Shown here piece after piece: positions 1-37,196 of a stretch of 37,196 nucleotides of DNA (its first letter is position 1; each line of letters starts with the position of its first letter). This DNA is from Methanobacteriota archaeon (lineage in GTDB: Archaea; Thermoproteota; Thermoprotei_A; Sulfolobales; Sulfolobaceae): the NCBI GenBank assembly GCA_017857195.1, contig JAFMDM010000004.1, positions 1-37,196 of the forward strand, in the 5' to 3' direction. The position numbers were made by a program, and so were the translations under genes. The notes beneath the pieces are model-generated. The model saw nothing but the letters and a program-made list of their open reading frames with translations. It had not been told where the DNA came from and made no database searches.

Positions 1-10
1 TTAAATGAAA

Positions 11-85
11 CGGACCCGCCGGGATTCGAACCCGGGACCACTGGCTCCGGAGGCCAGCACTCTATCCTGGCTGAGCTACGGGTCC
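11..85 (-). tRNA. tRNA-Arg (anticodon CCG), no intron
   Basis: On the minus strand a complete cloverleaf can be folded. The 7-bp acceptor stem is GGACCCG with CGGGTCC, followed by discriminator G. The D arm is GCTC...GAGT, and the anticodon stem CTGGC/GCCAG encloses the loop CTCCGGA, giving anticodon CCG. The T arm contains GGTTCGAATCC. CCA is not encoded. The gene is continuous, with no intron at 37/38. An AT-rich box (TTATTTTAAG on the minus strand) is centred about 26 nt upstream of the 5' end, a suitable TATA position. It decodes CGG arginine codons. Confidence 0.95.
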
Positions 86-415
86 GTGTCAATAACTCCA
101 TCTTACTTAAAATAAGCTTCTCCAGAGCCTTCATTAGCTTTCCTCTCTATTATCTATTGATGTTAGCTTAGTATATTTGATAAAGATAAATGTTTAGATG
201 GGCGGAAGTCTTTGCAGCACGAGAGGAATAATTTATCGTATATTTGGTAATAAATTTAACCGATGTATTAAGCGATAGCCACGGATTGGTGAACTATAAT
301 TAACGCTTAAGCTGAGCTCCCCAAGTCAAACCTACGGTTCAATGGACCACTCGACACTAATACCTGTCTGAGATCATGGGGCCCTAAAATGTGGTAACGA
401 AACTACTTGCGACCT

Positions 416-570
416 CGCGGATAGTGTCTGCACGGATTAGATAAATCATCTCCCCCTTCAGAATATTATGCGACTGACATGAATTAATGAGGATTGTGAC
501 GGGTTAACAGATCTCGATAGATAGGCATGAGTTAATTTACTTAATCCGTGACGACACTATCACCTCCGCG
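416..570. repeat. Long imperfect inverted repeat, MITE-like or structured RNA
   Basis: The left arm reads CGCGGATAGTGTCTGCACGG and continues ATTAGATAAAT. The reverse complement of the right arm reads CGCGG-AGGTG-ATAGTGTCGTCACGGATTA and continues AGTAAAT. The arms therefore match over roughly 25-30 bp, apart from a 5-bp insertion in the right arm and a few mismatches, around an interior of about 100 bp. No clear target-site duplication flanks it. It could be a small non-autonomous element, the base of a long RNA hairpin, or a protein-binding palindrome; the sequence does not decide. Confidence 0.55.
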
Positions 571-603
571 TATGTGTAATTCCCCACCTAGTGTTCCCGA
601 AGA

Positions 604-612
604 ATATATAGT
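604..612 (+). promoter_or_regulatory. TATA box of rpiA
   Basis: AATATATAG is centred about 26 nt before the rpiA ATG. That spacing puts the predicted transcription start at or next to the start codon, so a leaderless transcript is expected. Confidence 0.6.
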
Positions 613-633
613 TAGAACGTATAGGGTTGCTAC

Positions 634-1302
634 ATGGATCTGAAGGAGATTTTGGCAGTTGAGGCCCAATCTTACCTAGATAATGTGGACACATTGGGAC
701 TTGGCACCGGAAAGACTGTAAGAACATTGATTAAACATCTACATAAAGAAGGGTTATTGACAAAGTTCAACGTAGTCTGTAGTTCAATAGATACTGAATT
801 AGCCGTTTCTCAGTTGGGAGGAAAAGTCCTTTCCATTCAGAACGGTATCGTTCCGGACGTGTATCTGGATAGCTTTGATACGTTGGTTAGGAGAAGAATT
901 CTCGTGAAGGGAGGAGGAGGGGCTCTATTGAGAGAGAAGCTGCTGGCTGCCCATTCTAAGACAAGAGTCTATCTGGGCGAGGGGTGGAAACTTAGAGAAT
1001 TCCCTGTCTCTGTTCCTTTAGAAGTAGTCCCAGCCACACTACATTACATATACTCTCAGTTAAAAAGAGAAGGTTACACGGTGTCTCTTAGGGAGTCCAC
1101 CGGAAAGGCAGGACCCGTAGTCACCGACAACGGAAACCTCCTGATGGATCTCGAGGCACGAGAATCTGAGGATCTATGCCAGCTGGAATCTAGACTGAGG
1201 GGAATTGTGGGGATTGTAGAAACTGGTATCTTCTGTCCTAACCTATATGATCATATAGTCATAGCTCACGACTCTTCAATAGAGAGAATAGAAAGGGTAT
1301 AG
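634..1302 (+). CDS. rpiA: Ribose-5-phosphate isomerase A
   Basis: It interconverts ribose 5-phosphate and ribulose 5-phosphate, supplying pentose for nucleotides; in archaea lacking the oxidative pentose pathway it works with the ribulose monophosphate route. The family signatures are visible in order: GLGTGKTV near residue 22, the acid pair D79/D82 in LDSFD, K92 in VKGGGGALLREK with E101, and GKAGPVVTDNGNLLMD near 158. The four catalytic residues correspond to D81, D84, K94 and E103 of the E. coli enzyme. The usual DGADE loop reads DSFDT, so the trailing acid is missing. The length of 222 aa is normal. The ATG lies at leaderless distance from a TATA box. The gene stands alone, facing convergent egsA. 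Confidence 0.93.
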   Translation: MDLKEILAVEAQSYLDNVDTLGLGTGKTVRTLIKHLHKEGLLTKFNVVCSSIDTELAVSQLGGKVLSIQNGIVPDVYLDSFDTLVRRRILVKGGGGALLREKLLAAHSKTRVYLGEGWKLREFPVSVPLEVVPATLHYIYSQLKREGYTVSLRESTGKAGPVVTDNGNLLMDLEARESEDLCQLESRLRGIVGIVETGIFCPNLYDHIVIAHDSSIERIERV

Positions 1303-1323
1303 CTCCTCTCACTCTTGGAATAT

Positions 1324-2373
1324 TCAACTAATAACTCCAGTCTCAGAGGCTAACCTTTCTGCAGCCTCCCACGTAAGACCCCTATCTCCCAATATCGTGT
1401 ATCTCTCGGTCCTAATGGTATGGGCAATGGTCAGTGACTTTATTATGACGTCGTCAGGTATTCCCACTTCCTTCGCAGTGGTAGGAATTCCGGCCGAATT
1501 CAGGGTTTTCCTTAACTTTTTCCAGTTTATGCCGTGGAGATAGGACATCATTATTGTGCCCAAAGCCACCAGCTCTCCATGTAACGCTCTGTTGGGATAG
1601 ACCATATCTACCGCATGGGCAAAAAGATGCTCTGACCCGCTAGCTGGTCTAGTACTTCCCGCAAGTCCCATTGCTACACCGCTACTAATCAACGCTTCCA
1701 CTAGGCTTCTTACTCCTTCCAATTTGTCCCTCTCTATAACGTTAGCACAGCCAAGCGCATGTTTTGCCGACATTAATGCCAGCGAGGCAGTGTAGTCACC
1801 ATAATACTCGCCTCTCAACTTAGCTGCGAGTCTCCAGTCCCTGACAGCTATGAGTTTTCCAACAGTATCCCCTATTCCAGCATTTATGAGCCGTCGAGGG
1901 GCCTGAGACAATATCCGAAGGTCAGCAATTATGATGGAGGGTTCTTTGGCCTTTACTGATACCACTTTACCTAGTCCTTTTAGAGAGGCGAAGGGTGAGG
2001 TAACACCATCATGCGAAGGGGCTGTTGGAACACTTACGAAATCGATCTTGGTTCTATGGCTTACGTATTTAGCAACATCAATACTCCTACCGCCGCCCAC
2101 TCCAAGTACCGTCATTACGTTTCTTGATTTTACCGCACTCTCCACTTCCTCCACCTCACTTACATCTCCCTTGGAGGTCTCCAATACATCTATCCTTCCT
2201 TCTATTCCCTTGAGCACAGATTCCATGAATAGAGACTTTACGGTCGAACCTGTGACGATAAGATATGGACCTCGCAGTCCCGCGTCCCTCAAGAACTCTC
2301 CAACCCTTTCGGCAAGTCCGACCCCCACATATATCCTCCGAGGAAGGCTAATTACATGTTCTCGGGACTGCAC
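1324..2373 (-). CDS. egsA: sn-glycerol-1-phosphate dehydrogenase
   Basis: It reduces dihydroxyacetone phosphate to sn-glycerol 1-phosphate, the step that sets the stereochemistry of archaeal membrane lipids. The 349-aa protein has the NAD(P)-binding GVGGGRSID at 91-99, the family loop [14 protein letters not shown] near 114-127, and the metal ligands expected for the iron-alcohol-dehydrogenase fold: D169 in GIGDT, H249 in GSEHLFAH and H265 in LHGE. The start is GTG, about 24 nt from an AT-rich box (TTATTATATTTAA on this strand), so the mRNA is probably leaderless. It diverges from the FttA gene. Confidence 0.95.
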
Positions 2374-2390
2374 GGATTAGAATAGAAGGC

Positions 2391-2404
2391 TTAAATATAA
2401 TAAA
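2391..2404. promoter_or_regulatory. AT-rich promoter core between egsA and the FttA gene
   Basis: TTAAATATAATAAA sits 24-25 nt from the egsA GTG, a leaderless arrangement, and about 60 nt from the FttA start. If it is also used rightwards, FttA would have a leader of about 35 nt containing GGAGATGGTGA, a Shine-Dalgarno-like stretch just before its TTG. Confidence 0.5.
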
Positions 2405-2458
2405 GCTACCATAGAGTTGAAGGTCGTTCTTCTTCTGACGACTAGGAGATGGTGAATA

Positions 2459-4378
2459 TTGGCAGTAAGTAATCTGAGGATGAATATAATCGCCTCCTTG
2501 ATGGGAGGCCTTCCAAAGGAGGCACAGATCTCCAGGATAGAGTTTGAGGGACCTGCGATCGCTGTCTATGTGAAGAATCCTGAGGCAGTGATCGATAAGA
2601 TGGAGGCCGTAAGGAAGGTAGCCAAGGAGATAAAGAAAAGGGTAGTGGTGAAGGCGGATCCGTCAGTACGGAAGGATCAGAGAGAAACCACGGAGATCAT
2701 AAAAGCGACTGTCATGCCAGAAGCCGAGATAGTGGATATAAAATTTGACGATGTTATGGGAGAGGTCATCATAAAGGCCAAGAAGCCAGGTCTTGTGATA
2801 GGGAAAGGAGGACAAATTCAACAAAAGATATTCATGGAGACAAAATGGAGACCATTGATCGTAAGAGAGCCACCAATAAAGTCAAGGATGCTGGACAACA
2901 TAATGTCGCATATTGTAAACGAGAATGAATACAGAATGAAGATGTTACGAAGCTTTGGTGAAAGAATACATAGGGAACTTCTCTTTAAGGACAGGTACGT
3001 TAGGGTTACCGCTCTGGGTGGCTTCCATGAGGTGGGAAGGTCGGCAGTCCTAGTGGAAACTCAAGAGAGCAGGGTACTCTTAGATACTGGAGTAAATCCA
3101 AGCGTTTCCTTTGGAGAGAGGATGTATCCCAAGCTTGATCTGGAGCAACTTAATCTGGAGGACGTAGATGCGGTCGTGGTAACCCACGCCCACCTAGATC
3201 ACTCGGGGATGATACCCTTCCTGTTCAAATATGGCTATGAGGGCCCTGTTTACGCTACCCCTCCCACTAGAGACATAATGGCCCTTTTACAGCTGGATCT
3301 GCTTGACGTCGCATCCAAGGAGGGAAGACCGCTTCCCTATTCAGCGAAGGAGGTGAGAAAGGAGCTCCTCCATACGATCACATTGGACTATGAGGAGGTC
3401 ACAGATATAGCTCCAGACATACGTCTCACATTCTATAACGCTGGACATATAGTGGGTTCTGCCATGGCTCACCTGCACATAGGGGATGGCATACATAACC
3501 TTGTTTACACTGGGGACTATAAGTACGCTAGAACTAGACTCTTAGATAGGGCCGCAGATCAATTCCCCAGAGTTGATACGTTAATAAGTGAAACCACCTA
3601 CGGAGCTCAATCTCAACCGACAAGGGAAGAGTCCGAGCTACAGATGATAGAGTTGGTCACTAGGACAATAAACAGAGGGGGCAGGGTTCTCATCCCCGTG
3701 TTGGCAGTAGGGAGAGGACAGGAGATAATGCTCATAATTAATAATGCAATAAAGAATAAGTTAATACCTCAAGTGCCTGTTTACGTTTCTGGGTTAGTGG
3801 ACGAAGTCACCGCAATCCATAATGCGTATCCAGAGTCCTTAAGTAGGGAGGTTAGAGACCAAATATTATATAGAGATGAGAATCCCTTCACGTCTGAGTT
3901 CTTCAAGAGGATAGAGGGGTATAGGGAGGATATAGCAAAGGGAGAGCCGTCAATTATCCTTGCTACCTCAGGTATGCTAAACGGAGGTTCTTCCCTCGAA
4001 TTCTTCAAGGATATGGCCTTCGATAGCCGCAATACACTCATATTTGTCAGCTATCAAGCCGAGGGGACTCTGGGAAGGAAATTGAGAGATGGAGCCAAGG
4101 AAGTTCAGCTCGTTGATAGAGATGGCAGGGTACAGAACATTAAGGTGGAAATGGAGGTTAATGCTGTGGAGGGATTCTCTGGACACTCTGATAGAAATCA
4201 GCTCAAGAGATTCATGGAGAACATCTCCCCAAGACCCAAGAATATTGTCCTGAATCACGGTGAACCTAATGCTATATCCTCATTTGCCCATCTGTTGGAA
4301 CAAAGGAAAAGGGAGATGGGATTAGTAGGCACTAGAATATTTACTCCAACAGTCCTAGATAGTATGAGATTGGTGTAA
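2459..4378 (+). CDS. aCPSF1/FttA transcription-termination nuclease (KH + MBL + beta-CASP)
   Basis: This is the archaeal homologue of the CPSF73 RNA endonuclease, known in other archaea as the factor that cleaves nascent RNA and terminates transcription. The 639-aa protein begins with KH-type RNA-binding domains ([10 protein letters not shown] near residue 110), followed by the metallo-beta-lactamase core with THAHLDHSG near 241-249, a second metal-site region AGHIVGSAM, the beta-CASP segment, and a late SGHSDRNQ motif, all typical of the full-length family. The start is TTG behind a GGAGATGGTGA ribosome-binding stretch. It diverges from egsA, and its 3' end meets a small convergent gene with only 3 bp between them. 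Confidence 0.95.
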
Positions 4379-4381
4379 AAA

Positions 4382-4600
4382 TCACAATTTAAATGGAAAT
4401 CTCAGATAGGTTCCACTCTCTGTTAAGATTTCCAGTACATGATCTCCCTTGGTGGGTGTGATACCGCCTATGTCTATTTTGGTTACAATATCCCCTCTCC
4501 CCAATGCATTGGGAGAATAATCATAGATAGGCTTTCCATCCACATTAACTGCAACTACTTTTTCCCCCTTGGGAAGATTGGTACGAATGAGTAGGTCCAT
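4382..4600 (-). CDS. Small conserved-type hypothetical protein, 72 aa
   Basis: I do not recognise the family. The 72 residues are mixed charged and beta-prone (VVAVNVDGKPIYDYS, ending YLRFPFKL), with no cysteines, no membrane helix and no signal peptide, so a small cytosolic beta-rich protein is likely. Support for a real gene: an ATG at the leaderless distance from a palindromic TATA region shared with the divergent membrane-protein gene, normal codon composition, and tight packing against the 3' end of the FttA gene. No function can be assigned from the sequence. Confidence 0.7.
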   Translation of the reverse strand: MDLLIRTNLPKGEKVVAVNVDGKPIYDYSPNALGRGDIVTKIDIGGITPTKGDHVLEILTESGTYLRFPFKL

Positions 4601-4618
4601 TGCAACTTAACTTATTGC

Positions 4619-4636
4619 CTACGTTTTTTAACGTAG
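4619..4636. promoter_or_regulatory. Palindromic bidirectional promoter
   Basis: CTACGTT-TTTT-AACGTAG is a 7-bp inverted repeat around a T tract. Its centre is about 27 bp from the ATG on the left and about 26 bp from the ATG on the right. One TATA-like core therefore seems to serve two leaderless, divergent genes. The symmetric CTACG/CGTAG flanks occupy the places where BRE or a dimeric regulator would bind. Confidence 0.6.
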
Positions 4637-4652
4637 TCTACATCCTATTACC

Positions 4653-5258
4653 ATGATATTGCTGCAGTATCTACTTGTCACATTCGTCATTTCCTTTGTG
4701 TCTAACGCTACACCGTTCTTTGGCGCTCCATATACTCTAGTGGCCTCCAGTCTATTATTGACTGTGGGAATTACCCCATACAACTTTCTTCTATTTGTAT
4801 TATCAGCAGGAATAGCCGCATCATTATCCAAAACGATCATGTACTTCATTGGCATAGTCCTTCGCCGTCCCCTACGTAATAGTAAGAATATAAAATTTGT
4901 ATCTAGATTTATTAACAAGATCTCATTCTACTTATTGCTTTTTATATTTTCTATAATTCCTTTTCTTCCATTAGACGATTATCTCTTCATAGTTGGTGGC
5001 GTTAGCGGTGGCAGAGTGGTGGGAATGTTAGGGGTCTCCATCCTCGGAAAAATATTGAAGACCAGCATAGAAATGATCGTCGAGTTGGAGGGATTGAGAT
5101 TTACAGAAAACCTGCTAAAAGGCTTAGGTCTTTCCTATCTGGATTTAGGTCTAATCGGCACAGTGATCTTCATCCTGCTTGGGATAGGCCTAGCCAAACT
5201 CGATTGGGAGAAGTTTTATGATCGCGCAGTTAAACTCAGTCACAGGGATGCGGCGTAA
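4653..5258 (+). CDS. VTT/DedA-like multi-pass membrane protein
   Basis: The 201-aa protein is hydrophobic, with about five or six predicted membrane segments. An early re-entrant-like stretch with FFGAPYTLVASSLL resembles the N-terminal half of the DedA/VTT (SNARE-associated Golgi) superfamily, and a later PFLPLDDYLFIVGGVSGG resembles its second conserved region. Members are implicated in lipid transport or membrane homeostasis; here that is only inferred. The ATG is at leaderless distance from the palindromic promoter. Its stop overlaps the ATG of the next gene (TAATG), so the two are co-transcribed and translation is probably coupled. Confidence 0.6.
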   Translation: MILLQYLLVTFVISFVSNATPFFGAPYTLVASSLLLTVGITPYNFLLFVLSAGIAASLSKTIMYFIGIVLRRPLRNSKNIKFVSRFINKISFYLLLFIFSIIPFLPLDDYLFIVGGVSGGRVVGMLGVSILGKILKTSIEMIVELEGLRFTENLLKGLGLSYLDLGLIGTVIFILLGIGLAKLDWEKFYDRAVKLSHRDAA

Positions 5259-5764
5259 TGAGAGTATTTAAGGGGAAGAAATTTGAGGTTTTAGTTGAAA
5301 AGAGGAATCTACCAAACGGCCTTCAGCACGAAGTGGAGTTCGTCCATCATAACGGTTCAGCCGTGATAGTGCCAGTGTTGGACTCTGGAGAATTGATAAT
5401 GTTGAGACAGTACAGACCAGTTTTAGGGAAATGGATAATAGAGTTCCCGGCGGGAACTGTGGAGGAAGGAGAGACACCACTTCAGACGGCAACGAGGGAG
5501 TTGAGGGAGGAAACAGGCTATGATGCTGAAGATATTAGAGAGCTGATTTCCTTTATCCCCTCGCCTGGAATAAGTGATGAAATAATGCATGTTTTTCTCG
5601 CGCGAGGATTGAGGCCAAGTAGATCCGATCCAGAAGCTTACGAGGTAATCGATGTTATTAAAATACGTCTCACTGAGGCACTAGAAATCTTAAACCGAGG
5701 TCAATTGGAGGACGCAAAGACCATTCTCTCTCTACTTCTCCTGAGTCATAGAGGTTTCATGTAG
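5258..5764 (+). CDS. NUDIX hydrolase, ADP-ribose pyrophosphatase type
   Basis: A complete Nudix box GX5EX7REUXEEXGU runs from G66 to Y88 (GTVEEGE...RELREETGY). The upstream residues LRQYRPVLGKWIIEFPAG are characteristic of the ADP-ribose pyrophosphatase subgroup, which hydrolyses ADP-ribose to AMP and ribose 5-phosphate. The length of 168 aa is normal and the protein should be cytosolic. The start ATG overlaps the stop of the VTT-like membrane gene. The 3' end overlaps the convergent AAA-associated-domain gene by 19 bp. The exact substrate is uncertain. Confidence 0.9.
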   Translation: MRVFKGKKFEVLVEKRNLPNGLQHEVEFVHHNGSAVIVPVLDSGELIMLRQYRPVLGKWIIEFPAGTVEEGETPLQTATRELREETGYDAEDIRELISFIPSPGISDEIMHVFLARGLRPSRSDPEAYEVIDVIKIRLTEALEILNRGQLEDAKTILSLLLLSHRGFM

Positions 5765-6228
5765 TTGGTCACCATGTAGTTTTCTTCCTCCTTCACCAAT
5801 AGACCTGAGTAGACCCCCCATTCGGTGAGGGTAACCTCAAGATCGTAAAGCCCAGATGGGGTATCAAATATCTTAACGCCCTTCTTCCTCAACTCATCCA
5901 TCAATGTCTCCAATGTGAACTTCTCCAACTTTACCGCAGTGGCGAAAGGTTCAACTCTAATTATGGCGTTTCTTATTATCTCCTTTCTACGTCTCAAACT
6001 TGACTTAATGAACTCCAGTCCCACGTCAGTGATCACTATGTCCCCCTCTCCTATGGTTACGAAACCCAGAAGGTCAGCAGAGTAAACTATTGGCATCAAA
6101 TCGTCCAGATCCACCTCCATCTCTTTCTCTAGCTGATACAGATCAGTTTTTCCTTTGAACGTGTTGGCGAGAACGTAGAGGAGACCTACTAGGTCCGCAA
6201 TACGTGAGTTTGGGTGAATAGAGTCCAT
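5746..6228 (-). CDS. Stand-alone AAA-associated C-terminal domain protein
   Basis: The 160-aa protein resembles the AAA_assoc_C domain that in bacteria is fused to nitrate/sulfonate/bicarbonate-type ABC ATPases. Typical features are ADLVGLLYVLANTFKGKTDL near the N-terminus, then LLGFVTIGEGDIVIT and a winged-helix-like C-terminal half ending in LTEWGVYSGLLV. In archaea the domain often occurs alone, as here, with no ABC ATPase adjacent. Function is unknown; a DNA- or protein-binding regulatory role is inferred from the winged-helix look. It diverges from tsr3 and converges with the NUDIX gene. Confidence 0.7.
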   Translation of the reverse strand: MDSIHPNSRIADLVGLLYVLANTFKGKTDLYQLEKEMEVDLDDLMPIVYSADLLGFVTIGEGDIVITDVGLEFIKSSLRRRKEIIRNAIIRVEPFATAVKLEKFTLETLMDELRKKGVKIFDTPSGLYDLEVTLTEWGVYSGLLVKEEENYMVTNYMKPL

Positions 6229-6358
6229 GATGAGTGCATATAGCTATCTTCTCCATACTCAATATTTCTTTCTGTTAGCTCCTTCAAACTATGACTTGTT
6301 TTTCGCATACCCGAAATTAAATATCCCACCCTGCTAGTATCAGTTAGGGAAGATAACA

Positions 6359-6856
6359 TTGAAGAGACTTCTAGTCCTTGACCTTGAGCAAGATGATCCA
6401 CAAAAGTGCACTGGAAAGAGAATGATCAGAATGGGCAGAGCGGAGAGGACATTAAGGCCTCGAGGGCTTAGCTTGAATCCTACTTCCTTGAAGATAATAG
6501 AGCCTGAGGACACCAATAGGTTCTCTGAAATCACTGTAATAGATTCTTCATGGAATAAGAGCGACGACATGTTCTTCTCGAAGTTTAGACAACACAGTAG
6601 AAGGCTCCCCTTGTTACTAGCAGGAAATCCAATTAATTATGGAAAGCCCTATAAGCTGTCCTCCATAGAGGCAGCGGCCGCTGCCCTCTTTATAATGGGG
6701 GAAAGAGAACAGGCAATTGACCTCCTATCGTTGGTGAAATGGGGGCACACATTTCTTGAACTTAATCTAGAACTATTAGAAAGTTATAGTAAAAGTCAGG
6801 ATTTAAAAGAAGAGGAAAGAAAGATCCTTAGGGAATTGTTCGGTTTATCGCTCTAA
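6359..6856 (+). CDS. Tsr3 rRNA aminocarboxypropyltransferase (DUF367)
   Basis: The family adds the aminocarboxypropyl group from SAM to N1-methylpseudouridine in small-subunit rRNA (helix 31), a late step of ribosome maturation. Recognisable signatures are LEQDDPQKCTGKRM near residue 9, DSSWNKS near 62, RRLPLLLAGNPINYGKPYKL and SSIEAAAAALFIMG. The length of 165 aa suits a crenarchaeal member. The TTG start follows AGTTAGGGAAG; a TATA-like ATTAAATAT lies about 40 nt upstream, implying a short leader. The 3' end overlaps the convergent permease gene by 4 bp. Confidence 0.9.
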   Translation: MKRLLVLDLEQDDPQKCTGKRMIRMGRAERTLRPRGLSLNPTSLKIIEPEDTNRFSEITVIDSSWNKSDDMFFSKFRQHSRRLPLLLAGNPINYGKPYKLSSIEAAAAALFIMGEREQAIDLLSLVKWGHTFLELNLELLESYSKSQDLKEEERKILRELFGLSL

Positions 6857-8265
6857 GTTCCTTGGGTTACAGTCTGCACCCTTTCCTCTGCTACCTCTTC
6901 CAGGCTCTTCTGTTTTGATTCCTTCACCAGTGCCACTGTTATTACGGCACCCACTACACTCAGTATGGCCAGCATCTCTAATATGCCTCTAACCCCTATA
7001 CTAAGCAGGAGCTCTGGGAAGAGGAAAGTTGTAACCGCAGCTCCTAGTTTTCCTGCTGCCGCAGATATACCATGACCAGTTGTTCTATACCTCACTGGAT
7101 ACACCTCAGCCGGAATTACGAATGTTGTTGTGTTGGGACCAAAGTCTATGAAGAAGTAGGAAAGCACGTAGAGTAACATGGCAGCCCATGAGGGTATTAT
7201 AAAGCCCGTTATTTTTGTTCCAGAGGCTATAGAGGCAGCCACAACTGCCCCATATATTATGGACATCATAATGAAACCCTGCGTTTGTATAGTCTTCCTT
7301 CCCAGTCTGTCCATTGCGGCTACCGCCGTGAAGTATCCAAAGAATCCAATTATGTACGGTAATCCCGCGTACAATATTGCTTTTTCCAATGAAGAGGCCG
7401 GGCCAAGAATTGAGGAAGTGATAACGCCCTGATATGTACCGGTTCCATAAAGCGCCATATCCACGATGAACCAAGTGGAAGTTGTGCCAAGGAGTAAAAG
7501 TCCATACTTCCTTAAGAAGCTGCCCAAGGAGAAGGTTTCAGCTTTTACCTTCTCGTTTCCCAGGTCAGCACCTAGAAAGGAAGCGGCTCTTTGGGCCTCC
7601 TTAACGTCTCCCTTCACCAGCAGCGAATATCTTGGAGTTTCAGGGGTCTTTCTCCTAAGATATATTACTGTAGCAGCGGGTATTGCGCCCACCAACGCAA
7701 CTATCCTCCATGCTATGCCAGGTGGAAACGCGATTACTGAGCCGATTCCTACGGCCAGTGCGGCAAGTGATCCCAATCCTTGATTGGCAAAAACTAATGC
7801 TATTAGCTTGCCCCTATCCTTGGTATTGGAATATTCTGACATAATGGTGGCTGACATGGGATAGTCGCCACCTATACCAATCCCCATTATGGACCTGAAG
7901 GCAATGAGGTAGTATATGTTGGGCGACATTGCTGAAAGTATCGCTCCAAACATCATCAATAAGGCTTCAACACCATATACTCTCTTTCTACCTACCCTAT
8001 CTCCTAAGAATCCAAAGACTAGCTGTCCTATGACTGCAGATGCTATTGACGAGGAGGCTAAAGCTCCAGTTATGAATGGGTTGTGGGCTATAATAAAGCC
8101 GGGCAAAGAGTTAGCTCCAAATATTATTAATATTGCTGTTATGTTAAATAGGTCGTACGCATCAGTGAAGAAACCCATTCCTGCCGTATACCATATCTTC
8201 AAATGATTGAAGGTTAGCTTGAGCGAGTCTATCGCATCAAATGGTCCCTTTCCACCTCTCTCCAT
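6853..8265 (-). CDS. MFS permease of the phosphate:proton symporter type
   Basis: The 470-aa protein has about 12 membrane helices. The MFS signature between helices 2 and 3 is GDRVGRKRVYG, repeated in the second half as DRLGRKTIQ. DAYDLFNI in helix 1 and GIGIGGDYPMSATIMSEYS in helix 4 are typical of the phosphate:H+ symporter family, which in Sulfolobales also includes aromatic- or sugar-acid transporters, so the substrate is not certain. The ATG follows an AT-rich region containing an inverted repeat that could be an operator. It converges with tsr3. Confidence 0.8.
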   Translation of the reverse strand: MERGGKGPFDAIDSLKLTFNHLKIWYTAGMGFFTDAYDLFNITAILIIFGANSLPGFIIAHNPFITGALASSSIASAVIGQLVFGFLGDRVGRKRVYGVEALLMMFGAILSAMSPNIYYLIAFRSIMGIGIGGDYPMSATIMSEYSNTKDRGKLIALVFANQGLGSLAALAVGIGSVIAFPPGIAWRIVALVGAIPAATVIYLRRKTPETPRYSLLVKGDVKEAQRAASFLGADLGNEKVKAETFSLGSFLRKYGLLLLGTTSTWFIVDMALYGTGTYQGVITSSILGPASSLEKAILYAGLPYIIGFFGYFTAVAAMDRLGRKTIQTQGFIMMSIIYGAVVAASIASGTKITGFIIPSWAAMLLYVLSYFFIDFGPNTTTFVIPAEVYPVRYRTTGHGISAAAGKLGAAVTTFLFPELLLSIGVRGILEMLAILSVVGAVITVALVKESKQKSLEEVAEERVQTVTQGT

Positions 8266-8322
8266 TTTTACTCAAATGGTGGAGAGGAGGTGGTTAAATA
8301 GATACCTTATAGAGATCAGATA

Positions 8323-8354
8323 GACTATATAGCAATATATAATCATATATAGTC
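8323..8354. repeat. Inverted repeat GACTATATA/TATATAGTC upstream of the permease gene
   Basis: GACTATATA and its exact complement are separated by 14 bp, mostly A/T. The site lies about 60 bp upstream of the permease start, a plausible operator position, but it also borders the insertion-sequence remnant, so it may be an element end instead. Confidence 0.45.
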
Positions 8355-8407
8355 CGTCATATAGTGTTCACGCTATGAGAAACGGAGCTGAACTTACCCT
8401 ATCCTTG

Positions 8408-8425
8408 CGTGAGCTACTCCTCACG
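8408..8425 (+). terminator. Hairpin followed by a T tract
   Basis: CGTGAG-CTACTC-CTCACG is a perfect 6-bp stem with a 6-nt loop, followed at once by GGTTTTTTG. It looks like an intrinsic terminator on the plus strand, but there is no plus-strand gene ending here. Its position beside the tnpB remnant fits a subterminal hairpin of an IS200/IS605-family end better. Confidence 0.4.
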
Positions 8426-8726
8426 GTTTTTTGCTTCATCGTGCCCCCTTACGTCCGTTTCTATGCGAATAGGGGCCTTCACAGGCTTAACGGGGAATAA
8501 TAGGCCTGAAGATATGGAGTTGCTCATAGGAACTGGTGAACTACCCTGCCCTCACGGACAGGGCTTCCTGTTTTGTTATCCAACCTTGTCTAGCGGTAGA
8601 GAGTGAAGATCCACAGACATAACGGACCGTCCCAGCCCTGAAGGAATTGGATTCGAGGTTTGAGTCTGTGTCGCTCTTACTGGCCGTTAGTGGAGCAGAG
8701 GCATACTTCATGAATCCTCGTTTCAA
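8414..8726 (-). pseudogene. tnpB C-terminal remnant (IS200/IS605 family), frameshifted
   Basis: On the minus strand an open stretch reads LKRGFMKYASAPL, then RAGTVRYVCGSS, then KQEALSVRAG before a stop. The RAGxxRxYxCG...QEAxxVRxG pattern is what the extreme C-terminus of TnpB proteins looks like. No zinc finger or RuvC motif precedes it, so most of the gene is gone. One base out of frame, the reading continues as SSPVPMSNSISSG and PVKAPIRIETDVRGHDEAKN to a stop, suggesting a 1-bp indel at the TAG. The DNA for the tail folds into CCCTG...CAGGG, in the place of the omega-RNA hairpin of TnpB systems. Assignment is by motif memory only. Confidence 0.45.
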
Positions 8727-8769
8727 TCCCGGTGACGCTTACCTCGTCCATGAGTGTCATTAATATGAC

Positions 8770-8920
8770 GTCTCAGAACTCATATTTAAATGAGGGGACT
8801 ATCCATTCCTACCCTTGAAGAAGGGGTCTTCAGCCCCTCAACCCCCAGAAGATAAAGTGGAGGTTACTTCATGGATCCTCGCTTCAGCCTAAGCGATACT
8901 TCCCCATTTATAAGTGTTAG
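8770..8920 (-). pseudogene. Second diverged tnpB-tail-like fragment
   Basis: The minus strand reads LRLKRGSMK and then a stop, echoing SPGLKRGFMK in the neighbouring remnant. At the DNA level TTCATGGATCCTCGCTTCA matches TTCATGAATCCTCGTTTCA about 160 bp away. A GGGG-TCTTCAG-CCCC hairpin sits within it. It is probably the decayed end of a second, related element rather than a gene. Confidence 0.35.
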
Positions 8921-9089
8921 CAGATTGTTGATATATACACTAAAAACAATATAAAAGGGAACTATCTGCCTCTCATCCTGCTAAGGCCTTCTATTCTATT
9001 AACTAATAAAGACAAGAAGTTAGTGAGCTATCCATCTCTTAATGGAAGGAATGCGACCTCTCAAACTACTTAGCTAATAAGGTATTACA

Positions 9090-9722
9090 CTATTTGACGA
9101 CAACGTAAGGAGTGGAGACGCTAAGGGAAGCCACAACAACTACCCACATTCCGCTCTCGGCATGGGTATCTATTCCGCAACATAACCAATAATAGCCTTG
9201 CTGGATACTACTGTAAACTCCGTTTGCTGACTGTCCACTCATTAATCCGTTGTATTGATAGTTACTCATATTTGCACCAAGTTGGAATAGTATCTTGCCA
9301 TTTTGTCCTATGTCCGCGTTATTTGGGGATACAGTATTATTTAACACCAAATTAAGATTATGAGGTAGGGACTGTTGATTAATGAATGTAATATTGAGGT
9401 TAGAGCCGACAGGGACATATATTATCATACTTCCGTCACTGGTGCCATTTAAATTGAAAGGATTTTGAATTGATTGAGCCACTAGAACTATTTGCACAGT
9501 GTCGGTTGACTTAGAGAAAGGTAATGGTCTTCCTGGGAGAGTTGAAGTGGTATTGGTTGTCGTGGTGTTTGATGTCGTAGGCGGCTTTGTTGTCGTAGTG
9601 TTTGGAGTAATAGTCGTACTGGAGTGTTTACCCGCGGTAAGAGCTATATAGCCACCTACTGCAGCTACAACCACTATAACTATTATAATTGCAACGATAA
9701 TGTATGTTGAAATCGCCCTCAT
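9090..9722 (-). CDS. soxE: Sulfocyanin, membrane-anchored blue copper protein
   Basis: Sulfocyanins carry electrons between membrane respiratory complexes on the outer face of the cell. After one N-terminal membrane anchor (YIIVAIIIVIVVVAAVGGY) comes a Thr/Asn/Pro-rich, probably glycosylated linker, then a cupredoxin domain. Copper ligands are visible: H127 in LPHNLNL and the C-x4-H-x4-M cluster C188, H193, M198 (CGIDTHAESGM), numbered on the ORF-track start. I moved the start 18 nt downstream to the ATG of MRAISTYI, because TTTAATAAAC lies about 25 nt before it (leaderless) and only about 7 nt before the longer start. It is not in a soxEFGHIM-type cluster here. Confidence 0.93.
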   Translation of the reverse strand: MRAISTYIIVAIIIVIVVVAAVGGYIALTAGKHSSTTITPNTTTTKPPTTSNTTTTNTTSTLPGRPLPFSKSTDTVQIVLVAQSIQNPFNLNGTSDGSMIIYVPVGSNLNITFINQQSLPHNLNLVLNNTVSPNNADIGQNGKILFQLGANMSNYQYNGLMSGQSANGVYSSIQQGYYWLCCGIDTHAESGMWVVVVASLSVSTPYVVVK

Positions 9723-9741
9723 AGAGAGCGATATTACCATA

Positions 9742-9751
9742 GTTTATTAAA
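9742..9751 (-). promoter_or_regulatory. TATA box of the sulfocyanin gene
   Basis: TTTAATAAAC on the minus strand is centred about 25 nt before the proposed ATG. It also shows that sulfocyanin has its own promoter although the 8-TM gene upstream runs in the same direction. Confidence 0.55.
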
Positions 9752-9772
9752 CATTTTGCCAAATTTCTCTTT

Positions 9773-10576
9773 CTAAAGAGAGTTACCTCTTGTATATTTG
9801 CTTTCAAATACTATGGCAATATCGGTTATGGCAGATATTATGAAACCCGATAGCATTAATTGCCAGGTTTGAAGCGCCAGTCCTGCGTACAGCATTCCAC
9901 CTATTGAGGCCATTCCAACCCCTAATAGATTTATGATTGTCATTATAAAGAACATCTTACCTTTAGAGATGGAGATCAACGATAATGCTAACGCTGAGAA
10001 AAAGGTTAGGGCACCTAGGATTACGTGGATGAAAAGCGGAATAGGATATCCCTGTAATGACCCGACTACAGGAGAGACCTTAAGGCCTAATCCTCCAGTT
10101 ACGAGTGAAAGAACCAATGATGCTAAGGCAAGAGGGAAAATCAACTGTTCACTTCTGTAGCGTAATGCATACCTAGTTATACCGTAGAGAGTTGACGTAA
10201 CTGCAGATACGAAGCCTGCCAGCATAAGGAATGTTAAAGGTAAATTGAATTGCTCAAAGGAAAGCCTCTGTACAAGGAAAAACATTCCCCCAACTCCTGC
10301 TGACGCCACTGAGCCTAAGTTCAAACCGGCTGCAATTGTTAACTTTTTGTCTCCTACAGCAGACGATAGTGCTAAGAAAAGGAGCGAACCAACTGCCGCC
10401 AGGCCCCCAAGGGCCATGTGGAGGTAAATGAATGGGCTAAAGGCGGACTTTGGGGTCTCATAGGGGATCACGTAAACGGTGGAGTAGACCCCTAGTAGAC
10501 CAATTAAGGCGTAAAGTCCGAGCATAATTCCAAGGAGGACTCCTATGATATTCCTTATGCTAGTTGCCATAAGCAT
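9773..10576 (-). CDS. 8-helix membrane protein with duplicated halves, candidate haem/electron carrier
   Basis: I do not recognise a named family. The 267-aa protein has about eight hydrophobic segments in two similar 4-helix halves. YLHMALGGL (H53) mirrors FIHVILGAL (H184), NLGSVASAGVGGMFF mirrors NLLGVGMASIGGMLY, and LMLAGFVSAVT mirrors LMLSGFIISAI. A conserved-position histidine at the start of helix 2 of each half could ligate haem or quinone; this is inference. It lies 50 bp upstream of sulfocyanin on the same strand, so a role in the same electron-transfer step is plausible. The start ATG follows GGAGGG, and TTTTTAAAAG lies just upstream. A second in-frame ATG 6 nt on is an alternative. 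Confidence 0.7.
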   Translation of the reverse strand: MLMATSIRNIIGVLLGIMLGLYALIGLLGVYSTVYVIPYETPKSAFSPFIYLHMALGGLAAVGSLLFLALSSAVGDKKLTIAAGLNLGSVASAGVGGMFFLVQRLSFEQFNLPLTFLMLAGFVSAVTSTLYGITRYALRYRSEQLIFPLALASLVLSLVTGGLGLKVSPVVGSLQGYPIPLFIHVILGALTFFSALALSLISISKGKMFFIMTIINLLGVGMASIGGMLYAGLALQTWQLMLSGFIISAITDIAIVFESKYTRGNSL

Positions 10577-10628
10577 AAACCCTCCTAGGACCTTTTAAAA
10601 ATTGGGATAGAGAAATCGTTCATAACTC

Positions 10629-10688
10629 TAGTCAGGATTGGGAAACGTTCCTCACCCCTTCGGGCAAACCGTCACTTCATCATCCGCC
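10629..10688 (-). ncRNA. Probable C/D box sRNA (2'-O-methylation guide)
   Basis: On the minus strand the order is box C ATGATGA, a 13-nt guide, D'-like CCGA, a 5-nt spacer, C'-like TGAGGA, a second 13-nt guide and box D CTGA. Box order, spacing and the 60-nt size match archaeal double-guide sRNAs; the D' box is non-canonical. Guides are AGTGACGGTTTGC (upstream of D') and ACGTTTCCCAATC (upstream of D). Targets would carry the complements GCAAACCGTCACT and GATTGGGAAACGT; I could not place them. An AT-rich box, GAATTAAATTG on this strand, lies about 25 nt upstream of the predicted 5' end. It is antisense to the 5' part of the plus-strand ORF in the track. Confidence 0.6.
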
Positions 10689-10766
10689 GTGGCTTTAAAC
10701 TCCCTCAATTTAATTCTTGTCGTGCTCAGTTGGTTAGTGGGATCGAAGTTCACGTCCTGGGAACTT

Positions 10767-11156
10767 ATGGAAGATATCTTTGCTGATTACTTAAATGCAG
10801 CCCTTTATACTGATGAAATGGACGTAATTCAGATAGTGAGGGTCGGGGAATTTGACGATTTTCACACTCAATACTCCGTACTTCTAAGTCCCTCCTACCT
10901 TACGAAACTTAAAGTGAGATTTATTAAGATGGCTAAGTATGTGGCATTTCCCACGTTTAACGAAGAATTTTATCTTAAATTGGTTCAGCTAAATGGTGTT
11001 AGAGGAAGGGCATTCTATGACAATGATGGATTTAGATCGGGCTGGATAGTTTATGATTGTAAAAGATGTAAAGAGGCCCAACGAAAGCATATCGATATAG
11101 CATTAAGAGGGGATAGATTACAGTTACACCTAGAGGTAATGAATTCCCGCCATTAA
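10767..11156 (+). CDS. Hypothetical protein, 129 aa
   Basis: I do not recognise the family. From MEDIFADYLN onward the protein is an ordinary soluble, mixed alpha/beta sequence ending FRSGWIVYDCKRCKEAQRKH, with a CxxC pair near the C-terminus but no second pair for zinc. I chose this ATG rather than the track start 129 nt upstream, because the extra 43 codons overlap the C/D box sRNA on the opposite strand and read like non-coding sequence (low-complexity Ser/Val/Leu). It is followed directly by the phosphotransferase gene, whose GGTGAGG ribosome-binding site abuts this stop codon, so the two form an operon. Confidence 0.65.
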   Translation: MEDIFADYLNAALYTDEMDVIQIVRVGEFDDFHTQYSVLLSPSYLTKLKVRFIKMAKYVAFPTFNEEFYLKLVQLNGVRGRAFYDNDGFRSGWIVYDCKRCKEAQRKHIDIALRGDRLQLHLEVMNSRH

Positions 11157-11166
11157 GGTGAGGCTT

Positions 11167-11739
11167 ATGTTTGAAAATCTTAGGGGATTTAGTAAGAGAT
11201 TGATTACCCCAATGGCTAGAGGCCTGTTGGCAGTTGGCCTTTCTGCAGACGCCGTCACATCATTGGGTTTGATTCTTTCCTTCATTTATTTGGTATTTAT
11301 AATGCTACACTCTCTTCCTTTAGCCATTTTCTTCATGATCGCATCTGCAGTTATGGACGCCTTAGATGGCGAAGTGGCTAGATTGAAGGGGATGAGCGGA
11401 CCTCGAGGAGCCTTCCTTGACTCTACCCTCGACAGGGTAGAAGATTTAGTTTATCTCATTGGTCTCCTGCTCCTCGGTTACTCGTCTGTAGCAGTAACAA
11501 TCGCTGTTGGAGGATCCCTAATAACGTCCTACATAAGGGCAAAGGCAGAATCCCTCGGTCAGACCATGAGGGGTAGAGGAATATTGGAGAGAGGTGATAG
11601 ATTAATCATCATTTTCATAATATTGATCTTGACTCCCTTTGAGCATATAGTGGCCTCCTACCTTATAGACGTCTTCGCCCTCCTGACAGTAATTACCTTT
11701 GTACAAAGGATTTTTATCGGATATAGGTCCATAAGATAG
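11167..11739 (+). CDS. CDP-alcohol phosphotransferase, probable archaetidylinositol phosphate synthase
   Basis: The enzyme transfers a phosphoalcohol onto CDP-archaeol in the membrane. The family signature D-G-x2-A-R-x8-G-x3-D-x3-D is complete: DGEVAR, then GAFLDSTLD. About six membrane helices are present over 190 residues. Crenarchaeal relatives make archaetidylinositol phosphate from inositol 1-phosphate; the headgroup here is inferred. GGTGAGG lies 4 nt before the ATG, which favours MFENLRGF over the GTG 9 nt upstream in the track. It is in an operon with the hypothetical genes on both sides; the next gene starts 3 nt after its stop. Confidence 0.82.
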   Translation: MFENLRGFSKRLITPMARGLLAVGLSADAVTSLGLILSFIYLVFIMLHSLPLAIFFMIASAVMDALDGEVARLKGMSGPRGAFLDSTLDRVEDLVYLIGLLLLGYSSVAVTIAVGGSLITSYIRAKAESLGQTMRGRGILERGDRLIIIFIILILTPFEHIVASYLIDVFALLTVITFVQRIFIGYRSIR

Positions 11740-11742
11740 ATC

Positions 11743-12108
11743 ATGGAGGATAAATTAATTGCCGCTCTTAAGTCCATGGGTATGGATGTAAGCGATTGGG
11801 TCCAGGTATCCGAAAGACCTGGAAAGGAACCGTTCGCCAAGGAAGCTGAATATAAGGCCAATGGATATTGGGGAAAAATCCATCTTAGAAATACAGGGGA
11901 ACTTTACATCCTGGTAATCACCAAAGCTGTCAAGAACTGGAAGGAAAGTGTATCTAAGTTAGGGCTTAAGGGAAAGGTGGTGGATGCAGTGGGCGGGATA
12001 CTTTGGCTTAAGGAGAGCCTTGAGACCTTGAATGACGACCTTCAGATCCTCTCCTCATTCTTTGAGAAAAATAGTACTGAAGGGGGTTCTCAGTCCCACA
12101 GTCATTGA
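11743..12108 (+). CDS. Hypothetical protein, 121 aa
   Basis: I do not recognise it. The sequence is a small soluble alpha/beta domain (GKIHLRNTGELYILVITKAV, then helical KNWKESVSKLG) with a Ser/His-rich tail, SQSHSH. There is no signal or membrane helix. It follows the phosphotransferase gene by 3 bp, so it is co-transcribed. Its last 101 bp overlap the 3' end of convergent priL, which is unusually long for this compact genome; both frames look genuine upstream of the overlap. Confidence 0.65.
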   Translation: MEDKLIAALKSMGMDVSDWVQVSERPGKEPFAKEAEYKANGYWGKIHLRNTGELYILVITKAVKNWKESVSKLGLKGKVVDAVGGILWLKESLETLNDDLQILSSFFEKNSTEGGSQSHSH

Positions 12109-12901
12109 CACAGAGGCCTAGCTCCTTCATCCTTTTACATGAGTAAATGATATATCTACCACTTCCGATTTTGGTCTGTAGCTCGCTGTAAGCTCTTAGA
12201 ACACGTTCAGCCTCACTCCATAAGTTTACGTTAGCCAAAAATGTTCCGAGGGCTGAGGCCTCAATTTCGTTAAGCTGATCTTTACTATTCACCTCTATGA
12301 TGCATGGAGGAAATCTCTCGTTCTTGGAAATTGAATGAATCGATGATCCACCCATCTCCTTTCTAATATCGTTAATTAGGCTTGAAATCCGTTCCCTAAT
12401 TAAATGTTCGATTAGTTTGCTTGCAACCGGCTGATCCAGCCTCACAACACCCTTTCTAACTTGTAGGGACCTCAAGGATAATAGCTCATCCCTGAATTTT
12501 GACGTCTCTGTAAGATATGGGATGAGTTGAACCAGAATTACGTCAAATTCTGCGTTGTTCCTTTTCTCATGACTCAATTCGGCCTCTAATCCCAATCCCC
12601 TCATTAATTGGATCAGTTCCTCCGAGGACTTAATGGCGGATACAAACATAGATACCTCCTTTGGTAATATCTCATTTCTCAGCTGATCATCATCTACGCC
12701 CGCCAACAAAATCAGGAATGCGAGGAATGTCCTTTCAGGATATCTATAGTTGGTGTAAGGAATGCTTTCCCCCCTAAGTCTCCTCTCCACCTGCTCCTTA
12801 AGTTCCCCAGTTAGTAGTTCTCCAGGTGAGATACCTAGCTCCTCTAACACCTTTCTCCAATCCATTAGGAAGGGAAATTTAGACCTCAGGGGGAACTCCA
12901 C
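12008..12901 (-). CDS. priL: DNA primase large subunit PriL
   Basis: With PriS it forms the archaeal/eukaryotic-type primase that starts Okazaki fragments. The N-terminal helical domain is followed by a C-terminal iron-sulfur domain whose four expected cysteines are visible at C200 (FPPC), C255 (YSCKRM), C264 and C268 (LCVNDCG). The length of 297 aa is slightly short of typical. The start is GTG, about 26 nt from CTTATTAAAAG, so it is leaderless and shares its promoter core with metG. The basic tail after NPLQYYF lies in the part overlapping the convergent hypothetical gene. PriS is not in this window. Confidence 0.88.
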
Positions 12902-12922
12902 ATAAGATCTATGGGTACAAGA

Positions 12923-12933
12923 CTTTTAATAAG
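12923..12933. promoter_or_regulatory. Shared TATA core of priL and metG
   Basis: CTTTTAATAAG is centred about 27 bp from the priL GTG on one side and about 27 bp from the metG ATG on the other. Both genes would be leaderless from a single core. Confidence 0.55.
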
Positions 12934-12954
12934 CAGAGAGGGGGACACCATGAG

Positions 12955-14664
12955 ATGAAGATCCTAGTAGCCTCAGCCTGGCCTTACGTAAACGCCGTAC
13001 CACACCTAGGAACTCTCATAGGGTCACATCTATCCGCTGACGTCTTCGCCAGGTATGCCCGTCTAAAGTATGGAAAGGAAAATGTCCTCTTTGTAAGTGG
13101 AAGCGACGAGCATGGTACCCCGATAGAGATAGAGGCCATAAAAAGGAAGACGCTACCCAAGCAGTTGACCGATCAGGCTCACGAATATGACGCTCATCTG
13201 TTCAATGAATGGGAGATTAGTTTCGATAATTATTCGAGGACAGAGTCCCCTACGCATAAGCAATTTGTCAAGGAATTCCTGCTGGGGCTGTCTAGTTATC
13301 TAGAAGTAAGGGAGGACGACATACCGTTCTGTGAAAAGGACAAGATGTATCTACCAGATAGATTCGTGGAGGGAACATGCCCATATTGCGGATTTGAAGG
13401 CGCCAGGGGAGATCAGTGCGATAATTGCGGAAGACTTCTGAACCCGAGGCTCCTTAAGGATCCTAAGTGCAGCATATGCTCTTCAGTACCCACCTGGAGG
13501 AAGACCAAACATTGGTTCTTTAACTTAACCAGATTACAGGACGCCGTCAAGAGTTGGTTGGAGTACTCCGACTTACCAAAGAATGTCAAGTCAACTGCCC
13601 TAAGTTGGTTGAATGAGGGGCTAAGGCCAAGAAGTCTTACGAGGGACAACTCTTGGGGAATCCCGGCACCTTTTCCTGGAGCCGAGGAAAAGACAATCTA
13701 CGTTTGGTTCGAGGCACTTCTCGGCTATATTTCAGCCTCCATAGACTATTTTAACCGTATAGGGCGGCCGAACGCGTGGAGGGAATTTTGGTTCGGTAAC
13801 GAAGTTCGAAGCTACTACTTCATGGGTAAGGACAATATTCCCTTTCACGCGATAATTTTACCAGCCATGCTAATAGCATCGAACCAGAATTACGCTCTAC
13901 CTTACATGATCGCTGCATCAGAGTATCTGCTCTACGAAGGGCAGAAGTTCAGTAAGAGCAGGAGAGTTGGAGTTTGGATAGACGAGGCCCTTGAGCTTAT
14001 GGAAGTTGAGTATTGGAGATACATTTTAGTTAGGCTCAGGCCCGAGGAGAGAGACACCAACTTCACCTGGAGGGAAGCCATTAGGATCATTAACACCGAA
14101 CTTAACGACGATATCGGTAATTATGTAAATCGTGTCCTCTCTCTTATAAGACGAGGTTTCTCCTCAAGAGTACCCGGCATCGTTAACTTAAACCCTACGG
14201 ACAAAGAATTCCTTGAGAAGACCAAAGGGCTCATCAAGGAAGCGGAACTTAGATATGAGGAGGCCAGAATTAAGGCCGCTTCTGAGGCAATAGTGATGTT
14301 AGCTAGGGAAGGAAATCTATATCTCAATCAGACCGCTCCCTGGGACGCCTTATCTAAAGGACGAATTAATGAGGCAGCCACCACACTAACATTGTCTGTA
14401 AACATTATACGAAGTCTAGCCATTCTCCTCCACCCTGTCATGCCTAATCATATGGACAGGCTTTACGCCATGCTGAACCTAGGGAAAGTGGAAGATGACA
14501 AATGGGACTCTGTTGGTGACCTTACGATGGGGGAGGGCCATATTATCGGAGATTTCAGACCACTGTTCTCCAAGTTACCTGAAGATTTCGAGAAGGGAAT
14601 AAAGGAGAAGCTAGCTGGTATGTCAAAAAAGCTTAATGAATCTAGACCTCCTCTCCTAAGATGA
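12955..14664 (+). CDS. metG: Methionyl-tRNA synthetase
   Basis: This class I synthetase charges initiator and elongator tRNA-Met. The Rossmann start [19 protein letters not shown] contains the HIGH-like HLG. The connective-peptide zinc knuckles are CPYCG, CDNCG and CSIC. The KMSKS loop reads KFSKS near residue 332, followed by the helical anticodon-binding domain. At 569 aa it lacks the C-terminal EMAP-type tRNA-binding domain, as usual for crenarchaea. The ATG is at leaderless distance from the core shared with priL; another ATG 5 nt upstream is out of frame. Confidence 0.97.
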
Positions 14665-14671
14665 AAAAGAC

Positions 14672-16840
14672 CTATACTGTTACTACTTCAAGCGGAACAG
14701 TCTGCTTTGACGCCTGCTCCAACTCTACGTAAGCGGAAACGGGGGTAAAGTTCCTTCCTCTTCCTTCATAGAACTTGCTGAACATTTCATAGAAGTGAAG
14801 CCTAAGGTCTTGGATGAACACTATGAGTCCCTCCAACGCTATTGCCAGTAGGTTACCTATGAGGATAATTATTATTGCCAGTGGGTTAGTGAGTATTCCT
14901 ATTACATTAGGAGTTCTTGCCACTAGGAACGCCATGTAAGAGAAAGCATAGAGAATATAGTAGTGCGCCAGTGCGAAAACCAAAATTCTGATAAAAGATA
15001 CCGTATTCGAGAAAAGTAGAAGCCCTGCCTCAAAGCCGCCCTCCACGAAGGCCAGACCAACAACATAACCGATGGACCCTCCCTCATGACGTCTTAGTAA
15101 AATGATTTTTGCTATCCAATTGTATAGTAATGTTATACTGACCCAAAATATCAAAATGTAGCCAAGTATGTTTGCTGGAGTGTTGAGTTCAGGGGAGAAT
15201 AGATGCTCTAGGCCATTTAATACTCCTGTAAGCACCTGTACTACCGTACCAAAGTAATTACTTGGATCTGTGGCACCATAGGCAAATATTATAATTGGAA
15301 CCAGATAAAGTATGAAAGTAGGTAGCTTATCATATAAAATATACTCGGGGTCTCTCTTCTTTACGGCATTTAGTAAGCCTAATAGGGAGCTTACGAATAG
15401 TGCTATGGCACCTATTAGTATGGAGAGCAGTATGGCGTTGGGCACAGTTTGAGATATATTTACGTATTCACCGAAGGGGAGAAGAACGCTCACAATCGAG
15501 CCAGCATTAGTGTATATTGAAGTCGGAATAGGCCAAGGTAACGGGCCGGGTTGACCATTTGGAACGCCGAGTTCCCTAGTCCCACCCACTGGCAGAGGTC
15601 CAAAGAAACCTCTAGCTATGAGACCCGTGATCATAGCACCTACACTAGAATAAAGTAACACTAGGGAGATGTCTTTTATTGTCCTACTATTCCTCCTTAT
15701 GCCGTACTTCCGGAACCAAAAGGCAAAGATGAATATTATTAGGGCGTTGCCGAAGTCGGGGAACATTAAGGCAAAAAGAATCGGAAATGATACTACTAGA
15801 AAAACGGTGGGCGAGATCTCCCAATAGGATGGTGTCCCATATATTTCTGTGAGAGATTGGAATACTTTAGTTGCCTTACCTAGGGGAACCAACGTTGGAG
15901 GCTCTTCACTCTCTCCAAATCTCTTAGGTCTTTCCCAAACTAACGTTGCTATTCCTGCTAACTCTTTCTCTAATTTTTTCAGTTCTTTCTCTGGCGCGAA
16001 CCCTTCAAATTGAACGAAGTAATCTGAGACACTGGCCTTGGAAAGAAGGGTCATCGCATCCCTAGCTGTCCATAACCGGCCTAGGACGGCTCTTATTTCC
16101 TTCTCTTCCCTCTTGGCCCTGGCTCCAAATTTTCCTTTTAGCTCCTGTGCTCTAGCGGTAAGCTCCTGTGCTCTAGCGGTAAGCTCAGCGTATACGTTCG
16201 CAGGAGAGTCCTGTAGTCCTTCCAGTGTTTCCAAGCTCTTGACGCCTAACTCTTTACATACTTTGCTCAATTCCCTTCCCTTTTCTGCAACAAGGAGTAC
16301 CACATACATTCCCCTTTCCTTGGGTATTGGATATACCGTTAACCAATCATATGACTGCAGTTTTGCCAGTTGATTACCATCAACTATTCCGAATTCTACG
16401 TCGAACAATTCCAACTGATAAAGTTGAGAGAGAGGTACGTTGATCTCCTTAAATGGCTCTAGCTCCGCTAATTTCCCTTTGATAATCTCAAGTTCCCCTC
16501 TAACTTGACCAAGTTCCTGAAACGCTTCTGAGTATCTCTCCTCAAGCGAGCTCGCTTCCTTCTCCACCTCTTCTGCTGCCATAATCCAGTCTTGGACGGT
16601 CATTTTACCCTCAGTTACCTTATCAAGTCCAGCTACCTCCATTATGATCTCAACTTTGTTTATGTGCTCCTGGATGTAGCTCAGTTGTCTCCTGGCTTCG
16701 TCTATACGTCCTTCATTCAGTCTGGAGGTGGGCTCCTCCGGCTGGAACATTTTAAACTTCAGCAGTTCGGTCACGACGTCATTGAGAGATTTACGATCAA
16801 GGAAAATGCCAACTCTCACCATACCCTCAGGAAATATCAA
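14672..16840 (-). CDS. atpI: A-type ATP synthase subunit I (a subunit)
   Basis: Subunit I combines a cytosolic stator arm with the membrane half-channel that passes protons to the proteolipid ring. The 722-aa protein has a soluble N-terminal half with long coiled coils (EEVEKEASSLEERY..., then the ELTARAQ repeats) and seven or eight membrane helices from about residue 345. The C-terminal membrane part carries GGFEAGLLLFSNTVSFIRILVFALAHYYI, holding the essential arginine. TTG start MIFPEGMVRV; an ATG 18 nt downstream is the alternative. It diverges from atpF across a TATAAAAAAG core equidistant from both starts. A perfect 21-bp tandem duplication lies inside. Confidence 0.95.
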   Translation of the reverse strand: MIFPEGMVRVGIFLDRKSLNDVVTELLKFKMFQPEEPTSRLNEGRIDEARRQLSYIQEHINKVEIIMEVAGLDKVTEGKMTVQDWIMAAEEVEKEASSLEERYSEAFQELGQVRGELEIIKGKLAELEPFKEINVPLSQLYQLELFDVEFGIVDGNQLAKLQSYDWLTVYPIPKERGMYVVLLVAEKGRELSKVCKELGVKSLETLEGLQDSPANVYAELTARAQELTARAQELKGKFGARAKREEKEIRAVLGRLWTARDAMTLLSKASVSDYFVQFEGFAPEKELKKLEKELAGIATLVWERPKRFGESEEPPTLVPLGKATKVFQSLTEIYGTPSYWEISPTVFLVVSFPILFALMFPDFGNALIIFIFAFWFRKYGIRRNSRTIKDISLVLLYSSVGAMITGLIARGFFGPLPVGGTRELGVPNGQPGPLPWPIPTSIYTNAGSIVSVLLPFGEYVNISQTVPNAILLSILIGAIALFVSSLLGLLNAVKKRDPEYILYDKLPTFILYLVPIIIFAYGATDPSNYFGTVVQVLTGVLNGLEHLFSPELNTPANILGYILIFWVSITLLYNWIAKIILLRRHEGGSIGYVVGLAFVEGGFEAGLLLFSNTVSFIRILVFALAHYYILYAFSYMAFLVARTPNVIGILTNPLAIIIILIGNLLAIALEGLIVFIQDLRLHFYEMFSKFYEGRGRNFTPVSAYVELEQASKQTVPLEVVTV
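16140..16181. repeat. Perfect 21-bp tandem duplication inside atpI
   Basis: AGCTCCTGTGCTCTAGCGGT plus A occurs twice in a row without a mismatch, and AGCTC starts a partial third copy. Read on the coding strand it encodes ELTARAQ twice, exactly one extra coiled-coil heptad, so the stator-arm coil is lengthened without breaking register. Confidence 0.9.
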
Positions 16841-16870
16841 TGTCCTTCACTAGGCACTCAGCCCGTCAGG

Positions 16871-16880
16871 TATAAAAAAG
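16871..16880. promoter_or_regulatory. Promoter core between atpI and atpF
   Basis: TATAAAAAAG lies about 35 bp from the atpI TTG and about 35 bp from the atpF ATG. It reads as a strong TATA box rightwards; CTTTTTTATA serves leftwards. A GAGG stretch precedes the atpF ATG. Confidence 0.5.
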
Positions 16881-16909
16881 CTTAATTCTTCTTTAGCTTC
16901 CTGAGGCAA

Positions 16910-17212
16910 ATGGGTAAAGTGGTGGTTGTTGGCGATAAGTATACTGCTTCAGCTTTCGCCGTTTTAGGTGCTGAAGATGTAATTATAGACGATCCGTATA
17001 AATTGATGGAGGTGTTAAATGAATTAAGAAAAAGGACAGACGTTGACTTAGTCCTAGTGTCTCAGGACCTCTACAACCCCGTTAAAGAGAGTGTGGACAC
17101 TTTGCTTCTGAATCTGTCGAAACCAGTGGTCACCGTTATTCCAACTCCCTTTAGCGAGGGAGCTCCCCTAGACGTGAAGAAGATAATATTTAAGGCTCTG
17201 GGGTTTGGTTGA
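16910..17212 (+). CDS. atpF: A-type ATP synthase subunit F
   Basis: This is a central-stalk subunit that sits against D and modulates hydrolysis. The 100-aa protein begins GKVVVVGDKYTASAFAVLGAED, the typical Rossmann-like F fold, and carries VDLVLVSQDL and KPVVTVIPTPFS. It is the first gene of the atpFEABD operon. Its stop overlaps the TTG of the next gene by 4 bp (TTGA). Confidence 0.92.
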   Translation: MGKVVVVGDKYTASAFAVLGAEDVIIDDPYKLMEVLNELRKRTDVDLVLVSQDLYNPVKESVDTLLLNLSKPVVTVIPTPFSEGAPLDVKKIIFKALGFG

Positions 17213-17799
17213 ATTCCGTGGAACTAGCCAAGCTATTGGATCAAGCGTCCTCTAAAGTGAAAGTTAAGCTAGAGGAGGACCTATCGAGGGCAAAAGAGGA
17301 GGCACTTAGTTTGATTGATGACGCTTACTCCAAGGCCATGGAAAGGGCCTCCATTAAGACCAAGGAACTGGTGGATAGGTCAAAGGAAAGGGTGGAAGGT
17401 GAAAAAGCGAGACTGGATGTGGACAACAAGAGGGCATTCATAGATACCCGTAATTTTTGGCTCGATAGGACCTATTCCAGACTGCTGGAGTTAGTTGCGG
17501 ATTATTTCAAGACTGCAGAGTATGAGGAAGCCTTAGCTAATATATTGAAAAGGGAAGTGAGTGAGGGAGTAGAGGTAATCTGCTCATCAAGAGACGTAGA
17601 GAAAGTAAACTCGATTTTGAAGGAGTTGAAGGGAATGAAAGGTGTGAAGGTAACACCTAACGATAAAATTAAAGGTGGTGTCCAATTGTATTACAAGGAG
17701 ATATCAATGATGAAGGACTTTTCTATTGAGCTACTCTTAAAACAGATCTTTGAATCGAATAAGGAAAAGGTAGCTCAAATTCTGTTCGAAGGTGAATGA
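17209..17799 (+). CDS. atpE: A-type ATP synthase subunit E
   Basis: This is the peripheral-stalk subunit that anchors A3B3 to subunit I. The first 110 residues form a long, charged helix ([20 protein letters not shown]...), followed by the globular C-terminal domain with [12 protein letters not shown]. The length of 196 aa is normal. The TTG start overlaps the atpF stop, consistent with translational coupling. The gene symbol follows the archaeal A-type naming, not the older Sulfolobus epsilon naming. Confidence 0.92.
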
Positions 17800-17800
17800 G

Positions 17801-19576
17801 TTGGAGACAGGCAAAATAGTCAGGATCAATGGTCCTCTAGTTGTAGCTGAGGGAATGAGAAAGGCCCAAATGTATGAAGTCGTCGAAGTGGGTGAGGAAA
17901 GGTTAATTGGCGAAATAACTAGGATCGAGGGAGACAGGGCCTTTATTCAAGTATATGAGGACACCAGCGGTGTTAAGCCAGGGGAGAACGTTTATAGGAC
18001 TGGATCTCCGCTCTCGGTCGAGCTAGGTCCAGGGATACTTGGAAGAATTTTCGATGGGCTCGAGAGACCTCTAGATCAAATCTTGGAAACGGTCAAGGTT
18101 CCATTTGTCAAGAAGGGGGTGAAGGTACCCAACCTACCCAGAGACAAGAAGTGGCATTTTGTACCTGCCAAAGGAATCAATAAAGAGAAGCTGCAGGAAG
18201 GGGACATAATAGGCTCAGTGATGGAGACCTCGCTTATCGAGCATAAGATCTTGGTACCCCCAGGTATCCATGGTAGAGTGAAGGAGATCAGGCCAGAGGG
18301 AGACTATACCATTGAGGAACCAATACTCACCCTAGAGTCCGAGGGAGAGGAGAGAACGGTAACAATGATGCAGAGGTGGCCAGCTAGAATTCCTAGACCC
18401 TTCAAGGAGAAATTGGATCCCACTGAGCCCCTAATTACTGGTACAAGAGTGTTAGATACAATTTTCCCAATAGCGAAGGGAGGAACTGCTGCAATACCAG
18501 GGCCATTCGGAAGCGGAAAGACCGTAACCTTACAAGGGCTCTCCAAGTGGAGTGAAGCTAAGGTCGTCATATACATTGGTTGTGGAGAGAGAGGTAACGA
18601 GATGACTGATACACTGACTTCATATCCCAAACTCAAGGATCCTTGGACTGGGAAACCCTTGATGGAGAGGACCATCTTAATCGCCAACACAAGTAATATG
18701 CCAGTGGCAGCAAGGGAAGCCAGTATTTATGTAGGGCTAACCATAGCTGAGTACTTCAGAGATCAGGGGTATGATACTCTTTTAGTGGCCGACTCCACCT
18801 CCCGTTGGGCTGAGGCACTTAGGGACTTAGGAGGGAGACTGGAGGAGATGCCAGCAGAGGAGGGATATCCCAGCTACCTCTCGTCAAGATTGGCTGAGTA
18901 TTATGAGAGAGCAGGGAGAGTGAAGACATTAGGAAATCCAGAGAGAACGGGCTCAGTAACCGTAGGCTCAGCCGTTTCTCCGCCCGGAGGGGACTTCACT
19001 GAGCCAGTAACTAGCATAACCCTTAGGTTCGTTAGGGTATTCTGGCCTCTGGATGTCTCCTTAGCCCAGTCCAGACATTATCCAGCCATAAATTGGGTGC
19101 AGGGATTTTCGGCCTACGTTGACCTCGTTGCACAATGGTGGACTAAGAACGTTGATCCGATGTGGAGGGAGTATAGGGACGTCATGGTTAAGATCCTCAT
19201 AAGGGAGGATGAGCTGAAACAGATAGTTAGATTAGTCGGTTCCGAGTCCCTTTCGGAGAGAGACAAGATGACCATTGAGGTGGCAAGGGTCATAAAGGAA
19301 GCCTTCCTTAAACAAAATGCGTTCGATGAGGTAGATGCGTTCTCCTCTCCACAAAAGCAGGTCAGAGTTATGAAGCTCATATATCTCTACAACAAGTACT
19401 CATCTGACCTCATAGCCAAGGGAGTTTCCGCAAAGAAAATTATGGACACGGTGACCGCCATAACTGATGTTATCAGGTCAAGGTACTCTATAAAGAACAA
19501 TGAGTTACAGAAGTTCGATGAGCTTGAGAATAAGCTTAGGGCACAGTTTGACCAGTTAGCTAAAGAGGTGAGCTAA
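17801..19576 (+). CDS. atpA: A-type ATP synthase catalytic subunit A
   Basis: This is the catalytic nucleotide-binding subunit. The Walker A loop is GPFGSGKT near residue 230, with [11 protein letters not shown] after it and the Walker B region [17 protein letters not shown]. The large A-specific insertion ([19 protein letters not shown]) is present. The track start (GTG, 9 nt upstream) lies inside GGTGA, a good Shine-Dalgarno sequence, so I prefer the TTG 5 nt behind it, giving [19 protein letters not shown] as in relatives. The upstream subunit E stop overlaps this ribosome-binding site. Confidence 0.96.
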
Positions 19577-19577
19577 G

Positions 19578-20966
19578 GTGCAGGCATCAATAAGGGAATT
19601 CAGTTCTGTGTCCTCCATAAAGGGGCCGCTAATGGTTGTTCAGGGTGTCACAGACGCATCATACAATGAGATAGTAGAGGTTGAGATGAGTAATGGGGAG
19701 AAAAGGAGGGGACTCGTTGTAGACTCTCAGCTCGGGTTAGCCATAGTTCAGGTATTTGAGGGTACCAGTGGGATATCACCCGGTGGCTCTAGGGTAAGAT
19801 TCCTAGGTAGGGGGCTAGAGGTGAAGGTTTCCGAGGAGATGTTAGGAAGGATATTCAACCCCCTTGGAGAGCCAATAGATGGAGGATCTCCCATAATTAA
19901 GGGAGAAAGGAGAGACATAAACGGGGAACCTCTAAATCCAGCTGCTAGGGAATACCCAGAGGAGTTCATACAAACTGGAATATCGGCAATTGACGGACTG
20001 AACGCGCTTCTGAGAGGACAGAAGCTTCCCATATTCAGTGGTAGCGGTCTTCCCGCCAACCAGTTGGCTGCACAGATCGCTAAACAGGCCACGGTAAGAG
20101 GAGAGGAGTCAAACTTCGTGGTTGTCTTCGCGGCAATAGGCATAAGGTACGACGAGGCCCTCTTCTTCAGGAAGTTCTTTGAGGAAACTGGAGCTATCAA
20201 CAGGGTAGCACTTTTCATGAGCTTGGCCAATGAGCCCTCCGTTGTTAAGACTCTGACCCCTAAGACGGCTCTGACTTTGGCTGAGTACTTAGCCTTTGAG
20301 CAGGATCTCCATGTCCTAGCTATCCTCATAGACATGACCAATTATTGCGAAGCTTTGAGGGAAATAAGTGCCTCTAAGGAGGAGGTCCCTGGAAGGCAAG
20401 GATATCCAGGCTACATGTACACCGATCTAGCCACAATATATGAAAGAACTGGAAAGGTGAAAGGGAAGAAGGGGTCCATAACTCAGATGCCCATACTCTC
20501 CATGCCAAACGATGATATTACTCATCCCATTCCAGACCTAACAGGGTACATAACTGAGGGACAGATAGTTCTGGATAGGTCACTCTATAATAAAGGAATT
20601 TATCCACCGATTAATGTCCTTACCAGCCTCTCTAGACTCATGAAGGATGGCATAGGGGCTGGAAAGACCAGGGAGGACCATAAAGACGTTTACAACCAAC
20701 TTTACTCCTCCTACGCTAGGGGCGTAGAACTCAGGGGATTGGCCGCCATAGTGGGTGAGGAAGGACTTAGTGAGACAGATAGGAAGTATCTTCTCTTCGC
20801 CGATGCCTTCGAGAGGGAGTTCATAAGCCAGGGCGTTAACGAGAACAGAACATTGGAACAGACCTTAGACATAGGATGGAAGGTGCTATCAGTCCTTCCG
20901 GAGAGGGAGCTCACTAACGTTAGACAAGAATATATCGATAAATATATGAAGGGAGCTAAGTCATGA
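19578..20966 (+). CDS. atpB: A-type ATP synthase non-catalytic subunit B
   Basis: B alternates with A in the hexamer and binds nucleotide without hydrolysing it. The degenerate P-loop is [15 protein letters not shown], followed by [13 protein letters not shown] and [25 protein letters not shown], all diagnostic. The length of 462 aa is normal. GTG start, with GGTGA 5 nt before it inside the end of atpA. The 3' end overlaps atpD by 4 bp (ATGA). Confidence 0.96.
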
Positions 20967-21592
20967 GCTCTAGGAGGGTCCTACCCACAAAGCTCAACCT
21001 CATCACCCTGAGGAGGCAGCTTAGACTAATAAAAACAATTAGAAGAATTCTTGAGAACAAAAGAGAAGTACTCCTGCTCTACCTAAGGAGCTATGCTTCT
21101 GAGTATGAAAGTGTCTATGGAGAAGTCTCCAACGCTTTGAAAACAAGTTATCAAGGGATCCTAAATGCAGCAGTGGATGACGGTCTCACTACATTGAGTC
21201 AGATCACCTCCTCCACTCCTAGGACTCTTGAAGTCGGTTTAGTCACCAAGTCCATATTCGGAGTCAAAATACCAACAGTTAAACTCAATGAGGCAACTAT
21301 ACCCTATAGAACATTTTCAGGGATAGAAACCTCTCCCCATTTGGTTCAGTCTTACGATCAGATGAAGGATGGTTTGAAAATGTTGATAAGGCTTGTGGAA
21401 TTAGAGTCTACCATAAGGTCCCTGTCAATGGAATTGAGACGTACTCAGCGTCTGATCAACGCGGTTGATAATTCAATACTTCCTAACTACGAGTCCTCAA
21501 TAAAATACGTAAAGACGGTATTAGAAGATAGAATGAGGGAAGAGTTTATAAGACTTAAGGTAATGAGAAGGTCATTACAGAGGAGACGTTAA
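20963..21592 (+). CDS. atpD: A-type ATP synthase subunit D
   Basis: D is the rotating central shaft, a long antiparallel coiled coil. The protein opens with [21 protein letters not shown] and closes with TRR-like helices, [15 protein letters not shown] and [15 protein letters not shown], as in the family. The length of 209 aa is normal. ATGA overlap with atpB. The next small gene begins on the base after its stop. Confidence 0.94.
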
Positions 21593-21748
21593 TTGAGCTC
21601 ATCATATGACCAATATATTACATATGTCAGAAAACTATTGGATGAGAAAAGAGCTGAAGTTAAATTACAGATTGAGCGTGAGTATAGGAAGATCCTCGAG
21701 GCCAGGCTAAAAGATCTAGAGAAAATAAAGAATGAAGTCTCGACTTAG
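21593..21748 (+). CDS. Small ATPase epsilon-like subunit, 51 aa (missed by ORF track)
   Basis: A 51-codon frame follows the atpD stop with no gap: TTG, then SSSYDQYITYVRKLLDEKR, ending ARLKDLEKIKNEVST. It is almost entirely a charged amphipathic helix. The purified Sulfolobus acidocaldarius ATPase was described with a small epsilon chain encoded after the D-type (gamma) gene, and this frame has that position and size. Its role is unclear; a stalk or proteolipid-contact helix is inferred. The start is non-AUG and the gene is too short for the track, but the zero-gap coupling and codon use support it. Confidence 0.75.
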   Translation: MSSSYDQYITYVRKLLDEKRAEVKLQIEREYRKILEARLKDLEKIKNEVST

Positions 21749-22388
21749 AATCAGTTAAGCTGTCACTGTTTTCCCATGTGGCATTTTTGTTTTTGTGCTT
21801 TCTAAGCTGGGTTTCGGTAGTGGGAGTCCCCTTCTTACAGGTCTAGGAAGAACCTCTTCTTAACGATTGTCAGCAATCAAAGATCCCTTTCCAAGAACTT
21901 GTCCATCGTGGAAGGGTACCTAAATCCCAAACATATCAAGGACTTGTGTAAGTCTGCATCGAAATGGGAAACCCTTCAAGATGAAGTGGTAATGTGTGTC
22001 AACTTTAAACAAACGCAGTAAATCCTCTCAAGAAAAGAGGAACTGGGATCGCGAATATGAAAATTAACACCCAGGATATCATAAGATATCATTTAAGAGA
22101 ATGCCAACAAATTATACATCCAACTATCAATAACAGTTAACTTCGGATATGTTAAGATTGATCCTCACCGCTCATATTCTTCTGTCCAAGCGCGGCCATG
22201 TAACATATGGTAACTTATGCTTTCTAGCCTCAAAGTGATTAAGGCGTAAATGACTAGTTGTTAAGCTTCTATCTTTAAAGAGCCGAGGAAGATTGATCAG
22301 TGAATCAGGTTGCCCTCTTATGAGGGTTATCCTTCATGAAGAAGCGGGCCCGCAACAAATTAATTTCTCAGAATGTAGAGCCTTATCT
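21749..22388 (+). other. Gene-poor stretch between the ATPase operon and rpo12
   Basis: The stretch holds one broken reading frame, listed separately. It has weak hairpins (CCTCT...AGAGG; GATATC-ATAA-GATATC) and, near the end, CTTTAAAG, about 115 nt before the rpo12 ATG. No RNA gene was recognised. Confidence 0.5.
21821..22021 (+). pseudogene. Possible decayed coding fragment
   Basis: A 66-codon stretch is open without a usable start: SYRSRKNLFLTIVSNQRSL, then NPKHIKDLCKSASKWETLQD and VNFKQTQ to a stop. Composition looks protein-like. A preceding stretch in another frame (SLFSHVAFLFLCFLSW) could be its frameshifted upstream part. I do not recognise the family; a decayed transposase is possible. 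Confidence 0.3.
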
Positions 22389-22535
22389 ATGGCTACATAT
22401 AGGTGTGGAAAATGTTGGAAGACGTTTGATGATTCCCAGCTCAAGGTCCTTCCAGGTATAAGATGTCCTTATTGCGGTCACAGGATAATCTATATAGTAA
22501 GAAAACCCATAGTTAAGGCTGTTAAGGCGATTTAG
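22389..22535 (+). CDS. rpoP: RNA polymerase subunit Rpo12 (RpoP)
   Basis: This is a 48-aa zinc-ribbon subunit of archaeal RNA polymerase, the homologue of eukaryotic Rpb12, needed for promoter opening. It reads [15 protein letters not shown]...[16 protein letters not shown], with the paired CxxC knuckles. The ORF track begins 96 nt upstream; those 32 extra codons do not belong to the family, so I start at the ATG of MATYRCGKC. This implies a leader of roughly 90 nt if the CTTTAAAG upstream is the TATA box. The 3' end overlaps convergent agmatinase by 14 bp. Confidence 0.93.
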
Positions 22536-23412
22536 ACTTAATAGCAGCTGCAACTTCCAATATCATTTTTGCCCCAAGTACAGCAGTTATTCCAGAGTGG
22601 TCGAATGGTGGTGACACCTCCACAACGTCGAAGCCGACAGTTCTTTTATCTATTATTAGGTCTATGATATCTAGAACCGTAGACGGATCAAGTCCCTCAG
22701 GCTCTGGGGTTGCCACACCTGGTGCATAGGCTGGATCTATGGAGTCCATATCAAGTGATATATATACGTTCCTGCATCCCGAGAAGTGTGTTAGGATCTT
22801 CCTGCTTACTTCCCTAGGCCCAAGTAACTTAACTTGATGAGAGGTTATGAACGGAATCCCGGCTTTATTGGCGTATTCTATTTCCTCCTTACTTATGCCC
22901 CTATTTCCTACCTCCATTATCTTGAATCCCATCTCTGAGAGACGTCTCATAACGCATGCATGATCGTACTTATAGTTCATGTACTCGTCTCTAAGATCCA
23001 AGTGTGCATCAAATGAGAGTACACATGTATCCTCGGGATTTAGGGCACTCACGACACCAGTTGTAATAGTGTGCTCGCCCCCTATTGATATCAGGAACTT
23101 CCCTTTCCTGTATACAAAAGATGCCGCATCCTTGATTCTTCTGAGATTGATCTCTACGTCTGAGGGATGAAGGATCACGTCTCCTACGTCATCGAACCCA
23201 AATTCACTCATGTCTACACCAGTCCTCACAGAATAGAACTCTATGAAGCCTGCAGCTTCCCTTATAGCCCCTGGAGCGAACCTGCTCCCTGGTCTATAAC
23301 TACTTGTTATATCCATTGGTATTCCCATTACGGCGAACTTGGAGTTATGCCTTTTAGAGCCGGCGAATTGCCGACTTCCCTCGTTAACGTAGAGCAACGC
23401 TTGTTCATCCAT
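22522..23412 (-). CDS. speB: Agmatinase (ureohydrolase family)
   Basis: It hydrolyses agmatine to putrescine and urea, a polyamine step ahead of the spermidine synthase found 5 kb away. The binuclear manganese motifs are complete: [19 protein letters not shown] and [14 protein letters not shown]. The length of 296 aa is normal. Substrate by family similarity could also be another guanidino compound. ATG start about 25 nt from a TTTTATTA core shared with divergent glyS, so leaderless. Confidence 0.9.
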
Positions 23413-23433
23413 GGGGAGGTAGATTCAATGTTC

Positions 23434-23441
23434 TTTTATTA
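23434..23441. promoter_or_regulatory. Shared TATA core of speB and glyS
   Basis: TTTTATTA is centred about 25 bp from the speB ATG and about 26 bp from the glyS GTG, so both would be leaderless from one core, as at the priL/metG junction. Confidence 0.55.
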
Positions 23442-23463
23442 AGTCTAATGCATCTCCATTGGC

Positions 23464-25173
23464 GTGGATAATGTAGATAACGTATTGGACCTAGCAAAGA
23501 GACGTGGGCTCTTCTGGCCCTCCTATGAAATTTACGGAGGAGTTGGAGGGCTATACGACCTAGGTCACATTGGGGTCAGAGTCAAGAATAAGATAGTCTC
23601 CCTGTGGCGGCGGCTCTTCATTGAAGATCACTCGGACTTAATTGTGGAGATAGAGACCCCTATCATTACTCCCAAAAGGGTCCTCGAAGCTAGCGGTCAC
23701 GTACAAAATTTCACTGATCCGGTGGTGGAATGTCTGAACTGCCATAGGGTGTTCAGGGCAGATCACTTGGTGGAGGGTGCTCTCCATACATCCGCAGAAG
23801 GTCTCTCAACTAAGGAGCTAACTAGCCTAATTGTCAGTAAGGGACTCAAATGTCCACAATGCGGAGGTCAATTGGGCGAAGTAAGGACGTTTAACCTTCT
23901 GTTTTCTACAACCATAGGTCCCTATTCCGGAGATGTGGGCTTCCTAAGACCAGAGACTGCACAAGGAATGTTCACCTCCTTCAAGAGGGTCTTTGTAAGT
24001 GCTCGAGAGAAACTCCCCTTGGGTATCGCCCAAGTTGGAAGGGTGGCTAGGAATGAGATTTCCCCTAGACAGGGACTACTGAGAATGAGAGAGTTTACAA
24101 TTATGGAGATGGAGTTCTTCATTGATCCCATCAAACAGGCGGAGCCACCTTTACACAGGGTGAATGAAGAAAGACTTAATGTGTTGTCCGCCGATGCCAA
24201 GGTCAAGGGAGATAGGCCTTCCCAATATAAAGTTGAGGAGTTATTAATAGAAAAAATAGTTATACATCCATGGATGGCGTATTGGATGGCCATTTCCAAT
24301 AGGTTCGTGACCAACATTGGAGTACAGCCGGACTCAACATATTTCGAGGAAAAGCTACCTCAAGAAAGAGCCCATTATTCCTCTCAGACCTTCGATCAAT
24401 TGGTGATTCTAGGAGAGGACAAGATCGAGATTTCGGGCCATGCCTATAGATCGGACTACGACCTGAAAAACCACATGAAATTGAGCGGAGAAGACATGAC
24501 GGTATTTAGGAGGTTTGATCAGCCAAAAATTATTAGAAATAAGAAGATTCAAATAAAGTCTAGGGATAAAGCACTCTCCTCAGCTTTGATGGAATTCCTT
24601 AAGGGAAAGTCATCAGAGGAAGTAGAGGCAGCAATAAGAGATGGGAAATCCGTAGGTGGAGTTCAGTTAGGTGAGCTGGTTACCGTTGAAAGTGTAGAGG
24701 AAAAAGTTTCAGGGGAGAAGTTCATTCCTCATGTGATAGAACCCTCGTTCGGCGCTGAGAGGTGTCTATATGTTGCAGTCCTAGCAGCATATAGGGAGAG
24801 AGAAGGTAGGACGGTATTGTCATTACCAGTTAACATATCCCCTTATCATGTGGCCGTATTTCCGTTGTTGAGTAAAGATGAGATGGAGAACAAGGCATTG
24901 AGGATAGCTGAAATGTTGAGAGGAAAGTTTGAGGTTCTCTACGACTCTTCCGGTAGCATAGGAAAGAGATATGCCAGAGTCGATGAGATAGGTGTTCCCT
25001 TTGCCGTAACCATAGATGGCGATACCATGAAGGATGGGACAGTCACTATCAGGGACAGGGACTCGTGGAGTCAAATAAGAGTGAAGGAAAGTGAGTTAAT
25101 GGAGACCCTGAACAAGTTATTTAATGGTGAAAAGTTAGAGAGGTTAGGTATACCGGTGAAGGGGGATCGGTAA
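23464..25173 (+). CDS. glyS: Glycyl-tRNA synthetase
   Basis: This is a class II, homodimer-type synthetase. Visible features: the N-terminal [21 protein letters not shown], zinc-like pairs CLNCHR and CPQCGG in the insertion, motif 2 region [24 protein letters not shown], and motif 3 near [11 protein letters not shown]. The anticodon-binding domain has [12 protein letters not shown]. The length of 569 aa is normal. GTG start at leaderless distance. It heads a tight operon, with the next ATG directly after its stop (TAAATG). Confidence 0.97.
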
Positions 25174-25518
25174 ATGTCGGAGTCAGAGGAGAATAAGGTC
25201 AATGTTAGGGACCTGGTAAATGTCATACCACCTGCTTCCGCCCTTAAAGGAGAGAAAAAAGTTGAGGTGAGGGAAAAAAGGGTGAAGCTAAAGAAAAGAG
25301 GAGACGTTCAGAAAGGTTTCGTCATTATTTCCACCAAATTGGCTGCAGAGCTTAAGATAGGAGAGGAAGTGGAGATATCTGTTAAGGGTAGTAGATCCAG
25401 GTTTAAGGCTATTCTTCAGGATGCTCTTCCGCCCTATGAAATTTATGCCAATGAATCGGACATGATGGCCAAGGGGCTTCAGGACAACAGCACGGTGACC
25501 TTGAGGTCAGCCAAATGA
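25174..25518 (+). CDS. Hypothetical protein, possible small beta-barrel, 114 aa
   Basis: I do not recognise the family. After a charged N-terminal third (KKVEVREKRVKLKKRGD) there is a beta-rich domain with GFVIISTKLAAELKIGEEVEIS and ALPPYEIYANESDMMAKGL. The alternation of strands and the 'elgi-gdeV' pattern resemble double-psi or CDC48-N-like barrels, but this is weak inference. It starts on the base after glyS and overlaps the next gene by 4 bp (ATGA), so it is translationally coupled in the glyS operon. Confidence 0.7.
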   Translation: MSESEENKVNVRDLVNVIPPASALKGEKKVEVREKRVKLKKRGDVQKGFVIISTKLAAELKIGEEVEISVKGSRSRFKAILQDALPPYEIYANESDMMAKGLQDNSTVTLRSAK

Positions 25519-25955
25519 ATAGCGGCTCAAGGGGCGAAAAGACCATCAGGGATCCAACAGTTCAATATCGTGTAAGCTACGTGCTGGACCAAATGGGAGA
25601 GTTGGTAGAGGCCCATTCCTCAAACCTTGAGACACTGGAGAACGGGTTAGTGGCAAAGGACCTTGATTCCATTTCAAAGGCCTTGGTCTCAGCTAGGAAA
25701 CTCAGAAGGGGAATCAAGGAGAATATCAACACCATTCTACCCATGGTCGAATTGGTTGAAGATGAGACTCTGAAGTCCCAAGCAAAGGGAATATTAGGTT
25801 ACCTTTATCTAATCGGACTAAATGACGAACTGGAACTGCTTGAAAGGGCAGCTACGCTTCTTCAGTCCTTAGATCCCGTTCAAGGAAAAGATATCGAGAA
25901 AGATATCAAAACTGTAAAAGAAATCAGGAAACCATTGGCACAAGTTAGTTTTTAA
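25515..25955 (+). CDS. Hypothetical helical protein, 146 aa
   Basis: I do not recognise the family. The sequence is nearly all helical (VSYVLDQMGELVEAHSSNLE; ERAATLLQSLDPV), acidic and cytosolic, reminiscent of one PhoU-type helical hairpin. It sits immediately upstream of a DUF47/PhoU-like gene, so the two may interact; this is inference. Coupled to the preceding gene by ATGA. A 24-bp gap containing TTTAAATAAG separates it from the next gene, possibly an internal promoter. Confidence 0.65.
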   Translation: MNSGSRGEKTIRDPTVQYRVSYVLDQMGELVEAHSSNLETLENGLVAKDLDSISKALVSARKLRRGIKENINTILPMVELVEDETLKSQAKGILGYLYLIGLNDELELLERAATLLQSLDPVQGKDIEKDIKTVKEIRKPLAQVSF

Positions 25956-25979
25956 ATAAGCACTCCCTTTCCTCTCCTA

Positions 25980-26627
25980 ATGAGTGAAGGCATAGCTCAG
26001 ATGAATATTGAGGAACAAATACAGAAAACTACTACGCTCCTTCTAGATGAGATCAGGTTATTCTATGAGATGCTGTCCAAAGTCCCGGATGGGCAGCAAC
26101 GGGCCATGCAGAGTTACACTAAAATATTTGGGGTTAAGAATTCTGTAGAAGAGAGCAAACATAAGACAATGGAATATATTGTAAGAGTTGGTCCTGGACT
26201 AATGGAAAGGGAGCTTTACGTGGATCTACTTAACAGTTTGGAGAAGACCTCTCAGGACGTGGATGCCGCCGCTTATAGGTTTGCCACTCTCATATCTAGG
26301 GGAATAGAGATAGGGCCTTCTTTCCACGGGCTGCTCTCCAGAATAACGGAGAAGGCAATAGCGTCACTGACTCACTTCGTTGAAGGTTTTAGAATGCTGT
26401 CCATTAATGTCAGAGTTTCATTAGAGAATGCAGTAACCATTTCTAAGATAGAGGAAGAGGTTGACGAGCTCTATAGACAGTTAGAACTACAGTTATTTGA
26501 TAAAAAGACCGACGATTTGGTATACATTATGTTAATGAAGGAGATAACGGATAGGCTTGAGGACGCCGTAGATCAGCTAAAGAGTGCAGCAGACGACATG
26601 AGATATATCGCGATTCAGAGGACGTAA
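25980..26627 (+). CDS. DUF47/PhoU-like protein
   Basis: The 215-aa all-helical protein matches the DUF47 (PhoU-like) pattern: an N-terminal EEQIQKTTTLLLDEIRLFYEML, a middle helix pair, and a C-terminal KIEEEVDELYRQLELQLF followed by EITDRLEDAVDQLKSAADDM, where metal-binding acids lie in this family. DUF47 genes usually accompany a Pit-type phosphate transporter; none is next to this one. Its neighbours are glyS-operon unknowns and the splicing endonuclease, so its role here is open. Confidence 0.78.
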   Translation: MSEGIAQMNIEEQIQKTTTLLLDEIRLFYEMLSKVPDGQQRAMQSYTKIFGVKNSVEESKHKTMEYIVRVGPGLMERELYVDLLNSLEKTSQDVDAAAYRFATLISRGIEIGPSFHGLLSRITEKAIASLTHFVEGFRMLSINVRVSLENAVTISKIEEEVDELYRQLELQLFDKKTDDLVYIMLMKEITDRLEDAVDQLKSAADDMRYIAIQRT

Positions 26628-26629
26628 AG

Positions 26630-27169
26630 TTGCCCTACGTGGGTACCCTTATTGGAGATAAGGTTGTCGTATTTGATTTGGGTCAATCGAAGCAACTCTA
26701 TGCCCTGGGTTACTTCGGGAAGCCAGTAGGTGAGAGTAAACCTAGGGAGTTCAAGTCCCCCTTGGAACTCTCACTTGTTGAGGCCGTCTATCTTACAAGG
26801 AGACAGGATCTGAGAGTTCTATATCAAGGAGAATTTTTGGATCCTGAGGAACTTGCATCCATAGCTCAAGAAAGAGTATCCAAATTTTCCATTCTCAGTC
26901 TAGTATATGAAGACCTCAGGGAGAAAGGTTTCGTAGTGAGGTCTGGGATTAAGTTTGGGGCAGATTTCAGCGTTTATACAGTTGGACCAGGCATAGAGCA
27001 TGCACCCTATTTGGTCATAGGGCTAGACATTGGCCAGGAAATTCCAGCCAGTGAATTGATGGGATTTGGTAGGCTATCTCACAGCGTTAAGAAAAGACTC
27101 ATACTTGCATTAGTTGATGAAAAAGCGAGACGACTGAAGTACATAACGTTTAAATGGGAAAGGGTATAG
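26630..27169 (+). CDS. endA: tRNA-splicing endonuclease, catalytic subunit
   Basis: It cuts the two bulges of the bulge-helix-bulge at intron boundaries of tRNA and other RNA. The catalytic triad is visible: Y116 (FSVYTVG), H124 (IEHAPYLV) and K154/K155 (HSVKKRLILA). The length of 179 aa is that of the crenarchaeal catalytic subunit, which pairs with a separate structural subunit not seen here. TTG start 2 nt after the DUF47 stop; 16-bp overlap with the next gene. Two intron-containing tRNA genes lie within 3 kb. Confidence 0.93.
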   Translation: MPYVGTLIGDKVVVFDLGQSKQLYALGYFGKPVGESKPREFKSPLELSLVEAVYLTRRQDLRVLYQGEFLDPEELASIAQERVSKFSILSLVYEDLREKGFVVRSGIKFGADFSVYTVGPGIEHAPYLVIGLDIGQEIPASELMGFGRLSHSVKKRLILALVDEKARRLKYITFKWERV

Positions 27170-27618
27170 ATCATTATCCTGCATCAAGAAACGAGGAGGT
27201 CGTCATAGTGGATATTGGTGACCCTAGGAGATTCCGTGAATTTAGACCTGCCAAGGAGCAGAGAAGAGAGATAGGCGACGGCGAGCCGAAGCCCATGCCC
27301 CTAGGAGATAAGTGTAATTACCTCTGTCCCTACTTCAAGTGCAATAAGAAGGCCCTAATGATAACCATGAAGTATATGAAGGGTAATCCCTACAAGGTTG
27401 GCAAGTGCAGATGGGTAGGTGACACCTGCATAACTGGAGACTGTCAATACGCCTACTGTGAGAAAAGAGCTCTCTTACCTGGAAATAAGTGCGCATTTGC
27501 CATAAAGAGAAGGGAGGATACGGATAAGGAAGAGGAGTATGAAGAGGATCAGATGGAAAGCAAGGTCAAAGAGATCCTATCAAAGAAGTTAGGGGGCCGT
27601 GATATAGCCGACATTTAG
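27154..27618 (+). CDS. Cysteine-rich hypothetical protein, 154 aa
   Basis: I do not recognise the family. Eight cysteines lie in the central 60 residues: C54, C58, C63, C85, C92, C97, C102 and C113 (CNYLCPYFKC; CRWVGDTCITGDCQYAYC). This suits two zinc sites or an Fe-S cluster. The N-terminus has VVIVDIGDPRRF, the C-terminus is acidic then helical (EEEYEEDQ; KVKEILSKKL). It overlaps endA by 16 bp and is the last gene of the glyS operon, just ahead of tRNA-Ser on the other strand. A role in RNA binding or tRNA processing is only suggested by context. Confidence 0.7.
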   Translation: MGKGIDHYPASRNEEVVIVDIGDPRRFREFRPAKEQRREIGDGEPKPMPLGDKCNYLCPYFKCNKKALMITMKYMKGNPYKVGKCRWVGDTCITGDCQYAYCEKRALLPGNKCAFAIKRREDTDKEEEYEEDQMESKVKEILSKKLGGRDIADI

Positions 27619-27665
27619 GCTTCTAATGTTGTCTTGTCATTAAACTAAGTCTTATTTTGCTTCTT

Positions 27666-27772
27666 CGCCGGGGGCGGGATTCGAACCCGCGCGCTCGCGT
27701 AGAGCAGTGGGTCACTCACCTGCTGGAAATTAGGTCTCGAGCCCACCCCCTTAACCGCTCGGGCACCCCGGC
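27666..27772 (-). tRNA. tRNA-Ser (anticodon CGA) with 23-nt intron
   Basis: Acceptor GCCGGGG pairs with CCCCGGC, discriminator G. The anticodon stem GTGGG/CCCAC encloses loop CTCGAGA once an intron between positions 37 and 38 is removed, giving CGA. The long variable arm GCTC-TACGC-GAGC makes it class II serine. The intron ACCTAATTTCC...GGTGAGTG forms a bulge-helix-bulge: CTCG pairs with TGAG, with 3-nt bulges AGA and TGA, and CCT with AGG beyond. Intron lies at 27713-27735. TATA-like ACTTTAAAAC is about 26 nt upstream. CCA is not encoded. Confidence 0.93.
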
Positions 27773-27802
27773 TAGATAAGATAGTTTTACCTTGTTTTAA
27801 AG

Positions 27803-28708
27803 TTAAGCAGGGACAGTTACTGGGTCACTCTCCGAGGATATCTTTCTTTCCATTTCTAGACCCTTTCTAAGCGTCTTAGGTAGGTTAAACATGGAGGAGT
27901 GTGTTAGACCATCATAATGTCTAAGCTCACCCGTAATCTTTTTTCTTATTTCGTCATCCACATTCCCCATTAGAGGGCCTTTCTTTCCCTTAAATGCCAT
28001 GACGAATCCCCAAAGTCCATCGAAGGCGGGAATGTAAGTCATGTATGGATAAGAGTTGCCCAATGAAGTTCTGCAAGTATTGTTAATAACACTGAAAACT
28101 TCTGATGAGAAAGATGGGGAGGTTGCCTGCGTCACCATTCCACCACCGTCACTGAGCTTGGACTTTATTAAATTATAGAATTCGACGGTGTAAAGTTTGT
28201 AGGACGTTGATTCCTTTATTGGATCTGTGAGATCTAGTATTATGGCATCGAATTGTTCTTCGCTTCTCCTAAGGTAGTTGTAACCGTCATCTATTATTAG
28301 CTTGGTTCTAGGATCCTCGAAAGCACCAGCGTGCCACTCGGGCATATATTGCTTAGCTATGTCGATGACGGTGGAGTCTATGTCTACCATTGTTACCTTT
28401 TTCACATCCCTATGTCTAAGAACTTCCCTTAGGGTCGCTCCCTCTCCACCACCTAAAATCAAGACATTGGAAGCCTTTTCCAAGGAAAGTAGTAATGGAT
28501 GCACCAGTGACTCATGATAGATATATTCGTCCTCTAGAGAGGATTGAATTTTTCCATCTATTATTAATGTTTTCCCAAACCTATTCATTTCTGCAAGTAT
28601 AATTCTTTGAAACTTAGTTTGCCTATCGAACAGGATCTTAGTTATCCCATGGCCGTGGAATTCGTAAGGTGTTTGCCACTCGATGTGCCAACTCCAGTTA
28701 TAGTACAT
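27803..28708 (-). CDS. speE: Spermidine synthase-type aminopropyltransferase
   Basis: It transfers an aminopropyl group from decarboxylated SAM to a diamine such as putrescine, making long polyamines that stabilise RNA at high temperature. The N-terminal beta domain has ILAEMNRFGKTLIIDGKIQ and DEYIYHESLVHPLL; the SAM-type fold carries LILGGGEGATLREVL, the acidic VTMVDID, and DAIILDLTDP. Length 301 aa. It is the third gene of an lsm-rpl37e-speE operon, 2 bp after rpl37e. The exact product (spermidine, norspermidine or thermospermine) cannot be read from sequence. Confidence 0.93.
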   Translation of the reverse strand: MYYNWSWHIEWQTPYEFHGHGITKILFDRQTKFQRIILAEMNRFGKTLIIDGKIQSSLEDEYIYHESLVHPLLLSLEKASNVLILGGGEGATLREVLRHRDVKKVTMVDIDSTVIDIAKQYMPEWHAGAFEDPRTKLIIDDGYNYLRRSEEQFDAIILDLTDPIKESTSYKLYTVEFYNLIKSKLSDGGGMVTQATSPSFSSEVFSVINNTCRTSLGNSYPYMTYIPAFDGLWGFVMAFKGKKGPLMGNVDDEIRKKITGELRHYDGLTHSSMFNLPKTLRKGLEMERKISSESDPVTVPA

Positions 28709-28710
28709 TT

Positions 28711-28896
28711 TTACCTTAACCTTATACCATTTATTTTCTTATTTTGCCAACTAAATCTTTTTAGTTTAGAGCTTCTTCCGAAGCCACAGGCAGAACAATA
28801 TTTCTTAGCAGCATTGTAGGAGTTTCTTCCACATCTGCGACATCTTATATGAGTCCCTCCTTTGTTCATCTTTCCAAAGGATGGTGTTCCCTTCAA
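28711..28896 (-). CDS. rpl37e: Ribosomal protein L37e
   Basis: This 61-aa zinc-ribbon protein of the large subunit reads [39 protein letters not shown], with the CxxC...CxxC knuckles. TTG start. It lies 11 bp after the Lsm gene and 2 bp before speE; the lsm-rpl37e pair is widely conserved in archaea. Confidence 0.96.
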
Positions 28897-28907
28897 CTAC
28901 ATCCACC

Positions 28908-29135
28908 TCACTGGGGAATCGGGGAAATGAGTACTACGTTATCTCCTCTAATAACTATAGTCCCTAATTTCTTTCCATTTCCATCACTTTGAATCTCCTC
29001 AGAATCAGCCAAAACTAAGTTCATGTGTTGGTCGTAACTTTTGAGTATACCTCTTACTTCCTTGTTTCCCTTCAACTTTACCAGTATGACGTTGCCTAGG
29101 GAATCCGAAAGCATCTTATGGGCAGTTTCCGCCAA
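28908..29135 (-). CDS. Sm-like archaeal protein (Lsm)
   Basis: A 75-aa protein that assembles as a ring binding U-rich RNA. The Sm1 motif spans [28 protein letters not shown], and Sm2 is [14 protein letters not shown] start; an in-frame ATG 21 nt downstream is an alternative but would cut the first helix. First gene of the operon with rpl37e and speE. Confidence 0.94.
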
Positions 29136-29199
29136 ATACGTGCACCTTCTCCAGAGATAAACCTAGACAATTTATAAATGCATTGACGACCTTAGAAGG

Positions 29200-29285
29200 T
29201 CCCGCCGCGGGGACTTGAACCCCGGACCACCCGGTCCCCGCGCCCCTATCTACAGCCGGGCGCTCTACTACTGAGCTACGGCGGG
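29200..29285 (-). tRNA. tRNA-Tyr (anticodon GUA) with 14-nt intron
   Basis: Acceptor CCCGCCG pairs with CGGCGGG, giving the C1-G72 pair typical of archaeal tRNA-Tyr; discriminator A. Anticodon stem CCCGG/CCGGG encloses CTGTAGA after removing a 14-nt intron, ATAGGGGCGCGGGG, at 37/38 (29236-29249). CTGT can pair with GCGG to form the central helix, with AGA and GGA bulges, but no outer intron helix forms, so it is a relaxed bulge-helix-bulge. The 7-nt D loop AGTAGTA has A at the G18 position. A TATA-like TTATATTTT lies about 27 nt upstream. Confidence 0.92.
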
Positions 29286-29422
29286 ACAATCACTATTCCG
29301 CTCTATCCAAAATATAAGTTTTAGCTGTTAATCAGAACTGTGTTAGCCATTGTTCTTTGAGGGACTAGGTCAGCATGCTGTTATACCTTTAACGTTAATT
29401 TAGCTCAGGTTTACATATAGTT

Positions 29423-29608
29423 ATGGAATGTTATACCCTTTATGATTCTCGAAAGTGTGTGGACATATGTGGAAAGCTTGTCTGTGACAGTGAAACTGTA
29501 AATGATTACCAGGCACTTTGTGAGGGTTGTAGTAAAGGAAATAAGAGCTCATGCAGAGAATTATTATCGAGATATGGGTGCTGGAGCTCCACTGGTTGGT
29601 GGCTTTAG
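29423..29608 (+). CDS. Cysteine-rich miniprotein, 61 aa
   Basis: I do not recognise the family. Eight cysteines in 61 residues (MECYTL; KCVDICGKLVCDSE; CEGCSKGNKSSC; YGCWSSTGWWL) and an aromatic tail suggest a metal-binding or disulfide-stabilised small protein. There is no signal peptide. GTTAATTTAG is centred about 25 nt before the ATG, so a leaderless transcript is likely. It lies alone between tRNA-Tyr and the ATPase proteolipid gene. Confidence 0.6.
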   Translation: MECYTLYDSRKCVDICGKLVCDSETVNDYQALCEGCSKGNKSSCRELLSRYGCWSSTGWWL

Positions 29609-29655
29609 AATCTAATACTCAAAAACATTTAGCTAATATGGACATCTGAGCTTAT

Positions 29656-29672
29656 CTCCATGTGAAATGGAG
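29656..29672 (+). other. Small hairpin ahead of the proteolipid promoter
   Basis: CTCCAT-GTGAA-ATGGAG is a perfect 6-bp stem with a 5-nt loop, 15-20 bp upstream of the GATTTAAAGG box of the proteolipid gene. It has no T run, so it is not a typical terminator; an operator is possible. Confidence 0.3.
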
Positions 29673-29720
29673 GGGGAAAGATTTAAAGGAAGGATCTTAT
29701 GCCATTATGAATGATAATCG

Positions 29721-30035
29721 ATGAAGCTAAGGTATAGGCTATCTGCCTTGGGTGTATTTCTCTCTGCACTCCTAATACCTCTGGTCGCGGGAGCACAGGC
29801 AGCGTCAGACACTGGAACTGGATTTGAAGGCTTGAACATAGGAGCAGGTCTCGCTGTAGGATTAGCTGCAATAGGAGCCGGAGTTGCGGTTGGAATGGCG
29901 GCAGCTGCTGGTATAGGTGTTCTAACTGAAAGGAGGGATATGTTCGGAACGGTGCTCCTGTTCGTGGCAATAGGTGAGGGAATAGCAGTCTATGGAATCC
30001 TGTTCGCTGTCCTAATGTTATTCGCCAAGTTTTAG
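29721..30035 (+). CDS. atpK: A-type ATP synthase proteolipid (subunit K/c)
   Basis: It forms the rotating membrane ring. The 104-aa precursor starts with a signal-like helix ([21 protein letters not shown]), then two ring helices: the glycine-rich [22 protein letters not shown] and the ion-binding [12 protein letters not shown] with carboxylate E86. Two helices per ring subunit is usual for Sulfolobales. GATTTAAAGG lies about 28 nt before the ATG, so it has its own leaderless promoter. It is about 8 kb from the rest of the ATPase genes. Confidence 0.96.
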
Positions 30036-30074
30036 TGGAAGAAGTTTTAATCCCATACAGTTTTTCAACGATTC

Positions 30075-31514
30075 GTGAGGGTCACCAGGTCTAAGATTAC
30101 AACTAATTTCAGTGAATGGTACGACTGGGTACTGTCAGAGGCAGAAATCGTAGACTATGGCAGATATCCAGTTAAAGGGATGGGGGTATGGATGCCATAT
30201 GGTTTCAAAATAAGAGAAAAAGTATTGAATATTCTTCGTACTTTACTCAATAATTCAGGACACGAAGAGATACTATTTCCACTCCTAGTGCCTGAGGATC
30301 TCATAAGGAAAGAAAGTAAGCACATAGAGGGCTTTCAGGGAGAAGTCTTCTGGGTTACTAAAGGTGGAAACGATGAACTTGACGTCAAATTAGCCCTAAG
30401 ACCCACTAGTGAAGTTGCCATCACTTACATGGAAAGCTTGTGGATAAAGGGCTATACCCAGTTACCTCGCAAATTCTATCAAGTGGTCAGTGTCTTCCGT
30501 TATGAGACAAAGGCCACTAGGCCTCTTCTGAGAGTTAGGGAAATATCCACCTTTAAGGAAGCCCATACCATACATGAGACCTTCGAGGACGCTGACAGAC
30601 AAGTCAAGGAAGCCGTATCCATCTATCAACAGTTCTTCGATAGTATTGGAATTCCATATCTCATCTCAATAAGGCCCGAATGGGATAAGTTTGCAGGTGC
30701 TATCTACACTGTTGCCTTTGACACCGTCTTTCCAGATGGTAAAGTAGTGCAGATAGGTACAGTCCATCATTTGGGTCAGAACTTCACTAAGGCCTTTGAT
30801 ATGAAGGTTCAGAGGGCCAACGGCACGCTGGATTATCCTCATCAAACAAGCTACGGAATATCTGATAGAGCCATAGCGTCCATAATAGCAATTCATGGGG
30901 ACGATCACGGGGCGGTTTTACCACCCGCTGTGGCTCCGATCTCAGTAATCGTTGTTCCAATTCCTTCAAAGGAAGATAACGAGAAGGTGTTGGAGTATGC
31001 CAGGAAGGTGTTAGAGCAACTTTCATCCAGCGGTATTGCTGCGAGACTGGATGCTGCAGAGAAAATGACTCCAGGAGAAAAATATTATTATTGGGAGTTA
31101 AGGGGGGTACCGATAAGAATAGAGATAGGTAGAAGAGAGCTGCTTAAGAATACTATTGTAATGAAAAGGAGGGACACACTTGAGGCTACGGAAGTAAAGC
31201 TCCCTGATCTCATCGACGCCGTCAAATCGTTGTTAAATCAAATAGACAAGGACCTCAAGGAGGCCAGTTGGAGCAGAATGAAATCCATGGTACGCATTGT
31301 GCATACAATGGGTGAAGTGAAGACTGAGCTGGAAAGTAAGATGGGTATTGTTGAAGTTCCATGGTGTGGGAATGATGCTTGCGGATTGAAAATGGAAGAG
31401 GAGTCAGGTGCTAGAGTATTGGGAAGGCCCTATCATGATCAGGAAGTCACAGGCAGATGCGCAGTTTGTGGAAGTACGGCAAAGACGATCTTAAGGATCG
31501 CAAAAACTTATTAA
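30075..31514 (+). CDS. proS: Prolyl-tRNA synthetase, archaeal/eukaryotic type
   Basis: A class II synthetase. Visible signatures: the N-terminal [17 protein letters not shown], motif 2 [37 protein letters not shown], and the [15 protein letters not shown] start of the anticodon domain. The C-terminal zinc-like domain has [14 protein letters not shown] and CAVCG. Length 479 aa. GTG start with GTTTTAATCC about 26 nt upstream. The S26e gene follows, with its track start directly after this stop. Confidence 0.96.
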
Positions 31515-31547
31515 ATGTCCTCCATAGAAGGGCAGCAAGGTGTAAAT

Positions 31548-31838
31548 TTGCCAAAGAAGAGAGAGAACAGGGGAAGACGGAAAGGAGATAAAGGACACGT
31601 AGGTTACATCTCATGCGATAATTGTGGTGCAAGGATTCCTGAAGACAAGGCAGTATGCGTTACTAGGATGTATAGTCCTGTTGATGCCGGACTTGCTGCT
31701 GAGCTTGAAAAGAAGGGTGCGATGATTACAAGATATCCAGTAACTAGGTGTTACTGCGTGAATTGTGCCGTACACTTCGGAATAATAAAGGTCAGATCTG
31801 AGACTGAGAGACGTACACATACAAACCTTAGAAGATAA
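31548..31838 (+). CDS. rps26e: Ribosomal protein S26e
   Basis: A small-subunit zinc protein: PKKRENRGRRKGDKGHVGYI, then CDNCGARIPEDKAVCVTRM and CYCVNCAVHFGIIKVR, with CxxC pairs. The track starts 33 nt upstream at an ATG touching the proS stop, but family members begin M-PKKRE, and an AAGGTG ribosome-binding stretch lies just before this TTG, so I start there. Co-transcribed with proS and followed 11 bp later by the YHS miniprotein gene. Confidence 0.92.
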   Translation: MPKKRENRGRRKGDKGHVGYISCDNCGARIPEDKAVCVTRMYSPVDAGLAAELEKKGAMITRYPVTRCYCVNCAVHFGIIKVRSETERRTHTNLRR

Positions 31839-31849
31839 GGTTATCGCAA

Positions 31850-32008
31850 TTGAAGGTTATTTGCCCAGTGTGTAACAGACTGTTTGAAGCTGAATGTTCT
31901 CCATATAGAGAGACTGTAGGTGAGAATCTCTACTATTTTGACACTGAGATATGTCTACTTACCTTCAAAAGAGATCCTACTCACTTCGTTGCTAACTGCC
32001 GAAATTAA
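31850..32008 (+). CDS. YHS/TRASH-type metal-binding miniprotein, 52 aa (missed by ORF track)
   Basis: TTG-started frame reading MKVICPVCNRLFEAECSPYR, then LYYFDTEICLLTFKRDPTHF and VANCRN. The CPVC pair, YYF, an acidic residue then C, and F-x2-DPxxF match the YHS/TRASH domain, which binds copper or other soft metals and often works in metal sensing or detoxification. Cysteines: C5, C8, C16, C35, C50. It follows rps26e in the same direction and ends 3 bp from the stop of a convergent HTH regulator gene. Confidence 0.72.
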   Translation: MKVICPVCNRLFEAECSPYRETVGENLYYFDTEICLLTFKRDPTHFVANCRN

Positions 32009-32011
32009 GAG

Positions 32012-32413
32012 CTACGAGGGTCCTCCTATGGCTTTGCTAAATATTTCTGCGCAGTAGTTGAAGTCTTTCCTCATTCTTTCGAATAATTGCTCTAGTTGCA
32101 TTGGCTTGTATAAATACCTTGGTCTACCTCCCTTAGAGTTTGGATCCTTTAACCGTTCCACGAAACCTAAAGAAGCCAACTTGTTCACGGATCTGTTAAT
32201 GGAAGCTTTACTTAGCTTCAGGGCAGCAGCTAGCTCATCTTCTCCCTTAGTCCCACGCTGTAGAAGTTCCCTAAGTACAGAGATATCTGTGTCGGAGAGA
32301 TCGTAACAAAAACCTATAGCATCTACGACTCTAGCCTCTCTTCCCGAAGGAAGTCTCACTCTAACATTTTGAAGTTCTTCAAGACCCATATGTAACTCTC
32401 TAGAGAATAGCAT
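32012..32413 (-). CDS. Winged-helix transcriptional regulator
   Basis: 133 aa. An N-terminal [27 protein letters not shown] precedes a winged helix, [51 protein letters not shown], with wing GGRPRYLY. The arrangement resembles Lrs14/TrmB-like regulators common in Sulfolobales. The target is unknown; the neighbours (YHS miniprotein tail-to-tail, fbp divergent) make metal response or gluconeogenesis candidates. Starts at the track ATG or at an in-frame ATG 24 nt downstream; AATTTATATA lies at leaderless distance from the second, so the choice is open. Confidence 0.8.
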
Positions 32414-32568
32414 ATATAAATTTTTGTATATTAAATCATATTACGTTTCTTGTGTGTATGGATCTGGAGTGAACTTCTCTTCGCCTGTGAGTTAATGAGC
32501 AGAGAATGAAGGTTATTCGGTCCTCTGTTAAACTTTAATAGAGAGCCCACTAGTGAAGTAAATGATTA

Positions 32569-33717
32569 ATGATGCGAACTACTTTAAGTGTTATAAAAGC
32601 AGACATAGGAAGCCTAGCTGGCCATCATACGGTTCATCCAGATACCATGGCTGTGGCAAATAAGGTCCTCGCTGAAGCTAAGAGGACAGGTATCATAGTT
32701 GATTACTATATTACTCACGTGGGAGACGATCTGGAACTAATCATGACTCATACTAGAGGGGCCTTGGATACTAAGGTTCATGAGACAGCCTGGAATGCCT
32801 TCAAGGAGGCGGCTAGGATTGCTAGGGATCTCGGATTGTATGCAGCTGGACAGGACCTACTCTCTGATTCCTTCTCTGGTAATGTGAAGGGGTTGGGTCC
32901 TGGAGTTGCAGAGATGGAGTTTGAGGAGAGGCAATCTGAACCAGTGGCCATATTTATGGCAGACAAGACCGAACCTGGAGCATTCAATTTGCCAGTGTAT
33001 AAGATGTTCGCTGACCCCTTCAATACTGCGGGTCTTGTCATCGACCCTGCTCTCCACGGCGGGTTCAAGTTTGATGTATTGGACGTCTACGAAGGAGAAG
33101 GGGTTACTCTAAACACCCCTGATGAGCTTTACGACCTTCTGGCACTAATAGGTACGGTGGGTAGATATGTTATACGTAGGGTTTGGCGGAGACAGGACGA
33201 CCTCTTAGCATCAACAGTCTCAATAGAGCGACTCAATCTCATAGCTGGGAAGTATGTGGGCAAGGATGACCCAGTTCTGGTGGTGAGACTTCAACACGGC
33301 CTACCTGCATTGGGTGAAGTGCTAGAGGCCTTCTCCTTCCCCCACTTAGTCGCCGGTTGGATGAGGGGAAGTCATTACGGCCCACTGATGCCAGTTTCAC
33401 AAAGGGACGCTAGGGCAACCAGGTTCGATGGACCTCCCCGACTTATTGGTCTTGGCTTTAACATAAAGAATGCTAGGCTAGTGGGCCCAAGCGACCTCTT
33501 CGATGATCCTGCATTCGACGGTGCTAGGAAGCAAGCAGTTGAAATAACTGACTATATGCGGAGACATGGACCATTTATGCCACATAGACTGGAACCAGCT
33601 GAGATGGAATATACAACCCTGTCGCTGGTATTGGAGAAGCTTAAGGACAGATTTAAGAGGGAGGAGGACGTAGCTAAGGCCAAGCAGAGTATATACTCCA
33701 AGGAAAGTAATGAGTAG
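32569..33717 (+). CDS. fbp: Fructose-1,6-bisphosphate aldolase/phosphatase
   Basis: The bifunctional archaeal gluconeogenic enzyme makes fructose 6-phosphate from triose phosphates in one active site. Diagnostic stretches: TLSVIKADIGSLAGHHTVHP at the N-terminus (Mg-binding D and H), HVGDDLELIMTH, DLLSDSFSGNVKGLGPGVAE with the lid acids, and FMADKTEPGAFNLP. Length 382 aa is standard. ATGATG start; either ATG possible. ACTTTAATAG lies about 32 nt upstream. First gene of an operon with rps17e, the ubiquitin-like gene and cgi121. Confidence 0.97.
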   Translation: MMRTTLSVIKADIGSLAGHHTVHPDTMAVANKVLAEAKRTGIIVDYYITHVGDDLELIMTHTRGALDTKVHETAWNAFKEAARIARDLGLYAAGQDLLSDSFSGNVKGLGPGVAEMEFEERQSEPVAIFMADKTEPGAFNLPVYKMFADPFNTAGLVIDPALHGGFKFDVLDVYEGEGVTLNTPDELYDLLALIGTVGRYVIRRVWRRQDDLLASTVSIERLNLIAGKYVGKDDPVLVVRLQHGLPALGEVLEAFSFPHLVAGWMRGSHYGPLMPVSQRDARATRFDGPPRLIGLGFNIKNARLVGPSDLFDDPAFDGARKQAVEITDYMRRHGPFMPHRLEPAEMEYTTLSLVLEKLKDRFKREEDVAKAKQSIYSKESNE

Positions 33718-33727
33718 GTGAATAAGG

Positions 33728-33964
33728 ATGGGGAACGTATATACAAAGGATATGAAAAGGATAGCTCAAAAGATTTTTGAAGAGCATAGGGGAGAGGTAA
33801 CTAAGGATTTTGCCCAAAATAAGGAGTTGCTTAAGAAATATCTGGATATACCCTCAAAAAAGGTGAGAAACAGAGTAGCTGGATACCTTACACGTTATAT
33901 TAAGAATATAGAAAACGCCGAGAGGATAAGGCAAGAGAGGGAGAAGGAGTTAATAGAGGAATAA
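33728..33964 (+). CDS. rps17e: Ribosomal protein S17e
   Basis: 78 aa: GNVYTKDMKRIAQKIFEEHR, then KYLDIPSKKVRNRVAGYLTR, the archaeal S17e pattern, with a charged C-terminal extension. GGTGA lies 6-7 nt before the ATG at the end of fbp. The Urm1-like gene follows 2 bp after the stop. Confidence 0.95.
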   Translation: MGNVYTKDMKRIAQKIFEEHRGEVTKDFAQNKELLKKYLDIPSKKVRNRVAGYLTRYIKNIENAERIRQEREKELIEE

Positions 33965-33966
33965 GG

Positions 33967-34209
33967 ATGGTAAGGCTGGTTTTTAAGGGCCCTCTCAGCC
34001 AAGAAGTTGGCCCCACCCTAGATATTGAGGGTGGAGGGAACCTTACGGCTATTTTGAAAAAAACTGGAAAGGAGCACTTATTGCTTAAGGATGGGAAACC
34101 AAGGCCTGGGGTCATTATCCTAGTTAATGGGAAGGACTGGAGATTGACTTCAAATATCTTATCTCCTGAGGACACAGTCGAAATAATTCCTGTTAATCAC
34201 GGCGGTTAA
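33967..34209 (+). CDS. Ubiquitin-like small modifier (Urm1/SAMP, ThiS/MoaD fold)
   Basis: The 80-aa beta-grasp protein ends in NHGG, the diglycine that is adenylated by an E1-like enzyme and then conjugated or loaded with sulfur. Internal GVIILVNGKDWRLTSNILSPEDTVEIIPV is the canonical Urm1/MoaD second half. In Sulfolobales the Urm1-like protein links to tRNA thiolation and proteasome substrates. It lies between rps17e and cgi121 with 1-2 bp spacing; no E1-like gene is in this window. Confidence 0.88.
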   Translation: MVRLVFKGPLSQEVGPTLDIEGGGNLTAILKKTGKEHLLLKDGKPRPGVIILVNGKDWRLTSNILSPEDTVEIIPVNHGG

Positions 34210-34210
34210 T

Positions 34211-34558
34211 TTGTTGATAAAGAGGACAAAATTCGACTCCTCCCTGATTGGATATGATGGGGAGTGTGTTACTCAAATCATAAGGGAATTACCTGAGGAG
34301 ATCATACTAAGGCAAGCTTGCAGCCTTCTTTTCAGAAGAATTGAAGAAGGAAAGACCATACTTAGGAATCCCGCCTTAGAACTTCTTCTGCTTTTGACAG
34401 GAGAGAGAGAGCTAAGTCGTGCCAAGAAATTGATAGGAACCCCAGACGAAGGATATCTTTTTACATGCTGTAAGGGTGAGGTCCTTGATTCTCCAACTGA
34501 GATAAAGAGGAAGGAGACCAGAATTGTTCTGACTAGGAACGTGGTAGAGACGTTGTGA
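34211..34558 (+). CDS. Probable Cgi121 (KEOPS subunit)
   Basis: 115 aa. NPALELLLLLTGERELSRAKKLIGTPDEG matches the core of Cgi121 (E-LLL-L-sG-r-ei--A----G), the subunit of the KEOPS complex that presents tRNA for N6-threonylcarbamoyl-A37 synthesis. The C-terminal half is beta-rich, as expected. TTG start 1 bp after the Urm1-like stop. It is shorter than typical Cgi121, mainly at the N-terminus. Other KEOPS genes are not here. Assignment rests on one region, so moderate. Confidence 0.62.
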   Translation: MLIKRTKFDSSLIGYDGECVTQIIRELPEEIILRQACSLLFRRIEEGKTILRNPALELLLLLTGERELSRAKKLIGTPDEGYLFTCCKGEVLDSPTEIKRKETRIVLTRNVVETL

Positions 34559-34565
34559 ATTGTGG

Positions 34566-35447
34566 CTAGAAGTTGAAAAGGTCCTCCCTAACGTTAGGGC
34601 GAAGAACTTTGCTAAGAGTTAGGGATCTCTTCAGGTGAAGATGAAGGTCAAGGTCTTCAGTAAATCCGATTCCCCCGTGAACCTGTATGGAATCCATTAT
34701 TACCTTAGGTATTCTCTGCACTGCCAGGCTGAGCGCCACCTCAGCTAATTTTGGCTCCATGGAAGCCTTTATGGTAGCAGACTTGACCATCTCCACAGAG
34801 ACTGCATCATCTACCAGTTTGTGTTTTATGGCTTGGAATGATCCAATAGGCTTTCCAAAGGCAATTCTTCCCCTACTGTAATCTACTGCCATTCTCAACG
34901 CCTCTTCTCCATGTCCTATCATCTGGGACGCAATCGCGACGGCCAGCTTAGCCCTATTCACCCCTATTCTTCTGGCTCCATTAAGTTCCACCTTACATAT
35001 GGGCATCGAGTCATCGATAGAATCCATAACAGATATGTCTGCTCTATCCTTTCTTCCTAGCAGGTCTCCAATTACTATGTAGTCAGCCTCTGACGCTGCA
35101 GGAACTAAAGGGGAATCTGACACAGTTACCAACGGTTCACTTAGTATTTCATTAATCTCCTTTTCATCCAAGGCCGGTAGGGCTGCCACGGAACTACTTA
35201 TCACGCCTGGGAGCAATCTGGAGCCAACCAGAATATTCATCTCCACAAGTGCCCTTCCTTTGAGCTGACTCGCATACTGAAAAAGCCCCAAATTCGATAA
35301 CTCCTTGAGTAATAGCTTGAGGGGCTCCTTTTCACCGTTTCCATACTTTCTCAGTTCCTTGGTAGACCAAGATTTCCTTAACACTTCTTCCGTAGAGGAT
35401 AGTATGAGGCTAGTATCCTCATCCAAGTAAGCGTCTCGAATCAACAT
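34566..35447 (-). CDS. Short acyl-CoA dehydrogenase family protein
   Basis: The C-terminal helical domain is clear: AIASQMIGHGEEALRMAVDYSRGRIAFGKPIGSFQAIKHKL, then VHGGIGFTEDLDLHLHLKRS, where FAD and the dimer contact lie. The N-terminal and middle domains are compressed: 293 aa against about 380-400 for the family. The catalytic glutamate, which in many members lies in the GGIGF-region loop, is not obvious. It may be a non-catalytic partner subunit or act on an unusual CoA ester. ATG start. A CTTATAGC core lies about midway to the divergent small ORF. Confidence 0.8.
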   Translation of the reverse strand: MLIRDAYLDEDTSLILSSTEEVLRKSWSTKELRKYGNGEKEPLKLLLKELSNLGLFQYASQLKGRALVEMNILVGSRLLPGVISSSVAALPALDEKEINEILSEPLVTVSDSPLVPAASEADYIVIGDLLGRKDRADISVMDSIDDSMPICKVELNGARRIGVNRAKLAVAIASQMIGHGEEALRMAVDYSRGRIAFGKPIGSFQAIKHKLVDDAVSVEMVKSATIKASMEPKLAEVALSLAVQRIPKVIMDSIQVHGGIGFTEDLDLHLHLKRSLTLSKVLRPNVREDLFNF

Positions 35448-35506
35448 CGTACTTCTTTATCATAATTCATGTACTTATAGCTGACTTATGGTCAGGAAAA
35501 CTTTTC

Positions 35507-35644
35507 ATGAAGGGATATGTAATTGCGAGCGTATTTTTTATTATATTTTTAGTAAATGATAATATCACTCTTAGTATAACAGGGCTTGATGGGACCCAGA
35601 AAATCACTGCAGCTCAATCCTTCGCAGTCCTTGTTAATAATTAG
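35507..35644 (+). CDS. Small single-pass membrane protein, 45 aa (missed by ORF track)
   Basis: ATG frame [20 protein letters not shown], then [20 protein letters not shown] and VNN. One N-terminal membrane helix or uncleaved signal is followed by a short polar exposed tail. CTTATAGC lies about 29 nt upstream, near leaderless distance. Nothing is recognised; it ends 47 bp before the permease start and may be a small accessory peptide or a chance frame. Confidence 0.4.
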
Positions 35645-35662
35645 TTGTCATTGAACATCGCT

Positions 35663-35670
35663 TTTTTATA
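35663..35670 (+). promoter_or_regulatory. TATA box of the downstream MFS permease gene
   Basis: TTTTTATA is centred about 25 nt before the second in-frame ATG of the permease and directly abuts the first one, which decides the start in favour of the second. Confidence 0.6.
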
Positions 35671-35691
35671 ATGCCCTTCTTTCCGTTCCAC

Positions 35692-36891
35692 ATGGGATCT
35701 CAGAGATTCAACTTTGTTGGTGCATATTTCTCGTGGCTCATGGATTCTTATGACTTGGGAGCTGTTGTAGTTACTTCTGCCTTATTGGGCAAACTTTTCT
35801 TCCCAGGCCTAGGCCTTCTTGGAGCTGCTATACCAATAGTCTTCACAGTAGCCTCTAGACCTTTGGGAGGCCTTCTCTTTGGTCTGTTGGCTGATAGTCG
35901 AGGTAGAAGATATACTCTAATATTCACTGTCCTTGGATATTCAGCTTCCATAGGTCTCACTGCTCTTCTCCCCACTTACGCTCAAGTGGGAATTCTTGCT
36001 GCCATTTTCTTATCCTTGCTCAGACTAATACAAGGACTTTTCATAGGCGGGGATGTCTCATCCAGTTTCACCATAGCCATGGAAAGTCTCTCATCCCGTA
36101 GAGGATTATTATCCGGCCTCATGCAGTCTGGCACCCTAGCGGGATTCGTCCTGGTTGACTTATTGTTCGTCTATCTTGCCGGACAACCTTGGTTCATCAC
36201 CTATGGTTGGCGCATAATTTTCCTGGTTGGGGTATTACCCGCTGCTCTGGCCGTAGTCATAAGGGCTAAAGCAACTGAGCCAAAGGTCTTCCTTGAAAGG
36301 GAAAGAAAGCCCATAATTAAGGGGCTTAGACCACTGGCTCAGGCGCTACTTGTAATGATTGGGTTTTGGTTGATGATATACGCAGGTCCACAATATCTTC
36401 CCATCTACTTTGGTACAGTCCTCCATTATTCTCCCACATTCTATGGGCAATTATTGCTATATATGAATCTAATTGGGATTTTTGCCATGTTGGTTTCTGG
36501 AACACTAGCTGACGTTATAGGTCGTAAGGCAATGGGTATAGCAGGTTTAATTATTGGAGGTATAGTTGGCTTCCTTTTGTATCGAGATGTAATTTACTCT
36601 CCCCTACTCTATGTGTTAATCTTTGGATTTGGTATCAATCTGGCCTCAGCGATATCGCCAGCTTACCTAGCGGAAAGGTTTAAGACGTTCAGTAGGGCCA
36701 CTGGGATCGGTTCGTCCTATAACGGCGCATTTGCTGTGGCAGGCTTTACCCCTCTCATTATTTCGTCCTTATCCTCTCTATATCAAGTATCTGAGGCAGC
36801 CACCATTGTTCTCGTAACAGGGGTGGTTATAGCCCTCATAGGTTTAGGATTAGGGCCTGAAACCCTGAGAAAAAGCGAACTTCAAGTATAG
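35692..36891 (+). CDS. MFS permease, sugar/metabolite:H+ symporter type
   Basis: About 12 membrane helices in 399 aa. [11 protein letters not shown] in helix 1, the signature [13 protein letters not shown] between helices 2 and 3, [23 protein letters not shown] in helix 4, and the second-half signature [13 protein letters not shown] place it in the major facilitator superfamily, near the metabolite:H+ symporters. The substrate is not evident. I use the ATG of MGSQRFNF rather than the track ATG 21 nt upstream because the TATA box would otherwise touch the start codon. It converges with ubiX, overlapping by 10 bp. Confidence 0.85.
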
Positions 36892-37196
36892 GAGGCCCCT
36901 TCCCACTTTCTGTATAGATTATGTGAAACATTCAACATGTCCAGTGTTTTCCCCACAACGAAGTCTATGACATCCTGTATTGTCTTAGGTTTGGAGTAAA
37001 ATCCAGGTGAGGCAGGCAATATTATGGCTCCAGCCTCGGCAGCTGTTAGAGCGTTTCTCAGTTCTATTACACCAAGCGGAGTCTCCCTTATTACTAAGAC
37101 CAACTTTCCCCGAGTCCTTAACACGTTCGCCGCTGTTCTGCTCACTAGGTTATAGGTCAGACCCGAGGATATTTCGGCTAAAGTTCTTATACTGCA
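36882..37196 (-). CDS. ubiX: Flavin prenyltransferase UbiX (5' end outside window)
   Basis: UbiX makes prenylated FMN, the cofactor of UbiD-type decarboxylases. The visible C-terminal part reads [20 protein letters not shown], then [20 protein letters not shown] and [19 protein letters not shown], closely following the family, including the RETPL loop and the P-AS-PGFY stretch. The reading frame runs open through the right edge of the window, so the internal M of the track (a GTG codon) is not the start; about the first 80 residues are missing here. Converges with the MFS gene. Confidence 0.9.

Follow-up and report, generated by a model that had tools for sequence, protein, structure and literature searches.

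Cytochrome b and haem A synthase (CtaA) hold haem in helix bundles by means of diagonally placed ligands, with small residues leaving space, and the cytochrome b of bc1, SoxC and SoxN follows a four-helix logic in which His and Gly stand on alternate helices. Research on the SoxABCD quinol oxidase cluster dates back to the early 1990s. The CtaA/Cox15 proteins (PF02628; structure 6a2j; type 0 in archaea) have eight transmembrane helices (TM) arranged as two 4-TM halves; TM2 has a His close to its outer end, and TM3 a glycine motif. CtaA has been proposed to originate by duplication and fusion of a 4-TM unit (PMC8239418). The type-0 form is known from the Sulfolobaceae (PMC12808453, PMC8239418). 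DUF420/CtaM (PF04238) is a membrane protein with four TM that is associated with haem-copper oxidases. CtaM is required for oxidase assembly and dispensable for haem A synthesis (PMC8239418). Here we describe an 8-TM protein that shares the two-halves architecture, the TM2 His and the TM3 glycine motif with CtaA, the four-TM unit with DUF420, and the alternation of His and Gly with cytochrome b.

The window, i.e., the whole 37,196-nt stretch of DNA that was analyzed, comes from a fragmented Sulfolobales assembly (1.78 Mb in 193 contigs) of a heat- and acid-loving archaeon of the genus Sulfodiicoccus; the sister species S. acidiphilus HS-1 was the sole other genome of this genus in the searched set. 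Two open reading frames (ORFs) were found on the minus strand at 9090-9740 (216 aa) and 9773-10576 (267 aa). The first matched PF06525 (E=4e-55, 185.8 bits against a cut-off of 21) and TIGR03094 (188.7 bits, above the 168.4 cut-off), and the type I copper ligands His, Cys, His and Met were seen by eye in SLPHN and C-GIDT-H-AESG-M. Judged from its sequence, the product is unambiguously a sulfocyanin, a SoxE-type blue copper protein, as the preliminary description of this DNA had stated. The second ORF encodes the 8-TM protein, which is hydrophobic and whose only histidines are H53 and H184. An MFS (Sugar_tr) transporter gene, mentioned for context only, lies downstream (6853-8265, minus strand), and the order MFS-sulfocyanin-8-TM is identical in S. 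acidiphilus. The TATA-like sequence TTTTTAAAA (10593-10601, minus strand) is located 26-27 nt upstream of the M3 start of the 8-TM gene, and TTTAATAAA (9743-9751, minus strand) 25 nt upstream of the M7 start of the sulfocyanin gene; in S. acidiphilus the box of the 8-TM gene is likewise 27 nt upstream of the start. Because TATA-like boxes occur 25-27 nt upstream in both species, M3 (position 10570; 265 aa) and M7 (position 9722; 210 aa) are likely the true starts, and since such a box precedes each gene in both species, the two genes may be transcribed separately, from their own promoters.

The 4+4 duplication noticed at the outset was confirmed. Half 1 (residues 1-138; 10163-10576, minus strand; helices 2-34, 48-74, 77-105 and 112-139) and half 2 (residues 139-267; 9776-10162, minus strand) aligned with each other at 29% identity over 98 columns (p=1e-5), with the two histidines and the paired glycine motifs in register, so that the claimed equivalence of H53 and H184 also holds. 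The wording "mirrored" for these histidines was misleading: each half has four helices, and therefore the protein is a direct, parallel repeat, not an inverted one, in which the two histidines lie on one side of the membrane, the outer one. The loops predicted as inner carry 9 K+R and the outer ones 3, which by the positive-inside rule indicates an N-in topology. In S. acidiphilus the gene has a one-base frameshift within half 2, before the second histidine (locus L004, about 8650), and the sequence is kept on both sides of it (61% and 49% identity). Since that genome is PacBio-only (PMC6647314), the frameshift is possibly an assembly error; alternatively it is a recent real mutation. On the two sides of the frameshift, pN/pS is about 0.35-0.41, with synonymous sites saturated.

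The preliminary description took the proximity of the blue copper protein as a sign of a functional pair, which conserved adjacency across the Sulfolobales would have supported. The adjacency was found to be confined to this one genus (2/214 genomes of the order), which weakens the pairing. A direct homologue of the whole 8-TM protein was present, among the 214 genomes, in the sister species only; a search of genome contigs with the whole protein gave no homologue, and the window sulfocyanin forms a genus-specific lineage in the tree. Conserved adjacency was thus rejected, and in most genomes another membrane protein adjoins sulfocyanin. In most Sulfolobaceae, the non-SoxM sulfocyanin gene has as its neighbour, often within 500 bp, an uncharacterised membrane protein of ~250-290 aa with the motif SG[ATS]SCC (L041:5490-6290, L007, L010, L016, L043-L049, L057-L062 and others); the one member tested had no Pfam match, and this protein may be the true conserved partner of sulfocyanin. 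A third sulfocyanin copy in one further genus (g10; L064, L065 and L068) adjoins a 160-aa 5-TM protein with the motif YVHVM[ST]GV, and two of the three loci also have an MFS transporter close by; this 5-TM protein was tried as a relative of the 8-TM protein and failed the profile tests (p about 0.2-0.3).

Relatives were reached in another way, i.e., through the ORFs that surround the sulfocyanin genes of the order. Among these, genomes resembling S. acidocaldarius showed two 4-TM ORFs in tandem, and a profile built from them recovered two-gene tandem pairs in 26 of the 31 Sulfolobaceae genomes, as well as diverged copies that occur singly. The window 8-TM ORF matched the B-type HMM with 28.5 bits (E=6e-8); half 1 scored 14-19 bits and half 2 25.2 bits against the family HMM. 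The four half sequences gave 14-25 bits with the family profiles, compared with 8.9 bits for the best of 200 shuffles and at most about 8 bits for unrelated ORFs with the same profile among 3325 ORFs from the fetched loci. Hence, at the level of sequence comparison, the assignment of both halves to an uncharacterised archaeal family of 4-helix membrane proteins is well supported, and the 8-TM protein represents two family copies fused into one gene. The full signature also occurs in additional members from another Thermoproteota genome, another Sulfolobales family and Thermoplasmata. Neither Pfam nor NCBIfam has a model of the family, and searches of the open-access literature gave no description of the tandem pair; an earlier mention in subscription journals, e.g., in the early sox operon papers, is possible. 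The single diverged copies (132-153 aa; L117-L119 and L121-L128) lie directly 3′ of, and often overlap, a gene for a soluble protein of ~185-210 aa, one of which has a weak winged-helix match; such a couple is possibly a membrane sensor with its regulator. A marginal member (L056:3420-3803, 13 bits), with the full G-H-A-G-M signature by eye, is found near sulfocyanin in a Metallosphaera-like genome.

Five positions are invariant in the 45 units compared, which were drawn from Sulfolobaceae, other Thermoproteota and Thermoplasmata and span two archaeal phyla: a Gly in TM1, a His in TM2, an Ala and a Gly in TM3, and a Met in TM4. In the window protein (all on the minus strand) the His corresponds to H53 at the outer end of TM2 (10418-10420) and H184 in TM6, i.e., TM2 of half 2 (10025-10027), which are the candidate axial ligands of the two halves (45/45). 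The Met corresponds to M118 at the outer end of TM4 (10223-10225) and M241 in TM8 (9854-9856), the candidate second ligands (45/45). The AxxxG motif of TM3 is A93-xxx-G97 in half 1 (10286-10300; 45/45) and A223/G227 in half 2 (9896-9910), and the TM1 glycine is G29 (10490-10492; invariant in the 44/44 rows that cover it) and G164 (10085-10087). F122/F245 are nearly invariant. Because the topology is N-in, all five invariant residues are expected to point toward the outer face, in the outer half of the membrane. The conservation of the histidines, on which the preliminary description had made its proposal depend, therefore extends to every relative found, and the invariant Met as a second candidate ligand, the tandem-gene homologues and the resemblance to CtaA were absent from it.

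The genomic context of the unfused genes is the Sox cluster. In 9/9 loci examined the tandem pair follows the Rieske gene soxL immediately downstream, divergent from soxA-B-C. A small soxD-like ORF (43 aa in S. tokodaii, PMC5461723) separates the pair from soxL. Canonical soxB, defined by an identity of at least 58% to S. acidocaldarius, and the tandem pair occur in exactly the same 26 of the 31 Sulfolobaceae genomes; for independent genomes the chance of such a match would be about 6e-6, but these genomes are related, not independent, and the two genera that show both states (G178/G179 and G195/G196) still agree. The unfused homologues were thus inside the SoxABCDL quinol oxidase cluster in every case examined, whereas the fused protein of the window genus sits outside it, beside sulfocyanin. 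This genus has neither the tandem pair nor canonical soxB, and its best SoxB (44-46% identity) is located in another cluster. The conserved context is therefore that of the unfused family beside SoxL/SoxABC, not that of sulfocyanin. In Sulfolobus and several other genera, the pair is followed by a third membrane gene (~175-185 aa, 4 TM) whose first helix has a conserved His (L046:1229-1759, L110:5635-6192, L111:6421-6948 and L115:8610-9134).

The protein had no meaningful match among all Pfam-A models (E up to 1), NCBIfam and the PDB sequences, and the cytochrome b561, NarI and DoxD/TQO families to which the preliminary description had looked gave none among all the Pfam-A and NCBIfam models. 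In the AlphaFold (AF2) models four confident helices are predicted per half; the pLDDT of half 1 is about 90 within the full protein, and half 2 modelled alone reaches a pLDDT of 90.4 and a pTM of 0.83. The fold search with the full 8-TM model was uninformative, with half 2 poorly modelled there because it has few relatives. When the half-2 model was compared with the PDB by Foldseek, the highest TM score among the matches listed was that of the Bacillus subtilis haem A synthase 6a2j (TM 0.69, rmsd 3.8, prob 0.97), with an E-value of 0.86 that is not significant; a designed di-haem bundle (8ccr, prob 0.97) was also among the matches listed, again with a non-significant E-value. Since no Foldseek match is significant by E-value, the predicted likeness to CtaA is a lead, not proof. 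The profile comparisons, which used DUF420, SoxC, SoxB, DUF1404 and further membrane proteins as partners or decoys, gave a weak signal with 30 Sulfolobaceae CtaA (p=0.005 at full length, 0.002 for the N-half; the two halves of CtaA compared with each other gave p=0.049), and in this alignment the family His falls on the His of ExxHR, with the TM3 Gly in register. With DUF420 the p-value was 0.008 and the family His fell on a DUF420 His, whereas the other membrane profiles tried gave p of 0.2 or more.

The leading reading, which we hold with close to even confidence, is that the 8-TM protein is a fused pair of 4-helix bundles, each of which most likely binds one His/Met haem near the outer surface and exchanges electrons with an outer redox protein. 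The TM2 His and the TM4 Met would be placed diagonally opposite each other in the bundle, and the small residues of TM1 and TM3 would make room for a flat cofactor, a layout that would be that of the cytochrome b and CtaA bundles with the second His replaced by Met. A haem so ligated would lie close to the outer surface and would therefore be suited to exchange with a protein docking there, which in most species would be the Rieske protein SoxL/SoxABC and in the window genus the membrane-anchored sulfocyanin. Haem binding and electron transfer are both inferred here, and several points weigh against them: the conserved Gly may serve helix packing, the association with soxABC fits an assembly role equally well, the frameshift in the S. 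acidiphilus type strain falls within half 2, and the adjacency to sulfocyanin is genus-specific, with seemingly separate promoters. The family also departs from cytochrome b, to which it has no sequence similarity (p=0.2), in having one candidate site per bundle, with His/Met in place of His/His. The earlier proposal of an undescribed membrane electron-transfer or haem module rather than a transporter thus remains the leading reading, given the invariant histidines, the lack of a transporter match and a haem protein as the best structural neighbour; its coupling to sulfocyanin is the part that has been weakened.

The main rival, which we regard as rather unlikely, is an oxidase-assembly or haem-handling factor, whose bundles would hold haem (As or O) transiently and aid its insertion into SoxABCD-type oxidases, much as CtaM, a 4-TM DUF420 protein, acts for the bacterial aa3 oxidases. 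The strict co-occurrence with soxB and the place within the oxidase cluster are what such a factor would show, and DUF420 is the one profile besides CtaA with a low p-value. It is uncommon for assembly genes to persist as two paralogous subunits. Moreover, DUF420 had no matches in the Sulfolobaceae sampled, the window protein does not match PF04238 and has a different His pattern, and the window genus keeps the fused protein beside sulfocyanin without a canonical soxB; the need for CtaM in oxidase assembly but not in haem A synthesis (PMC8239418) speaks for the rival.

In a second alternative, the invariant His and Met would bind Cu(I), and copper would be delivered to sulfocyanin or to the oxidase. 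The nature of the ligands, their outer-side location and the copper proteins encoded nearby fit such a site, but there are only two candidate ligands per bundle, the small residues of TM1 and TM3 and the CtaA-like fold better suit a flat cofactor, and no Pfam or NCBIfam copper family was matched, which makes a copper site quite unlikely. Small cofactor-free 4-TM subunits are common in respiratory complexes, and the co-occurrence with a quinol oxidase would agree with a haem-free quinone-binding or purely structural subunit; this reading, or that of a transporter half-repeat, is distinctly improbable given that His and Met are invariant in every unit and in both copies and that no transporter family was matched.

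A divergent or second haem A synthase is very improbable: the 4+4 architecture, the CtaA-like fold and a His in the right helix are offset by IYLHMA and LFIHVI in the window protein, which lack the Glu and Arg of ExxHR (E, H and R are invariant in the 30 CtaA), by the Met that all family units carry in TM4 instead of the second axial His, and by the type-0 CtaA that every Sulfolobaceae genome already has. Scanned against Pfam with E up to 1, the window protein gave no match to PF02628, and its genome gave none either. The idea of a missing haem A synthase that this absence suggested was rejected, as one type-0 CtaA with EA[ILM]HR, missed by PF02628, was found in each of the 31 Sulfolobaceae genomes (L176-L205, and 9527-9814 of contig C126 in the window genome), those of both Sulfodiicoccus species included.

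Returning to the His/Met haem reading, a wider proposal can be made, tentatively and with some doubt: the family would be undescribed archaeal membrane cytochromes with one outer His/Met haem per bundle, overlooked as a pair of subunits or partners of SoxABCDL in most Sulfolobaceae, and in Sulfodiicoccus they would have been fused and switched to sulfocyanin, a step that would replay the duplication and fusion from which haem A synthase is proposed to have arisen. In the searched genomes these two genes always accompany canonical soxB, yet they have no Pfam or NCBIfam model, and no description of them was found in the open-access literature searched. If the pair binds haem, the architecture of this archaeal respiratory chain and the route of electrons to sulfocyanin would have to be revised. 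Taken together, the unfused and fused forms provide a living example of a 4-TM tandem becoming an 8-TM fusion, of the kind proposed for the origin of CtaA (PMC8239418).
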